Assembly (NCBI GenBank): GCA_003605175.1
Contig: QWDA01000001.1
Coordinates: 496,001 to 560,000, forward strand
Origin: Paracoccaceae bacterium
GTDB taxonomy: Bacteria; Pseudomonadota; Alphaproteobacteria; Rhodobacterales; Rhodobacteraceae
Reading direction: 5' to 3'
DNA length: 64,000 bases
The notes beneath the pieces were generated by a model. The model did no database searches. It was not told where the DNA came from and saw only the letters and a program-made list of their open reading frames with translations. The number at the start of each line of letters is the position of its first letter. Positions within the stretch are counted from its first letter, which is position 1. Shown piece after piece: positions 1-64,000 of the stretch. A program made the position numbers and the translations under genes.

Positions 1-38
1 ACTGGGCTCAAGTCATTACCCGTTGTTGAGATCGGCGG

Positions 39-1091
<1,053 letters not shown>

Positions 1092-1173
1092 TCACGCGCT
1101 CTCAAGGGTGGCAATCGCCGCGCGGCCCGCCTAGTCTCCGCCTCCGTAACGAAGCCAGAGGCGCGGCACTCCC

Positions 1174-1698
1174 TTGGATTGGTATCATACCGTTCTCGAA
1201 ATGATCGACCTCAGGTCGTTCTCGAATCTCTGGTACTGGATCTCGCTTGCGGTGATGTGGTCGACGCTAAGTCACTGGATCCTGGGCGTGCCCTTCGACA
1301 TGGTTCTGAAGGCGGGCCGGCAGGGCGGGCAGGCGGAGGCCGATCTCGAGGCACTGGTGCAGATCAACCTTAACCGGATCTTTTATGTGGTGCGCAGTTC
1401 TGGGCAATGGATCGTGGGATTTCTCGCAGCACTGCACACGACGCTGATCATTCTCGGTTTCTTCTACGATTTCGAGTTCGCCCAAGCGGTTTTCTTTCTC
1501 GCGGTACCTATGACGATCATCGGCTGCCTGAACCTCCGGACCGGGCTCCGGATCGAGGCCGAGGGCGGGCGCGGGGCGCAGCTTCGGGCGCGTCTGGCGC
1601 GGCATCGGCTGATTACTCAGGTGATCGGGGCGATCTCGATCTTCATCACGGCGCTTTACGGGATGGCGCAGAACATCCTCGTCCCGGGCAACTGGTAG
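1174..1698 (+). CDS. Conserved four-helix membrane protein, often annotated as SufBCD-associated in Rhodobacterales
   Basis: This 174-residue protein has about four hydrophobic segments (roughly residues 19-40, 80-100, 106-122 and 145-168) and no recognisable catalytic motif. From memory, close relatives in Rhodobacterales carry the label 'component of SufBCD complex', but nothing in the sequence shows a role in Fe-S assembly. The start is uncertain: TTG at 1174 keeps the conserved-looking MDWYHTVLEMIDLRSFSNLW end, while an in-frame ATG at 1201 would remove nine residues. It is divergent from hemB and followed closely by mfd on the same strand. Confidence 0.75.
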   Translation: MDWYHTVLEMIDLRSFSNLWYWISLAVMWSTLSHWILGVPFDMVLKAGRQGGQAEADLEALVQINLNRIFYVVRSSGQWIVGFLAALHTTLIILGFFYDFEFAQAVFFLAVPMTIIGCLNLRTGLRIEAEGGRGAQLRARLARHRLITQVIGAISIFITALYGMAQNILVPGNW

Positions 1699-1744
1699 GG
1701 GCAGGCCGGTTGACACCGCCCGCCGGCTCGCCCACGTGGTCGCC

Positions 1745-4700
1745 ATGAAATCCTCGGGTCACATCACCATTTCCGGCGCGCCCGAGGGGTTCGACGCCGG
1801 GCTTCTCATGGCCGAGGTGGAGAGGAACGGCCGCGCGGCGATCCATGTGGCGCGCGACGACAAGCGAATGGCGGCGATGGCGGCGGCGCTCAGGCTGCGC
1901 GCGCCCGACCTGCCGGTGATCACGCTGCCGGGCTGGGATTGCCTGCCCTATGACCGGGTGTCGCCCAATGCCGAGATCTCGGCTACGCGGATGGCGACCC
2001 TGGCGCTTCTCGTTCATGGCGGGCCGTCGCGCTTCGTGCTCCTGACCACGCTGAACGCGGCGACGCAGCGGATGCCCGCGCGGGAGATTCTGCGCGAGGC
2101 GGCCTTTGCGGCGCGGGTGGGGGACCGGATCGACGAGGAGAGCTTGCGGACCTTCCTCGTGCGGATGGGTTTCGTTCAGGCGCCGACTGTGACCGAGCCG
2201 GGCGACTATGCGGTGCGCGGCGGGATCATCGACATCTTTCCGCCAGGCGAGGCCGGGCCGATCCGGCTCGACCTTTTCGGCGACGTGCTCGACGGCGCGC
2301 GGCGGTTCGATGCGGCGAGCCAGAGGACCACGGAGAAGCTCGACCGTGTGGAACTGGCGCCGGTCTCCGAGGTGATCCTGGACGATGCGGCGATCACCCG
2401 GTTCCGGCAGAACTACCGGGCCGAGTTCGGCTCGGCCGGCACCGACGACCCGCTCTACGAGGCGGTCAGCGCGGGGCGGAAGCACGCGGGCGTGGAACAC
2501 TGGCTGCCGTTTTTCCATGCGCGGCTGGAGACGCTGTTCGATTACCTGCCCGAGGTGCCGGTGGTTCTCGACGACCAGGTGACGCCGCAGCGGCTGTCGC
2601 GCTGGGAGGCGATCGACGACCAGTACGATGCGCGCCGCGAGGCGCTGAAGGCGAAGTCGCGGCACGACACGATCTACAAGCCGTGCCCGCCAGGGCTGCT
2701 CTATCTCGACGACGCGGCCTGGACCGATGCGCTGGACGGGCGGCGCGTGGTGCAGCTCGCTGTCCTGCCGCAGCCGACCGGGCCGGGCGTCACCGATGCC
2801 GGTGGCCGGATCGGGCGGGATTTCGCGCCGGAGCGGCAGAACGAGAATATCAGCCTGTTCGGGGCACTGGTCGACCATATCGGCAAGCGGCGGCAGATTG
2901 GGCCGGTGGTCATCGCCAGCTATTCTGAGGGCGCGCGCGAGCGGCTGCAGGGGCTCCTGGAGGACCAGGGCCTTGGCGGCACGGGCTTCATCGAAGATCT
3001 GCGCGGGGCGAGGGACGGGGTTCACCTGATCGTCTGGGGGCTGGAGCACGGCTTCGAGGGCGGTGGGCTCACGGTGATCGCCGAGCAGGACGTGCTGGGC
3101 GACCGGCTGATCCGGGGCCCGCGCCGGAAACGGCGGGCCGAGAACTTCCTCACCGAGCACCAGAGCCTGTCGCCGGGCGACCTGATCGTCCATGTGGACC
3201 ACGGGGTAGGCCGCTACATGGGGCTCGAAGTGGTCACCGCGCTGGGGGCGGCGCATGAATGCCTGCATCTGGAGTATGCGGGCGGCGACCGGCTCTACCT
3301 GCCGGTGGAGAATATCGAGCTCCTCACCCGCTACGGGCATGAGGAGGGGCTCCTCGACAAGCTCGGCGGCGGCGCCTGGCAGGCGAAGAAGGCCCGGCTC
3401 AAGGCGCGGATCCGCGAGATCGCAGACCGGCTGATCCGGGTGGCGGCGGAACGGCATCTCAGGAAGGGCCGGATCCTCGCCCCGCCCGATGGCATGTGGG
3501 AGGCGTTTTCGGCGCGGTTCCCCTACGAGGAGACCGACGACCAGCTTTTGGCCATCGAGGCGGTGATGGAGGATCTATCCTCCGGCACTCCGATGGACCG
3601 GCTGATCTGCGGCGATGTGGGCTTCGGCAAGACCGAAGTGGCGATGCGCGCGGCCTTCGTCGCGGCACTGTCCGGTGCGCAGGTGGCGGTGATAGCGCCG
3701 ACGACATTGCTCGCCCGGCAGCACTTCAAGACCTTCGCCGAGCGGTTTCGGGGCTTTCCGGTGAAGGTGCGGCAATTGTCGCGCTTCGTCGGCACAAAAG
3801 AGGCGGCGGCGACCCGCGACGGGCTGGCGACTGGCGAGGTGGATATCGTGATCGGCACCCATGCGGTGCTGGCGAAATCGGTGAGGTTCCGCGATCTCGG
3901 GCTGCTGATCGTCGACGAGGAGCAGCATTTCGGTGTCGGTCACAAGGAGCGGCTGAAGGAACTGCGCTCGGACGTGCATGTGCTGACGCTGACCGCCACG
4001 CCGATCCCGCGGACGTTGCAGATGTCGCTGGTGGGCGTGCGGGACCTCTCGATTATCGGCACGCCGCCGGTCGACCGCCTGGCGATCCGCACCTATGTCT
4101 CGGAATTCGACACGGTGACGATCCGCGAGGCGCTCCTGCGCGAGCACTACCGGGGCGGGCAGTCGTTCTTCGTGGTGCCGCGAATCGCGGACCTGGCCGA
4201 GATGGAGGCGTTCCTGCGCGAGGAAGTGCCGGAGGTGACCTTCATCACCGCACATGGGCAGATGGCGGCGGGCGAACTCGACGACCGCATGAACGCCTTC
4301 TACGACGGCAAATACGACGTGCTGCTGGCGACGACCATCGTGGAGTCGGGGCTCGACATTCCAACCGCCAATACCATGATCGTGCATCGCGCCGACATGT
4401 ACGGGTTGGCGCAGCTCTACCAGATCAGGGGCCGCGTGGGCCGCGCGAAGACGCGGGCCTATGCCTATCTCACGACGAAGCCGCGCGCGAAGCTGACGCC
4501 CACTGCCGAGAAGCGGCTGCGCGTCCTGTCCTCGCTCGACTCGCTCGGCGCCGGGTTCTCGCTGGCCTCGCAGGATCTCGATATCCGCGGCGCCGGGAAT
4601 CTGATTGGCGAGGAGCAGTCGGGCCAGATCCGCGAGGTGGGCTACGAGTTGTACCAGTCGATGCTGGAGGAGGCGATCGCCAAGATCCGCTCGGGCCAGC

Positions 4701-5188
4701 TCGAGGGGCTGAGCGAAGCCGACGGGCAATGGGCGCCGACGATCAATCTGGGCGTGCCGGTGCTGATCCCCGAGGATTACGTGCCCGATCTCGACGTGCG
4801 GCTGGGGCTCTACCGGCGGCTCTCGGGGCTGACCACCAAGGTGGAACTGGAAGGTTTCGCGGCGGAGCTGATCGACCGGTTCGGCAAACTGCCGAAGGAG
4901 GTCAACACGCTGCTCCTCGTCGTGCGGATCAAGGCCGAGTGCAAGAAGGCCGGGATCGCGCGGCTGGATGCCGGGCCCAAGGGCGCGACGATCCAGTTCC
5001 ACATGGACAAGTTCGCGAACCCCAAGGGCCTCGTCGAATTCCTCGAGGATCAGCGCGGGCTGGCCAAGGTCAAGGACAACAAGATCGTCGTTCGCCGCGA
5101 CTGGGCGAAGGACAGCGACAAGATCAAGGGCGCCTTCGCCATCGCCCGCGATCTTGCCGCCAAGGTGCGGCCCGCGAAGGCCGCATGA
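1745..5188 (+). CDS. mfd: Transcription-repair coupling factor Mfd
   Basis: ATP-dependent DNA translocase that removes stalled RNA polymerase at lesions and recruits UvrA. The product is about 1147 residues, full length for the family. In order it has a UvrB-like N-terminal region ([21 protein letters not shown]), an RNA-polymerase-interaction (CarD-like) region around [17 protein letters not shown], helicase motif [10 protein letters not shown] near residue 622, the DEEQHFGV motif II near 723, [10 protein letters not shown], the QIRGRVGR motif VI, and a C-terminal TRCF domain. Starts are GTG at 1736 or ATG at 1745; I prefer ATG, though neither has a strong ribosome-binding site. It converges on the bactofilin gene three bases away. 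Confidence 0.97.
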
Positions 5189-5191
5189 CGT

Positions 5192-5506
5192 CTACGCGCC
5201 CTTGATTTCCACCTTGCCGGTCACGCGCGAGCCCTTCATCGAGGTGAGGGTCTTCGCCGAGAGATCGGCCGAGACGCGCGCGGTCTCGTTCAATGCGAGA
5301 TCGCCGCAGGAGACGGTGCCGGTAAGCTCGCCGCTGATCGTCACGCTTTCCGCCGAGACCGAACCCTTGACCACGCCGCCTGGCTGTACGTCCACCGCCT
5401 TGGCCTGAACGTCACCGGTGATCCGGCCCTTGATCGCGATATTGCTTTCCTTCGCGATCAGGTCGCCCTCGATCGTCAGATCCTCTTCGATTACCGCGTT
5501 GGGCAT
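5192..5506 (-). CDS. Bactofilin family (polymer-forming) cytoskeletal protein
   Basis: The 104-residue protein consists almost wholly of short beta-strand repeats with regular Ile/Val and Gly spacing (IEGDLIAKESNIAIKGRITGDV...GGVVKGSVSAESVTISGELTGTV), the pattern of the bactofilin (DUF583) beta-helix. Bactofilins polymerise without nucleotide and scaffold cell-wall or polarity functions. The protein is at the short end for the family, with little beyond the core. It lies downstream of the MFS/DsbA gene pair on the same strand, separated by 96 bases, so it may have its own promoter there. Confidence 0.88.
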   Translation of the reverse strand: MPNAVIEEDLTIEGDLIAKESNIAIKGRITGDVQAKAVDVQPGGVVKGSVSAESVTISGELTGTVSCGDLALNETARVSADLSAKTLTSMKGSRVTGKVEIKGA

Positions 5507-5602
5507 CGTTCCACCTCCATGTCCTGCCTGCTGCCGTCATACGCGCGAACGGCGAGCGAGGCGAGCCTTCTGGCGCCGTTTCGGCGAGCCGCCGCGTATT
5601 TT

Positions 5603-6820
5603 TCAGGTATCGGGCGCGCCGATCGGGGCCGGCTCCCCCAGGGCGCGCACGGTCAGGAAGGCCAGAATCGCGCAGACCAGGACGCCGATGACGCCGGGCA
5701 GGGGCGTGCCGTCGAATGCCTGGCCAATCGGGGCGGCGATCAGCACCGAGGCCACGGTGGACAGCGCGCCGATGATCGAGGAGGCCATGCCGGCGATATG
5801 GCCCATCGGCACCATGGCTAGCGCGTTCAGGTTGCCCACGGTCAGGCCGATGCAGGCGAACACGCCAGCCGTCCAGGCGATGAAGATCGGGAAGGCGAGG
5901 GGGGATTCCCAAGGCGAGGTCGCGGCATAGGCCAGCATCGCGGCCGAAAGCAGCACCTGAACCAGGAGGGCCGCCTTCGCCACGCGGCGCATGCCGAATA
6001 CCATCACGATCCGGGCATTGAGGATGTTGCCGGTTGCCGCGATCCCGGCGATGAGCGCGAAATAAAAGGGAAAGCTCCCGGCGCGCCCGAAGGTCTTCTC
6101 GAACACCGGCTGGGTGGTGGAAAGCGCGACGAAGAGCATGCTGAAGATCAGCGAAAGCGCGACGATCGTCAGGGCGGCGTGTCGGTTCGACAGGACCTCG
6201 GTCACCGCGTCGCGGAGAAGCGGCCAACGGAGCGGGCGGCGCTTTTCGGGGGGCAGCGTTTCGTCCTGCCGGATCATCAGCCAGATGACCGAGACGAGCG
6301 AGAAAAGCACGAAAACGCCGAAGATCGCGCGCCAGCCGGCCAGCGCGATGATTCCGGCGCCGATCAGCGGCGCGACGGCCGGAAACAGCGTAAACACCAG
6401 CATCACGAAGGACATGAGCTGCGCCATGCCGCGTCCCTCGTAGAGATCGCGGATGATCGCCAGCGCCACGACCCGGGGCCCGGACGCGCCGAGGCCCTGG
6501 AGGGTTCGCGCCGCGAGCATCAGTTCCAGCGTGCCGGCCATCCAGGCCAGGAGCGTCGCCAGGATGTAGAGGGCCGCGCCCGCGACGATCACCGGCTTGC
6601 GGCCGAAAGCGTCGGACAGCGCGCCGGTGAAAAAGGTGCCCAGGCCCATGCCGAAGATGAAGCTCGTCAGGATCAACTGCGCGTGGTTCGGCGTCTCCGG
6701 CGTCAGTTCCGCGGCGATCTCGGGCAGCGCGGGCAGCATCGAATCGATCGAGAAGGCGATGGTCGCGAAGAGCACCGCCATGAGGGCGACGAATTCCGTC
6801 CGGGACAGGGTCTTAGGCAT
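5603..6820 (-). CDS. Bcr/CflA-type major facilitator multidrug efflux transporter
   Basis: Inner-membrane proton-driven drug or metabolite exporter of the 12-helix MFS class. The 405-residue protein has the MFS motif A after TM2 (GALSDAFGRKPVIVAGA) and the N-terminal LPALPEIAAEL segment typical of Bcr/CflA proteins, whose members export bicyclomycin, chloramphenicol or sulfonamides. The substrate here cannot be read from sequence. Its start overlaps the end of the FrnE-like gene by eight bases, indicating translational coupling; the ATG at 6820 is the only good candidate. Confidence 0.9.
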   Translation of the reverse strand: MPKTLSRTEFVALMAVLFATIAFSIDSMLPALPEIAAELTPETPNHAQLILTSFIFGMGLGTFFTGALSDAFGRKPVIVAGAALYILATLLAWMAGTLELMLAARTLQGLGASGPRVVALAIIRDLYEGRGMAQLMSFVMLVFTLFPAVAPLIGAGIIALAGWRAIFGVFVLFSLVSVIWLMIRQDETLPPEKRRPLRWPLLRDAVTEVLSNRHAALTIVALSLIFSMLFVALSTTQPVFEKTFGRAGSFPFYFALIAGIAATGNILNARIVMVFGMRRVAKAALLVQVLLSAAMLAYAATSPWESPLAFPIFIAWTAGVFACIGLTVGNLNALAMVPMGHIAGMASSIIGALSTVASVLIAAPIGQAFDGTPLPGVIGVLVCAILAFLTVRALGEPAPIGAPDT

Positions 6821-7466
6821 CCTGTTCGGCCGTGCGGATATGCTCGAGCACGTCGTCGATGACCTTCTGCCAGACCTCCGGCGGCTGGGCGCCGGGCAGG
6901 ACGTGGCGGTAGCCGACCACGAAGGTGGGGACGCCGGTCACGCCCCTGGCCCGGGCATGGGCGTCGCGCGCGCGGATCTCCTCCCGGTCGGCGTCGGTGC
7001 CGAGGAGGTGCCGGAACATTGCGCCGTCGAGCCCGATGTCGTGAGCGATATCCGCCAGGACGTCGGGATCGCCGATATCGCGACCTTCGACGAAATAGGC
7101 CTTGAAGAGCGCGGAGGCCATGGCGGTCTGCCGCCCTTCGAGCCCGGCCCAGTGGATCGCCCGGTGGGCGTCGAGCGTGCTCGGCGTGCGCGAAATGCGG
7201 TCGAAGTTCAAAGCCAGCCCGGCGGCCTTCGCGGCTTCGGCGATCTGGGCGTAGACGGCCGTCGCGCGGTTCCGGCCGCCGAATTTCGCTTCGAGATAGA
7301 GCCGCCTGTCCGTCCCCTCGGGCGGCATGTCCGGATTGAGCTGGAACGGGTGCCACTCGATCTCGAACGGATGGTCGGGCCGCGCTTCCAGAGCACGGTC
7401 GAGATTGGTCTTTCCGACATAGCACCACGGACATATCGGGTCCGAAAGGATGTCCAGCTTGATCAT
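6813..7466 (-). CDS. DsbA-family FrnE-like thioredoxin-fold oxidoreductase
   Basis: The 217-residue protein starts with a beta strand followed by DPICPWCYVGK, placing a CPWC active site at residues 12-15, and ends with the conserved GVTGVPTFVV cis-proline loop. This is the architecture of the FrnE/DsbA-like cytoplasmic family that also contains 2-hydroxychromene-2-carboxylate isomerases; two active-site cysteines favour a dithiol oxidoreductase over an isomerase. There is no signal peptide. I chose ATG at 7466 over an upstream codon at 7496 because the strand leading to CPWC starts there. It overlaps the efflux-pump gene, and its 5' end abuts a decayed acyl-CoA synthetase gene. Confidence 0.88.
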   Translation of the reverse strand: MIKLDILSDPICPWCYVGKTNLDRALEARPDHPFEIEWHPFQLNPDMPPEGTDRRLYLEAKFGGRNRATAVYAQIAEAAKAAGLALNFDRISRTPSTLDAHRAIHWAGLEGRQTAMASALFKAYFVEGRDIGDPDVLADIAHDIGLDGAMFRHLLGTDADREEIRARDAHARARGVTGVPTFVVGYRHVLPGAQPPEVWQKVIDDVLEHIRTAEQDA

Positions 7467-7685
7467 TGGCGCCGTTCCAGGCGTCGCGCAGGGCACGGCG
7501 CTTCAGTTTTCCAATTGCATTTCGCGGCAGCGCATCGACTTGAACGTGAAGGCGCGGCTGCACGTAGCGTGCGAGACGACCCGACATATGCACTTTTAGC
7601 TTGTCCTCGTCCAGTGGCCCGTCAGAAATGCAAAGACCGGGATCACCGAAGCGCCGGTTTCGACGCGGCTTTCCGCGCAGTCGGT
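7467..7685 (-). pseudogene. Acyl-CoA synthetase (AMP-binding) C-terminal remnant
   Basis: Reading the minus strand, one frame gives PLDEDKLKVHMSGRLARYVQP followed by LPRNAIGKLKRRALRD, the C-terminal signature of class I adenylate-forming acyl-CoA ligases including the catalytic lysine of the PRNxxGK motif. Immediately upstream another frame gives ESRVETGASVIPVFAFLTG, the strand expected just before it, so a frameshift lies near 7622-7626. Nothing of the remaining ~450 residues (no P-loop SSGTTGxPK, no YGxTE) precedes it, and no stop separates it from the FrnE-like gene, which begins inside its frame. This is a truncated, frameshifted relic. Confidence 0.75.
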
Positions 7686-7719
7686 GAATGTCCGGTGGGC
7701 GGAATGCGCGGCCGCCGCT

Positions 7720-7985
7720 TCAAGCGGCGAAACCCGGATACCGCCGGCGTTCGGGAGGCCGTCGTCGCGGCCGGGACCGGGCCGCGGCGGCGAGGGGGCC
7801 TGTCTCCGGTGCGAGGGTGCGCCCCGCGGCGGTCGTCTCCTCGAGCATCGCCGCGTTCTGTTGGGGCAGCCGGTCGGGATCGGTGGCCGCCTTCGACACC
7901 TTGGCGCCTGTGGCGGCGGTTTCCCGAACGGCGGAGGCGATCTCCTGGATCCGTTGGGCTACGCCCCGGCGGGTTCCGGCGTTCC
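7720..7985 (-). pseudogene. Methyl-accepting chemotaxis protein C-terminal remnant
   Basis: The minus-strand frame closing with TGA at 7720-7722 reads VAQRIQEIASAVRETAATG, then DRLPQQNAAMLEETTAAGRTLA and a Pro/Arg-rich tail. QQNAAMxEExTAA followed by an L-A-x-E-T segment is characteristic of the C-terminal part of alphaproteobacterial chemotaxis receptor signalling domains. There is no start codon in the frame, a stop lies just upstream (near 7988), and no sensor, HAMP or hairpin-tip (E-x-x-x-x-IxxIxxIAxQTNLLALNAAIEA) region is present. It is a fragment of roughly 80 codons of a protein that is normally 500 or more. Confidence 0.72.
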
Positions 7986-8080
7986 GTCAGCACGACGAGA
8001 TCGGAGAGAATGATCCTGGAACGACTCGGCTGCGCCGCCCCCGTGGTCGCGTCGATCGGGATATGCGTGCCTGGTCCGGA

Positions 8081-9481
8081 TCAGGACGCGCGGGTTTTGC
8101 TGGGGGCTGCGCTATCGGGCACGATCTTGCCGGGGTTCAGAATGCCTTGCGGGTCGAGCGCCTGTTTCAGCCTGGCCATGACCGCCCAACCCGCGCCGTG
8201 CTCGGCTTCCATGTAGCCCTTCTTGCCAATCCCCACCCCGTGCTCGCCGGTGGCGGTGCCGCCCATCGCCAATGCGCGTTCGGTCATCCGGTGTGCGAGG
8301 GCCTTGGCGGTTTTCAGGTCTTCCGGCTTCGCCGGATCGACCACCAGCGTGGCGTGGAAATTGCCGTCGCCAACATGGCCCAGGAGGGGGCCGTAAAGGC
8401 CGCTCTCGGCAATGTCCGCCTGGGTTTCCGTCACCGCCTCGGCCAGGCGCGAGATCGGAACGCAGATATCGGTTGCCACGGCGCGCTTGCCCGGATGGGC
8501 GGCGATGATCGCGTAATAGGCGTCGTGGCGCATGCGCCATAGGCGGTTGCGGTCCTCGGACTTGTCCGACCAGCGGAAACCTGTCGCGCCTAATTCGCCG
8601 GCGACCTCGCCGAAGCGTTCGGCGTCTTCCTTCACGCCCGTTTCGGAGCCATGGAATTCCAGCATCAGGTGCGGCGCTTCCGGGAAATCGGTGCCAGCAT
8701 GGCCGTTGAAGCAGCGCGCCACCTCGGCATCGACGAATTCGATGCGGGCCATGGGGATGCCCATCTGGATCGTCGCGATCACGGTGTTCACCGCATCCGC
8801 GATGGTCGGAAAGGCGCAGACCGCTGAGGAGATCGCCTCGGGCTGGCCGCGCAGTTTCAGCGTGAGTTCGGTGATGAGGCCGAGCGTGCCCTCGGAGCCG
8901 AGAAACAGCGCGGTGAGGTCGTAGCCCGAGGCGCTTTTCCGCGCCCGCGTGCCGGTGCGGATGACGGTGCCGTCGGCGAGCACCACCTCAAGCCCGAGGA
9001 CATTGTCGCGCATGGTGCCGTAGCGCACCGCCGTGGTGCCGCTCGCCCGTGTCGCGGCCATACCGCCGAGCGTCGCGTCGGCGCCGGGATCGACCGAGAA
9101 GAACAGGCCGGTGGCGCGGAGTTCCTCGGCCAGCGCGCGGCGGGTGATTCCGGGCTGGACGATGCAGTCCATGTCCTCGGGGTTCACCGCGAGGACCCGG
9201 TTCATGCGCGAGAAATCCACCGCGACGCCGCCCGCGACCGCGAGCGCGTGGCCTTCGAGCGAGGTGCCGGCGCCCCAGCCGATCACCGGGCAGCCATGCT
9301 CAGCGCAGGTCCGGACGATCTCGGACACTTCGGCGGTGCTCTCGGGATAAGCGACGGCGTCGGGCGGGGTCGGATCGAAATAGCTCTCGTTCTGGCCATG
9401 CAGGTCGAGATCGGACTTGGAGGTGGAAAGCCGTTGTCCTAACAAGGGTTTGAGCGCGTCGATCGCGGATTGGATGGTCAC
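8081..9481 (-). CDS. FAD-binding D-lactate dehydrogenase (cytochrome)-type oxidoreductase
   Basis: The 466-residue protein belongs to the FAD-linked oxidase family of GlcD/DLD type, which oxidises D-2-hydroxy acids to keto acids and passes electrons to a cytochrome or quinone. Visible are the PP-loop FAD-binding segment GWGAGTSLEGHALA, DPGADATLGGMAATRASGTTAVRYG, LFLGSEGTLG, and the C-terminal GHVGDGNFHATLVVD and GEHGVGIGKKGYM metal/substrate region. Length and order match bacterial D-lactate dehydrogenase (cytochrome); glycolate oxidase GlcD is the main alternative, but no glcE or glcF lies nearby. It is divergent from the ClC gene with a 96-base shared upstream region. Confidence 0.88.
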   Translation of the reverse strand: MTIQSAIDALKPLLGQRLSTSKSDLDLHGQNESYFDPTPPDAVAYPESTAEVSEIVRTCAEHGCPVIGWGAGTSLEGHALAVAGGVAVDFSRMNRVLAVNPEDMDCIVQPGITRRALAEELRATGLFFSVDPGADATLGGMAATRASGTTAVRYGTMRDNVLGLEVVLADGTVIRTGTRARKSASGYDLTALFLGSEGTLGLITELTLKLRGQPEAISSAVCAFPTIADAVNTVIATIQMGIPMARIEFVDAEVARCFNGHAGTDFPEAPHLMLEFHGSETGVKEDAERFGEVAGELGATGFRWSDKSEDRNRLWRMRHDAYYAIIAAHPGKRAVATDICVPISRLAEAVTETQADIAESGLYGPLLGHVGDGNFHATLVVDPAKPEDLKTAKALAHRMTERALAMGGTATGEHGVGIGKKGYMEAEHGAGWAVMARLKQALDPQGILNPGKIVPDSAAPSKTRAS

Positions 9482-9577
9482 GGGGCCCGTCTCCTCCCAG
9501 GGGTCGGCCCGAACCTAGGCGATGCGGGCGGGCAGGGAAAGGGGACGCCGCCCGACGGGCGGGAAACTGGCGAGGCG

Positions 9578-11269
9578 ATGAACCAAGCGCCGAAAACCGG
9601 TCCGGTGGAGGGCCAGATCCACGAAGCGCTGGCCTCCTGCCGGGAGGGGTGGAGGGCGCTGCGCGTGAAAGGGCCGGAGAAAGTCTGGCTCTGGGTCGTC
9701 GCCCTGATCGTGGGGATTGCTGCCGGGTTTGCCGCGCTTCTGTTCCGGAAAGGGATCTATGCACTCCAGGCTGTGCTCTATGGCGCCGAGGATGTGCGCG
9801 CGATCCATTCCTTCGCGGCCGGGCTCGACTGGTACTGGCTGATCGCGATCCCGGCCCTGGGCGGGTTGGCGGTGGGAGTGATCCTGAACACCTTCACGCC
9901 CGATGGCCGGGCCCAGTCGGTGGCCGAGGTGATCGAGGCCGCCGCGCTGAACGAGGGCCGTCTCGGCGCGAAGCCGGGCCTCGCCTCGGCGGCGGCCTCG
10001 CTGATAACGCTGTCCTCGGGCGGCTCGACCGGGCGGGAAGGGCCGGTCGTGCATCTTGCCGGTGTGATCGCGAGCTGGGTCTCGGTGCGGATCGGCGCCC
10101 AGGGCATGACCGCGCGCGACCTTCTGGGCTGCGCGGTGGCTGCTGCCGTCTCGGCGTCGTTCAACGCGCCGATCGCGGGCGCGCTGTTCGCGCTCGAGGT
10201 GGTGCTGCGGCATTTCGCGGTCCATGCCTTCGCGCCCATCGTGATCGCCTCCGTCGCGGGCACGGTGATCAACCGGCTGGAGTTCGGCGATATCACGGAA
10301 TTCGCGCTCGCGGGCGAGGAGGAACTGGCGTTCTATGTCGAACTGCCGGCTTTCCTGATCCTCGGGCTGGTCTGCGGCCTGGTCGCGGCGCTGATGACGC
10401 GGAGCGTCTTCCTGGCCGACGATCTCGGCACCGCGATCAGCCGCAAGATGCGGCTTCCGGCGGTGCTGCGCCCGGCGCTGGCGGGCGCGCTGCTGGGCGC
10501 CATCGCGATCGCGTTCCCGCATATCATCGGCGTCGGCTACGAGACGACGACACGGGCCCTGCACGGCAATATCCTGTTCTTCGAGGCTCTGGCCTTCGCG
10601 GTGATCAAGGTCGGCGCGGTGGCGATTACCATGGCGGGGCGGATGGGCGGCGGGATCTTCTCGCCCTCATTGATGGTGGGTGCGCTGACGGGGCTGACCT
10701 TCGGGATCGTGGCGACCGGGCTGTTGCCACAGGTCTCGGGCACCACCACGCTCTATGCGCTGGCCGGCATGGGCGCGCTGGCGGCGGCGGTGCTGGGCGC
10801 GCCGATCTCGACCACGCTGATCGTGTTCGAACTGACCGGCGACTGGCAGACCGGGCTCGCGGTGATGGTCGCGGTCTCGACCTCGACCGCGCTCGCCTCG
10901 CGGCTGGTCCACCGTTCGTTCTTTCTCAGCCAGATCGAGCGCAAGGGCATTCGGCTGGCCGCCGGGCCGCAGGCCTATCTGCTGGCGACGATCCGGGTCG
11001 CCAATGTGATGCGCGGGCATGACGACGCGAACTGTGCCGATGGCGAAGCGATCCGGGAAGCGATCGAGGACGGCTACATGATCGATGGCAACGCGACGCT
11101 CGAGGCCGGGCTGCCGGTGCTCGAGACGAGCGGGCGGGATTTCCTGGCCGTGATCCGGGCCGGCGGCGAGGGCGAAGCTCCGGAGATCCTAGGCGCGCTT
11201 TACCATGTGGATGCGCTCCGGGCCTACAACCGCGCGCTTGCGGCCATGGCGGCGGAAGAGCATTCCTGA
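9578..11269 (+). CDS. ClC-family voltage-gated chloride channel/antiporter
   Basis: Integral membrane anion transporter of 563 residues. The three anion-selectivity loops are present: GGSTGREGPVVHLAG (the GxExP loop with the gating glutamate), SFNAPIAGALFALEV, and MGGGIFSPSLMVGA. After the membrane domain comes a ~100-residue cytoplasmic tail containing what looks like a degenerate CBS-like segment (EAIEDGYMIDGNATLEAGLPVLE). Whether it is a channel or a 2Cl-/H+ exchanger cannot be decided by eye. A TTG codon at 9470 extends the frame, but the ATG at 9578 gives a usual ClC N-terminus. Confidence 0.93.
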   Translation: MNQAPKTGPVEGQIHEALASCREGWRALRVKGPEKVWLWVVALIVGIAAGFAALLFRKGIYALQAVLYGAEDVRAIHSFAAGLDWYWLIAIPALGGLAVGVILNTFTPDGRAQSVAEVIEAAALNEGRLGAKPGLASAAASLITLSSGGSTGREGPVVHLAGVIASWVSVRIGAQGMTARDLLGCAVAAAVSASFNAPIAGALFALEVVLRHFAVHAFAPIVIASVAGTVINRLEFGDITEFALAGEEELAFYVELPAFLILGLVCGLVAALMTRSVFLADDLGTAISRKMRLPAVLRPALAGALLGAIAIAFPHIIGVGYETTTRALHGNILFFEALAFAVIKVGAVAITMAGRMGGGIFSPSLMVGALTGLTFGIVATGLLPQVSGTTTLYALAGMGALAAAVLGAPISTTLIVFELTGDWQTGLAVMVAVSTSTALASRLVHRSFFLSQIERKGIRLAAGPQAYLLATIRVANVMRGHDDANCADGEAIREAIEDGYMIDGNATLEAGLPVLETSGRDFLAVIRAGGEGEAPEILGALYHVDALRAYNRALAAMAAEEHS

Positions 11270-11405
11270 CGCGAAGGAGGCGGGCGGCGTTGCTCGCCTT
11301 TTCTGCCGGTTCGAGGGGTGTCCCGACGCCTGGATCCTCGACCTGGAGGAACTGGTCGTTCTCCGGTTCACACCGCGTCCGGCCCGGCGCTTCTGGTAGC
11401 GGCGG

Positions 11406-11750
11406 TCAGAGCGCTTCGACGGCGACCTGTGGCGTGGCGTAGAAGGCGACGTAGCCCTTGATCGTCGCGACACCGTCTTTCGGGTTCTCGTAGCTCCAGG
11501 CGGCGTTCTCGAGCACCGTGCTCTTGGTGACGATGGAGAAATAGCTGGCCGCGCCCTTGTGCGGGCAGGTGCTGCTGTGGTCGGTCGGTTCGAGGAAGGC
11601 CATCGCGATATCCTCGCGGGGAAAGTAGATCACCGGTGCGTAATCGCCTTCGGTGAGTTCCAGCGCGCGGTCGCTCTCGCCCAAGACCGCGCCGCCGGCC
11701 CGGATGACCCAGGTGCCATCCGCGTCGCGGATTCTGATGTGATCGGTCAT
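11406..11750 (-). CDS. DUF427 domain protein
   Basis: The 114-residue protein is a single DUF427 domain: VIRAGGAVLGESDRALELTEGDYAPVIYFPREDIAMAFLEPTDHSSTCPHKGAASYFSI is diagnostic, with the conserved TxCPHKGxAxY motif. The family is widespread and cytoplasmic; its biochemical role is not established. It lies 54 bases upstream of aminopeptidase P on the same strand and converges with the ClC gene across a 136-base gap in which I see no feature. Confidence 0.9.
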   Translation of the reverse strand: MTDHIRIRDADGTWVIRAGGAVLGESDRALELTEGDYAPVIYFPREDIAMAFLEPTDHSSTCPHKGAASYFSIVTKSTVLENAAWSYENPKDGVATIKGYVAFYATPQVAVEAL

Positions 11751-11804
11751 GAAATTCCTCCCTGTCCCGCCGCAGGGATACCCCGGAAATACGACGGTTT
11801 TCCT

Positions 11805-13607
11805 TCAAATAGCCTGTGTCGCGGCGGTGAGCCAGCCCGACGCGCCCGGAGAGACGCGTTTCTCCAGAAGCGCGCGCGTTCTCGCGTGGTACGCGTTCAG
11901 CCAGTCGCGCTCTCTCGGCGAGAGCATCGCGGTCTCGACGAGCCGGGTGTCGATGGGCACCCAGGTGAGCGTGTCGAATTTGCGCTGGTCGCGGTCGTCG
12001 CCGCCTTCGAGCCGTTCGGCCTCGCGCACGACGACGAGGTTCTCGATGCGGATGCCCCAGGCGCCCTCGCGGTAATAGCCGGGCTCGTTCGAGAGGATCA
12101 TGCCCGGTTCGAGGGCCACATCGGAAAGCCGCGAGATCCGCTGCGGGCCTTCGTGGACCGAGAGGAACACGCCGACGCCGTGGCCGGTACCGTGGTCGTA
12201 ATCCTGCCCGGCCATCCAGAGCGGCGCGCGGGCCAGCGGGTCGAGATCGCGGCCGGTAAGCCCCTTGGGCCAGCGCGCCCGGCTGATCGCGATCATGCCC
12301 TGGAGCACGCGGGTGAAGGCGGATTTCTGGTCGGGCGTCGGGCTGCCGGTGGTTACGGTGCGGGTGATGTCGGTGGTGCCGTCGAGATATTGCCCGCCGG
12401 AATCGATCAGCACGAGGTCGCCCGGCGCGATGGCGCGGTTGGTTTCGCGGGTGACCCGGTAATGCACGATGGCACCGTTAGGGCCGGCGCCGCAGATCGT
12501 GTCGAAGCTGATGTCCCGAAGCGCGTTGGTGGCGCGGCGGAAGGTTTCGAGCTTTTCGACGACGTCGATCTCGGTGAGCCCCCCCTTGGGCGCTTCGCTG
12601 TCGAGCCAGGCGAGGAATTCGACCATTGCGGCGCCGTCGCGCAGATGCGCCTCGCGCGTGGCGGCAATCTCGGCCGGGGTCTTGCGGGCCTTGGGGAGAA
12701 GGCAGGGATCGGTGCCCCGCACGGGCTCGGCGCCCCTGGCCTTCAGATGCGACCAGACGGCGAGGGGGGCGGTGGCCGGGTCGACCCTTATGGCGCCTTC
12801 CTGGGCGGCGAGCATGTCGAGGAGCGCGTCATAGGGATGGCGCGTGACCGTGCCGCCCAGATGCCGGGTGACCTCAGCGTCGGCCGGGGCGTCGGTAAAG
12901 AGGTCCACGCGCCTGTCGCGATGGGCCAGCGCGAAGGCATGGGCGATGGGGATCCGGGGGATGTCGCCGCCGCGGATATTGAGGAGCCAGGCGACGGAGT
13001 CGGGCAGCGTGAGGAGGGCGGCGGACTGGCCGTCATCCCGGAGCGTCGCAGCGAGGGTGGCGCATTTCTCGGCCGGCCCGGCGCCGGCGAGCGCCTCCGG
13101 ATAGACCGAGAGCGGTGCCGCGGGGCGGGACGGGCGGTCGGACCAGATCGCGTCCACGTGGTTCGCCGAGGCGCGCGCCTCGATTCCGGCCTTGCCGAGA
13201 GTGCGGGTCAGCGCCTCGATCTCGTTGACGGTGTGGAGCCAGGGGTCGAAGCCGATGACCGCGCCGTCGCCGGCATGCGCGAGGAGCCAGTCGGCGAGCT
13301 TGGTGGCGGGCCAGTCCACCGGGGTGAAATGACCGGTGTCGACCTGCGCCTTGACCTGGGTGCGGTAGCGGCCGTCGATGAAGACGCCGGCCTCGTCTTT
13401 CAGGACCGCCGCGAACCCCGCCGAGCCGGTGAAGCCGGTGAGCCAGGCCAGCCGCTCGTCGCAAGGTGCGACATATTCGCCGCGATGGGCGTCCGAGCGG
13501 GGGACGATGAACCCGTCGAGCCCGGCCTCCGACATTGCCGCCCGGAGCGCCGCGAGCCGGGGCGGGCCCTGGTCGGGAGATGTCGTCGCCTCGAAGGTCT
13601 GAAACAT
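11805..13607 (-). CDS. pepP: Aminopeptidase P family protein (Xaa-Pro aminopeptidase)
   Basis: Cleaves the N-terminal residue of peptides with proline in second position; a cytoplasmic dimetal (usually Mn) enzyme. The 600-residue protein has two creatinase-like N-terminal domains followed by an M24 pita-bread domain with metal ligands in VLIDSGGQYLDGTTDITRT (Asp, Asp), GHGTGHGVG (His), SNEPGYY (Glu) and RIENLVVV (Glu). The 600-residue form with two N-terminal domains matches the eukaryote-like aminopeptidase P1 class. The start codon overlaps the cobT stop codon by one base (TGATG), so the genes are translationally coupled. Confidence 0.94.
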   Translation of the reverse strand: MFQTFEATTSPDQGPPRLAALRAAMSEAGLDGFIVPRSDAHRGEYVAPCDERLAWLTGFTGSAGFAAVLKDEAGVFIDGRYRTQVKAQVDTGHFTPVDWPATKLADWLLAHAGDGAVIGFDPWLHTVNEIEALTRTLGKAGIEARASANHVDAIWSDRPSRPAAPLSVYPEALAGAGPAEKCATLAATLRDDGQSAALLTLPDSVAWLLNIRGGDIPRIPIAHAFALAHRDRRVDLFTDAPADAEVTRHLGGTVTRHPYDALLDMLAAQEGAIRVDPATAPLAVWSHLKARGAEPVRGTDPCLLPKARKTPAEIAATREAHLRDGAAMVEFLAWLDSEAPKGGLTEIDVVEKLETFRRATNALRDISFDTICGAGPNGAIVHYRVTRETNRAIAPGDLVLIDSGGQYLDGTTDITRTVTTGSPTPDQKSAFTRVLQGMIAISRARWPKGLTGRDLDPLARAPLWMAGQDYDHGTGHGVGVFLSVHEGPQRISRLSDVALEPGMILSNEPGYYREGAWGIRIENLVVVREAERLEGGDDRDQRKFDTLTWVPIDTRLVETAMLSPRERDWLNAYHARTRALLEKRVSPGASGWLTAATQAI

Positions 13608-15478
13608 CAGCCGGCCCTCCGCAGGCCGGCGAAGCGCGCGCGGGCGCGGGGGTCGGTGTCGAAGAGCGCGGCAAGCTGCTCGGTCATCGCGCCGGCGAGC
13701 TGGTCGACATCGGTGATCGTGACCGCGCGGTTGTAGTACTTGGTCACGTCATGGCCGATGCCGATGGCGATCAGCTCGACCGCTCTGCGGCGCTCCACCA
13801 TCGCGATCACGTCGTGGAGGTGTTTGTCGAGGTAATTCGCGGGGTTGACGGACAGGGTTGAATCGTCGACGGGCGCGCCGTCGGAGATCACCATGAGCAC
13901 CTTGCGCGCCTCGTGGCGGCCTGCGAGCCGGCGATGCGCCCATTCCAGCGCCTCGCCGTCGATATTCTCCTTCAGGAGCCCTTCCTTCATCATCAGGCCG
14001 AGATTCTCGCGGGCCCGGCGCCAGGGTGCGTCGGCGGATTTGTAGATGATGTGGCGCAGGTCGTTGAGCCGGCCGGGCACCTGCGGCCGGCCGCCCTGGA
14101 GCCATTTCTCGCGCGCCTGCCCGCCCTTCCAGGCGCGGGTGGTGAAGCCGAGGATCTCGACCTTGACCTGGCAGCGTTCCAGCGTGCGGGCGAGCACGTC
14201 GGCGCAGATCGCGGCGATCGAGATCGGCCGGCCGCGCATGGAACCGGAGTTGTCGAGGAGCAGTGTCACCACGGTGTCGCGGAACTCGGTATCCTTCTCG
14301 ACCTTGAAGCTGAGCGGCGTGGTCGGGTTCGCGACGACGCGGGCGAGGCGGCCGGCATCGAGGATGCCTTCCTCGCGGTCGAACTCCCAGCTGCGGTTCT
14401 GCTGCGCCTGGAGCCGGCGCTGGAGCTTGTTGGCGAGCCGCGAGACGGCACCCTTCAGGGGGTCGAGCTGCTGGTCGAGATAGGCGCGCAAGCGTTCCAG
14501 CTCGGCTGGTTCGGCGAGTTCCTCCGCGCGGATTTCCTCATCGAATTCGGTGAGATAGACCTCGTAGTTCGGGTCGGCCTCGCTGGCGGGCAGTGGCGGT
14601 GGAGGTTCCAGCGGCGCTTCGCCCTCGGGCAGTTCGCTGTCCTCGCCCATTTCGGCCTCGGCCAGTTCGTCGGCGCTCAATTCGGCCTGGGCCTCGTCCT
14701 GCTGCGCCTCCTGGCTCTGCTCCGGCGAGGCCTCGGCGTTCTCCTGGTCGTCGGCGTCGCCCTGCGAGTCGGGGTTCTCGTCCTCCTCCTGGTTCGCGGC
14801 GTCGTCCTCGGCCTCCTCGTCCTGGCTGTCGGGATCCTCGCCGAGCTGGTCGCCATAGCCGAGATCCTCGATCACCCGTCGGGCAAAGCGGGCGAAGGCG
14901 GCCTGGTCGGCGAGCGTGTCGCCGAGCCCCTCGAGCGTGCCGCCGGCCTGTTCCTCGATGAAGCCGCGCCAGAGATCGAGCACGTTCGCGGCACCCGTGG
15001 GCAGTTTCCGGCCGGTGGCGAGTTCGCGGATCATGTAGCCCGCGGCGGTGGCGAGCGGCGCGTCGCTCGCCCGCGTGATCTGGGCATAGCCCTTGCGCTC
15101 CGCCTCATGGGCGATCTTGGCGTCGATATTGCCGGCGGTACCGGGCATGGCGCGGGCGCCCATCGCCTCGCAGCGGGCGGTCTCCATTGCGTCGTAGATC
15201 TCGCGCGCCATCTGGCCCGGCGGGGCGTAGCGGGCGGAGGTGGCGTCGTCGTGGAACCGGCGGCGCAGTGCGAAGGCGTCGGCCGTGCCGCGGGCCAGCA
15301 GCACCTCGGCGCGGGTCATCCGCCGCGTGACCTGCGGCAGGCGCATCGTGTCTGCGGTCATGCCTGGCGGATCGACGGTGAAGCTCACCGTCATTTCCGG
15401 GTCGTCGGCCATGACCTTGGTCGCCTCGGAAAGCGCCTTCTTGAACGGATCGGCAGGATTGTCGCTCGGTTTCGTCAT
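13607..15478 (-). CDS. cobT: Aerobic cobaltochelatase subunit CobT
   Basis: CobT forms the AAA+/VWA chaperone part of the aerobic cobalt chelatase with CobS, acting with CobN to insert Co2+ into hydrogenobyrinate a,c-diamide. The 623-residue product has a helical N-terminal domain, a highly acidic linker (residues ~215-300, rich in Glu, Asp and Gln), and a C-terminal von Willebrand A domain whose MIDAS motif DNSGSM sits near residue 408. Size and order are typical of alphaproteobacterial CobT. CobS, normally adjacent, is not in this window: the neighbour upstream is a small secreted protein. Confidence 0.95.
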
Positions 15479-15529
15479 GCCCGATAGATCGCGCCGGGCC
15501 GGAAGAAAGGCAAGGCGGAAAGGGCGAAA

Positions 15530-15952
15530 TCAGGCGCCGAGGATCAGCCGGTCGCAGCTTGTGATGTGGCGGTCGGCGACAGCACGGGCGCGGCGGCGAG
15601 TGCTTTCGCTGGTGCCGAAATCCGCCTGGCTGAGGACCGCGGTCTGCGCCGCCCGCGCGTCGATCTGCCAGGAATAGGCCTGGCGGTAATCGAACCCGTT
15701 CTCGCTGGCGATCTCGACCAGGGCGTCGAGTACGGCGAGATGGGCGCTGTGCCGCGCGTCGGCTGCGTCGACCCCCTCGGTTCCGAAGATCGAGAGGTGA
15801 TCGCGGAGCGCCATCATCCGGCCGGCGCAATAGGCGAAGGTGCGGATCTGTTCGATCTGTTCGTTGACCGGCATGGCCGCGGCGCGGCCCTCCGTCGGGA
15901 GGGAGACCAGCGTGGCGAGGCCCACGCAGAAGAATGCAGTCCGGCCCATCAT
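15530..15952 (-). CDS. Small secreted hypothetical protein
   Basis: The 140-residue protein starts with a likely signal peptide (MMGRTAFFCVGLATLVSLPTEGRAAA, cleavage near residue 25-26), followed by a helical domain with single cysteines in AYCAGRM and HITSCDRLIL. These two cysteines could form a disulfide in the periplasm. I do not recognise the family. It sits 51 bases upstream of cobT on the same strand, and codon use looks like its neighbours. Confidence 0.7.
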   Translation of the reverse strand: MMGRTAFFCVGLATLVSLPTEGRAAAMPVNEQIEQIRTFAYCAGRMMALRDHLSIFGTEGVDAADARHSAHLAVLDALVEIASENGFDYRQAYSWQIDARAAQTAVLSQADFGTSESTRRRARAVADRHITSCDRLILGA

Positions 15953-16057
15953 GGGGGCAGGTTAATCAGAAAAATTTGCCGAAACGTTGTTGGGTCAGTG
16001 GAAATTGTCTGGCGCCGCAACGCCGCATCGTTTCCGAAATGTGGCCGCGCCTGACGG

Positions 16058-17170
16058 TCAGGCGGCGGCCAGCGCGTCGGAGAGAAGGGTGCGGACCGCC
16101 TCGGGCGGCACTTGATCGGTCACGAAGGCGGCGCCGATGCCGCGGGCGAGGACGAAGCGGAGCCTGCCGTCGACCACCTTCTTGTCCTGCGCCATGAGGC
16201 CGAGCAGCGCCTCGGCACCGGGCAGGTCGCCCGGGATGTCGGCGAGGTCGCATTTCATGCCCATCGCCTTCAGATGCGCGCGGACGCGGCTCGGCTCTTC
16301 CTGCGAGCAGAGGCCGAGCCGGGCGGAGAGTTCGAAGGCAAGGGCGCAGCCGATCGCCACGCCTTCGCCGTGGAGCAGCCGCGCCGAGTAGCCCGTCGCC
16401 GCCTCGAGCGCGTGGCAGAAGGTGTGGCCGAGGTTCAAGAGCGCGCGGTCGCCGGTTTCGGTCTCGTCCCGCGCGACGATCTCGGCCTTCATCTCGACCG
16501 AGCGGCGTACCGCATGGAGCCGGGCCTGCGGATCACCCGTGGCGAGCGCGGGGCCGTTCTTCTCCAGCCAGCCGAAGAACGCGGCATCGCCGAGGAGCCC
16601 GTATTTCACCACCTCGCCATAGCCCGCGAGGAGGTCGCGCGGCGGCAGCGTGTCGAGCGCCGCGGTATCGGCGAGCACGAGCGAGGGCTGGTGGAAGGCG
16701 CCGATCAGGTTCTTGCCCTGCGGCGCGTTGATCCCGGTCTTGCCGCCGACCGAGCTGTCGACCTGGGCGAGCAGCGTCGTCGGCACCTGCACGAAGCGCA
16801 CGCCCCGCCGCAGGACAGCCGCCGCGAAACCGCCGAGATCGCCGATCACCCCGCCGCCCAGGGCCACGACCACGTCGCGCCGCTCGATCTTTTCCGCGAG
16901 GAGCCATTCCACGGCGCGGGAGAACTCGGCCCAGCCCTTGGTGGCCTCACCGGCGGGCAGGGTGAGCGCGCTCGAGGCGATGTCCCCGCGTTCGAGCGCC
17001 GCCTGGAACGGCGCGAGATGCAACGGCGCCACGTTCGCGTCGGTCAGGATCGCCACCCGGGGCCGGGCGAGCAGGGGCGCGATCTCGGCGCTCGCGCGGC
17101 CGATCAGACCGGGGCCGACCCGCACCTCGTAGGCGCGGTCGCCGAGCGGAACATGGACGATCTCGGTCAT
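16058..17170 (-). CDS. aroB: 3-dehydroquinate synthase
   Basis: Second step of the shikimate pathway: converts DAHP to 3-dehydroquinate using NAD+ and a divalent metal in the cytoplasm. The 370-residue protein shows the NAD-binding GGGVIGDLGGFAAA, the substrate/metal region QVPTTLLAQVDSSVGGKTGIN, the KYGLLGD loop and the metal-binding LNLGHTFCHALEA. Its start codon overlaps the aroK stop by four bases, so aroK-aroB form a coupled operon in the usual proteobacterial order. Confidence 0.97.
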   Translation of the reverse strand: MTEIVHVPLGDRAYEVRVGPGLIGRASAEIAPLLARPRVAILTDANVAPLHLAPFQAALERGDIASSALTLPAGEATKGWAEFSRAVEWLLAEKIERRDVVVALGGGVIGDLGGFAAAVLRRGVRFVQVPTTLLAQVDSSVGGKTGINAPQGKNLIGAFHQPSLVLADTAALDTLPPRDLLAGYGEVVKYGLLGDAAFFGWLEKNGPALATGDPQARLHAVRRSVEMKAEIVARDETETGDRALLNLGHTFCHALEAATGYSARLLHGEGVAIGCALAFELSARLGLCSQEEPSRVRAHLKAMGMKCDLADIPGDLPGAEALLGLMAQDKKVVDGRLRFVLARGIGAAFVTDQVPPEAVRTLLSDALAAA

Positions 17171-17718
17171 GCGGCCTCCGTTTCGAGCACATCGGGGCGG
17201 GTCAGGAGCGTCTCGATCACCTTTCCCGTCATGTCGTCGATGGAATATTCGGGCGAGGCATCGACGGTGAGCGCGGCCTCGGCATAGCTTGGTTCGCGCG
17301 CGTCAAGCAGCGCCTTCAGCGTGCCGTAGGGGTCGGGCGTGCGCAAAAGCGGCCGTGTGTCCTTGTGTTTCACCCGGTTCCACAGAAGGGCGAGATCGGC
17401 GCGCAGCCACACCGCCACGCCGTTTTCGGCGATCATCTTCCGGTTTTCCGGATCGAGATAGGCGCCGCCGCCGGTCGAGAGAATGCCCGGCCGCGACGCC
17501 AGGAGCCGCGCGATCACCTGGCTTTCCTTCTCTCGGAAGAACGGCTCGCCGTAGCGCTCGAAGATCTCCGCCACCGAGAGATTGGCGGCACGGGTGATCT
17601 CGGCATCGCTGTCGAGGAACGGCACCTGCAGGGACCGTGCCAGCGCCGTCCCGATCGCCGTCTTGCCCGATCCCATCATGCCGATCATCACCACGGTCTT
17701 CTTCAGCCGATAGGCCAC
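17167..17718 (-). CDS. aroK: Shikimate kinase
   Basis: Phosphorylates shikimate with ATP, fifth step of the aromatic amino acid pathway. The 183-residue protein has the Walker A GMMGSGKTAIG, the shikimate-binding DSDAEI, the STGGGAYL motif and the lid-region KHKDTRPLL. It is the first gene of the aroK-aroB pair; its upstream region (17719-17866, 148 bases) is shared with the divergent miniprotein gene at 17867. Confidence 0.96.
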   Translation of the reverse strand: MAYRLKKTVVMIGMMGSGKTAIGTALARSLQVPFLDSDAEITRAANLSVAEIFERYGEPFFREKESQVIARLLASRPGILSTGGGAYLDPENRKMIAENGVAVWLRADLALLWNRVKHKDTRPLLRTPDPYGTLKALLDAREPSYAEAALTVDASPEYSIDDMTGKVIETLLTRPDVLETEAA

Positions 17719-17866
17719 GTTCCGTCACGCTCCCGGTTGACGTTTTCCGCTCTGAATGGCGTGATCTTGCCGGAAAGACCATATATGATCGCAGCGAAAC
17801 CGCCGGAAGACGCGGTATGGATGCGGCCCTGGGGCCGCGAGACACGGGCAGAGACGAGGCGCGCAT

Positions 17867-18004
17867 ATGGGGCGATTGTTCAAATTTCTAGGTGTGCTGA
17901 TCGTGATCGGCGCAATCGGCGTGATCGGCTACGGCTATCTGGGCGACCTGACGCCCGAGCAGGACGACCGGTCGGTCCCGGTCGAGCTGGATGCGGGCAG
18001 CTAG
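17867..18004 (+). CDS. 45-residue single-pass membrane miniprotein
   Basis: An ATG at 17867 opens a 45-codon frame ending with TAG at 18002-18004. It encodes a positively charged N-terminus (MGRLFKF), one hydrophobic helix (about residues 8-28, Ile/Val/Gly rich), and a short acidic tail (LGDLTPEQDDRSVPVELDAG). The next gene begins 14 bases before its stop, so the two are almost certainly coupled. From memory, similar short proteins occur upstream of the same larger gene in other Rhodobacterales. The role is unknown; the topology suggests a periplasmic or cytoplasmic tail anchor. Confidence 0.72.
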   Translation: MGRLFKFLGVLIVIGAIGVIGYGYLGDLTPEQDDRSVPVELDAGS

Positions 18005-19520
18005 GGCCGTAGCCGCCGCGCTGGCCATCGTGCTGGGCGCCGAACCGGGCGGGGCCGAGGCGCCGCTGTCGGCGATCGACTGGCTGTCGGACAGCATCGC
18101 GGCGCCCGCCGCGTTACCGGTGCCGCCCGAGAGCGGCATCGCCCGCAGCGCGGAGCCGGGAGCGATCATGGTCACCCCGCTCGACGGGCCGAGCGCCGAT
18201 GCGGCGGGGCTTTTGCCGCCCTCGATGACCGGGCTCCCCCGGGCGCTCTGGGGGCCGGCGACGACCGAGGACGTGCTTGTGCGGCTGCGCTCGGTGCCGC
18301 GGACGCTCCTGCCGAGCCTGAACGAGCTTCTGACCACCGTGCTCCTCGCCGAGGCCAACCCGCCCGTCGGTGCGGCCAATGGCGACGACCGGCTGCTTCT
18401 CGCCCGGGTCGACCGGCTTCTCGCCAAGGGCGCGCTCGACCGGGCCGAGGCGCTTTTGGAGCGGGCCGGGGTCGACACGCCGGAACGGTTCCGGCGGCTC
18501 TTCGACATCGCGCTTCTGAAAGGCAGCGAGAACGAGGCCTGCGCCCGGATGCGCGCCCGGCCGGAATTCTCGCCGACCTATCCGGCGCGGATCTTCTGCC
18601 TGGCGCGCGGCGGCGACTGGAACGCGGCCGCGCTGACGCTCGAGAGCGCCGAGACACTGGGCATCCTCACGCCGTCCGACGACGTGCTCCTGGCGCGGTT
18701 CCTCGATTCCGAGATTGTCGGCGACGCGGGCGTCGACTGGCGCAACCCGACGCCGCTCACGTTCCGGATGCTCGAGGCGATCGGCGAGCCGGTGCCCACC
18801 GGCCCCTTGCCCATCGCCTTTGCCTGGGCCGATCTGCGGCCGACCCGGGGCTGGAAGCCGCAAATCGAGGCGGCCGAGCGGCTGGCGCGGGCAGGGGTCC
18901 TGTCCGGCAACCAGCTCTTCGGGCTCTATCTCCGCCAGCGCCCCTCCGCTTCGGGCGGGGTCTGGGAGCGGGTCGCGGCGGTACACAAGCTCCAGACCGC
19001 GCTGGCCGAGAACGACACGGGGGCGGTGGCGGAGATCCTGCCCGGGGCCTGGGCGCGGATGCGCGATGCCGGGCTCGCTCATGTTTTCGCCAACCATTAC
19101 GGCGCCGAGATCGCCGCGCTGCCCTTGACCGGCGAGGCGAAGCGACTGGCGCTGCATATCGGGCTCCTCTCGCCGGCCTATGAAAGCGTGGCGCTGGCTG
19201 CGGATCCGGCCACGGGCGAGGACGCGTTCCTCCTCGCGCTGGCGAAGGGGACGCCAGAATCGGCGGTGGCCCAAGGACCGGTGGCACTTGCGGTGCGCGA
19301 CGGGTTTCTCGCCAAGGGCCTGCCCGACATCGCCTCGCCGATGCTTGCCGAGCGACGGGTGGGCGAGGCGATCCTGAAGGCGATCTCGCTCTTTTCCGAG
19401 GGCGCGGCGGGGGAGACCCAGAGCACCGCCGACGCCATCGCGCTCCTGCGCGCGCTCGGCCTCCAGCGCACCGCGCGACGGGCGGCGCTGGAGCTCTTGT
19501 TGAAGGACGCCACCGGATGA
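17991..19520 (+). CDS. Large exported protein of unknown function, helical-repeat-like
   Basis: The 509-residue protein has a short signal peptide (MRAARAVAAALAIVLGAEPGGAEA) and a long, mostly alpha-helical Ala/Leu/Glu-rich body with repeated segments such as RVDRLLAKGALDRAEALLERAGV and TPERFRRLFDIALLKGSENEACARM, resembling tetratricopeptide-like solenoids. No enzymatic motif is visible. Relatives seem restricted to Rhodobacterales-like genomes as far as I recall. It overlaps both the miniprotein gene upstream (14 bases) and xerD downstream (ATGA, four bases), placing it in one transcription unit with a chromosome-dimer recombinase. Confidence 0.75.
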   Translation: MRAARAVAAALAIVLGAEPGGAEAPLSAIDWLSDSIAAPAALPVPPESGIARSAEPGAIMVTPLDGPSADAAGLLPPSMTGLPRALWGPATTEDVLVRLRSVPRTLLPSLNELLTTVLLAEANPPVGAANGDDRLLLARVDRLLAKGALDRAEALLERAGVDTPERFRRLFDIALLKGSENEACARMRARPEFSPTYPARIFCLARGGDWNAAALTLESAETLGILTPSDDVLLARFLDSEIVGDAGVDWRNPTPLTFRMLEAIGEPVPTGPLPIAFAWADLRPTRGWKPQIEAAERLARAGVLSGNQLFGLYLRQRPSASGGVWERVAAVHKLQTALAENDTGAVAEILPGAWARMRDAGLAHVFANHYGAEIAALPLTGEAKRLALHIGLLSPAYESVALAADPATGEDAFLLALAKGTPESAVAQGPVALAVRDGFLAKGLPDIASPMLAERRVGEAILKAISLFSEGAAGETQSTADAIALLRALGLQRTARRAALELLLKDATG

Positions 19521-20464
19521 GCGGTGCCGCCGGGCAGAGGATTTCGGGGCAGAGGATTTCCGCCTTCCTCGAAGCACAGGCCGCCGAGCGCGACGCGGCG
19601 CGGAACACGCTTCTCGCCTATGGCCGCGACCTGTCCGATTTCGCGGGTTGGATCGAGCGGCGGGGCGGGGCGCTGGCGGCGGCGGGGCAGGAGGAGATCG
19701 AGGCCTATCTGGCCGCCTGCGACGCCGAAGGGCTGGCGAAATCGACCCGCGCGCGGCGGCTTTCGGCGATCCGGCAGTTCTATCGCTTCGCCTATGAGGA
19801 GGGCTGGCGCGGCGACAATCCGGCGATCCGCCTGACCGGGCCGGGCAAGTCGAAGCACCTGCCGAAGACCCTGAGCGAGGCCGAGGTCGGCGCGCTGCTC
19901 GACGCCGCCCGGACCCGGGGTCGCGCCGCCGACCGGATCCGCAACACCTGCCTTTTCGAACTGCTCTACGCCACCGGCATGCGGGTGACTGAACTGGTCT
20001 CGCTGCCGGTTTCGGCCGCCCGCGGCGATCCGCGGATGATTCTCGTCCGCGGCAAGGGCGGGAAGGAGCGGATGGTGCCGCTCTCGCCGCCCGCCCGCAC
20101 GGCGCTCGCCGCCTGGCTCGGGAAGCGCGACGCGGCCGAGGAAATCGCCTGTGCCGAGGGCGCGCGCCCGTCGCCGCATCTCTTCCCCTCGCGCGGGAAG
20201 GCGGGGCACATGACCCGGGTCCGGTTCCACGGCCTTGTCAAGGAGCTTGCCGGCGCCGCCGGGATCGACCCGGGCAAGGTCTCGCCGCATACGATCCGCC
20301 ACGCCTTCGCGACCCATCTCCTGGCCCATGGCGCCGATCTGAGATCGATCCAGACGTTGCTCGGCCATGCCGACGTCTCGACTACCGAAATCTACACCCA
20401 TGTGCTCGACGCGCGGCTCAGAGCGCTGGTCGAAGAGCATCACCCGTTGGTGAAACGCGCCTGA
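19517..20464 (+). CDS. xerD: Tyrosine recombinase XerD (site-specific, dif)
   Basis: Resolves chromosome dimers at dif with XerC. The 315-residue protein has the N-terminal SAM-like DNA-binding domain (ARNTLLAYGRDLSDFAGWI) and the catalytic residues: Arg in LLYATGMRVTELVSL, Lys in VRGKGGKERMVPL, HTIRHAFATHLL (His-x-x-Arg), the LGHADVS histidine and the nucleophilic tyrosine in TTEIYTHV. Length and context (chromosomal, no attachment site or phage genes) indicate the housekeeping enzyme. A 15-bp tandem duplication at 19533-19562 adds GQRIS twice just after the start; it is in frame and harmless-looking. Confidence 0.92.
   Translation: MSGAAGQRISGQRISAFLEAQAAERDAARNTLLAYGRDLSDFAGWIERRGGALAAAGQEEIEAYLAACDAEGLAKSTRARRLSAIRQFYRFAYEEGWRGDNPAIRLTGPGKSKHLPKTLSEAEVGALLDAARTRGRAADRIRNTCLFELLYATGMRVTELVSLPVSAARGDPRMILVRGKGGKERMVPLSPPARTALAAWLGKRDAAEEIACAEGARPSPHLFPSRGKAGHMTRVRFHGLVKELAGAAGIDPGKVSPHTIRHAFATHLLAHGADLRSIQTLLGHADVSTTEIYTHVLDARLRALVEEHHPLVKRA
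19533..19562 (+). repeat. In-frame 15-bp tandem duplication at the 5' end of xerD
   Basis: Two copies of a 15-base unit (19533-19547 and 19548-19562) differ only at the last base and duplicate the pentapeptide GQRIS at residues 6-15 of XerD. The near-identity suggests a recent slippage event. Confidence 0.85.
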
Positions 20465-20619
20465 GCACCGGCGGCAGGTTCTCCACGCCGGGCCACCGGC
20501 CGGACGGATGCGCGCGTCCGTAGCCCTGGATGCGCCTCGCGTAGCTGAAGACTGGAAAGTCGCCGCTGAAAGCGACGATTTCGCCGCCGGGCGGACCCGG
20601 GTCGCGCATTGCCACGGCC

Positions 20620-20641
20620 TTCAAGGGCACGCTCCCTTGAA
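20620..20641. terminator. Hairpin between xerD and the CorC/HlyC-type gene
   Basis: A perfect 8-bp inverted repeat (TTCAAGGG / CCCTTGAA) encloses a 6-base loop, 155 bases after the xerD stop. No T-tract follows, so it may be a Rho-type or processing hairpin, or part of the promoter region of the next gene. The rest of 20465-20702 shows nothing I can assign. Confidence 0.4.
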
Positions 20642-20702
20642 AGCGCCCCTCCCGGAGACCATAAACGCGCGGAACGCATTCTCGCGCAACTCTGGATCTT
20701 CG

Positions 20703-21983
20703 ATGGAACCCGGTCTCTGGATCATCGTCGGCGCCGTCACGGCGCTGCTCCTGGCTTCGGCCTTCTTCTCGGGCAGCGAAACCGCGCTGACCGCCGTCTC
20801 GCGCGGCCGGCTGCGGGCGCGGGCCGACAAGGGCGACAAGGCAGCGGAAACGGCCTTGCGCGTCACCGAGGACAACGAGCGGCTGATCGGCTCGGTGCTC
20901 CTCGGCAACAACCTGGTGAACATCCTCGCCACCTCGCTTGCGACGCTGCTGTTCACGCGGCTCTTCGGCCAGGGCGGGGTGGCGGCGGCGACGCTGGTGA
21001 TGACCGCGCTTGTGCTGATCTTCGCCGAGGTGCTGCCGAAGACCTACGCGATCACCAATTCCGAGCGCGCGGCGACCCTGGTCGCGCCGGTGATCGCCGC
21101 GTTGATCCTGATCTTCGCCCCGGTGGTCGGCTTCGTCCAGCTGATCGTGCGCCTGGTCCTCAGGCTCTTCGGCGTCGAGGTCGATGCGGCCGCCAATGTG
21201 CTCTCGGTGCACGAGGAAATCGCCGGCACCATCGCGCTCGGCCATTCGGAGGGTACCGTCGAGAAGGAGCATCGCGACAGGATCCTCGGTGCGCTCGATC
21301 TCGGCGACCGGACGGTCGAGGAGATCATGCTTCACCGCTCGCAGATCGAGATGATCGATGCCGAGCTCGGGGCGCGCGAGATGGTCGAGCAGGCGCTGCG
21401 GTCGGCCCATACGCGGCTGCCGATCTTCAGGGGTGAGAAGGAGAATATTGTCGGCGTGATCCACGCCAAGGACCTGGTCCGCGCGATCTATGCCCTCTCG
21501 GTCAGGGAGGGCGACGACCCGTTCGAGGGGTTCGACATCATGTCGGTGGCGATGAAGCCCTATTTCGTGCCCGAAACCACCACGCTCGACGACCAGATGC
21601 GCGAATTCCTGCGCCGGCAGACCCATTTCGCGCTGGTGGTCGACGAGTACGGCGCGCTGCAGGGCCTGATCACGCTCGAGGATATCCTCGAGGAGATCGT
21701 GGGCGAGATCACCGACGAGTTCGACACCTCGGCCGAGCATATCGTGCGACGCACCGAGACCGGGGAATACCTGGTCGATGGCGCCATGACGATCCGCGAC
21801 CTCAACCGCGCGAACGACTGGTCCTTGCCCGACGAGGAGGCCAATACCATCGCGGGCCTCGTCATCCACGAGGCGCAGTCGATCCCGACCCAGGGCCAGG
21901 TGTTCTCGTTCCACGGCTTCCGCTTCGAGGTGGCGCAGCGCAAGGATAACCGGATCACAAGGCTGAAGATCAAGCCGCTCTGA
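20703..21983 (+). CDS. CNNM/CorC (HlyC)-type transporter with DUF21 and CBS domains
   Basis: The 426-residue membrane protein begins with a DUF21/CNNM domain of about four helices (residues 1-180, with the family motif SGSETALTAVSRGRL), followed by a CBS pair (about 195-325, ILGALDLGDRTVEEIMLHRSQI and FALVVDEYGALQGLITLEDILEEIVGEI), and a C-terminal CorC/HlyC domain (YLVDGAMTIRDLNR... NTIAGLVIHEAQSIPTQGQVF). Members are linked to magnesium efflux or homeostasis; 'hemolysin' annotation is historical. ATG at 20703 is chosen since the TM1 segment begins there. It converges on ssb. Confidence 0.92.
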   Translation: MEPGLWIIVGAVTALLLASAFFSGSETALTAVSRGRLRARADKGDKAAETALRVTEDNERLIGSVLLGNNLVNILATSLATLLFTRLFGQGGVAAATLVMTALVLIFAEVLPKTYAITNSERAATLVAPVIAALILIFAPVVGFVQLIVRLVLRLFGVEVDAAANVLSVHEEIAGTIALGHSEGTVEKEHRDRILGALDLGDRTVEEIMLHRSQIEMIDAELGAREMVEQALRSAHTRLPIFRGEKENIVGVIHAKDLVRAIYALSVREGDDPFEGFDIMSVAMKPYFVPETTTLDDQMREFLRRQTHFALVVDEYGALQGLITLEDILEEIVGEITDEFDTSAEHIVRRTETGEYLVDGAMTIRDLNRANDWSLPDEEANTIAGLVIHEAQSIPTQGQVFSFHGFRFEVAQRKDNRITRLKIKPL

Positions 21984-22075
21984 ACCGGGCGCGGAAGACG
22001 GGTTCGGGGAGCGACCGCGGGGCGGTGCGCCGGCCCGAGCGCAGAGCCGAAGGCGGCGCGCGAGACGAAACGCGT

Positions 22076-22099
22076 CGCGCGGAGCCTCGGCTCCGCGCG
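22076..22099. terminator. Bidirectional terminator-like hairpin between convergent genes
   Basis: A perfect 10-bp GC-rich stem (CGCGCGGAGC / GCTCCGCGCG) with a CTCG tetraloop lies 93 bases after the CorC-type stop and 30 bases before the ssb stop. It has no clear T-tract on either side but is symmetric and between converging genes. Confidence 0.65.
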
Positions 22100-22128
22100 T
22101 CCGCCGGATCAGACCTGTTTCGGAAGGC

Positions 22129-22620
22129 TCAGAACGGGATCTCGTCGTCGAGATCCGCGGCCGGGGCCGGGTTGCCATAGCCGCCGCGATCGCCGCCGCC
22201 GCTGCCGCCGCCATAGCCGCGATCGTCGGAATACCCGCCGCCGCCGCCACCACTGCCGCCGCCTTCGCCGCGGCCGTCGAGCAGCGTCAGTTCGCCCCGG
22301 TAGGGGCGCAGCACGACCTCGGTCGAGTAGCGGTCCTGACCCGACTGGTCCTGCCATTTTCGGGTCTCGAGTTGGCCCTCGATATAGACCTTGGACCCCT
22401 TGCGCAGATATTGCTCGGCGATCTTGGCGAGCGGCTCGGAGAAGATCGCCACCGAATGCCATTCGGTCCGCTCGCGCCGTTCGCCGGTGTTGCGGTCCTT
22501 CCAGTTTTCCGAGGTGGCGATCCGGAGATTGCAGACCTTGCCGCCGTTCTGGAAGGTCCGGACTTCGGGGTCGCGCCCGAGATTGCCCACCAGGATCACC
22601 TTGTTGACCGATCCGGCCAT
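22129..22620 (-). CDS. ssb: Single-stranded DNA-binding protein
   Basis: Binds ssDNA in replication, recombination and repair. The 163-residue protein has the OB-fold N-terminus ([40 protein letters not shown]), the [37 protein letters not shown] region, a glycine-rich linker (residues ~120-150), and the acidic tip DLDDEIPF that recruits partner proteins. A GGGAGG ribosome-binding site precedes the ATG. I saw no convincing SOS box upstream. Confidence 0.96.
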
Positions 22621-22764
22621 GTCTTGCCTCCCGCCGATTCTTTCACATTGGGCGAGACACTACACTTGGGCGCGGGTGGTTAACAGGGCGTGAACCTGCG
22701 GGTTGGCGGGGGCGGCGGAACTTTCTATAGTCGCTGCCGGGGAAGACCGGGGGATCGTGACGTG

Positions 22765-23361
22765 ATGGTTGGGACAGGGCGGCTTGGCCTGCTTTTGGGG
22801 GCTTTCGCGATGGTTGCCGGGACGGCAGGGGCCGCCGAGACGACGTTGTCGTCGAAGAACCGGGTGAAGCTCTTCCAGAACCAGACGCGGGTGCTCGATA
22901 CCCGCGCGAAAAGCCAGTACGCGGCGTCGGTGCGGTTGCAGCCGCATTACGACATCCCCGGGCGCAGCGCGCCGGTTCCGGCCTTTCGCGGGGCCTATGG
23001 CGGCCCGTTCCTCGCCATGGCGCGAGAGGCGGCGCGCAAGCACGATGTGCCGGAGGACCTGTTCCTGAGGCTGGTCCAGCAGGAATCGGGCTGGAACCAC
23101 CGTGCCGTGTCGCCGAAAGGCGCGCGGGGCCTGGCGCAGCTCATGCCGGCAACCGCGCGGAAACTCAGGGTGAATCCGGACGATCCGGCAGAAAACCTCG
23201 AGGGCGGCGCGCGATACCTGCGCGCCCAGTTCGAACGGTTCCGCGACTGGCGGCTGGCGCTCGCGGCCTACAATGCCGGCCCCGAGGCGGTGGAGCGCTA
23301 TGGCGGCGTGCCGCCCTATCGCGAGACCCAGGGCTATGTGAAGGCTATCCTCGGAAGCTGA
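22765..23361 (+). CDS. Exported lytic transglycosylase (SLT domain)
   Basis: Cleaves the MurNAc-GlcNAc bond of peptidoglycan in the periplasm. The 198-residue protein has a signal peptide ([23 protein letters not shown]), a short linker, and a family 1-type SLT domain: [29 protein letters not shown] contains the catalytic glutamate and the GLxQLMP motif, and [31 protein letters not shown] ends the domain. I chose ATG at 22765 over GTG at 22690 because the signal peptide starts there. An 11-bp repeat array follows its stop codon. Confidence 0.92.
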
Positions 23362-23372
23362 ATCCGGCCCGG

Positions 23373-23408
23373 CACAACCTGTACACAACCCGTACACAAC
23401 CTGTACAC
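23373..23408 (+). repeat. 11-bp minisatellite array, copy 1 (three units)
   Basis: Three tandem 11-base units of CACAACCYGTA plus a trailing CAC start 11 bases after the stop codon of the lytic transglycosylase gene. The unit junctions create TGTACA or CGTACA steps. The same array, on the same strand and also directly after a stop codon, occurs at 26323 and 53845. The remainder of 23409-23539 holds the lpd ribosome-binding site (GGGAGGGG) and nothing else I can assign. Confidence 0.9.
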
Positions 23409-23539
23409 CGGAGGAGCGCCCGGCGGTTGCGGCAGGCGGTCAGCGGATATGCTCCGCCTGCAATGCCCGTGCGGGTGACAGAAGCGCCCGCATGTGGCAG
23501 ATGGTTTAACGTCGAACAGTTTTCCCGGGGAGGGGACCA

Positions 23540-24937
23540 ATGGCAGAGCAAAGCTTCGATGTCGTCGTGATCGGCGCGGGTCCCGGGGGCTATGTGGCCG
23601 CGATCCGGGCGTCGCAACTCGGCCTCAAGACCGCGATCGTCGAGCGCGAGCACATGGGCGGGATCTGCCTGAACTGGGGCTGCATTCCGACGAAGGCGCT
23701 CCTGCGTTCCTCGGAGGTGTTCCACCTGATGCACCGCGCCAAGGAGTTCGGGCTGAAGGCCGAGGGGATCGGCTACGATCTCGACGCGGTGGTCAAGCGC
23801 TCGCGCGGCGTGGCGAAGCAGCTCAATGGCGGCGTCGGCCATTTGATGAAGAAGAACAAGGTCACGGTCGTCATGGGCGCCGCGACGCTGCCCGCGAAGG
23901 GCACGGTCAAGGTGAAGACCGAGAAGGGCGAGGAGACCCTCAAGGCCAAGTCGATCATCCTCGCCACCGGCGCGCGGGCCCGCGAACTGCCGGGGCTCGA
24001 GGCGGATGGCGACCTGGTCTGGACCTACAAGCACGCGCTGCAGCCGCCGCGGATGCCGAAGAAGCTCCTGGTGATCGGCTCGGGCGCGATCGGGATCGAA
24101 TTCGCGAGCTTCTACCACACGCTCGGTGCCGAGACGACGGTGGTCGAGGTGATGGACCGGATCCTGCCGGTGGAGGATGCCGAGATCTCGGCCTTCGCCA
24201 AGAAGAGCTTCACCAAGCAAGGCATGAAGATCATGGAAAAAGCCATGGTCAAGCAGCTCGACCGCGGCAAGGGCACGGTCACCGCGCATATCGAGGCGGG
24301 CGGCAAGGTCGAGAAACAGGAGTTCGACACGGTGATCTCCGCTGTCGGCATCGTCGGCAACGTGGAGGGGCTGGGGCTCGAGGCGCTGGGGGTCAAGATC
24401 GACCGGACCCATGTGGTGACCGACGCCTATTGCCGGACCGGGGTCGAGGGGCTCTATGCCATCGGCGATATCGCCGGGGCGCCCTGGCTGGCGCACAAGG
24501 CCTCGCATGAAGGGGTCATGGTGGCCGAGTTGATCGCCGGCAAGAACGACGTGCACCCGGTCAAGCCCGAGAGCATAGCCGGCTGCACCTATTGCCACCC
24601 GCAGGTCGCCTCGGTCGGCTATTCGGAAGCGAAGGCGAAGGAACTGGGCTATTCGGTCAAGGTCGGCCGGTTCCCGTTCATCGGCAATGGCAAGGCCATC
24701 GCGCTGGGCGAGCCCGAGGGGCTGGTCAAGACGGTGTTCGACGCCAAGACCGGCGAGCTTCTGGGCGCACACATGATCGGCGCCGAGGTGACCGAGCTGA
24801 TCCAGGGCTATGTCGTCGGCCGGCAGCTCGAGACCACCGAGGAGGACCTGATGCACACGGTCTTCCCGCACCCGACGCTGTCGGAAATGATGCACGAGAG
24901 CGTGCTCGACGCCTATGACCGGGTGGTGCACATCTGA
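23540..24937 (+). CDS. lpdA: Dihydrolipoyl dehydrogenase (E3)
   Basis: FAD enzyme that reoxidises dihydrolipoamide of 2-oxoacid dehydrogenase complexes with NAD+. The 465-residue protein has the FAD dinucleotide fold VIGAGPGGYVAAIRASQLG, the redox disulfide in GGICLNWGCIPTKALL, the NAD fold VIGSGAIGIEFASFYHTLGA, the second FAD motif GLYAIGDIAGAPWLAHKA, and the C-terminal dimer His-Glu dyad in HTVFPHPTLSE. It stands alone without E1/E2 genes, and an E3-like protein next to pdh genes would be expected elsewhere in the genome. Confidence 0.95.
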   Translation: MAEQSFDVVVIGAGPGGYVAAIRASQLGLKTAIVEREHMGGICLNWGCIPTKALLRSSEVFHLMHRAKEFGLKAEGIGYDLDAVVKRSRGVAKQLNGGVGHLMKKNKVTVVMGAATLPAKGTVKVKTEKGEETLKAKSIILATGARARELPGLEADGDLVWTYKHALQPPRMPKKLLVIGSGAIGIEFASFYHTLGAETTVVEVMDRILPVEDAEISAFAKKSFTKQGMKIMEKAMVKQLDRGKGTVTAHIEAGGKVEKQEFDTVISAVGIVGNVEGLGLEALGVKIDRTHVVTDAYCRTGVEGLYAIGDIAGAPWLAHKASHEGVMVAELIAGKNDVHPVKPESIAGCTYCHPQVASVGYSEAKAKELGYSVKVGRFPFIGNGKAIALGEPEGLVKTVFDAKTGELLGAHMIGAEVTELIQGYVVGRQLETTEEDLMHTVFPHPTLSEMMHESVLDAYDRVVHI

Positions 24938-24939
24938 GG

Positions 24940-25048
24940 GCCTTTGGCCCGCCGAGAAGGCAGCGGTTGCGCCGCCTTCGGCGTCGCGGCAGGCGAGGGG
25001 GTTCTACCCCCTCGCGCTCCCCCGGGAGTATTTTCTCCAAGAAGATGG
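24940..25048. repeat. GC-rich intergenic repeat with strong hairpin (copy 1)
   Basis: After lpdA comes a segment containing GCGCCGCCTTCGGCGTCGCG and a perfect 9-bp hairpin at 24993-25015 (GCGAGGGGG / CCCCCTCGC, loop TTCTA), then CCCGGGAGTATTTT. A related segment with the same order (GCGCCGCCTCCGGCGTCGCG, hairpin, CCCGGGATTTT) is at 50680-50755. From memory, such pieces recur between genes in many Rhodobacteraceae; the hairpin plus T-run would terminate lpdA transcription. Confidence 0.75.
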
Positions 25049-25146
25049 GAGCCAGGGCATTCCTCGGACTGGGAGTGGTGCCGCAAGCGCGCTTCCCCAA
25101 GCCTTGATCTCGGCTATGCCTTGCCCCACCCGAAAATGCCGGAGCC

Positions 25147-25287
25147 GCCGGGCGAGCGCCTGCCCGTCCGGGCGCGCTGGCGCTCTGGTGGCGTTTGCGC
25201 AGACCTTCGAGGTCGGAGGTGGATGGCACCATAAAGTGCGCCGACCAGCCGTTCCTGCGCCATCCCACGGGCAGGCGCTCGCCCGGC
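25147..25287. repeat. About 140-bp element with perfect 21-bp terminal inverted repeats (copy A)
   Basis: Positions 25147-25167 and 25267-25287 are perfect reverse complements over 21 bases (inner part GGGCGAGCGCCTGCCCGT). The 99-base interior, read on the minus strand, shares its first ~50 bases (including GGAACGGCTG and ACTTTATG-like segments) with the interior of a second element at 27048-27186 in the opposite orientation. It encodes no credible protein and lies between the convergent genes lpdA and tdk. The rest of 24938-25350 contains no gene. Confidence 0.85.
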
Positions 25288-25350
25288 TTTCTGTGGGTCG
25301 GAAGAGGACTTCCGGGGATACCGCGCGTTTCCACCGGAACGCTTCCTGCC

Positions 25351-25950
25351 CTAGGTGCGGTCGGGCTCCGGACGGTCGCCCATCGCCTCGCGCCAGTGCT
25401 TGCGGCAGAGCGAGAGATAGGTCTCGTTGCCGCCGATCTGCACCTGGTCGCCGGCGGTGATGACGCGGCCTTCGGCGTCCTTGCGGACCACCATCGTCGC
25501 CTTCTTGCCGCAGCTGCAGATCGTGCGGGCCTCGCGCATCTCGTCGGCGAGCGCGAGGAGGGCGGCGGAGCCGGGGAAGAGTTCGCCCATGAAATCGACG
25601 CGCAGGCCGTAGCACATCACCGGCATGTTCAGGTCGTCCACCGCGCGGGCGAGCTGCCAGACCTGCGCCTTGGTCAGGAATTGCGCCTCGTCGACGAAGG
25701 TGCAGGCGACGGCGCCCTCGGCGAGGCGGGATTCGAGCCGGGCGAAGAGGTCGTCTTCGGGCCCGTAGGTGTCGGCGGGCTGGGCGATGCCGATGCGCGA
25801 GCCGATCCGGCCCTCTCCCGCGCGGGTGTCGTGGCGGGCGGTGAGGAGATATGGGGTCATGCCCATCTCGCGGTAATTGTGCGCCGCCTGGAGGAGCAGC
25901 GTCGATTTGCCCGCGTTCATCGTCGAGTAGTGGAAATAGAGCTTTGCCAT
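25351..25950 (-). CDS. tdk: Thymidine kinase (type II)
   Basis: Salvage enzyme phosphorylating thymidine with ATP. The 199-residue protein has the type II P-loop YSTMNAGKSTLL, the VDEAQFL Walker B-like motif, the lasso region LRVDFMGELFPGSAALLALADE, and zinc-binding cysteines in ICSCGKKA and SLCRKHW. The frame is open far upstream, but ATG at 25950 gives the normal N-terminus (MAKLYFHYSTMNAGKS). It is single-gene and converges with lpdA. Confidence 0.95.
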   Translation of the reverse strand: MAKLYFHYSTMNAGKSTLLLQAAHNYREMGMTPYLLTARHDTRAGEGRIGSRIGIAQPADTYGPEDDLFARLESRLAEGAVACTFVDEAQFLTKAQVWQLARAVDDLNMPVMCYGLRVDFMGELFPGSAALLALADEMREARTICSCGKKATMVVRKDAEGRVITAGDQVQIGGNETYLSLCRKHWREAMGDRPEPDRT

Positions 25951-26097
25951 GGGCTTGGGGGGTAGCGGTTCGGCGCGCCGCGGGCAAGGCGGCGGAGATC
26001 CGCCCCGCCGCGCGCGGGAAGCTGCCGCCCGCTGTCCGCTCCGGTTGCCACCTCCGGCGGGGCGGCTAGGAGGGAACCATCGAGCACGGAGAGTTCT

Positions 26098-26313
26098 ATG
26101 ACGGACGAACGGGACCTGGCTTTCGACCTGCTCCTGGAGCTGGCGGATTTCACGCTGGAGCAGGGGTTGCCCAAGACCTCGATGCGGATCGAGGCGGCGC
26201 TGGACGCGTTTCTGCAGGAGACCGGGCGAGGGCGGCCGGCGCCGCGGCCGGCCAGGCCGCGGCCGCGCCGGCCCGGGGCAAGGCCGTCCTGGACGGCGGC
26301 GCGGGGGGCCTGA
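26098..26313 (+). CDS. Small hypothetical protein
   Basis: A 71-residue frame with a GGAG ribosome-binding site eight bases before its ATG. The first ~42 residues look like two amphipathic helices (DLAFDLLLELADFTLEQGLPKTSMRIEAALDAFLQETG) and the rest is a Pro/Arg/Ala-rich tail that may be disordered. No family recognised. It is divergent from tdk and followed nine bases after its stop by the second 11-bp array; the rest of 26348-26561 shows nothing I can assign. Confidence 0.5.
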   Translation: MTDERDLAFDLLLELADFTLEQGLPKTSMRIEAALDAFLQETGRGRPAPRPARPRPRRPGARPSWTAARGA

Positions 26314-26322
26314 AAGGGCGCG

Positions 26323-26347
26323 CACAACCCGTACACAACCTGTACAC
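26323..26347 (+). repeat. 11-bp minisatellite array, copy 2 (two units)
   Basis: Two CACAACCYGTA units followed by CACC start nine bases after the stop of the small hypothetical gene, in the same orientation as the arrays at 23373 and 53845. Confidence 0.85.
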
Positions 26348-26561
26348 CGGCGTGCCGCCGGGAGCCGCCGGGGCGTCCGGGAATGCGCATTGTCCGACAG
26401 GAGCAGAAATCCGTCCGGCCGGCGGTAGCGGCGGCACCCGCCGGCGCGCACGGTGAAGGACGTGCCCGGCCGATACCAGCGGCCCCGAGGCGGCACGGAG
26501 CCCGAGAAGAGGAACCGCCCATGCTGATCGCCCATGTCCGCTTTCCGGTCGCGGCGCGTCG

Positions 26562-26981
26562 ATGCGATGGACTGACCGGATGGGGCCGGAGGCCTATTGC
26601 GTCAATCGCCGTTTCGATGTTTCCGGGCCGCTGCCGTTCCGGATGGACCGGCACTATTTCGCCCATGCGCTCGCGGGGGTGATTGCGCTGACCGAGGAGG
26701 GGCTCGGGGGCGATCCGGTCTGCGAGAAGATCGTCAGGGCCGTGGGCCGGTCGCCGCGCACGCTGGCGCGGCGGTTCTCCGAGGGAATGGGCATGACCTG
26801 GCGCGAGGCCTTGCGGCGGCTGCGTATCGTCCGCGCGATGGAGCTGCTGGCGATGTCCGATGTCTCGGTGACCGAGGTGTCGCTGAGCGTCGGATACGCC
26901 TCCCTGTCGGGGTTCAACGCGGCGTTCCGGGAGCTGACGGGGATGGCGCCGGGGAGCTACCGAAAATCGCTGTCCGGGTGA
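26562..26981 (+). CDS. Short AraC-family DNA-binding protein
   Basis: The 139-residue protein is essentially one AraC-type double helix-turn-helix domain: CEKIVRAVGRSPRTLARRFSEGMGMTWREALRRLRIVRAMELLAMSDVSVTEVSLSVGYASLSGFNAAFRELTGMAPGSYRKS covers both helix-turn-helix units and the conserved second-recognition-helix motif. Full AraC regulators of this kind usually carry an N-terminal cupin sensor of 120-150 residues, which is missing, so the gene may be a truncated regulator or a naturally short form. The start (ATG 26562) is uncertain. No obvious target lies next to it except the nag operon across a convergent gap. Confidence 0.72.
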   Translation: MRWTDRMGPEAYCVNRRFDVSGPLPFRMDRHYFAHALAGVIALTEEGLGGDPVCEKIVRAVGRSPRTLARRFSEGMGMTWREALRRLRIVRAMELLAMSDVSVTEVSLSVGYASLSGFNAAFRELTGMAPGSYRKSLSG

Positions 26982-27047
26982 GCGCTGGTCCGGCGCAGCG
27001 TCACGGGAGGTTTCCAAGGGAGCTCATCCGTCACCGACAGGAGCGGA

Positions 27048-27186
27048 GCCGGGCGGGCGCCTGCCCGTGGGGTGGCGCTGCAACGGCTGACCTGTGCGCT
27101 TTATCTCGTCAGCCCGCCGTCCGGCCGTCCGGCGCGGGACCGCACCAAAGCGCCAGCCCGTGGGGACGGGCAGGCGCTCGCCCGGC
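27048..27186. repeat. About 140-bp element with 21-bp terminal inverted repeats (copy B)
   Basis: Positions 27048-27068 and 27166-27186 are 21-base inverted repeats with one mismatch, and match the ends of copy A (25147-25287). The left interior reads GGGGTGGCGCTGCAACGGCT, near-identical to the minus strand of copy A. It lies between the converging AraC-type gene and nagA. The flank after 27186 (CGGGCGGGGCAGTTGCGC) also resembles sequence at 63766-63818. No coding capacity seen in 26982-27272. Confidence 0.82.
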
Positions 27187-27272
27187 GGCCCTTCGGGCCT
27201 TGTTTCCGGGCGGGGCAGTTGCGCAGCCGATTGCGGCACAGGCCCTATTTCGAGCCCATCCCGCTCCGGCTT

Positions 27273-28412
27273 TCAGGCGAGCGCGACGGCGCCGGAAAAC
27301 CCGGCCGAGATGCGGATCCAGTCCGAGAGCGTTCCGGCGGGGGAACAGGGGCCGGGGAACGGCCGGCCGATCATCGCGGCCGGAACCGTCGTGGCGGCCT
27401 GAAGGGCGACCTCCGGCGGCAGTCCGACCTGGTCGACCGTCACCCGTATCGCCGTGGTCAGGTCGAGATCGGCACCGGCGAGCGTGCCGTCCGCCAGGGT
27501 CAGGATGCCGTTCCGGCGGAGAATGCGGCGCCCGCCCAGGTCGAATTCCGTTCGGTCGGACCCGGCGACGGCCATGGAGTCGCTGACGAGGAAGATCCGG
27601 CCCGGCCCGGCCTTCGCCGCCCAGGCCGCGCGCATGGTCTCGGGGTGGACATGGACGGCGTCGGCGATCAGGCCGCAGGAGGCGGTGCCGGTCGCCAACG
27701 CGGCGCCCACCAGGCCGGGCGCGCGATTGCCAAGCTGGCTCATGGCGTTGAAGAGATGGGTGACGCACCGCGCGCCGGCGGCGAGGTAGCGCCGGCAGGT
27801 GTCGAAATCCGCGTCGGTATGGCCGAGCGAGACCAGCACCCCGGCGCGGGCGAGGGCGGTGACCTGCGCTTCGGAGACGCTTTCGGGCGCCACGGTCACC
27901 TTCAGGACGGGCAGGGCGCCGGCCGCCGCGAGCAGCGCGTCGAGGTCGTCCTGTTCCATCGGGCGGATCAGCGCGGGGTCGTGCGCGCCCTTCCGCGCGA
28001 CGGAGAGATGCGGGCCTTCGAGGTGCAGCCCGGCGATGCCCGGCACCCCGGCGCGGATCGCGTCCACAGTCGCCGCGATGACCGCGCGGGTGGTTTCGGG
28101 CGTGTCGGTGATGAGGGTCGGAAGGAGCGCGGTCACCCCGAGGCGGCGATGCGCGCGGGCGATCCGGCGCAGGGTTTCGACCGAGGGATCGTCGCCCAGC
28201 ATGATGCCGTCGCCGCCATTGATCTGGAGATCGGTATAGCCGGGGCTGAGGATGTCGCCTGCGAGGTCGATCACGTCGCCGTCCGCCCGAACCTCCGCGT
28301 CCGGTCCGAGATCGGTCACCGCGCCGTTTTCGAAGCGGATCGCGTGCCCGTCGCGCAGGCGGGTGCCGTCGAAGATGCGGCCGTTCCGGTATGTCGTCGC
28401 GGTCCCGGTCAT
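27273..28412 (-). CDS. nagA: N-acetylglucosamine-6-phosphate deacetylase
   Basis: Removes the acetyl group of GlcNAc-6-P to give GlcN-6-P. The 379-residue amidohydrolase has DLQINGGDGIMLGDD near the N-terminus, HLEGPHLS (metal Glu region), SLGHTDA, THLFNAMSQLGNR (metal/substrate His) and VSDSMAVAG (catalytic Asp). The ATG at 28412 overlaps the stop of the upstream SIS-domain gene by four bases; an extended reading frame to 28532 is not needed. It is last in a four-gene amino-sugar operon. Confidence 0.94.
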   Translation of the reverse strand: MTGTATTYRNGRIFDGTRLRDGHAIRFENGAVTDLGPDAEVRADGDVIDLAGDILSPGYTDLQINGGDGIMLGDDPSVETLRRIARAHRRLGVTALLPTLITDTPETTRAVIAATVDAIRAGVPGIAGLHLEGPHLSVARKGAHDPALIRPMEQDDLDALLAAAGALPVLKVTVAPESVSEAQVTALARAGVLVSLGHTDADFDTCRRYLAAGARCVTHLFNAMSQLGNRAPGLVGAALATGTASCGLIADAVHVHPETMRAAWAAKAGPGRIFLVSDSMAVAGSDRTEFDLGGRRILRRNGILTLADGTLAGADLDLTTAIRVTVDQVGLPPEVALQAATTVPAAMIGRPFPGPCSPAGTLSDWIRISAGFSGAVALA

Positions 28413-29437
28413 ACCGTTTCGGTCACCTTGTTGAGATGCCGCGGCGTGTCGGGGTCGATCCCGCGCCGGACCGCGACCGATTCGACCATGCCGTAGAACG
28501 ACACGATGGCGGCAATCGGGTCGGTCAGCCAATGCGTCGTCCGGACATGGGGCAGGCGGGAGGCGCGCTGCACCCGGTCGGTGAGGGCGAAGACCCGCGC
28601 GCCCTTGCCCGCGAGCGCGTCGGCGGTCTGGGCGACGCTGTCTTCGGCCGCATCGGCGGCGGCGAAGGCGATGACGGGGAAGCCCTGGCCGACGATGGAG
28701 ACGGGGCCGTGCAGCACCTCGGCCGAGGAATAGCTTTCGGCGTGGATCAGGCAGGTTTCCTTGAACTTGAGCGCGGCCTCGTTGGAGATCGCCCAGGAGG
28801 GGCCGCGCCCGAGGGTGAAGAGCGAGGAGCCGTCGATGGCCCCGGCGGCCTCCGACCAGTCGCAGCCTGTCGCCTGTTCCAGGTGGCCGGGGAGCGCGCG
28901 GATCGCCGCGACGAGCTCGGCATCGCCCTTGATCTCGGCGATCAGCCAGAGCCCGGCGACGAGCGAGGTCACGAAGGTCTTGGTCGCCGCCACGCTGAGC
29001 TCGGGCCCGGCATGGATCGGCAGGGTGACGTCCGCGACCCCGGCGAGGCGGGAGGCGTCGTTATTGGTGATGGCGACGGTCAGGGTTCCGCCGGCGCGGA
29101 GGCTCTCGGTCATGCGCAGGATGTCGGGGCTCTGGCCCGACTGGGACACGGAAATGCACAGGGCCTCGGGCGCGTCCAGATCGACGCCGTAGATCGAGTT
29201 CACCGAGGGGCCGACCGAGGCCATGGGGCGGCGCAGGATCAGCTCGCTGGCGTATTTCAGGTAGGTGCAGGCGTGGTCGGAGGATCCGCGCGCCACCGAG
29301 AGCAGGAGGCGGGGGGCAAAGGCGCGCGCGCGGTCTGCGGCGGCGGAGATTGCGCCCTGGCCCTGGGTCAGGAGCCGGTCGACGGCGTCCGGGATCTCGG
29401 CGATCTCCTGGCGCATCTGCGTGGAACGGTGGGACAT
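28409..29437 (-). CDS. SIS-domain glucosamine-6-phosphate deaminase-type protein (NagB-II/AgaS-like)
   Basis: The 342-residue protein has two SIS sugar-isomerase domains like the isomerase half of GlmS but lacks the glutaminase domain. SRGSSDHACTYLKYASEL and SVSQSGQSPDILRM are the phosphosugar-binding loops of domain 1, and PELSVAATKTFVTSLVAGL links the domains. In a nagA/nagK context such proteins (NagB-II) convert GlcN-6-P to fructose-6-P and ammonia. This fills the step otherwise done by hexameric NagB, absent here. It lies 17 bases after the GntR gene and is coupled to nagA. Confidence 0.85.
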   Translation of the reverse strand: MSHRSTQMRQEIAEIPDAVDRLLTQGQGAISAAADRARAFAPRLLLSVARGSSDHACTYLKYASELILRRPMASVGPSVNSIYGVDLDAPEALCISVSQSGQSPDILRMTESLRAGGTLTVAITNNDASRLAGVADVTLPIHAGPELSVAATKTFVTSLVAGLWLIAEIKGDAELVAAIRALPGHLEQATGCDWSEAAGAIDGSSLFTLGRGPSWAISNEAALKFKETCLIHAESYSSAEVLHGPVSIVGQGFPVIAFAAADAAEDSVAQTADALAGKGARVFALTDRVQRASRLPHVRTTHWLTDPIAAIVSFYGMVESVAVRRGIDPDTPRHLNKVTETV

Positions 29438-29454
29438 CGGTTGGCCTTTTCTGG

Positions 29455-30204
29455 TCAGAGCCGCAGTTCGGCCACGAAATCGTAGGCGTCGCCGCGATAG
29501 AGGGAGCGGGTGAGTTCGGCGACCCGGCCGCTTTCGAGGAACGAGATGCGTTCGATCCGGAGGCCGGCGGCCCCTTCGGCGACGCCGAGGAGATCGGCTT
29601 CGGCAGGGCCGAGATTGATCGCCGAGATCTTCTGGACGGCGCGGACCGGGCGGTGCCCGAGCCGTCCGAGCACCTCGTAGAGCGAGGTGGTCACCTCGAT
29701 CGGGTTGGGCAGGAGGTCGAGCGGCAGCGCGGCGCGTTCCAGCGCCATCGGGCGGCCGCCGGCCTCGCGCAGGCGGTAGACTCGGGCGACCTGCGCGCCG
29801 TCGGGCAGGTCGAGGGCGTCGGTCTCGTCCTGCGCCGCCATGAAGACCCCGCGCTCGAGCCAGCGCGAGGCGGTCTCGAGGCCGCGCCGCGCCATGTCCT
29901 CGGTGAAGGAGGTGAGCCGCGACAGCGACTGCTCCATGCGGAGGACGGGTTCGCGGATGAAGGAGCCGGAGCCCTGGCGTTGCTCGATCAGCCCTTCGCG
30001 CACGAGTTCGTGGATCGCCTTGCGGACGGTGACGCGGGAGAGATCGGTGATCTCGGCGAGCTCGCGCTCGGGCGGGAGCGAGGAGTTCGGCGGCAGGATG
30101 CCCGTCTCGATACCCTCTTCCAGGCGTCGGCGGAGCTGCACGTAGCGCGGCCCGCCGCTGTCCCGGAGCCAGGCATCGGGGCGGAGGAACTCAACGGCGC
30201 TCAT
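29455..30204 (-). CDS. GntR/HutC-family transcriptional regulator of the amino-sugar operon
   Basis: The 249-residue protein has an N-terminal winged helix (YVQLRRRLEEGIETGILPPNSSLPPERELAEITDLSRVTVRKAIHELVREGLIEQRQGSGSFI, residues ~22-85) and a C-terminal UTRA ligand domain (residues ~100-240) with the RLREAGGRPMALERAALP signature. Members near nag genes (NagR, NagQ, DasR, YvoA) are repressors released by GlcN-6-P or GlcNAc-6-P. Its start lies inside the end of the kinase gene (14-base overlap), so it is autoregulated if the operon promoter upstream of 31078 is its target. Confidence 0.9.
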   Translation of the reverse strand: MSAVEFLRPDAWLRDSGGPRYVQLRRRLEEGIETGILPPNSSLPPERELAEITDLSRVTVRKAIHELVREGLIEQRQGSGSFIREPVLRMEQSLSRLTSFTEDMARRGLETASRWLERGVFMAAQDETDALDLPDGAQVARVYRLREAGGRPMALERAALPLDLLPNPIEVTTSLYEVLGRLGHRPVRAVQKISAINLGPAEADLLGVAEGAAGLRIERISFLESGRVAELTRSLYRGDAYDFVAELRL

Positions 30205-31078
30205 CGTGGGGCTCCTGGGCCAGGTCCCGGGCCAGCGACAGGGCCCCGTCGAGCGGCGCGCCCCGGGCGGGCGCGAGGCAGGCGCGCATGTCGTCGGGCA
30301 GATAGGGGGCGTAGTGGGGGCCGATCCCGCCGGTCAGGCAGAGGGTCCGGCCGGGCTGCCATCCGATTTGGCGGAGCCCGCGCAGGATCTCGTCCGCGCC
30401 GAGGCGGAGAATCTCTCGGGCCAGGGCGTCGCCACCCTGGGCGAATTCGGTGACGAGGGGCGCGATGGCGCCGAAATCGGTGGGCCGGGCGGTGCCGGCG
30501 AAGCGGACGATGCCGGCGGGGCCCTCGAAATCGGAGAGGAGCCGGGCGCTGAACGGCGAAGGGGCAATGCGCCCGTCGGTGGTTTCGAGCGTCATGCGCA
30601 GCGCGGTGCGGCCGATCCATTGCGCCGAGGCCTCGTCGCCGAGGACCGGGCCCCAGCCGCCGGAGAAGCGCATGTCGCCGCCGATCTGTGCGGCGTAGAA
30701 GGAGCCGGTGCCGCAATGGGCGATCGCGCCTTCCCGCTGCCCGAGCGCGCCGCGCAGCGCGGCCGGGCGGTCGTCCTCGATCCGCAGGCGGGCGAGCGGC
30801 AGCGCGGCACGCAGCCTTTCGGCGATGGCCGGGCCGGTTACGCCCGCGAGGCCGACAAAGGCCGGGAGCGCGGTGAGCCGGTCCAGCGGCCAGGCGAGGC
30901 GTTCGGCAAGCCGGTCGAGCCCTTCGAGGATTTGCCGGACCGAGCCGTCGAAATCGGTCGAGACATTCGCCGAGCCGGTTTCGATGGCGGTGATCGCATC
31001 GCCCGCGCCGAGGGCGACCCGGCAGCGCGTACCGCCGCCGTCGATGGCGAGGACCGGAGTGGGCGATGGCTCGATCAT
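30191..31078 (-). CDS. N-acetylglucosamine kinase-type BadF/BadG family ATPase
   Basis: The 295-residue protein has the sugar-kinase/actin-fold phosphate 1 motif LAIDGGGTRCRVAL, GLAGVTGPAIAERL, the phosphate 2 region AHCGTGSFYAAQ and the LTGGIGP adenosine motif. The BadF/BadG/BcrA/BcrD family includes GlcNAc kinases, and its position as first gene of an operon with nagA and NagB-II makes GlcNAc (perhaps GlcN) the likely substrate. No transporter gene accompanies the operon, implying uptake of free sugar by a system elsewhere. Confidence 0.87.
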   Translation of the reverse strand: MIEPSPTPVLAIDGGGTRCRVALGAGDAITAIETGSANVSTDFDGSVRQILEGLDRLAERLAWPLDRLTALPAFVGLAGVTGPAIAERLRAALPLARLRIEDDRPAALRGALGQREGAIAHCGTGSFYAAQIGGDMRFSGGWGPVLGDEASAQWIGRTALRMTLETTDGRIAPSPFSARLLSDFEGPAGIVRFAGTARPTDFGAIAPLVTEFAQGGDALAREILRLGADEILRGLRQIGWQPGRTLCLTGGIGPHYAPYLPDDMRACLAPARGAPLDGALSLARDLAQEPHDERR

Positions 31079-31081
31079 GGA

Positions 31082-31175
31082 GATACCATTATGATACCCT
31101 TTGGCGGTTCAAAAGCGAAAGTTTCGCGGGGGCGCGCCGGGTCTTTGGGTGAAAGGTATTGGAAAGGTATCGCAC
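31082..31175. promoter_or_regulatory. Candidate operator region of the nag operon: two pairs of GGTAT half-sites
   Basis: Directly upstream of the kinase start, GATACC occurs at 31082-31087 and 31093-31098 (11-base spacing); 43 bases further, GGTAT occurs at 31155-31159 and 31166-31170, again with 11-base spacing, in the inverted sense. Spacing of one helical turn and location fit a regulator site; the GntR product of the operon is the natural candidate. The rest of 31079-31358 shows no gene or RNA that I can recognise. Confidence 0.45.
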
Positions 31176-31358
31176 TTGAGGCCGCGGGAGAATTCGCATG
31201 GCGGCAAGACGAACGTCATTGCGCGCGCCCTCGGGTTGCATGCCGACGCGGAAGGGCGGCCGCTTCGCCTCCGGTTCAGGCCGGAGCGGGTTTCCCACTT
31301 CGACGGGAGCGGGGTTCGCCTGCGCTGACCGGCGGAAGCGCGGCGCGTCGAGCGGCCG

Positions 31359-34730
<3,372 letters not shown>

Positions 34731-36068
34731 GGGGCCCCTCTTTACGGTCGCCGCGCGAGCCGTGTCCGCGCGCAAATTGGCGGCGTTATAGCTGGGCGGG
34801 GTCGGAGCGCAAGGGCCGGTCTGCGCCGGGGCGGACCGCAGGATCAACGCGAGGAGGAGGGCGGCATAGCCTGCCATGGCGAGGGTGCCGAGGAGCGGCG
34901 ACCAGGCGCGGTAAGGGAGTACCGGCAGATCGCTCACCACATAGGCCGGCGTGGTGGGAAAGAGCAGGAGAAGCGCGAGGAGCAGGAAGCGCGCGGGGCC
35001 GAGGCGCGGCAGGAGCGCGGGCAGGAAGGCGAGGGCGGCGAGGTAGTGGTAGCCCCAGGTGAGCGGGCTCACGAGGGCGATGGCTGTGATCGCGAGGGGC
35101 CAGAGGAGCGGGTCGCGGGTTCTCCGGGCTAGGCGGGCGAGGCCGATGAGGGTGGCGAGGAGGAGGGCGGCGTCGGCCAGTTTCCAGAGCGCGGGCTTGG
35201 CGAGGACCATGCCGCCGGTGGAGGGAACGCCGCCGGTGGTGGCGTAGTAGCTGGTCTGCAGGGTTTCGCCGAAGAGATACTTTGCCGCGATGGCGTCGAG
35301 ATTGGTGGTGAAGGGGGTGAGGAGCACCGAGCCCGAGATGCTGCCGAGCTGGGCGAGGAAGGCCTGGTGGAGCGGCCAGCCGGCCACGGCGAGGGAGAGG
35401 AGCCCGAGCGCGGCGCCGGCAAGCGCGAAGGCGGCGAGGGGGCGGCGCTCGCCCCTTGCGAGCCAGAGGAGCGCGAAGAGCGCGGGGTAGAGCTTGATCG
35501 CGGCGGCCAGCGCCAGGGCGGCGCCGGCGGCGCGGGGGGCGCCGTTCGTGGCGCGCTCGGCCGAGAGAACGGTGAGGAAGGCGACGAGGATCTGCGGCTG
35601 GTTCTGCTCCAGCGCGACGAGGGCCATGGCGGTGAAGAAGAAGAGGCCGAGGCCGAGACCCACATGGGCGGCCTCGGGGAGCGCGCCGCGGACCGTGCGG
35701 GCGGCGAGCCAGAGGGTGAGGCCGAGAAGCGCGGGGTTCAGGAGGTTCGCGAAGTTGACGACGCTTTCGTAGCTTGTGAGCCCGGTAAGCCCGGAGGCGG
35801 CCCAGGCCCAGAGCGGTGGGTAGAGGAACGGGTAGATCGCGCCCTTGTGGCCCTGCGCGGCGAGCTCGGTCACCCAGCTTTCGGGCGGGAGCATCGCGAA
35901 GACCGGGCCGGGGGCGGGGTAGACCTGGCCGAACGCGCCCTTCGCGAAGCTCTCCCCGGCCATCCAGGTGGCCAGGAGGTCGGGCGAGGCCTGCCCGGCA
36001 TGGCGCAGGGCGGAGACGACCGTGGCAAGCGCGATCAGGATCAGGACGTAGGCGGTCTGGCGCGCCAT
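34731..36068 (-). CDS. GT87-type (DUF2029) polytopic glycosyltransferase, in frame with carB
   Basis: From ATG at 36068 the frame encodes a polytopic membrane protein with about 9-10 helices: an N-terminal TM followed by an extracytoplasmic loop ([20 protein letters not shown]), then [56 protein letters not shown] and [22 protein letters not shown]. The FxYPP, EQNQ and KxYP motifs are typical of GT87/DUF2029 polyprenyl-phosphate-dependent mannosyl/glycosyltransferases. After the last helix the frame runs about 45 residues (...[18 protein letters not shown]...) with no stop codon straight into carB. So the product is either a large fusion or ends by an undetected frameshift. Confidence 0.8.
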
Positions 36069-36245
36069 CGGGCCCCCGGGGCGGTCTGGTCGGGATTGGT
36101 TCCGAACGGGAAACGCACTATCGGCCGATTGGGGCGGCAATGTGGAGCCATTCGGACGCGGCCGGGGCGTGGCCCTGCGCCTTGACTTCCGGGCCCGGCC
36201 CGTATGTATCGGCGCCGACCAGTAGATGCCGTCCGGGGACAGCCC

Positions 36246-38021
36246 ATGCACGCCTATCGCAGCCATACCTGCGCCGATCTGAATGCCGCCCATGTGGGGG
36301 AAACCGTCCGTCTTTCGGGCTGGGTCCACCGGGTGCGCGACCATGGCGGGGTGCTGTTCATCGACCTGCGCGACCATTACGGGATCACCCAGGTCTTGGC
36401 GGACTCCGACAGCCCGGTCTTTTCCGAGGTCGAGAAGGTTCGCTCGGAATGGTGCGTGCGGATCGATGGGGTGGTGAAGGCGCGGGCGGCCGATCTGGTG
36501 AACCCGAAGCTCGCGACCGGCGAGATCGAGGTCTATATCCGCGATCTGGAGGTGCTGGGGGCGGCCGACGAGCTGCCGCTCACGGTGTTCGGGGATCAGG
36601 ACTATCCCGAGGAGACGCGGCTGCGCTACCGCTTCCTCGACCTGCGGCGGCAGGGGCTCCATGACAACATCATGCTGCGGAGCCAGGTCATCCGCGACCT
36701 GCGCCAGCGGATGTGGGACACCGGCTTCACCGAGTTTCAGACGCCGATCATCACCGCATCGTCGCCCGAGGGCGCGCGCGACTTCCTGGTGCCGTCGCGG
36801 CTGCATCCCGGCAAGTTCTACGCGCTGCCGCAGGCGCCACAGCAGTTCAAGCAGCTCATCATGGTGGCGGGCTTCGACCGCTATTTCCAGATCGCGCCCT
36901 GCTTCCGCGACGAGGACCCGCGCGCGGACCGGTCGCCGACGGATTTCTACCAGCTCGACCTGGAGATGAGCTTCGTCTCGCAGGACGACGTGTTTGCCGC
37001 CGTCGAGCCGGTGCTGAAGGGGGCCTTCGAGGCGTTCGGTGGCGGGCGCCGGGTGGATGCTGAGTGGCCGCGGATCTCCTATGCCGAGGCGGCGCTGAAA
37101 TACGGGACCGACAAGCCGGACCTTCGGAACCCGATCGAGATGCAGGACGTCTCGGAGCATTTCCGCGGCTCGGGCTTCGCGATCTTCGCCAAGCTCCTGG
37201 AGCAGGAGGGGACCGAGATCCGCGCGATCCCGGCGCCCACCGGCGGCTCGCGCAAGTTCTGCGACCGGATGAACGCCTATGCCCAGAAGGAAGGGCTGCC
37301 GGGGATGGGGTATATCTTCTGGCGGGAGGCCGAGGGTGGCATGGAGGCCGCCGGGCCGCTTGCCAAGAATATCGGCCCGGAGCGGACCGAGGCGATCCGG
37401 CAGCAGCTCGGGCTCGGCGTCGGCGACGCGGCGTTCTTCCTGGGCGGGAAGCCGGCGCAGTTCGAGGCGGTGGCGGGGCGGGCGCGCACCGTGATCGGCG
37501 AGGAGCTGGGGCTGACCGACAAGGACCGCTTTGCCTTTGCCTGGATCGTCGATTTCCCGATGTACGAGAAGGACGCGGAATCGGGCAAGATCGACTTCTC
37601 GCACAACCCGTTCTCGATGCCGCAGGGGGGGCTGGAGGCGCTCGCGGGCGATCCGCTCGACGTGCTGGGCTACCAGTACGACCTCGCCTGCAACGGCTAC
37701 GAGCTGATCTCGGGCGCGATCCGGAACCATCGCCCCGAGATCATGTTCAAGGCCTTCGAACTCGCGGGCTATGGCGAGGACGAGGTGAAGAAGCGGTTCG
37801 GCGGCATGGTCAACGCCTTCCGCTACGGCGCCCCGCCGCACGGGGGCTGCGCGCTCGGGATCGACCGGATGGTGATGCTCCTGGCCGACGAGGCGAATAT
37901 CCGCGAGGTCATCATGTTCCCGATGAACCAGCGCGCCGAGGACCTGATGATGGGCGCGCCGTCCGAGCCCACGCCCGAGCAACTGATGGAGCTGGGGCTG
38001 AGGGTGCTGCCGAAGGAGTGA
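36246..38021 (+). CDS. aspS: Aspartyl-tRNA synthetase
   Basis: Class II synthetase charging tRNA-Asp. The 591-residue protein has the N-terminal anticodon-binding OB fold ([30 protein letters not shown]), motif 1 around [17 protein letters not shown], motif 2 [30 protein letters not shown], the bacterial GAD insertion domain, and motif 3 [18 protein letters not shown]. The ATG at 36246 gives the usual start ([13 protein letters not shown]). Whether it also charges tRNA-Asn cannot be told by eye. It is divergent from the glycosyltransferase gene. Confidence 0.97.
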
Positions 38022-38027
38022 CGCCCG

Positions 38028-38355
38028 TGCAGCCCGCGCTCTACGAGGCTTCGGTGCCGGTCTTCCTGCACTACCTCGCGCGGGTGGAGGGGCTTTTCTC
38101 GGCGGCCTTGCGCGGGAACGGCTGGATGCGCTGGAACCGGCGGCGCTCGACGGCGCCGGGACCCGCGAGATTTCCCATTGCGCCGGTTTCGCGGATCTGA
38201 GCCAGAGCGGGGCCGAATACCTGCGGCTCTTCGCGATGCCGAATTTCCTGTTCCACCTCTCGATGGGTTTCGCGGTGCTGCGCGCGGGCGGGCTGGAGAT
38301 CGGCAAGGGCGATTTCGACGGGCTGCACGAATACCCGCGCGGGTTCCGGTTCTGA
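38028..38355 (+). pseudogene. DUF1993 gene remnant with internal deletion and frameshift
   Basis: GTG at 38028 opens [26 protein letters not shown], matching the start of DUF1993 proteins (xLYxASVPVFxRxLxxLxxLLxxA). After about 28 codons the similarity resumes in a different frame as [17 protein letters not shown]...[38 protein letters not shown], the family C-terminus, ending with TGA at 38353-38355. The middle ~60 residues are missing and the two halves are out of frame, so this is a broken gene. It begins six bases after aspS. Confidence 0.78.
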
Positions 38356-38476
38356 GGCTCCGCGCGGCGCGGCTTCTCGCGCGCGGGCCCTCGTGATACG
38401 CTCAACCTATTGGTGAAACGCATTTCTGCCGTTCCGACGGGCATTCGACCTCACGCGGCGCGGCGAGGAGGTATTG

Positions 38477-39583
38477 ATGGATTTCGGCATTCTGGTCGAC
38501 GTCGCGATCGGCGTCTGCGCGGTTCTGATCCTGTTCTCGATCGCCGCGAGCGCGGTCAACGAGTTCATTGCCGATACGCTCATGCAACTCCGGGGCAAGG
38601 CGCTTGTGAAGGCAGTGGAAACGCTCCTGGAGCGCGAGCTGGAAATGGGCGGCGAAGGGAAGGTGAGTGCGGCGGAGCTCGTGGAGAATTTCTATCGGGA
38701 CCCGGATATCAGGGTGCTGATGAACGGCAAGCGCCGGCCCTCGGCGATCGAGGCGCGGCGCTATGCGCTGACGATGCTGAAGCTGCTTGCCGAGCGGGGG
38801 CCGCTGGCCGGGGCGCTGACCCAGCGGATCGAGGCGGCGCGGAAGGAGGCGGTGCATTCGGTGCAGGCCACCTTCCGGGCGCTCGGCCGCGAGGAGGAGG
38901 GCAGCCTGATCGCCGCGAAGCTGGGGGTCGGTGCGGAGATCCTGAAGCGGATCCCGACCGAGAGCGTGAAGACGCTCGACGCGATGGTGACGCGGCTGGA
39001 GGCGGAGTTCGACGAGGTGATGGACCGGGCATCGGGCTGGTATCTGCGGCGGACCAAGCTGAACCTTCTCGCCATCGGCCTCGTGCTGGCGGTTGGGTCG
39101 AATATCGACATCCTGAGCTATGCCGACCGGATGATCACCGCCGATGACGTGTCGGGGAAGATCGAGATGATCTCCAGGCTGGTCGATTCGGAAGAGCTGG
39201 CGACGCGCGTCAAGGACAGCGTCCTGACGGGCAATCGCGACACCGAGCCTGGCGGCTCGCTGTTCGATCCCGAAAAGCTCGGCAAGGTCGAGAGCGAGGT
39301 GGCCTACGCCATCGTGCAGCTGGAGTCGTTCGACGTGAAGATCGGCTGGGATTGCCGACCGCACGAGGACGGGCCCTACAACGATCTCGTGCTCCCCGGA
39401 GGGTTCTATTGTTCCGAGGGGGACTCGCTGCCCGTTCCGAGCCCGAGCCAGGTCATCGGCTGGGTGCTGATCGCCCTCGGCGTCACCTTCGGGGCGCAGA
39501 TGTGGTTCGACCTTGTGCGGCGGCTGGTGCGGCTCCGGACGGCGGGGATCACCGGCGGGGTGGCGTCGCGGCCGGAGGGCTGA
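38477..39583 (+). CDS. Uncharacterised three-TM protein with large helical cytoplasmic/periplasmic domains
   Basis: The 368-residue protein has a near-perfect GAGGAGGT ribosome-binding site at 38465-38472 and ATG at 38477 (TTG one codon earlier). TM1 (about residues 5-27) ends in IAASAVNEFIADTLMQLRGKAL, followed by a long helical region, WYLRRTKLNLLAIGLVLAVGSNIDIL (TM2, ~195-215), a soluble domain with two cysteines (WDCRP, FYCSEG), and GWVLIALGVTFGAQMWFDLVRRLVRLRTAG (TM3). I recall a broad bacterial family with the same 'S-A-x-NE-x-I-A...RxK' start and 'GWxLxALxxxxGAxxWFDLLxxLxxLRxAG' end; its function is unknown to me. Confidence 0.72.
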   Translation: MDFGILVDVAIGVCAVLILFSIAASAVNEFIADTLMQLRGKALVKAVETLLERELEMGGEGKVSAAELVENFYRDPDIRVLMNGKRRPSAIEARRYALTMLKLLAERGPLAGALTQRIEAARKEAVHSVQATFRALGREEEGSLIAAKLGVGAEILKRIPTESVKTLDAMVTRLEAEFDEVMDRASGWYLRRTKLNLLAIGLVLAVGSNIDILSYADRMITADDVSGKIEMISRLVDSEELATRVKDSVLTGNRDTEPGGSLFDPEKLGKVESEVAYAIVQLESFDVKIGWDCRPHEDGPYNDLVLPGGFYCSEGDSLPVPSPSQVIGWVLIALGVTFGAQMWFDLVRRLVRLRTAGITGGVASRPEG

Positions 39584-39645
39584 GCGCGCTTGCGGCGGTA
39601 GCGGTTTCGCGGCAGGGAAGGGCTGTCGGTTGAGGAGGTCCCGGA

Positions 39646-40347
39646 ATGCCCGAATTCGGTCCTGTCGTTGAAGGCTGGTCCCCGCCGCCGCGCCCGGAGC
39701 GGGTCGCGATGGCGGGGCGCTATGTGCGGCTCGAGCCCCTGGGGGCAGACCATGTGGCGGAGCTGCACGCGGCCAATGCGGCGGCGGATGCGATCTGGGA
39801 TTACCTGCCCTACGGGCGGTTCGGGTCGGAGGCGGCTTATGGCGCCTGGGTGGCCAGTGTGGCGGGGGGCGACGATCCGCTGTTCTTCGCGCTGCGCGAT
39901 CTGGAGAGCGGGCGGGCTGCCGGGGTGGCGAGCTATCTCAGGATCGCGCCCGAGGCCGGGTCGATCGAGGTGGGGCATATCAACCTCGCGCCCGCCATGC
40001 AGCGGACCCGAGCGGCGACCGAGGCGATGGTCTTGATGATGCGCTGGGCCTTCGAGGCGGGCTATCGGCGCTACGAGTGGAAATGCGATGCGCTGAACCG
40101 GCCCTCGCGGCGGGCGGCGGCGCGGCTGGGGCTGAGCTACGAGGGCGTGTTCCGGCAGGCGGCGGTGGTGAAGGGGCGGAACCGCGACACCGCCTGGTAC
40201 GCGGCGACCGACGCGGAATGGCCGGCGCTCAGGGCGGCGTTCGAGACCTGGCTCGACCCGGCGAATTTCGACGCGGCGGGGCAGCAGCGGCAGAGCCTTT
40301 CGGCGCTGACCGCGCCGGTGCTGGTGGCGCGGGACCCGGGGGCATAG
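39646..40347 (+). CDS. GNAT family N-acetyltransferase (RimJ/RimL-like)
   Basis: The 233-residue protein begins with an N-terminal extension, then RYVRLEPLGADHVAELHAANA and the GNAT fold: GVASYLRIAPEAGSIEVGHINLAPAMQRTRAATEAMVLMMRWAF holds motif A with the acetyl-CoA-binding segment (QRTRAATEA), and YRRYEWKCDALNRPSRRAAARLGLSYEGVFRQ is the C-terminal motif of RimJ/RimL-type enzymes. These acetylate protein N-termini, amines or drugs; the substrate is not evident. It converges with the receiver-domain gene 25 bases away. Confidence 0.9.
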   Translation: MPEFGPVVEGWSPPPRPERVAMAGRYVRLEPLGADHVAELHAANAAADAIWDYLPYGRFGSEAAYGAWVASVAGGDDPLFFALRDLESGRAAGVASYLRIAPEAGSIEVGHINLAPAMQRTRAATEAMVLMMRWAFEAGYRRYEWKCDALNRPSRRAAARLGLSYEGVFRQAAVVKGRNRDTAWYAATDAEWPALRAAFETWLDPANFDAAGQQRQSLSALTAPVLVARDPGA

Positions 40348-40372
40348 GGTTCCGGCGACCGGAGGCGGTGTC

Positions 40373-41092
40373 TCAGACCACCGCGCGGTGGGCGAGCCGT
40401 TCGTCGACCAGCCCGGCGATGGTCTTCAGCGATTGCGCGGTTTCGGCACCGGTTTCGGCCCGGGTCGCGAGATCGCGCGCGGCGGCCTCCAAGGGCGCGT
40501 CGTTGGCGCTGCGGGCGACGCCGCCGATGAAGCGGGCGAGATAGTCGATCACCTTGAGGTCGGCCTTGCCGTTCAGGACGGCGGCGGCATGGGCGAGGTC
40601 GTCCTGGAAGGCGATGGCGTCGGGGGAGATCCGGTCGTCGGTGACGAGGCGGAGCCCCTTGGGGCGGCAATCGAAGGGCATGAGGTCGAGCACCATCTTC
40701 TGGAACTGGCCGAGGCTGGTGAACGGCTTCGACAGGAAGGTGTCGGCCCCGGCAGCGAGCGCCGCCTCCTTCAGCGTGTCCTCGCCCGAAGTGGCGAGCA
40801 TCAACGGGATCCGCGGCCGGGCGCCCGAGAGGTCGCGGATCAGGTCGAGCCCCGAGCCGTCGGGCAGGCCGAGATCGATCACCACGATCGAGGGCCGGTA
40901 GGTCGAGAGATGCCGTGCCGCGGTGCGCAGGCAGTCGGCGCGGCGGACCCGGGCGCCCGAGCGCAGGCACATCAGGCGGAGCGCCTCGGAGGCGAATCGG
41001 CTGTCTTCGATTACCAGGACGGTCTGGCCCAGGAGCGGGCGCTCGGCCGTTGGGGGGCGGTTCATGAGGATGTCTTCGATCTTTTCCGGCAT
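40373..41092 (-). CDS. Single-domain response regulator with helical C-terminal extension
   Basis: The 239-residue protein has a CheY-like receiver (residues ~22-135) with the acidic pair E29/D30, phospho-acceptor D73 in VVIDLGLPDGSG, T101/S102 in LATSGED and K122 in FLSKPF. The remaining ~100 residues are helical and carry no DNA-binding, GGDEF or HPt motif that I recognise, although the region could hold a novel output. ATG at 41092 or the internal Met10 could be the start. No histidine kinase is adjacent, so it is an orphan regulator. Confidence 0.85.
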   Translation of the reverse strand: MPEKIEDILMNRPPTAERPLLGQTVLVIEDSRFASEALRLMCLRSGARVRRADCLRTAARHLSTYRPSIVVIDLGLPDGSGLDLIRDLSGARPRIPLMLATSGEDTLKEAALAAGADTFLSKPFTSLGQFQKMVLDLMPFDCRPKGLRLVTDDRISPDAIAFQDDLAHAAAVLNGKADLKVIDYLARFIGGVARSANDAPLEAAARDLATRAETGAETAQSLKTIAGLVDERLAHRAVV

Positions 41093-41220
41093 CGGTCCCT
41101 CCAGGTACTGACCCGGAGAGGTAACGTCGAAACTGACTAAGGAGCGGTTAACCGTGCCGCGCGCTTGCCACCGGTAGCCCGGGCGCTCATAACCGTTTCG
41201 ACGGACCCGAGGAGGAGAGC

Positions 41221-41625
41221 ATGATCGGCCGACTGAACCATGTCGCCATCGCGGTGCCCGATCTCGAGGCCGCGGCGGCGCAGTACAGCGGCGCGCTGGG
41301 TGCCAAGGTGGGCGCGGTGCAGGACGAACCGGAGCACGGGGTTCGGGTGATCTTCATCGAGCTGCCGAACACCAAGATCGAGCTTCTGCACCCCCTGGGC
41401 GAGGGCTCGCCCATCGCCGGGTTTCTCGAGAAGAACCCCTCGGGCGGGATTCACCATATCTGCTACGAGGTCGACGACATCCTCGCCGCCCGCGACAGGC
41501 TGCAGGCGGAGGGCGCGCGGGTGCTGGGCTCGGGCGAGCCGAAGATCGGTGCCCATGGCAAGCCGGTGCTGTTCCTGCATCCGAAGGATTTCACCGGCAC
41601 GCTGATCGAGCTGGAACAGGCATGA
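41221..41625 (+). CDS. mce: Methylmalonyl-CoA epimerase
   Basis: Interconverts (2R)- and (2S)-methylmalonyl-CoA in propionate/ethylmalonyl-CoA metabolism. The 134-residue vicinal-oxygen-chelate protein has the metal ligands in LNHVAIAVPDLE, VRVIFIELPNTKIELLHPL, GGIHHICYEVDD and GTLIELEQ, in the order expected for the family. A GAGGAG ribosome-binding site precedes ATG. It overlaps the DUF1467 gene by four bases, a pairing common in alphaproteobacteria. Confidence 0.95.
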   Translation: MIGRLNHVAIAVPDLEAAAAQYSGALGAKVGAVQDEPEHGVRVIFIELPNTKIELLHPLGEGSPIAGFLEKNPSGGIHHICYEVDDILAARDRLQAEGARVLGSGEPKIGAHGKPVLFLHPKDFTGTLIELEQA

Positions 41626-41909
41626 ACGTCGTCTCCGGCATCGTCCTCTTTGCGGTGATCTGGTTCCTGGTGCTGTTCGTGGTGCTGCCGATCCGGCTGG
41701 AGACCCAGGGCGACCGGGGCGAGGTAGTGCCGGGCACCCATGAGGGCGCGCCGGCGGAGTTCGACCTCGGCAAGAAGGCGCGTCTGGTGACGGCGATCGC
41801 GGTCGTGGTCTGGGCGGTGATCGCGGGGGTGATCCTGTCGGGCTGGATCACGGTGGAGGATCTGGACTGGTTCGGGCGGATGGATCCGCAACCCGGGACC
41901 TCCGAGTAG
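41622..41909 (+). CDS. DUF1467 family small membrane protein
   Basis: The 95-residue protein has two TM helices (residues ~5-22 and ~55-77) flanking the conserved LPIRLETQGDRGEVVPGTHEGAPAEFDLGKKARLVT loop that defines DUF1467. The function is not known; the family is almost confined to alphaproteobacteria and regularly follows mce. It is translationally coupled to mce by ATGA. Confidence 0.92.
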   Translation: MNVVSGIVLFAVIWFLVLFVVLPIRLETQGDRGEVVPGTHEGAPAEFDLGKKARLVTAIAVVVWAVIAGVILSGWITVEDLDWFGRMDPQPGTSE

Positions 41910-41910
41910 C

Positions 41911-42423
41911 CTACCGGAAGCTCGGTTCGACTGCGATCGGTTCCGGCATTCCGACGCGGCGCACGCCCGGCGCTCCTGCCTCGTTCCAGCGGAACAGGGT
42001 GACATGCCACAGGCCGGGCCGTCGTCGCGAGGGGTCGATCAGGCCCGCATGTCCGGCGTCCCGGATCCTTTCGGCAGCCTTCCAGGGCAACGGTTCCTCG
42101 CCGGCCTCAAGCGCGCTGCGCCAGGGTTGCCGAGCGAGGTCGTAGAGCGTCGCCGCGTCCGGGTTGCGGAGGTCGAGGAGCGCACACCGGTCCAGCTCAT
42201 AGGTGAGGAGGACGCGGGGAGGGTCGTCCGGTTTCACATATTGCCCGATGGCGATGCGGGCGCTGAGTTCGTCCGGGCTCAGATAGAGCGCGTCCTGACC
42301 CTTTCGGTTGAAGCGGGCGGCGGGACGGTCCGGGTGGCCGCGCGCGAGGCTCAGTTCCGCGTCCCGGGCGAAGGCGATCTTCACGAAAGTGCCGCCGACC
42401 CGGGTGAGGATCGCATCAGGCAT
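41911..42423 (-). CDS. RES-domain protein (candidate NAD+ phosphorylase), without Xre partner
   Basis: The 170-residue protein matches the RES fold: RxxxxxxDRPAARFNRKGQDALYLSPDELSARIAIGQYV near the N-terminus, LLTYELDRCALLDLRNPDA, and GLIDPSRRRPGLWHVTLFRWN near the end. The defining residues would be R38 (or R40), E52 and S132, with Y47 also conserved in the family. RES toxins degrade NAD+ by phosphorolysis and normally pair with an upstream Xre-type antitoxin. No such gene is adjacent, since the neighbour upstream is an EI24 membrane protein. So it may be a solitary RES enzyme or not a toxin at all. Confidence 0.78.
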   Translation of the reverse strand: MPDAILTRVGGTFVKIAFARDAELSLARGHPDRPAARFNRKGQDALYLSPDELSARIAIGQYVKPDDPPRVLLTYELDRCALLDLRNPDAATLYDLARQPWRSALEAGEEPLPWKAAERIRDAGHAGLIDPSRRRPGLWHVTLFRWNEAGAPGVRRVGMPEPIAVEPSFR

Positions 42424-42427
42424 GGCG

Positions 42428-43129
42428 TCAGGCCGTCTGCCGCCGGCTTTCCAGCCTGTGGAACAGATGGGTGAAGGTGGCGGCGCCGAGGATCGGGATG
42501 AAGAGGTTCACCACCGGCAGCGTCAGCGGTGCGGCCATCAGCGCGCCGGCGGCCCAGATCGTCGCGGCGTGGCGGCGGCGGGCGGCTTTGGCGCCGGCGC
42601 GGCCGAGGCGGCGCAGCGCGACGAGCTGGAAATATTCGCGGCCGAGCAGGAACCCGTTCAGCGCGATGAAGATGATGGGCGCGACGGGGGCGAGGAAGAG
42701 ATAGGTGATGAGCGCGAGGATGTTCGCGGCGATCAGGACGCCCATGGCGGAAAGCCCGTCGCGGAGGCCCTCGGCGAGGCCGAGGGGCGTGGCGGGCGGC
42801 AGGCCCGGGTAGTGGCGCTCCTCGACCGCGTCGGCCACCTCGTCGAGGAAGAGCGAGATGAAGGCCGAGGCGACCGGCATCATCAGGAAGACCGAGAGCA
42901 CCAGCATCAAGGGGATCGCGGCCCAGGAGACCGCGTCGTCGATCCAGTCGATCTCGCCGACCCAGGGCAAGTAGAGCGTGTCGGGCAGGAGCCAGCCGAG
43001 CCCGGCCGCGACGAGCCAGGACAGGCCCGCCAGCAACGCCACGGTGAGGCCCAGCCCCTTCAGGAGCACCGCGCGGAAGCGCGGGTCGGTGATCTGGGCC
43101 AGCGCGGCGAGGAAGGAATTGAGGATCAT
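42428..43129 (-). CDS. EI24/CysZ-type membrane protein
   Basis: The 233-residue protein has about four to six hydrophobic segments and the EI24 signature: LSVFLMMPVASAFISLFLDEVADAVEERHYPGLPPA and NGFLLGREYFQLVALRR. EI24-domain proteins include CysZ sulfate transporters, but without cys genes nearby a sulfate role is only possible. Its start overlaps the stop of the nitroreductase gene by four bases, and it ends five bases before the RES gene start, so the three form one unit. Confidence 0.87.
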   Translation of the reverse strand: MILNSFLAALAQITDPRFRAVLLKGLGLTVALLAGLSWLVAAGLGWLLPDTLYLPWVGEIDWIDDAVSWAAIPLMLVLSVFLMMPVASAFISLFLDEVADAVEERHYPGLPPATPLGLAEGLRDGLSAMGVLIAANILALITYLFLAPVAPIIFIALNGFLLGREYFQLVALRRLGRAGAKAARRRHAATIWAAGALMAAPLTLPVVNLFIPILGAATFTHLFHRLESRRQTA

Positions 43130-43704
43130 GCGTCGAGCCAGGTGGTGATCGCGTCGAGATCGGGGCGCGGGCGCTCGGGCGGGGCGTTGCGCGGGGTGCC
43201 GATATGGATGAGACCGGCGATGAATTCGCCTTCGGCGAGGCCGAGTTCGGTCTGCGCGAAGCCGGGATCGTGCGAGGCCCAGCCGGAAAGCCAGTTGGCG
43301 CCCCAGCCCGAGGCGAGCGCGGCGTTGAGCATGGCGGTGCAGACCGCGCCCGCCGAGAGGATCTGTTCGATCTCGGGCACCTTGGCGACCGACTGCGGCC
43401 GGGCCACCACGGCGACCGCGAGATCGGCCTGGGCGAACTGCGATTGCATCTTGTCGATCTTCTCGGACTCGATCCCCAGTGCGGCGCCGCGGGCGGGCAC
43501 GGCGGCGGCGAGCCGTTCGAGCGCGCCGCGTTCCAGCACGATGAAGCGCCAGGGTTCGAGCTTGCCGTGATCGGGGCTGCGCGCGGCGGCCTCGAGGATC
43601 GGACGCAGCGCGGCGCGGTCGGGCACCGGGGCGGTCAGGGTCTTGGCCGGGGTCGAGCGGCGCGAGAGCAGGAAGGCCAGGGCCTCGGGGTTCGGATTTG
43701 GCAT
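43126..43704 (-). CDS. Nitroreductase family protein (YdjA-like)
   Basis: The 192-residue FMN-dependent protein has the FMN-phosphate-binding start LSRRSTPAKTLTAPVP, AARSPDHGKLEPWRFIVL, the central AGAVCTAMLNAALASGWGANWLSGW and the C-terminal FIAGLIHIGTPRNAPPERPRP. This short form is the YdjA class of NAD(P)H nitroreductases; the physiological substrate is unknown. First gene of a three-gene unit with EI24 and RES. Confidence 0.92.
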   Translation of the reverse strand: MPNPNPEALAFLLSRRSTPAKTLTAPVPDRAALRPILEAAARSPDHGKLEPWRFIVLERGALERLAAAVPARGAALGIESEKIDKMQSQFAQADLAVAVVARPQSVAKVPEIEQILSAGAVCTAMLNAALASGWGANWLSGWASHDPGFAQTELGLAEGEFIAGLIHIGTPRNAPPERPRPDLDAITTWLDA

Positions 43705-43752
43705 CGGATCTCCAGTGTCGTCCGGGTCATGTCGGTATCGCGGCCGGGCCGG

Positions 43753-44865
43753 TCAAGCACCGAGGCCGAAACCCTGGGCGAGATCGGCGATCCAGTCGTC
43801 GACGAAACGGTCGAATTGCGGACCCGGCTGGCGGGCAGCGAGCGTCGCGGCCATGGGGTCGGGCACCCGGATCGCGCTGCCCGAGAGCTCTTCCATGACA
43901 GCGTGGCCGCAGAACGGAACGTGGGCCTCGGAATAGCCGCCTTCATGGACGAGGACCAGCCTGCCGCCGCAGATTTCCGCCGCCAGTGCCTTGGTTTTCT
44001 GCGTCATGGCGCGGAAGGTCTCTTGCGTGGCGAGCATCCGTGAGAGCGGGTCGAAGGCACCGGCATCGTAGCCGCAGGCAACGACGATGGCGTCCGGCGC
44101 GAACGCGCGGATCGCCGGCAGCGCGATCCGGTCGAGCGCGGCGAGATAGGCCTTGTGGCCGGCGCCGGGCGGCAGAGGAAGATTGAAGTTCGCGCCGTAA
44201 CCTGTTCCTTTACCGAGATCTTCGGCGCTGCCGGTGTCGAGCGGGTAGTTGCGTTCCTGGTGCAGCGAGATCGTGAGCACGTCGGGGTCTTCGTAGAAGA
44301 TCGCCTCGGTGCCGTTGCCGTGATGCACGTCCCAGTCGAGCACCGCGATGCGGCTTGCCTTGCCTTCGGCGCGGGCGGCCTCGATGGCGATGGCGATATT
44401 GGCGAGAAGGCAGAAGCCGTTCGGCCAGTCGGGCAGGCAATGGTGCCCGGGCGGGCGCGAGAGGGCATAGGCGTTGGCGAGCCTGCCGTCGAGCACCGCG
44501 AGGAGCGCGGCCTTGGCGAGGCCGGCGGAGAGGCAGGCGATCTCAAAGCCACCGGGGCCGAAAGGGGTGCGGAGGCCGATCTCGCCGCCGCCCGCGTCGG
44601 ACATCGCCTTGAACCGGTCGAGATAGTGGGCCGGGTGGACGTGGAGCAGGTCGTCGCGCGTGGCGGGATCGGCGGAAGAAAGGTGAAGTTCGGCGGAGAG
44701 GCCACTGACATCCATGATGTTTTTCAGGCGACGCTTGGTTTCCGGGTTTTCGGGCAGCCCGCCAGCGGCGAGCGGCTGGACGAAACCGCCGACCTGCATG
44801 GTGAGCGCATAGGCGCCGCCGGAATGCCAGAAGCAGCGCTCGTCCCAGAAGAAGCCGGTGGTCAT
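43753..44865 (-). CDS. Histone deacetylase-family (acetylpolyamine amidohydrolase-like) protein
   Basis: The 370-residue zinc hydrolase has the arginase/deacetylase fold motifs: RPPGHHCLPDWPNGFCLLANIAIA (catalytic His pair), VLDWDVHHGNGTEAIFYEDPDVLTISLHQ (zinc Asp and His), PLPPGAGHKAYL and ACGYDAGAFDPLS (zinc Asp). The long N-terminal segment with HSGGAYALTMQVGGFVQPL suits class II histone deacetylase-like bacterial proteins. Likely substrates are acetylated amines or acetyl-lysine, not histones. Monocistronic, divergent from the DUF167 gene. Confidence 0.93.
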   Translation of the reverse strand: MTTGFFWDERCFWHSGGAYALTMQVGGFVQPLAAGGLPENPETKRRLKNIMDVSGLSAELHLSSADPATRDDLLHVHPAHYLDRFKAMSDAGGGEIGLRTPFGPGGFEIACLSAGLAKAALLAVLDGRLANAYALSRPPGHHCLPDWPNGFCLLANIAIAIEAARAEGKASRIAVLDWDVHHGNGTEAIFYEDPDVLTISLHQERNYPLDTGSAEDLGKGTGYGANFNLPLPPGAGHKAYLAALDRIALPAIRAFAPDAIVVACGYDAGAFDPLSRMLATQETFRAMTQKTKALAAEICGGRLVLVHEGGYSEAHVPFCGHAVMEELSGSAIRVPDPMAATLAARQPGPQFDRFVDDWIADLAQGFGLGA

Positions 44866-44895
44866 TGGGCCTGTCCCCCCATTAGGTTTCGCGCC

Positions 44896-45177
44896 ATGGC
44901 GCGCCCCAAGGCCAAGGATCTACCGGACCTGACGCATCTCGCAAGAGCGGGGGCGGAGATTGCCGTGCGGGTGACGCCCGGCGCGGCGCGGGCCGGGATC
45001 GATCCGCCGGGGCCGGAGGGTGGTCCGCTGCGGATCCGGGTGGGCGAGCTGCCCGAGAAGGGCCGCGCCACGGCGGCGGCGCAGGCGCTTCTGGCGAAGG
45101 CCCTGGGCATCGCGAAGACGCGGCTCGTGCTGGTCAGCGGCGCCGCGTCGCGGGACAAGGTGTTCCGGATCGATTGA
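44896..45177 (+). CDS. DUF167 (YggU-like) family protein
   Basis: The 93-residue protein shows the DUF167 pattern IAVRVTPGAARAGIDPPG...LRIRVGELPEKGRATAAAQALLAKALGIAKTRLVLVSGAASRDKVFRI. The family is widespread, small and soluble, with a known fold but no assigned function. ATG at 44896 is used; the frame is open for a long way upstream over the antisense of the deacetylase gene. Confidence 0.92.
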   Translation: MARPKAKDLPDLTHLARAGAEIAVRVTPGAARAGIDPPGPEGGPLRIRVGELPEKGRATAAAQALLAKALGIAKTRLVLVSGAASRDKVFRID

Positions 45178-45187
45178 GCGGGGGGGG

Positions 45188-45427
45188 TCAGCCCTTCGAC
45201 GGGCGCAGCCGGTAGACGCCTTCGGGCAGGTTCAGGGCGGCGGCGAGATCGCGGAGCTGGGAGGGCGACAGGGTGATGGTGAGCACCGTGTCGTTGCGCG
45301 GATCGAGCTGTTCGAGGGTCACGCAATCGTCGAAGGCGTTGACGATCACGTCTTCCTGACGATGCGCCGCGGGTTCGTCGACCAGGGTGATCACGGTGGC
45401 GTCGAAATCGTGCTCGATGGTGAACAT
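45188..45427 (-). CDS. Small conserved hypothetical protein
   Basis: A 79-residue acidic protein (MFTIEHDFDATVITLVDEP...LEQLDPRNDTVLTITLSPSQLRDLAAALNLPEGVYRL) predicted to be a beta-alpha protein. I recognise similar short proteins in Rhodobacterales but no name. ATG at 45427 is the only reasonable start. It converges with the DUF167 gene ten bases away. Confidence 0.68.
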   Translation of the reverse strand: MFTIEHDFDATVITLVDEPAAHRQEDVIVNAFDDCVTLEQLDPRNDTVLTITLSPSQLRDLAAALNLPEGVYRLRPSKG

Positions 45428-45566
45428 GGGTCCGGGTCTCCGCTGGCTGCCTCTCTCGGGCCTAGCGTGGCACGTTTGCCGGGGCAAGGCGCCGCCGGGG
45501 GAGTTCCCGCTGGACCCGGGCGCGGGTGGCTGTATCATTGCGGAAAACGAAGGTCAGAGGCAGCGA

Positions 45567-46268
45567 ATGCGGATCCTTTCCATCCTGTGCGCCTGCGTGG
45601 CGCTTGTCGGCTGCGACGGTGTGGTCGTGTCGGACGGCGGCGGCACGGCGCCCACGAGCCAATCCTCCTCCGGCCCCTCGCGGGGCTCGCTCCAGATGTT
45701 CCGGGCGGTGGTGGCGCGGGTCGAGCCGGTGGCCGAACAGGTCTGCCGCGAACGGACCCGGGGCGCGAACTGCAATTTCAAGATCGAGGTCGTCGACGAT
45801 CCGCGGGAGCCGCCCAACGCATATCAGCGGCTCGACCAGAGCGGGCGTCCGGTGCTGGGCTTCACCGTGGCGCTGATCGCGGATGTGCAGAATGCCGACG
45901 AGCTGGCCTTCGTGATGGGCCACGAGGCGTCGCACCATATCGAGGGGCATATCCCGCAGACCCAGCAGCGGGCGATCGAGGGCGCTCTTCTGGGCAGCGT
46001 GGTTGCGACCGTGCTGGGCGGCAGCGCCGAGACGGTGCAGACGGCGCAGCGGATCGGCGGCACGGTGGGCGCGCGGCGATTCGCCAAGGAATTCGAGCTG
46101 GAGGCCGATGCGCTGGGCACTGTGATCACCAAGCGCGCCGGGTTCGACCCGGTTCGCGGCGCGCAGTATTTCAGCCGTATCCCCGATCCGGGCAACCAGT
46201 TCCTTGGCACCCACCCGCCGAACAGCCAGCGGATTGCCACCGTGAGGCGTGTGGCGGCCTCGCTCTGA
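45567..46268 (+). CDS. M48-family zinc metalloprotease lipoprotein
   Basis: The 233-residue protein starts with a lipoprotein signal (MRILSILCACVALVGC, lipobox ending at Cys16) and carries the HExxH zinc motif in AFVMGHEASHHIEGH with the third ligand in EFELEADALG, as in the Oma1/YcaL/BepA branch of M48 proteases. Such proteins act on outer-membrane or periplasmic protein quality control. The C-terminal THPPNSQRIATVRR motif is typical of this branch. No TPR domain follows, so it is the short form. It ends 10 bases before the FNR-type box of the next unit. Confidence 0.9.
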   Translation: MRILSILCACVALVGCDGVVVSDGGGTAPTSQSSSGPSRGSLQMFRAVVARVEPVAEQVCRERTRGANCNFKIEVVDDPREPPNAYQRLDQSGRPVLGFTVALIADVQNADELAFVMGHEASHHIEGHIPQTQQRAIEGALLGSVVATVLGGSAETVQTAQRIGGTVGARRFAKEFELEADALGTVITKRAGFDPVRGAQYFSRIPDPGNQFLGTHPPNSQRIATVRRVAASL

Positions 46269-46278
46269 CAGCCTTGAA

Positions 46279-46292
46279 TTGATCTCGATCAA
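46279..46292. promoter_or_regulatory. Perfect FNR/FnrL-type box upstream of the DUF6455 pair
   Basis: TTGATCTCGATCAA is an exact TTGAT-N4-ATCAA palindrome, the consensus of FNR/FnrL/FixK-type regulators in Rhodobacterales. It lies 58 bases before the first DUF6455 start codon and after the stop of the protease gene, so it is positioned for activation under low oxygen. A match this exact, intergenic and upstream of a same-strand gene pair is unlikely to be chance. Confidence 0.78.
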
Positions 46293-46350
46293 GGCGTTTC
46301 ACCGCTTTCCGTGAGAGCCTCTCCCGGCATTGAGCCAGGAGGGGCCCGCC

Positions 46351-46611
46351 ATGTGCAACGCATCCCGATTCGAACAGCATGCCCGGCTAGTCGCCCGCAT
46401 GGGAGATGCGCTCGGGGTGGATCTCGAGACCCGCGTGCAATCCGGGGAGTTGCCGCCGGAGGTTCTCGACGATCTCGTCTTCGAATGCCTGGGATGCCCG
46501 AAGCCGGGCACGTGCGAACGCTGGCTCGATGCGCAAGAGGAGCCCGTGACGGCGGCGCCGGAATACTGCCGCAACAAGATTGCGCTCGAAGCGATGGCGG
46601 CGCAGCGGTGA
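46351..46611 (+). CDS. DUF6455-type cysteine-rich small protein (first of a pair)
   Basis: The 86-residue protein starts at ATG 46351 after an AGGAGG ribosome-binding site. Its helical N-terminus is followed by CLGCPKPGTCERW and, 17 residues on, EYCRNK. The same Cys-x2-Cys-x5-Cys ... Tyr-Cys pattern occurs in the next gene. This pattern and size fit the DUF6455 family of Rhodobacterales as I recall it. Four cysteines could bind a metal or form disulfides; no signal peptide is seen, so a cytoplasmic metal site is more likely. An FNR-type box precedes it. Confidence 0.75.
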   Translation: MCNASRFEQHARLVARMGDALGVDLETRVQSGELPPEVLDDLVFECLGCPKPGTCERWLDAQEEPVTAAPEYCRNKIALEAMAAQR

Positions 46612-46829
46612 CTGGCGCCGGGGCTGCCTGGCGGATGGAGGCGATGTGCGACGCTCTGGGCGTGCGCGTGTCGCCGGAGGAGCACGCTGTCATGGCGGGC
46701 CGATGCGCCAATTGCGACAAGGGCGAGCTTTGCCGTCTTTGGCGGATCGTGGGCGTTTCCGAACCGGGCCGGGCGCCGGGCTATTGCCTGAACGCCGAAA
46801 AGATCGAGGCGTTGGCGCTGGCCGGCTAG
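46608..46829 (+). CDS. DUF6455-type cysteine-rich small protein (second of a pair)
   Basis: A 73-residue paralogue of the preceding gene, starting with GTG that overlaps the stop (GTGA). It contains CANCDKGELCRLW and GYCLNAEKIEALA, matching the first protein's spacing, but has a shorter N-terminus. A strong imperfect hairpin follows (46851-46885). Expected to be co-transcribed with the first copy from the FNR-boxed promoter. Confidence 0.73.
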   Translation: MTGAGAAWRMEAMCDALGVRVSPEEHAVMAGRCANCDKGELCRLWRIVGVSEPGRAPGYCLNAEKIEALALAG

Positions 46830-46850
46830 GCCCGGCGTCGGGGAGCAGGT

Positions 46851-46885
46851 TTCGCGTCCGGTGCCCCAGGGGCTCCGGGCGCGAA
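46851..46885. terminator. Long imperfect hairpin after the DUF6455 pair
   Basis: Arms 46851-46867 and 46869-46885 pair over 17 bases with two mismatches (TTCGCG... / ...CGCGAA). It lies 21 bases after the second DUF6455 stop and before malQ; no T-tract follows. The remaining intergenic stretch to 46977 shows nothing further. Confidence 0.55.
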
Positions 46886-46977
46886 ACGCGTTCGGGACAT
46901 GCGCTTTTCGCCATTGAACCCCTTGGATTTCCGCGTTTCTATCGTTTCGAACAGGCGGTGAGCGGGGATCCGGAAAT

Positions 46978-48870
46978 ATGGCCGACGCGCGTGATGCGCT
47001 TGCCGCGCTCGAGGGCGTCGCGCGGGACTATCAGGATCAGACCGGACAGCACCGGACCGCATCGCCGGAAGCGCTTTCGGCCATTCTCACGGCGCTGGGC
47101 CATGTTGCGGGCGCCGATGGCGGGTTCGACGCGGCGCTGGCCGCGGAGGTGGCGCGGCGGGCGGCGCGGGTGCTGCCGGAGTGGCTCGTTATGGCCGAGG
47201 GGAGCGTGCCCCCGGTCGTGCCCGAGGGGGCGTGGCGGCTGACCCTGGAGGACGGGGCGGAGCTCGAGGGCAGGGGCGCCTTGCCCGCGCTGCCCCTGGG
47301 CCGGCACCGGCTGAAGGCGGGCGGTGAGAGCTGTTGGCTGCTCTCTGCGCCGCCGGCCCTGCCGCTGCCCGAACGGGGCTGGGGCGTGGTGCTGCCGCTC
47401 TACGGGCTGCGCGATGCGGCGACGGGCGGGCTGGGCGATTATCGCGACCTTGCCGAGGCGCTGCGCGCGCTCGGCGGGCTTGGCGCCGGGTTCGTCGGCA
47501 TCAACCCGATCCATGCGGGTCTGCCGACCGATCCGGGGGCGATCAGCCCCTATTCGCCCTCGCACCGGCGCCGCTTCGCGGTGATGCATCTCCATGCGCC
47601 GGGCGAGGTACCGGCGCCGGGCGGCGATCTGGTGGATTATCCGGCGGCGATCTCGGCGCGGATGGCCGCGCTTTCGGCGGCGTTCGCGGCAGGCGGCGGG
47701 GCGGATCCGGGCTTCGCCTCCTATCTGGCCCGCGAGGGCGAAGCGCTGGAGCTCTTCGCGACCTACGAGGCGCTGGCCGAGGTCTACGGGCCTTGCTGGG
47801 ACCGCTGGCCCTTGGCGCTGCAATCGGCCGAGGCGCCCGAGGTGGCGGCGTTCCGGGCGGAGAACGCAGCGCGGATCCGCTTTCATTCCTGGCTGCAATA
47901 CCTTGCCGAAAAACAGCTTTCCGAGGTCGCGTCCGACGCGCGCGGAGCCGGGATGGCGCAGGGGCTCTATCTCGACCTTGCCGTCGGCACCCATCCGAAC
48001 GGGGCCGAGACCTGGTGCGACCCGGAGCCCTTCGCCTATGGCGTCTCGCTCGGCGCGCCGCCGGATTCGTTCTCCGAGACCGGGCAGGTCTGGCACGTGG
48101 CGCCGTTCAACCCGCGCGCCCTGGCGGCGGACGGGTTTGCGGCGCTGGCGGCGACCTTGCGCACGCAACTGAAATTCGCGGGCATGCTGCGGGTCGATCA
48201 TGTCCTGGGCTTCGAGCGGGCCTTCTGGGTGCCCCGGAGCGGCGCGGGAACCTATGTGACGATGCCGCGCGAGGCGATGCTGGCCGTGGTGCGGATCGAG
48301 GCGGCGCGGGCCGGCGCGGTGATTGTCGGCGAGGATCTCGGGAACATTCCCAAAGGGTTGCAGGACGCACTTCAGGCTTCTGGGGTGCTGGGTTGCCGGG
48401 TGGCGATGTTCGAGCACGGCCGGCCGGCGGCGGACTACCCCGAGGCGGTGCTGACCGCGTTCGGTACCCATGACCTGCCGACCTGGCGCGGCTGGCGCGA
48501 GGGGCGCGACATCGCGGCGCGGCGGCAGATCGGCGGGATGGATGCGGCCGACGACGCCTGGCTGTCGCAGGAGCGCGCCGCCGAGGTGGCGCGGTTCGAC
48601 GCGGTGCTGGGCGAGGCGCCGGGCGATCCGGACACTCTCCACGGCTTTCTGGGCGCCACGCCCTCGCGGCTTGTGGCGCTGCAGATCGAGGACATCCTCG
48701 ACGTCGCCGACCAGCCGAACCTGCCGGGCACGGTGGATGAGTACCCGAATTGGCGGCGGCGGCTGCCGGTGGGGGCGGCGGGGCTTGCCGGCGAGCCCCG
48801 GCTGGCCCGGGCGGCGGAGATCATGGCCGGGGCCGGACGCGCTGGCGCAGGGCGCCGGGGCGACGTATAG
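46978..48870 (+). CDS. malQ: 4-alpha-glucanotransferase (amylomaltase, GH77)
   Basis: Transfers maltooligosyl units between alpha-1,4-glucans, acting in maltodextrin or glycogen metabolism. The 630-residue protein has an N-terminal bacterial extension and the GH77 barrel: GVVLPLYGLRDAATGGLGDYRDL, SPYSPSHRRRFAV, catalytic Asp in RVDHVLGFERAFWVP, acid Glu in VGEDLG and the third Asp in GTHDLPTWRGW. No glycogen operon genes flank it. It is followed nine bases later by the KpsF/KdsD-type gene. Confidence 0.93.
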   Translation: MADARDALAALEGVARDYQDQTGQHRTASPEALSAILTALGHVAGADGGFDAALAAEVARRAARVLPEWLVMAEGSVPPVVPEGAWRLTLEDGAELEGRGALPALPLGRHRLKAGGESCWLLSAPPALPLPERGWGVVLPLYGLRDAATGGLGDYRDLAEALRALGGLGAGFVGINPIHAGLPTDPGAISPYSPSHRRRFAVMHLHAPGEVPAPGGDLVDYPAAISARMAALSAAFAAGGGADPGFASYLAREGEALELFATYEALAEVYGPCWDRWPLALQSAEAPEVAAFRAENAARIRFHSWLQYLAEKQLSEVASDARGAGMAQGLYLDLAVGTHPNGAETWCDPEPFAYGVSLGAPPDSFSETGQVWHVAPFNPRALAADGFAALAATLRTQLKFAGMLRVDHVLGFERAFWVPRSGAGTYVTMPREAMLAVVRIEAARAGAVIVGEDLGNIPKGLQDALQASGVLGCRVAMFEHGRPAADYPEAVLTAFGTHDLPTWRGWREGRDIAARRQIGGMDAADDAWLSQERAAEVARFDAVLGEAPGDPDTLHGFLGATPSRLVALQIEDILDVADQPNLPGTVDEYPNWRRRLPVGAAGLAGEPRLARAAEIMAGAGRAGAGRRGDV

Positions 48871-48879
48871 GGAGGCCCC

Positions 48880-49878
48880 ATGAGGCAAACCAGTGCAGAA
48901 CCCGCGGACGGGCAGGCGAACGGAGACGTGGCGCTTGCCGCGCTCTGCCGCTCGGCCCTGATCGACGAGGCCGAGGCGGTCCGCGCCTTCGCCGAACGGA
49001 TGGGCCCGGAGATGGTCGCCGCGGTGCGGCTGATCCACGAATCGACCGGCCCGCTGATCGTCGCCGGGATCGGCAAGTCTGGCCATGTGGCGGGCAAGAT
49101 CGCCTCGACCTTCCGGTCACTGGGCAAGGCGGCGATCTTCCTGCATCCGGGCGAGGCGAGCCACGGGGATCTGGGCCTTGTGGGCGCCGATTGCGTGCTC
49201 CTGATCCTGTCGAATTCGGGCGAGACCACCGAGCTTTCGGACCTGCTGCATTACGCGCGGGTGCATGGCAATCCGATCGTGGCGGTGACGGCGCTGGAGA
49301 GTTCCACGCTGGCGCGGGCGGCGCAGGTGACGATCGCCCATGGCAAGGTGGCGGAGGTCGATCCGAACGGGCTCGCGCCCACCACCTCGACCACGCTGTC
49401 GCTGGCCATCGGCGACGCGCTCGCTGTGGGCGTGACGCAGCTTCTGGGCACCCAGCCCGAGGATTTCCGGCGCTATCATCCGGGCGGCAAGCTCGGGACC
49501 ATGCTGCTGACGGTGGGCGACCTGATGGCGCGGGGCGATGCGCTGCCGCTTGTCGCGCCGGGCGACAGCATGGCCGAGACCGTGGTGACGATGACCGAGA
49601 AGGCGCTGGGCGTGGCCATCGTGGTCGAGGGTGGCGCGCTTTGCGGGATCATCACCGATGGCGACATGCGCCGCCACGCGGACCGGCTCTGGACCTCGAA
49701 GGCGGGAGAGATCGCGACGCGGGGGCCGGTCACGGTGCGCCCGGAGATGCTGGCGACGGAGGCGCTGCGGCTGATGACCGAAAGGAAGATCACGAGCTTC
49801 GTCGTGACCGGCGCGGATGGCCGGCTGGAGGGGCTCTTGCACATGCATGACGTGCTGCGTGCGGGGGTGGTCCTGTGA
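48880..49878 (+). CDS. D-arabinose-5-phosphate isomerase (KpsF/GutQ/KdsD family)
   Basis: Converts ribulose-5-P to arabinose-5-P, the precursor of Kdo. The 332-residue protein has an SIS domain (about 40-175; GKSGHVAGKIASTFRSLGKAAIFLHPGEASHGDLG, LSNSGETTEL, the PTTSTTLSLAIGDALAV loop) and a C-terminal CBS pair (about 210-330). It is coupled to the KdsB-like gene by a four-base overlap, so both act in one sugar-activation pathway. KpsF (capsule) and KdsD (LPS) forms cannot be told apart here. Confidence 0.9.
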   Translation: MRQTSAEPADGQANGDVALAALCRSALIDEAEAVRAFAERMGPEMVAAVRLIHESTGPLIVAGIGKSGHVAGKIASTFRSLGKAAIFLHPGEASHGDLGLVGADCVLLILSNSGETTELSDLLHYARVHGNPIVAVTALESSTLARAAQVTIAHGKVAEVDPNGLAPTTSTTLSLAIGDALAVGVTQLLGTQPEDFRRYHPGGKLGTMLLTVGDLMARGDALPLVAPGDSMAETVVTMTEKALGVAIVVEGGALCGIITDGDMRRHADRLWTSKAGEIATRGPVTVRPEMLATEALRLMTERKITSFVVTGADGRLEGLLHMHDVLRAGVVL

Positions 49879-50648
49879 AGACGGTGATCCTGATCCCGGC
49901 GCGCTATGCCTCGACCCGCTATCCGGGAAAGCCGCTCGTGGTGCTGAAGGGCAGGGACGGCGCGAAGACCCTGATCCAGCGGACCTGGGAGACCGGGATG
50001 GCGGTGCAAGGGGTCGACAAGGTGTTGGTGGCCACCGATGACGAGCGGATCGCTGAGGCGGTCACGGGCTTCGGCGGCGAGGTGGTGATGACCGGCGAGG
50101 CCTGCCGCAACGGCACCGAGCGCTGCGCGGATGCGCTGGAGCGGCTGGGGGAGAGTTTCGACATCGTGGTGAACCTGCAGGGCGATGCGCCGCTGACGCC
50201 GCCCTGGTTCGTGGAGGACCTGATTGCCGGCCTGTCGGGACGGCCCGAGATGGGGGTGGCGACGCCGGTGCTGCGCTGCGATCCGGGCACCTATGCGCGG
50301 TTCCGCGAGGACCGGATGGTGGGCCGCGTCGGCGGCACCACGGCGGTCTTCGCGCGCGACATGTCGGCGCTCTACTTCTCGAAGGAAGTGGTGCCGTTCC
50401 TGCCCTATCCGGACGTGCCCGAGCCGCCGGTCTTTCACCATGTCGGCGTCTATGCCTACCGGCCCGAGGCGCTCTTGCGCTACATGGGCTGGGAGGTGGG
50501 GCCGCTCGAGACCAACGAGGGGTTGGAGCAGCTGAGGTTTCTCGAGAATGGCGAGCGGGTGCTCTGCGTCGAGGTCGAGGGCCGCGGCCGGGTGTTCTGG
50601 GAGCTGAACAACCCGGTCGACGTGGCGCGGATCGAGAGCGTGCTCTGA
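49875..50648 (+). CDS. KdsB-like CMP-Kdo synthetase (cytidylyltransferase), atypical C-terminus
   Basis: Would activate Kdo (or a related ulosonate) as a CMP sugar. The 257-residue protein has IPARYASTRYPGKPLV (nucleotide-binding), VVNLQGDAPL (metal Asp), YFSKEVVPFLPY, HHVGVYAYRPEALLRY and LETNEGLEQLRFLENGERV as in KdsB. However, the C-terminal GVDTPEDLE motif, whose Asp binds Mg in E. coli KdsB, is replaced by WELNNPVDVARIE, and NVQGDEP is NLQGDAP. This suggests a subfamily with altered metal site or substrate. Paired with a KpsF/KdsD-type isomerase, which keeps it in ulosonate synthesis. Confidence 0.82.
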   Translation: MKTVILIPARYASTRYPGKPLVVLKGRDGAKTLIQRTWETGMAVQGVDKVLVATDDERIAEAVTGFGGEVVMTGEACRNGTERCADALERLGESFDIVVNLQGDAPLTPPWFVEDLIAGLSGRPEMGVATPVLRCDPGTYARFREDRMVGRVGGTTAVFARDMSALYFSKEVVPFLPYPDVPEPPVFHHVGVYAYRPEALLRYMGWEVGPLETNEGLEQLRFLENGERVLCVEVEGRGRVFWELNNPVDVARIESVL

Positions 50649-50679
50649 TCGAGCGCCTTCGGCGCACAGGATGCGTTTG

Positions 50680-50755
50680 CGCCGCCTCCGGCGTCGCGGC
50701 GGGAGGGGGCGCTGCCCCCTCGGCGCTGACGCGCCTCACCCCCGGGATTTTCCGG
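50680..50755. repeat. GC-rich intergenic repeat with strong hairpin (copy 2)
   Basis: Contains GCGCCGCCTCCGGCGTCGCG and a perfect 8-bp hairpin at 50703-50721 (GAGGGGGC / GCCCCCTC, loop GCT) followed by CCCCCGGGATTTT, in the same order as at 24940-25048. It probably terminates the malQ-kdsB-like unit. Nothing else is recognisable in 50649-50908. Confidence 0.7.
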
Positions 50756-50908
50756 ACCCAAAGAGGAATTGCCGGTGGGTCACAAGGGGGTCGTGGGCCG
50801 GCTCGATGCCGAAGGGCGGCAAGATCGCCCTTATGGCCGTTTCCGGGTGTCGAAGCGACCTCCCGCGAGGCCATTGTCGGCGGTGCGGGCTGCCGGTAGC
50901 GTGGCGGC

Positions 50909-52189
50909 ATGGCGAGAGATGACAGGCTGATCGCGGAGGTCGCGGCCCGGCGCGACGAGCTGGTTGCGCTGACCCAGGCGTTGATCCGGATTCCGACGCT
51001 GAACCCGCCGGGGCGGCATTACCGCGAGATCTGCGAGCTGTTGCAGGCACGGCTGGCGCACGCGGGCTTTGCCTGCGAGCTGCTCAGGGCCGAGGAGGCA
51101 CCCGGCGACAGCGACCGCTACCCGCGATGGAACCTGGTGGCGCGGCGTGATGGCGCGCGGGCCGGGGAGTGCGTGCATTTCAACGGCCATACCGATGTGG
51201 TCGAGGTGGGCCATGGCTGGAGTGTCGATCCGTTCGGCGGCGAGGTCCGCGAGGGCCGGGTCTACGGACGCGGAGCCTGCGACATGAAGGGCGGGATCGC
51301 GGCGGCGGTGGTGGCGGCGGAGGCGTTCCTGGCCGTGTGCCCGGATTTTGCGGGCGCCGTCGAGATCTCCGCCACCGCGGACGAGGAGACCGGCGGCTAT
51401 GGCGGCGTCGCCTGGCTGGCCGAGCGGGGGTACTTCGCGCCCGAGAAGGTGCAGCACGTGATCATTCCCGAGCCTTTGAACAAGGACCGGGTCTGCCTCG
51501 GGCACCGGGGTGTGTGGTGGGCGGAGATCGAGACGCAGGGGCGAATCGCCCATGGCTCGATGCCGTTTCTGGGGGATTCGGCGATCCGTCATATGGGGGC
51601 GGTCCTGAAGGAGATCGAGGAGCGGCTCCTGCCGGCGCTGGCGGCCCGGCGGACGGAAATGCCGGTGGTGCCGGAGGGGGCGCGGGCCTCGACGCTCAAC
51701 ATCAACTCGGTCCATGGCGGCGAGCCGGAGCCCGAGGAGGGGTTCGACGGTTTCCCCGCGCCCTGCGTCGCCGACCGCTGCCGGATCGTGATCGACCGGC
51801 GCTTCCTGATCGAGGAGGAGATCGGCGCGGTGAAGGGGGAGATCCGGGCGCTTCTGGAGGGCGTGCGCGAGGGCCGGCCGGGATTTTCCTACGGGATCAG
51901 GGAGTTGTTCGAGGTTCTGCCCTCGATGGCGCCGGCCGATGCGCCCATCGTCCGGCACACGGCGGCGGCGGTGGAGCGGGTTCTGGGGCGGCCGCCGGAG
52001 ATGGTGGCTTCGCCCGGGACCTACGATCAGAAGCATATCGACCGGATCGGGCGGCTTCGGAACTGCATCGCCTACGGGCCGGGGGTGCTCGACCTGGCGC
52101 ATCAACCCGACGAATGGGTGGGGATCGACGACATGGTGGAGAGCGCGCAGGTGATGGCGCTGGTCCTGGGCGGCATCCTGGCGCGGTAG
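50909..52189 (+). CDS. M20-family ArgE/DapE-type deacylase
   Basis: The 426-residue zinc aminoacylase/deacylase has FNGHTDVVEVG (first metal His, Asp), GRGACDMKGGIAAAVVA (bridging Asp), TADEETGGYGG (catalytic Glu and metal Glu), the dimerisation domain (about 190-310) and a C-terminal TYDQKHIDRIG...YGPGVLDLAHQPDEWVGI with the final metal histidine. This is the group of the acetylornithine deacetylase/succinyl-diaminopimelate desuccinylase family with a bifunctional annotation; the substrate is undetermined. It is not next to other arginine or lysine genes. Confidence 0.9.
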   Translation: MARDDRLIAEVAARRDELVALTQALIRIPTLNPPGRHYREICELLQARLAHAGFACELLRAEEAPGDSDRYPRWNLVARRDGARAGECVHFNGHTDVVEVGHGWSVDPFGGEVREGRVYGRGACDMKGGIAAAVVAAEAFLAVCPDFAGAVEISATADEETGGYGGVAWLAERGYFAPEKVQHVIIPEPLNKDRVCLGHRGVWWAEIETQGRIAHGSMPFLGDSAIRHMGAVLKEIEERLLPALAARRTEMPVVPEGARASTLNINSVHGGEPEPEEGFDGFPAPCVADRCRIVIDRRFLIEEEIGAVKGEIRALLEGVREGRPGFSYGIRELFEVLPSMAPADAPIVRHTAAAVERVLGRPPEMVASPGTYDQKHIDRIGRLRNCIAYGPGVLDLAHQPDEWVGIDDMVESAQVMALVLGGILAR

Positions 52190-52249
52190 CCCGCCGCGAG
52201 ACCCATTGACGAAAGCGCCGTTCGGGCGCAGATCAGCCATGTGCAACCG

Positions 52250-52274
52250 CCGCTCGGTCGCGAGCGGTTTTTTT
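52250..52274 (+). terminator. Rho-independent terminator just upstream of the GT2 gene
   Basis: CCGCTCG / CGAGCGG stem of 7 bp with GTCG loop followed by seven T residues: a textbook intrinsic terminator, 60 bases after the M20 stop. It ends only 14 bases before the GT2 start codon. Confidence 0.88.
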
Positions 52275-52287
52275 CGGGTATCTCGCG

Positions 52288-53838
52288 GTGTTTCCTATCG
52301 GTCTGATCGGCTTCTTTGCCGTGACTCTGTGTGTCCTGTTCCTGCTCGGGATGACACTCTATCACCTCCTGCTCGTCCTCAGGTACCGGCGGTGGCGCGG
52401 GCCTGATCCGGTGCCGGCGGCACAATGGGACGCGGCCGACCTGCCGATGGTGACAGTGCAGCTGCCGACCTATAACGAGGGGAGGCTGGCGGCGCAGAGC
52501 CTGGAGCTGGCGGCGGCGCTCGACTACCCGCATGACCGTCTCGAGATCCAGCTTCTGGACGATTCCGACGATGGCGTGACCACGGCGATCGCGCGGGCCA
52601 AGCTCGAGGAGCTGCAGGCGCGCTATCCGGCGATCCGCTTCGCCTATTTCCACCGCACCAACCGGGCGGGGTTCAAGGCCGGGGCGCTGCGGAACGGGGT
52701 GGCGGCGGCGCGGGGCGGCTATTTCGCGATCTTCGACGCGGATTTCGTGATCCCGGCGGATTTCCTGCGGCGGGTGATCCATTTCTTTCGGGATCCGGGT
52801 GTCGGCGCGGTGCAGGCGCGCTGGGATTACCTGAACCATGACAGCCGGATCTTCACGCGGCTTCAGGCGAACAAGCTCGACATGCACCAGATGTTCGAGC
52901 AGACCGCGCGGGCCCGGTCCGGGCTGCCGGTGATCTTCCACGGCACCGCCGGGATCTGGCGCGCCGAGGCGCTGGCCGATGGCGGCGGCTGGGACTGCAT
53001 CAGCGAGGTGGAGGATGTCGAGCTGACGGTGCGGGCGGCGGCGAAGGGCTGGCGGATCGTCTATCTCGACCATTACCGGCTCCTGTCGGAGCTGCCCGAG
53101 ACGGTGCTGGGCTTCGTGCGCCAGCAGATGCGCTGGAAGCGGGGCTGGACCCGGGTCGTGGTGCATTACACCGGGTTTCTCCTGAAGGCGCGGATGTCCT
53201 GGCGCGACCGGCTGGACCTGTTGCAGCGGATCCATCTGAGCTGGGGACCGCTTTTTGCGCTGGTGATGACGCTGAGCGTCCTGCCCTATTTCATGGTGGC
53301 CGACCGGCTCGGGCTCTCCTTGCCGGCGGCGGGGCTCTATCTCGCGAGCCTCGCCTTGTCGCTGACGGTGCGGCATTTCGAGGGGCGGACGCTGGCGGAG
53401 GATCCGGCGGCGCGGCCGCCGTTGGCGCTCGGGCCGGTGCAGGCGGCGGCGATGGCGCGGTTGCCGCTCAGCTATCTCGTCATGAGCCTTGGCATGCTCT
53501 GGCCCCTTACCCAGGCGACGCTGGAGGGATTCCGGCCGGGGCAGGTTTGGGAGGTGACGCCGAAGACGGCGACGACGCCGGGGTCGACGGGGCATTTCCA
53601 GGCTGCCGGGCGCATCGCGGGGCTGCCGGGCTATGTCTGGGGGACCATCGCGCTGAGTCTGGCCGGGGCGGTTCTGGGCGTGCTGTCGCTCGTGCTGTTT
53701 TATCCAGTGGCCACAATGTTTTACGTGATGCTGGCCCTGGGGAGCGGCTGGGTCGGGCGGGAGCTGGTGCGGGACCTCGGGGCCGGGGCCGCGCGGGCCG
53801 TGGCGCCGGCGGCGGGACCAGTCGGGGCGGGCCGGTAG
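52288..53838 (+). CDS. Family 2 processive-type membrane glycosyltransferase (cellulose-synthase-like)
   Basis: The 516-residue protein has one N-terminal TM (~3-30), a cytoplasmic GT2 domain (MVTVQLPTYNEGRLAAQSLELAAALDYP; LLDDSDDG; FDADF with DxD; CISEVEDVELTVRAAAKGW with the catalytic Asp; QQMRWKRGW, the (Q/R)xxRW motif) and C-terminal TM segments (~315-500). This resembles mannan/beta-glucan synthases of the CslA/CESA-like type. GTG at 52288 is the first in-frame start after a stop at 52207; it has a very short leader after the terminator. A second terminator and an 11-bp array follow it. Confidence 0.88.
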   Translation: MFPIGLIGFFAVTLCVLFLLGMTLYHLLLVLRYRRWRGPDPVPAAQWDAADLPMVTVQLPTYNEGRLAAQSLELAAALDYPHDRLEIQLLDDSDDGVTTAIARAKLEELQARYPAIRFAYFHRTNRAGFKAGALRNGVAAARGGYFAIFDADFVIPADFLRRVIHFFRDPGVGAVQARWDYLNHDSRIFTRLQANKLDMHQMFEQTARARSGLPVIFHGTAGIWRAEALADGGGWDCISEVEDVELTVRAAAKGWRIVYLDHYRLLSELPETVLGFVRQQMRWKRGWTRVVVHYTGFLLKARMSWRDRLDLLQRIHLSWGPLFALVMTLSVLPYFMVADRLGLSLPAAGLYLASLALSLTVRHFEGRTLAEDPAARPPLALGPVQAAAMARLPLSYLVMSLGMLWPLTQATLEGFRPGQVWEVTPKTATTPGSTGHFQAAGRIAGLPGYVWGTIALSLAGAVLGVLSLVLFYPVATMFYVMLALGSGWVGRELVRDLGAGAARAVAPAAGPVGAGR

Positions 53839-53844
53839 GCCGCG

Positions 53845-53880
53845 CACAACCTGTACACAACCTGTACACAACCCGTACAC
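53845..53880 (+). repeat. 11-bp minisatellite array, copy 3 (three units)
   Basis: Three CACAACCYGTA units plus CAC begin six bases after the GT2 stop codon, same orientation and same trailing CGG as at 23373 and 26323. Confidence 0.9.
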
Positions 53881-53904
53881 CGGCGGTGCCGGTTTTCACG
53901 CGGA

Positions 53905-53926
53905 GCGCCCGTTCCGGGCGCATTTT
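53905..53926 (+). terminator. Intrinsic terminator after the GT2 gene
   Basis: GCGCCCG / CGGGCGC stem with TTC loop, followed by ATTTT. It lies 66 bases after the GT2 stop, downstream of the 11-bp array, and before convergent panC. Confidence 0.7.
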
Positions 53927-53986
53927 CCCGCTCTCGCCTCCGGGCTCCGCCCTCCGGCTCGGGCCGCCCCTGGCCGGTGTCGCGCC

Positions 53987-54838
53987 TCAGGGGCGCGGGA
54001 CGGGGTGGTTGTCGATGAGGCGGATGCCGTCGATCCAGGCGGCGGCGAGGAGGCGGGCCGGTTCGGTGGCGGCGGAGAGCGGGCGGAGCCCGTCCTCGGC
54101 GCGGAGTTCGAGATATTCGACCTGCGTGAAGCCGGCGGCGCGGATCGCGGTGCGGGCGGCGGCGAGCGCCGCGTCGGCGGGTGTGCCCCCGGCAATGGCG
54201 TTTGTGGCCGCGTCGAGCGCGGCTGGGAAGGCGGGCGCGGCGGCGCGGCCCGCTTCGGTGAGGCGGCGGTTGCGCGAGGAGAGGGCGAGCCCGTCGGGAT
54301 CGCGGACCGTCGGGCAGGGCACCACTTCGGTCGGGATGTCGAGATCGCGTGCCATGCGGCGGACCAGCTGAAGTTGCTGGTAGTCCTTCTCGCCGAAATA
54401 GGCGCGGGTGGCGCCGGTCTGGAGGAAGAGTTTCGCGACCACGGTCGCCACCCCGTCGAAATGGCCGGGCCGGCCGTCGCCGCAGAGGCCCTGGCTGAGG
54501 CCGGAGACGCTGACCGTGGTGGCGAAGCCTTGCGGGTAGATTTCCTCGACCGGCGGGGCGTAGAGCGCGGCGATGCCGAACGGGGCGAGGAGGGCGAGAT
54601 CCCCGTCCTCGGTGCGGGGGTATTTCGCGAGATCGGTGGGGTCGTTGAACTGCGCGGGGTTGACGAAGATCGTCACGATCACGCGGGAATTTCCGTCGAG
54701 CGCGGCGCGGACGAGGCTGAGATGGCCTTCGTGCAGCGCGCCCATGGTGGGCACCACGCCGACGCTGTGGCCCTCGGATTTCCAGCCCGCGACGGTTTCG
54801 CGGAGCGCGGCGCGGCTGCGCAGAACGGGGAAGGTCAC
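53987..54838 (-). CDS. panC: Pantothenate synthetase (pantoate-beta-alanine ligase)
   Basis: Last step of vitamin B5 synthesis, ATP-dependent. The 283-residue nucleotidyltransferase-fold protein has [18 protein letters not shown] (HIGH-like motif), [44 protein letters not shown] and [13 protein letters not shown] (KMSKS-like). It starts inside the panB stop (four-base overlap), so panB-panC form an operon. Confidence 0.96.
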
Positions 54839-55671
54839 GGTCTCTTCTCCGGAGCGGTATCGGCGAAGACATGTTCGGGGCCCGGGAAACGGCGCGCGCG
54901 AACCTCCTCGGCATAGGTGGCGATGGCGGCCTCGGCGTCCTGGCCGAGCGCGGCATAGCGCTTGACGAATTTCGGCTGGAACGCCCCGAAGACGCCGAGC
55001 ATGTCGTCGGTCACAAGAACCTGGCCATCGCAGGCGGGCGAGGCGCCGATGCCGATGGTGGGGATCGGCACCGCCCCGGTCACGGTGCGGGCGAGGCTTT
55101 CGGGGATCTTCTCGAGGACCACCGAGAAGGCGCCGGCTTCGGCCACGGCCCCGGCGTCCTCGAGCACGCGGGCGGCGGCTTCGCCGCGCCCCTGGACGCC
55201 GTAGCCGCCGAAGGCGTGGACCGATTGCGGGGTGAGGCCGATATGGGCCATCACGGGGATGCCGCGGGCGGTGAGGAAGCCGATGGTGGGCGCCATGGCG
55301 GTGCCGCCTTCAAGCTTGACCGCACCGGCGCCGGTCTCGGCCATGATCCGCGCGGCATTGCGGAACGCCTGGGCGGGGCTTTCCTCGTAGCTGCCGAAGG
55401 GCATGTCGACGACCATCAGCGCGCGCTCCAGCCCGCGTTCGACGGCCTGCGCGTGCAGGATCATCATCTCCATGGTCACGCCGAGGGTCGAGGGCAGGCC
55501 GTGGATCACCATGCCGACGCTGTCGCCCACCAGGACCACGTCGCAATGCGGATCGGCCCAGCGGGCCATGGGCGTGGTATAGGCGGTGAGCGAGACGAGG
55601 GGGGTGCCGCCCTTGGCGGCGCGGATCGTGGCGGCCGTGTGCCGGCCCTTCGCGGTTGGATTCGCGCTCAT
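54835..55671 (-). CDS. panB: 3-methyl-2-oxobutanoate hydroxymethyltransferase
   Basis: Makes ketopantoate from alpha-ketoisovalerate using methylene-THF. The 278-residue barrel has [45 protein letters not shown] (metal Asp), [12 protein letters not shown] (metal Asp), [31 protein letters not shown] and [26 protein letters not shown] at 55671 is selected over an open frame extending to 55971. The upstream 187-base region is shared with the divergent ABC transporter gene. Confidence 0.96.
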
Positions 55672-55858
55672 CTGCCGGCTCCTCCGAAACTCAGCCGGGC
55701 CCCTATAGCGCCCCGCGCGGGGCTTGGCCATGCGCCGAAGGTCCGAGCGCCGGGAGCGGGCCGGCGCCCCCGACGGGTGATTTCCCCTTGATCGTCCGGC
55801 ATCGGCTATGGGAGCCTTCCCCAAGCCTCCGGTGAGGGGGCATTCCGGGGGAAAAACC

Positions 55859-57340
55859 ATGCGTCCTTTCAAGAAGCTGATCCTGTCCGCCGCCGTTCTG
55901 GCGCTTGCCGCTGGCGGGGCACTGGCGGCGGAGACCGCGATCACCATCGGCATGCAGCTCGAGCCGCCCAATCTCGACCCGACCGGCGGGGCCGCGGCGG
56001 CGATCGACGAGGTGGTCTATGCCAATGTCTTCGAGGGGCTGACGCGGTATCGCGAGGACGGGTCGGTGGTGCCGGCCCTGGCGGAAAGCTGGGACATTTC
56101 CGGGGACGGCACGGTCTATACGTTCCACCTGCATTCGGGCGTGAAGTTCCATGACGGCACCGCGATGACGGCCGAGGACGTGAAATTCTCGTTCGACCGG
56201 GCGCGGGCGGAGGAGTCGACCAATGCGCAGAAAACGCTGTTCGCGGGGATCGTGGACGTGGCGGCGGTGGACGACCTGACGGTGCAGGTGACGCTGGCGG
56301 CGCCCGATGGCGGGTTCCCCACCAAGATGGCCTGGGGCGATGCGGTGATCGTGGCGCCGGAGAGCATCGGCGACGCGGCGACGCATCCGGTGGGGACAGG
56401 GCCGTTCAAATTCGTGCGCTGGGTGCAGGGCGACCGGGTAGAGCTGGAGCGGAACCCGGATTACTGGGGGCCGGCGCCGGCGCTGGAGCAGGCCACGTTC
56501 AAGTTCATCTCGGACCCGAGCGCGGCCTTCGCGGCGGTGATGGCGGGGGATATCGACGCCTATCCGAACTTTCCGGCGCCGGAGACGCTGTCGCAGTTCA
56601 AGGCAGATCCGCGGTTCAAGCTGATCATCGGTTCCACCGAGGGCGAGACGATCCTGGCGATGAACAACAAGTCGCCGGTGCTATCGGACATGAGGGTGCG
56701 CGAGGCGATCGCCCATGCCATCAACCGGCAGGAAATCATCGACGGGGCGATGTTCGGCTATGGCACGCCGATCGGAACGCATTTCGCGCCGCACAATCCC
56801 GAATACATCGACCTGACCGCGCAGTCGGAGTACGACCCGGAGAAGTCGCGGGCGCTTCTGGCCGAGGCGGGCCATGGCGGTGGGCTGAAACTGTCGCTGA
56901 AGCTGCCGCCGCCGGTCTATGCGCGCCGTGGCGGCGAGATCATCGCGGCGGAGCTGAAGGCGGTGGGGATCGAGACGGAGATATCCAACCTCGAATGGGC
57001 GCAGTGGCTGGAGGAGGTGTTCCGCGGCAAGGATTTCGATCTGACCATCGTGAGCCATACCGAGCCGATGGACATCAATATCTACGCGCGGCCGGAGTAT
57101 TATTTCCAGTACGATGACCCGGAGTTCCAGGAGCTGATGGCAGAGCTGGACGTGGAGGACGACCCGGCGGCGCGGTCGGCGCTGCTGAAGGCGGCGCAGA
57201 AGAAGATCGCGGATGATTACGTGAACGGCTATCTGTTCCAGCTCGCGCGGACCGGGGTGGCGAATGCGAAGATCGAGGGGCTCTGGGCGAATGCGCCGAC
57301 CCAGGCGAACGATCTGACCGGGGTGCATTGGGATGAATAG
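55859..57340 (+). CDS. Dipeptide/oligopeptide-type ABC transporter substrate-binding protein
   Basis: Periplasmic solute receptor of 493 residues: a signal peptide ([25 protein letters not shown]), then the SBP_bac_5 domain with [62 protein letters not shown] and [16 protein letters not shown]. The substrate could be peptides, nickel or an opine. It is separated from its presumed permeases (58923 on) by a lipase gene and an opposite-strand gene. Confidence 0.93.
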
Positions 57341-57418
57341 CATTCGGGGCTGATTTTTCTTTGCGGACCGGCCCCTTGCGGCTAGCCTCGCGGCGAGGGG
57401 CGATTGGGACCGGTTACG

Positions 57419-58099
57419 ATGATCACAATCCTGGAATACGGGCAGCTTTCGAACGCGGTCTACGAAGACAGCCCCTCGGTTCCGGGCTTTACCTGCCGGC
57501 AGTTCCATTCGGGGCTGGGCGAGGGGATGCAGGCTGCGGTCTTCACCAAGGGGCAGAAGACGGTGGTGGCGTTCAAGGGCACCACGCCGACCCAGGTGAG
57601 CGATCTGGTGGCCGACCTGAAGATCGGCACCGGGTTCAATACCAGCTATTTCTCGGCCGCCGAGCGGTTCACCCAGCAATATGCGAACGTGCCCGACCTT
57701 GTGGTGACCGGCCATTCGCTGGGCGGCGCCATCGCGCAGACGGTGGGCAACCGGCGGCGGATTCCCTTCGTGTCGTTCAACGCGCCGGGGGTGGCGATCC
57801 TCGCCTCGCAGAACCTGCATACGGCGAATGTGGGGATGTTCGCGCTTCGAGTGGCGGGCGGGACGCTTTCGATGCTGCGCCACCCGATGCAGGCGATGCG
57901 CGATATCGGTTCGGCGTTCCACGATTCGCTCGGGATCAACGTGCGGCTGACGCTGGACCCGGTCAGCATGATCGGGCTGCATTACGGGCCGGTGGTGAAC
58001 CTCTCCGGTGCGCCGGACATCGCGAGCGCCCACAGCATGGATACGGTGATGGCGGCGCTGCGGCGGAACTCCTACGGCAACGTCACCTTCCCGGGCTGA
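57419..58099 (+). CDS. Class 3 (DUF2974-like) lipase-family hydrolase
   Basis: The 226-residue alpha/beta-hydrolase has TVVAFKGTTP (oxyanion strand), the nucleophile elbow TGHSLGGAIAQTVG, VSFNAPGVAI and a C-terminal SAHSMDTVM that may supply the catalytic histidine. No signal peptide is seen, so it acts in the cytoplasm or is exported by another route. ATG at 57419 is chosen; a GTG at 57404 would add five residues. It sits inside a transporter locus, 78 bases after the substrate-binding protein gene. Confidence 0.8.
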   Translation: MITILEYGQLSNAVYEDSPSVPGFTCRQFHSGLGEGMQAAVFTKGQKTVVAFKGTTPTQVSDLVADLKIGTGFNTSYFSAAERFTQQYANVPDLVVTGHSLGGAIAQTVGNRRRIPFVSFNAPGVAILASQNLHTANVGMFALRVAGGTLSMLRHPMQAMRDIGSAFHDSLGINVRLTLDPVSMIGLHYGPVVNLSGAPDIASAHSMDTVMAALRRNSYGNVTFPG

Positions 58100-58155
58100 C
58101 GCGCCAAGAGGGCGGTGCCCCCTGATCCGCGCGGGCAGGTTCAAGGAACGACGTG

Positions 58156-58181
58156 AAAACGCCCGGTCCGGGACCGGGCGC
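58156..58181 (-). terminator. Intrinsic terminator for the Asp-rich protein gene (possibly bidirectional)
   Basis: A perfect 9-bp stem (CGCCCGGTC / GACCGGGCG, loop CGG; 58160-58180). On the minus strand it is followed by TTTTC, giving an intrinsic terminator for the gene at 58208. It lies 60 bases after the lipase stop and may serve both. Confidence 0.75.
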
Positions 58182-58207
58182 TTATGAAATGATCTCCCTT
58201 GCGGGAC

Positions 58208-58702
58208 TCAGTTTGCCGCTTCGTCCGGAAGCTCGCAGGAGGCGTTCACGCAGGCGTCCTTTTCCTTGGGCGAATCGTCGTCTTCACCGTCGTCGCCGTC
58301 GCCGTCGTCGCCATCGTCATCGTCGTCGCCATCGTCGGTCACCACCTCGTCGTCGTCATCGTCGCTGACGGTCGGCCGCTTCGGATCCTCGCCGCCGTCG
58401 CCGCGATGAGGGGGCTCGTCGATCGTGGCGGTGGCCAGGTCGGCGAGGCCGACTGCCAGGTCGGGGCAGGTCGAGAGCATGTAGTCGAGCAGCCGCGGGA
58501 AGTCGCGGCGCTCGGCGATCTTCTTGTAGAGCGGCGCCTGGAGGCGCGTATCGGTGGTGCAAAGCCCCTCGGGCAGGTGCACCGCGACGGCCGTGTCGCT
58601 GGCAAGCTCGTCCGATCCGGCCATGCCGGCCGCCGGTGCGAGAACCAGACAGGCAAAGCCCGCCGAGATGCCAAGGCGTTTAACGTAGTCGGAATACTTC
58701 AT
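58208..58702 (-). CDS. Exported Asp-rich protein of unknown function
   Basis: The 164-residue protein has a signal peptide (MKYSDYVKRLGISAGFACLVLAPAAGMAGSDE), a middle domain (residues ~30-100) with two cysteines (GLCTTD, STCPDL), and a low-complexity tail (~110-150) of Asp with Gly, encoded by repeated GAC/GAT codons, ending in KDACVNASCELPDEAAN with two more cysteines. The Asp run could bind calcium or be a disordered spacer. No family recognised. It is opposite in strand to the transporter operon it interrupts. The 220-base stretch 58703-58922 (its own promoter side and that of dppB) holds nothing identified. Confidence 0.72.
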   Translation of the reverse strand: MKYSDYVKRLGISAGFACLVLAPAAGMAGSDELASDTAVAVHLPEGLCTTDTRLQAPLYKKIAERRDFPRLLDYMLSTCPDLAVGLADLATATIDEPPHRGDGGEDPKRPTVSDDDDDEVVTDDGDDDDDGDDGDGDDGEDDDSPKEKDACVNASCELPDEAAN

Positions 58703-58922
58703 GGTAAGCCCCTAATCCTGGCGGTACCCGCCATACCTTTACAGTTCCACCAACGCCGCGAAGGTATCCCTTCGCCACATTCGGCACCAGATTTCTGCGC
58801 ATTACCGCCTTAGATTCAATGAATTTTCCCAACAACACCGCGTGATCTTCCGGATTGTTGCGCGGAGGACGACATTCGATTGCAGATGGCACAGGGGGCG
58901 GGCCTGATCTAACGTCGCGGCC

Positions 58923-59870
58923 ATGGCCCGCTTCCTCGTTTCCCGGCTCCTTTCGCTCCTGGTCTCGCTCGCCGTGGCGAGCCTGGTGATCTTCGCCGCG
59001 GTGGAAGTGGTGCCCGGCGATCCGGCCGCCTTCATGCTGGGGCTGAACGCCGCGCCGGACACCGTGGCGGCGCTCCGGGCCGAGCTCGGCCTCGACGGGG
59101 CGCTGCCGGCGCGGTACCTCGTGTGGCTCGGCGGCATGATGACCGGCGATTTCGGGTTGTCCTATACCTATCGGGTGCCGGTCTCCGAGTTGGTCATGGC
59201 GCGGCTCTGGGTGTCGCTGCCGCTCACGCTCTACGCGATGGCGCTGTCCACCGCGCTCGCGATCCCGGTGGGGCTGGTGGCCGCGGCCAATCGCGGCCGG
59301 GCGGGCGATCTGGTGGTGATGGGGGTTACGCAGCTCGGGATCGCGGTGCCGAATTTCTGGTTCGCGATGCTTCTGGTGCTGGGTTTCGCCATCGGGCTGG
59401 GCTGGTTCCCGGCGGGCGGGTTTCCCGGTTGGGAGGCGGGGCTCTGGCCGGGCTTGAAGGCGCTGACCCTGCCGGCGGTGGCGTTGGCGCTGCCGCAGGC
59501 CTCGATCCTTGCCCGCGTCACCCGCTCGAGCCTTCTGGAGACCGCCGGGCAGGATTACATCCGCACCGCCCGCGCCAAGGGTCTCTCCGAGCGGCAGACG
59601 CTCCTGCGCCACGCGCTGAGGAACGCGATGATCCCGATGATGACCATACTGGGCCTGCAATTCTCGTTTCTCCTCGCAGGCGCGATCATCATCGAGAACG
59701 TGTTCTTCCTGCCCGGGCTCGGCCGGCTGATCTTCCAGGGGATCACCCAGCGCGACCTGATCGTGGTGGAGAGCGTCACCATGCTGCTCGTCTTCGCCGT
59801 GATCGTCGTCACATTCCTTGTCGATCTTGGCTATGCGCTGATTGACCCCAGGCTGAGACGGCGCGGATGA
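58923..59870 (+). CDS. Dipeptide-type ABC transporter permease (DppB/OppB class)
   Basis: Inner-membrane permease of 315 residues with six TM helices. The start MARFLVSRLLSLLVSLAVASLVIFAAVEVVPGDPAAFMLG and the EAA loop ETAGQDYIRTARAKGLSERQTLLRHALRNAM (coupling to ATPase) are typical of DppB/GsiC. It overlaps the DppC-type gene by four bases. Confidence 0.94.
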   Translation: MARFLVSRLLSLLVSLAVASLVIFAAVEVVPGDPAAFMLGLNAAPDTVAALRAELGLDGALPARYLVWLGGMMTGDFGLSYTYRVPVSELVMARLWVSLPLTLYAMALSTALAIPVGLVAAANRGRAGDLVVMGVTQLGIAVPNFWFAMLLVLGFAIGLGWFPAGGFPGWEAGLWPGLKALTLPAVALALPQASILARVTRSSLLETAGQDYIRTARAKGLSERQTLLRHALRNAMIPMMTILGLQFSFLLAGAIIIENVFFLPGLGRLIFQGITQRDLIVVESVTMLLVFAVIVVTFLVDLGYALIDPRLRRRG

Positions 59871-60685
59871 GGCTGCCGATCTCGTTGATTTTCGGGCTTT
59901 TCCTGTCTGGCGCCTTCGTGCTCGCGGCGCTCCTGTCGTTCTTCTGGACGCCTTACGACCCCGAGGCGATGGCGATTGGCGCGCGGATGCTGCGGCCGGG
60001 GGCGGCGCATTGGCTGGGAACGGACCATTTCGGGCGCGACATCCTGTCGATGATCCTTGTCGGTGCGCGGACCTCCATCGCGGTGGCCTGTCTGGCGGTG
60101 GGGATCGGGATCGTCGTTGGGGTGCCCCTGGGGCTCCTGGCGGCGGCGAACCGGGGGCGCCTCGTGGACGAGGTGGTGATGCGGGGCAACGACCTGGTCT
60201 TCGCGTTTCCGTCCCTGGTGATCGCGATCCTAATCACCGCGGTGTTCGGGCCCTCGGCGGTGAATGCGATCATCGCCATCGGGATCTTCAACATTCCGGT
60301 CTTTGCGCGGGTGGCGCGGGGGGCGGCGCTGCCGCTCTGGACACTCGATTACGTGCTGGCGGCGCGGGTGGCCGGGAAGGGGCGGGTGCGGATCTCGGCC
60401 GAGCATGTGCTGCCCAACATTCTCAACATCCTGATCGTGCAGGGGACGATCCAGTTCTCGCTGGGGATCCTGGCCGAGGCGGCCTTGTCCTATGTGGGGC
60501 TCGGCGCGCAGCCGCCGGTGCCGTCCTGGGGGCGGATGCTGGCGGACAGCCAGACGATGATCGCGCTGGCGCCGCACATGGCGGTGTTTCCGGGGCTGGC
60601 AATCGTGCTGACCGTGCTGGGGCTGAACCTGGTGGGCGACGGGTTGCGCGACGTGCTGGACCCGCGGCTGAGGCGGGCGCGATGA
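59867..60685 (+). CDS. Dipeptide-type ABC transporter permease (DppC/OppC class)
   Basis: The 272-residue partner permease has an N-terminal TM, the GTDHFGRDILSMILVGARTSI segment typical of DppC, and the EAA loop LDYVLAARVAGKGRVRISAEHVLPNIL. It ends in GLNLVGDGLRDVLDPRLR, diagnostic of DppC/GsiD. It overlaps the ATPase gene by four bases. Confidence 0.94.
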   Translation: MRLPISLIFGLFLSGAFVLAALLSFFWTPYDPEAMAIGARMLRPGAAHWLGTDHFGRDILSMILVGARTSIAVACLAVGIGIVVGVPLGLLAAANRGRLVDEVVMRGNDLVFAFPSLVIAILITAVFGPSAVNAIIAIGIFNIPVFARVARGAALPLWTLDYVLAARVAGKGRVRISAEHVLPNILNILIVQGTIQFSLGILAEAALSYVGLGAQPPVPSWGRMLADSQTMIALAPHMAVFPGLAIVLTVLGLNLVGDGLRDVLDPRLRRAR

Positions 60686-62271
60686 CGCTTCTGTCGGTCG
60701 GAGACCTGTCGGTCGCGATCCACGGCGCGCCGATCCTGCGCGACGTGGGGTTCGAGATGCGCGCGGGCGAGGTGTTCGGGCTGGTGGGCGAGAGCGGCTC
60801 GGGCAAGTCGATGACGGCGCTGGCCTGCATGGGGCTCCTGCCGAAGGGGGCGGTGGCGAACGGCTCGGTGGCGATGGCGGGCGAGAACCTGCTGGGTCTG
60901 CCCGAGCGGCGGATGCGGGGGCTTCGGGGCAACGAGATCGGGATGATCTTCCAAGAGCCGATGACCGCGTTGAACCCGGTGAAGACCATCGGCGATCAGG
61001 TGGCCGAGACGCTGGTGATCCACGGTGCGGCGGGGCGGCGGGAGGCGCTGGCGGTGGCGCGGGACCGGCTCGACCGGGTGGGGCTGACGGGGGAGCGGTT
61101 TCCGCTCGGGCGCTATCCGCACGAGCTGTCGGGCGGGCAGCGGCAGCGGGTGTGCATCGCGATGGCGGTGGCTTTGCGGCCGAGGCTGCTGATCGCGGAT
61201 GAGCCGACGACGGCGCTCGACGTGACGACGCAGGCGGGGATTCTGGAGCTTCTGAAGGGGCTGGTGGAGGAGGAGGGGATGGGGCTTCTCCTCATCACCC
61301 ACGACCTCGCCGTGGTGGCGGGGATGGCGGCGCATGTGGCGGTGATGCAGGAGGGGCGAATCGTCGAGCGCGGCGCGACCGAGGCGCTGTTCCGCACGCG
61401 GGCGCATCCCTATACGCGGGCGCTTTTCGCGGCGTCGGAATATACGCGGGCGCGGGTGCCCCGGGCGCCGGGCGGGCCGGTGCTGGAGGTGGCGGGAGCG
61501 GTGCGGGATTACGCGCTGCCGCGGACGGCGCCGTTTCGGGCCGCGCCGGTGCTGCGGGCGGTGGATGACGTGTCGCTGAATGTCGGGCGGGGCGAGAGCG
61601 TGGGGCTCGTGGGCGAGTCGGGTTGCGGGAAGTCGACCCTGACGCGGGCGATCCTGGGGTTGGAGTCGCTGCAGGGCGGCGCGATCCGGCTGGATGGCGC
61701 GCCCGTGACGGCGCCCCACGTGCCGGCGGAGACGCGGCGGCGGATGCAGGTGGTGTTCCAGGATCCCTACGGCTCGTTCAACCCGCGTCACCGGGTGGCG
61801 AAGCTGGTGGCGGAGCCGTTTCATCTCACCGGGCGCGGGGCGGATGCCGAGGCGCGGATCGACCGGGCGCTCACCGATGTCGGGCTGGCGCCGGGTGACA
61901 AGCACAAGTATATCCACGAGTTTTCCGGCGGGCAGCGGCAGAGGATCGCGATCGCGCGGGCACTGATCACGCGGCCCGACCTGATCGTGCTGGACGAGGC
62001 GGTCTCGGCGCTCGATGTGCGGGTCCGGGCGCAGGTGCTGGACCTGCTGGCCGATCTGCAGGAGGAATACGGGCTGAGTTACCTGTTCATCAGCCATGAC
62101 TTGAGCGTGGTGCGGGCCATCGCCGACCGGGTGCTGGTGATGCAGGCGGGGAAGATCGTCGAGGCGGGGGAGACGGCGCGTGTCTTCGAAGCGCCGGAGC
62201 ATCCGTATACGCGGCGGCTGATCGCGGCGGTCCCGCGGATTCCGGCGGACTGGCAGGGAGGGGAGGCATGA
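60682..62271 (+). CDS. Fused dipeptide-type ABC transporter ATPase (DppD-DppF)
   Basis: A single 529-residue protein holds two ABC ATPase domains. Domain 1 (~1-250): Walker A GESGSGKS, signature LSGGQRQRV, Walker [13 protein letters not shown]. Domain 2 (~260-525): Walker A GESGCGKS, signature FSGGQRQRI, Walker [13 protein letters not shown], with the oligopeptide-ATPase C-terminus [16 protein letters not shown]. Many alphaproteobacteria have this fusion. It overlaps the ALDH gene by four bases. Confidence 0.94.
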
Positions 62272-63722
62272 GTTTGGACGCGCTCTGGTTCGATCCGGCG
62301 AAGATCTATGTGGACGGGGTCTGGCGGGCGCCCGAGGGCGGCAGGCTTCTGACGCTGGAAGATCCCTCGACGGGGCTCGCCATCGGCGAGATCGCGAGCG
62401 GGGAAGCGGCGGATATCGATGCGGGCGTGGCGGCGGCGCGGGGCGCTTTGGCCGGGGAATGGGGACGGGCCACGGCGGCGGAGCGGGGGCGGGTGCTGGC
62501 GCGGCTCGGGCAGCTGGTGCTGGCGCGGGCCGACGATCTTGCGCGGATCGAGGCGGCGGATGTGGGCAAGCCGCTGAAGCAGGCCAAGGCGGATGCGCTG
62601 GCGCTGGCGCGGTATTGCGAATTCTACGGCGGGGCCGCCGACAAGGTGATGGGCGAGACGATTCCCTATCAGGGTGGCTACACGGTCTACACGCTGCGCG
62701 AGCCGCACGGGGTGACGGGGCATATCGTGCCCTGGAACTACCCGATGCAGATCATCGGCCGCTCGGTCGGCGCGGCGCTGGCGATGGGCAATGCCTGCGT
62801 GCTGAAGCCAGCCGAGGAGGCTTGCCTGACGGCCCTGGCCTTTGCGGCGTTGGCCGATGAGGCGGGGCTGCCCAAGGGGGCGCTGAACGTGGTGCCGGGG
62901 CTGGGTGAGGCGGCGGGGGCGGCCCTGGCCGGGCATCCGGGCGTGAACCATGTGTCGTTTACCGGGTCGGTGGCGGTGGGCGCGCTGGTGCAGGCGGCCG
63001 CCGCGCGGAACGTGGTGCCGGTGACGCTGGAGCTGGGCGGGAAATCCCCGCAGGTGGTGTTCCGCGATGTCGATCTCGACGCGGCGCTTCCGTTCCTCGT
63101 GAACGCGGGGATCCAGAACGCGGGCCAGACCTGTTCGGCGTCGTCGCGGATCCTCGTGGAGCGGGGGCGTCTGGACGAGGTGACCGAGCGGATGGCGGCG
63201 CGCTATCGGGACCTGAGGGTCGGGCCGGCGCTGGCGGATCTGGATGTGGGGCCGCTGGTGTCGGGTCGGCAGAAGGAGATCGTCCTGGGCATGCTGGCGC
63301 GGGCCGGCGGCGCGGATGTGGCGGCGCGGGGCGAGATCGTCGGCAATGCGCCTTCGGGCGGGCATTACGTGGCGCCGGTGCTGCTGACCGGGCTCGCGCC
63401 GGACGATCCGCTTGCGCAGGACGAGATCTTCGGGCCGGTGCAGGTGGTGATCCCGTTCGAGGACGAGGCGGAGGCGGTGGCGATCGCCAATGGCACCGAT
63501 TACGGGCTGGTGGCCTCGGTGTGGTCGCGCGATGGCGGGCGGCAGATGCGGATGGCGAAGGCGATCCGGGCGGGGCAGGTGTTCCTGAACAATTACGGCG
63601 CGGGGGGCGGCGTGGAACTGCCCTTCGGCGGCGTGGGCCGGTCAGGCCATGGCCGCGAGAAGGGGTTCGAGGCGCTTTACGGGTTCTCGGCGCTGAAGAC
63701 GGTTGCGGCCTATCACGGCTGA
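62268..63722 (+). CDS. NAD(P)+-dependent aldehyde dehydrogenase
   Basis: The 484-residue protein has GHIVPWNYPMQIIG, the Rossmann NAD-binding segment FTGSVAVGALV, the catalytic Glu in LELGGKSPQVVF and Cys in NAGQTCSASSRI, and the EIFGPVQVVIPF motif. It resembles betaine/4-aminobutyraldehyde dehydrogenase types. Translational coupling to the ABC ATPase gene implies it processes a compound taken up by the transporter, such as an amine- or peptide-derived aldehyde. Confidence 0.93.
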   Translation: MSLDALWFDPAKIYVDGVWRAPEGGRLLTLEDPSTGLAIGEIASGEAADIDAGVAAARGALAGEWGRATAAERGRVLARLGQLVLARADDLARIEAADVGKPLKQAKADALALARYCEFYGGAADKVMGETIPYQGGYTVYTLREPHGVTGHIVPWNYPMQIIGRSVGAALAMGNACVLKPAEEACLTALAFAALADEAGLPKGALNVVPGLGEAAGAALAGHPGVNHVSFTGSVAVGALVQAAAARNVVPVTLELGGKSPQVVFRDVDLDAALPFLVNAGIQNAGQTCSASSRILVERGRLDEVTERMAARYRDLRVGPALADLDVGPLVSGRQKEIVLGMLARAGGADVAARGEIVGNAPSGGHYVAPVLLTGLAPDDPLAQDEIFGPVQVVIPFEDEAEAVAIANGTDYGLVASVWSRDGGRQMRMAKAIRAGQVFLNNYGAGGGVELPFGGVGRSGHGREKGFEALYGFSALKTVAAYHG

Positions 63723-63765
63723 GGGCGCCCCGGATCGGGGCCGAGGCGGGTTCGAGCGTGACCTT

Positions 63766-63818
63766 GCGGGGCGCGCGCCCGGCGGCGCTTCGGGCGTTGT
63801 TCCGGGCGGGGCATTTTG
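63766..63818. repeat. Intergenic segment related to the right flank of element B
   Basis: GCCCGGCGGCGCTTCGGGCG... followed by TCCGGGCGGGGCATTTTGCG resembles 27180-27229 (GCCCGGCGGCCCTTCGGGCC then TCCGGGCGGGGCAGTTGCGC). Like the two full elements, it lies between convergent genes (ALDH and the gene ending at 63826). Confidence 0.55.
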
Positions 63819-63825
63819 CGCGGGG

Positions 63826-64000
63826 TCAGTCGAGGGCGCGGAGGCGCTTGATCAGGCTCGAGGTGTCCCAGCGGCCGCCGCCGAGTTTCTGGACGTCCTT
63901 GTAGAATTGGTCGACGAGCGCGGTGACCGGCAGGGAGGCGCCGTTCTCGTTGGCGGTGCGCAGGCAGATGTCGAGATCCTTGCGCATCCAGTCCACCGCG
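63826..64000 (-). CDS. 3-hydroxyisobutyrate dehydrogenase-family protein, C-terminal part (cut by window end)
   Basis: The last 57 residues, on the minus strand, read AVDWMRKDLDICLRTANENG, then PVTALVDQFYKDVQKLGGGRWDTSSLIKRLRALD and TGA. The K-DL-x-x-AxxxA and W-DTSSLIKRL motifs are the C-terminal helical domain of NAD(P)-dependent 3-hydroxyisobutyrate / tartronate-semialdehyde reductases; the Lys in MRKDLD is the catalytic position. The 5' end, with the Rossmann fold, lies outside the window. It converges with the ALDH gene. Confidence 0.82.
   Translation of the reverse strand, partial: AVDWMRKDLDICLRTANENGASLPVTALVDQFYKDVQKLGGGRWDTSSLIKRLRALD

Follow-up and report, generated by a model that had tools for sequence, protein, structure and literature searches.

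The window analysed here is a stretch of 64,000 nucleotides from a member of the Rhodobacteraceae, in which two small genes follow a perfect FNR-type box on the forward strand. The features of this locus, together with the basis on which each was placed, are as follows:

46279..46292, + strand: FNR/FixK-type box TTGATCTCGATCAA, a perfect TTGATN4ATCAA match
46315..46320, + strand: inferred -10 element GAGCCT, with A at position 2 and T at position 6 (profile of 193 promoters)
46327..46327, + strand: predicted transcription start (arithmetic, assuming that the box centre is at -41.5)
46337..46342, + strand: AGGAGG, Shine-Dalgarno-like, ahead of gene 1 (sequence)
46351..46611, + strand: gene 1, a DUF6455 protein of 86 aa, of the type that usually stands first in arrays (PF20056, AlphaFold2, tree)
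46608..46829, + strand: gene 2, a DUF6455 paralogue of 73 aa, whose GTG start overlaps the stop of gene 1 (PF20056, AlphaFold2, tree)
46849..46887, + strand: strong stem-loop 3′ of gene 2, a possible transcript end (RNA fold energy)

The box lies 58 bases upstream of gene 1, and the two genes share the sequence GTGA (46608-46611), within which gene 2 starts. On the 5′ side the pair is preceded by an M48 peptidase gene of the same strand, which ends at 46268, and on the 3′ side it is followed by a 4-alpha-glucanotransferase gene. The stem-loop is the main stem of a 79-base fold (-45.6 kcal/mol, z -2.91); this hairpin is very stable and GC-rich and has no T-run, and it was not picked up by a scan for T-run terminators. 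An earlier note on this DNA had given the box, its coordinates, the gap, the two protein lengths and the overlap exactly as they were found here, and the Cys-x2-Cys-x5-Cys ... Tyr-Cys pattern that it pointed out is present in both gene products. It went astray in taking this motif for the only thing that the two proteins have in common, since both of them belong to the Pfam family PF20056 (DUF6455).

DUF6455 is a named but uncharacterised Pfam family, to which no function is given. Gene 1 matches it with an E value of 5e-26 (91 bits) and gene 2 with 8.2e-8 (32.7 bits), the curated cut-off being 23.7; of the four DUF6455 matches in the source genome, only these two exceed the family cut-off. 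The profile is also matched by all 108 members of the member set A3. Because genes 1 and 2 fall into one and the same family, they are true paralogues, as the earlier note had supposed, and gene 2 is a short member which shows a gap of ten columns after the first helix in the alignment with gene 1. In the available part of the literature, DUF6455 is represented by a single line in an ethylene-response table of Azospirillum brasilense, with a log2 change of 1.67.

The family was found in 115 of 198 sampled Rhodobacteraceae genomes (E 0.001), in 114 of them above the cut-off, and in 29 of 398 genomes of a wider draw across the phylum. Loci were fetched from the genomes with matches and also from 80 named contigs, which belong to Rhodobacteraceae (Ruegeria, Roseovarius and Mameliella among them) except for one titled Enemella. 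The latter record (JAFKDC010000028.1, L160), titled Enemella evansiae, carries a DUF6455 locus of the typical Rhodobacteraceae kind, and its title is probably wrong.

Genes of this family commonly form arrays. Among the 60 best-scoring loci, one copy was found in 16, two in 23, three in 17 and four in 4, and the 80 named loci contain one copy in 33 cases, two in 12, three in 34 and four in one. With starts set at the nearest plausible ATG or GTG, the 158 adjacent pairs include 52 that overlap and 61 more that are less than 20 bases apart, 113 in total. The idea that the overlap of genes 1 and 2 is unusual was therefore dropped. As for the translational coupling that had been read from it, the tight spacing itself stands and, being typical across the family, fits a joint expression of the pair. 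The heterodimer that the earlier note derived from the coupling does not follow from this spacing, and 16 of the 60 best-scoring loci carry a single copy. A tree of 233 domains sets most first copies apart from most of the second and third ones; a clade of 104 domains (support 0.71) contains 94 first copies, along with 7 second and 3 fourth ones. Gene 1 is placed among the first copies, while gene 2 groups with the second copy of a genome of the same genus (L060) and with mixed single, second and third copies. The copies within an array are thus largely distinct conserved types, which points to a division of labour between them.

Two smaller groups were also observed within the family. Several of the weaker places described below (L290-L295, L297) look like one divergent branch, which has the pattern C-x2-C...C...FC-x-N, occurs as second loci without the FNR box, and may have another role. 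The single-copy loci L212, L214, L266-L270, L272 and L274 carry an FNR box of their own and have other common neighbours (clusters F33-F35), which include what we take to be a purB-like gene.

Judged on the window alone, the box is only suggestive: there is one site within one mismatch of TTGATN4ATCAA, and shuffled windows contain 0.35 such sites on average, with at least one in 31 of 100 shuffles. In the whole genome of 4.09 Mb there are seven perfect sites, compared with one for the reversed pattern. The comparison of loci is far more informative. Of 222 DUF6455 clusters, 15 were dropped as duplicates or for having less than 150 bases upstream; the 207 distinct ones that remained, most of them picked for the best DUF6455 score, were searched for the box 30-130 bases before the profile start. 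A complete TTGAYN4RTCAA box (10/10) stands upstream of 164 of the 207, and a box of 9/10 or better upstream of 193. As controls, the upstream windows of neighbouring genes contain it in only 10 of 2363 cases (10/10) and 29 of 2363 (9/10 or better), and 33,272 random windows in 0.06% and 0.84%, respectively. The clusters are interrelated, so these counts are not independent events, although the box is not shared by the neighbours of the same clusters. At 9/10 or better, it is found in 58/60 of the best-scoring clusters, 66/66 of the named ones, 53/61 of the other Rhodobacteraceae loci, 10/10 of the selected second loci, 5/9 of those outside the family Rhodobacteraceae, and 1/1 for the window. 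This conservation makes the box solid, and a chance arrangement is contradicted by 193 of 207 against 29 of 2363.

The exceptions are also instructive. The 14 of 207 clusters without a 9/10 box are mostly weak DUF6455 matches. Fifteen weaker places were added later, of which 11 were second places and the other four the sole match in their genomes; 14 gave a cluster (L289 being without a profile match), and the box was present in two and missing in 12 of these 14, which were kept out of the counts of 207, 233 and 193. Since the box is mostly missing in weak and divergent clusters, it is a trait of the DUF6455 core, gene 1 included, and not of the divergent branch.

The promoter region was then aligned on the box. 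The resulting profile comprises 193 promoters, the 14 of 207 clusters without a box being left out, so that the choice of promoters itself makes the box conserved in it, which does not apply to the -10-like bases or the GG. GG directly follows the box (G in 67% and 96%), and A predominates at offset 37 (73%) and T at offset 41 (76%); the window carries both A and T there (GAGCCT). In a class II FNR promoter, the centre of the activator box lies at -41.5. If the A and T are taken as positions 2 and 6 of a -10 element, the box centre would fall at -41.5, that is, at class II spacing, and transcription would be predicted to start at 46327. A scan with the sigma-70 consensus gave no promoter at the locus, as is expected of an activator-dependent promoter. 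In addition, CTG is favoured at box offsets 5-7 in the 193 promoters; this and the GG that follows the box may reflect what one particular CRP/FNR protein prefers.

An FNR-type regulator is encoded in the same genome. A CRP/FNR-family protein with the N-terminal sequence CADCPIRHRAVCARC, in which the N-terminal cysteines are clustered, adjoins hemN, and ccoN lies nearby. A perfect box is located between hemN and the regulator gene (L280:4621-7031, contig C29 of the source genome), and two further TTGAYN4RTCAA boxes, 32 bases apart, directly precede ccoN, where a divergent ORF, presumably for a universal stress protein, begins; the other gene names here come from Pfam or NCBIfam. The boxes at hemN/regulator and at ccoN are useful internal positive controls. 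The FNR-type control proposed in the earlier note thus gains from the agreement between conserved box and promoter spacing, and FNR-type regulation of the DUF6455 pair is well supported by the sequences.

The box upstream, of the TTGAYN4RTCAA form that marks members of the FNR/FnrL regulon, is of the same type as that of the FnrL regulons of Rhodobacter and Dinoroseobacter, as given in the available parts of PMC2908626, PMC4634722, PMC4263372 and PMC5398030, and the neighbourhood of fnrL, a hem gene, usp and ccoNOQP described there for R. sphaeroides resembles that in the source genome. DUF6455 is not named among the FnrL targets in these parts of the four papers, where several targets are listed just as "hypothetical protein". 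When the boxes published in the parts available were compared, neither the hypothetical proteins under FnrL in R. sphaeroides and R. capsulatus nor the genes targeted by FixK2 in B. diazoefficiens could be matched to DUF6455. L214 and RSP0466 do share the 14-mer TTGATGTAGGTCAA, but probably by coincidence; the source, as far as available, describes RSP0466 as a putative lipid carrier protein. No report of FNR control of DUF6455 was found in the open-access literature, in which the conserved FNR promoter of this family appears to be unreported.

The alignments also show four conserved cysteines in the family. They are C46, C49, C55 and C73 in gene 1, and C33, C36, C42 and C60 in gene 2. All four are invariant in 61 of 61 first copies; in the other 70 copies, the first is kept in 70, the second in 62, the third in 70 and the fourth in 69. 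Among the 233 domains, 232 have four or more cysteines and 229 keep the four in one of two spacings, namely C-x2-C-x5-C-x(9-26)-C in 217 and C-x4-C-x3-C plus the fourth cysteine in 12, where the second cysteine is lost and a new one appears two residues on. Although profile searches favour conserved columns, such a bias does not explain a shifted replacement, and the fact that the shifted cysteine takes the place of the lost one argues for a bound metal. The proteins of metal-site size suspected earlier therefore do have cysteines that are conserved in relatives (229 of 233 domains), where a lack of conservation would have refuted the earlier note, and a four-cysteine metal site in DUF6455 proteins is likely, as read from these patterns.

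The AlphaFold2 models are confident and agree in general character: gene 1 is predicted with five helices (mean pLDDT 89.8) and gene 2 with four (mean pLDDT 93.1), and both are compact and helical, with the four cysteines near helix ends. Compared with the PDB, neither model had a match below E 1.7, and the best VIA Z for gene 1 was 2.5. Profile and fold searches of the PDB yielded nothing above noise, and no match to an Fe-S protein by sequence or fold; the lack of a fold match is no proof of a new fold. Across families, the 108 members gave scattered matches, which were set aside: DUF1707/SHOCT-like in four (best E 1.2e-5), BssS in two (4.6e-4), DNA_ligase_ZBD in two (best E 0.0055), ANCHR-like_BBOX in two (0.055), and singles. 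Gene 2 itself weakly matches threonine dehydrogenase (E 0.0014) and FeoC (E 0.053). The former was found in one of the 108 members (0.0014), among other cross-family matches; the latter recurs in no other of the 108.

Two known kinds of [4Fe-4S] site have the C-x2-C-x5-C core. In E. coli FeoC, CX4CX2CX5C forms a [4Fe-4S] cluster, according to the available part of PMC8749426, and the [4Fe-4S] site of WhiB1 is made up of C9, C37, C40 and C46, according to that of PMC6282962. WhiB-like (Wbl) proteins, as characterised there, and DUF6455 proteins are alike in being small and helical, with four invariant cysteines, a C-x2-C-x5-C core and many paralogues. In contrast, the fourth cysteine of DUF6455 lies downstream rather than upstream of the core, and there is no match in sequence or fold. 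The Wbl motif G[VI]WGG is absent from all 233 DUF6455 domains; the Wbl order C-x(n)-C-x2-C-x5-C, taken as a loose pattern, fits 15 of 233, with an actual or possible extra cysteine. Wbl membership was rejected on account of the missing motif and the different cysteine order. FeoC resembles the DUF6455 proteins in being small and having the C-x2-C-x5-C core (PMC8749426, available part), and gene 2 matches it weakly, but it has an extra cysteine five residues upstream. This order occurs in one of 233 domains, and the window locus is not beside feoAB, so FeoC membership was likewise rejected. The cysteine order of endonuclease III was rejected as well (0 of 233 domains). Because the defining features of FeoC and Wbl fail here, the likeness would be one of working and not of membership: by analogy, DUF6455 may "work like" FeoC or WhiB1.

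Taken together, these observations suggest that the pair probably helps cells to live at low oxygen. When oxygen is low, the FNR-type regulator of the source genome would bind the predicted site at 46279-46292 and activate a class II promoter from which both genes would be transcribed together; this much is strongly indicated by the sequence. Each protein would be a small helical domain with a single metal centre bound by its four cysteines. The most likely guess for this centre is an oxygen-labile [4Fe-4S] cluster, a guess drawn from C-x2-C-x5-C being the core of the known FeoC and WhiB1 [4Fe-4S] sites. It may further be guessed that a change of the cluster with O2 or NO would alter the binding to a partner protein, and that the proteins would act as redox/NO-responsive accessories in microoxic cbb3-dependent respiration and not as enzymes. 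To this whole account, FNR-switched paralogues serving as low-oxygen [4Fe-4S] redox/NO-responsive accessory proteins, a probability of roughly 0.45 is given. A bolder version would see in the DUF6455 arrays an independently evolved alphaproteobacterial counterpart of the WhiB-like proteins, with FNR/FixK-switched [4Fe-4S] paralogues that sense O2 and NO and act through protein partners to tune transcription or respiration, and it is rather unlikely.

Zinc is the serious rival to [4Fe-4S]. With the same regulation, the four cysteines would hold structural zinc, and the proteins would be small adaptors that bind protein or nucleic acid at low oxygen. The protein size, the compact helical models with cysteines near helix ends, and the shifted spacing tolerated in 12 of 233 domains would all suit it, for four-cysteine sites of such size hold zinc too. 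The same can be said of the weak, unrepeated matches to threonine dehydrogenase, where gene 2 aligns with what is presumably the structural zinc lobe, and of those to DNA_ligase_ZBD and ANCHR-like_BBOX. However, C-x2-C-x5-C gives the impression of being commoner in [4Fe-4S] than in zinc sites, and no match of the window proteins to a zinc-binding family was reported above the cut-off. Structural zinc is judged somewhat less probable than the cluster.

The link with low oxygen is drawn from the genomic setting. Among the 198 genomes, DUF6455 occurs in 114 of 178 with ccoN and in 1 of 20 without (Fisher p 2e-7, kinship ignored); ccoN was called at E 1e-60, 169 of the 178 genomes also being above the model cut-off, and the source genome has it. 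An improbable alternative is that the proteins help cbb3 oxidase or haem enzymes to mature or deliver metal to them, with iron or copper in transit. Besides the tracking of ccoN, it is favoured by Mesorhizobium ciceri, where ccoS and a gene for a cation P-type ATPase lie about 7 kb from DUF6455. Yet 64 of the 178 ccoN genomes do without DUF6455, and no cco gene is found among the recognised conserved neighbour clusters. The P-type ATPases near L247/L248, once considered as copper pumps of cbb3 assembly, have cation-transporter and not heavy-metal domains, so that this idea was wrong.

Among the conserved neighbours in Rhodobacteraceae, the M48 peptidase gene lies upstream and two genes, presumably RimO-like and CDGSH-like, lie downstream on the other strand; they look like synteny rather than an operon, and no conserved operon partner was found among the neighbour clusters. 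M. ciceri is more telling, where DUF6455 stands between universal stress protein and CBS-domain genes, has its own box TTGATCGAGATCAA 51 bases upstream, and has fixJ, a PAS protein, a Crp/Fnr regulator, pseudoazurin, nirK and ccoS within about 7 kb.

A dedicated factor of denitrification or NO detoxification is judged slightly less probable than the role in maturation or metal delivery. It would agree with DUF6455 being present in 42 of 53 genomes with nosZ against 73 of 145 without (kinship ignored), and with nirK, pseudoazurin and NnrS near DUF6455 on M. ciceri plasmids. nosZ was called with TIGR04246 at E 1e-60, the model's own cut-off being passed by just 3 of 198 genomes. However, the effect is smaller within the ccoN genomes (42/53 with nosZ against 72/125 without, p 0.006), 73 nosZ-free genomes retain DUF6455, and the source genome has no TIGR04246 match at E 1e-60. 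Of the anaerobic or nitrogen-oxide function proposed at first, the anaerobic part holds to some extent, with ccoN tracked strongly, nosZ more weakly, and the fixJ/nirK/ccoS setting in M. ciceri; for the source genome, with ccoN but without a nosZ match, a specifically nitrogen-oxide function is unsupported. General low-oxygen respiration suits the phyletic pattern better than denitrification does. Finally, a mere chance arrangement of box and small ORFs, such as the shuffles of the window alone might allow, has practically no likelihood, given that protein and box alike are conserved in most of the 207 clusters.

The wider interest lies in the finding that the core members of an uncharacterised family, present in more than half of the sampled Rhodobacteraceae genomes, carry an FNR box with great consistency. 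DUF6455 can now be studied in a definite physiological setting, the switch to low oxygen, and its genes become candidates for the unexplained parts of the FNR and FixK regulons. If the cysteines do hold an O2/NO-labile cluster, the WhiB-like design would have been invented independently. On the M. ciceri plasmid, further TTGATN4ATCAA boxes (L276:6907-6920, 4312-4325) precede a universal stress gene and a small hypothetical gene that adjoins fixJ, and a DUF1858 gene is present in the same region.
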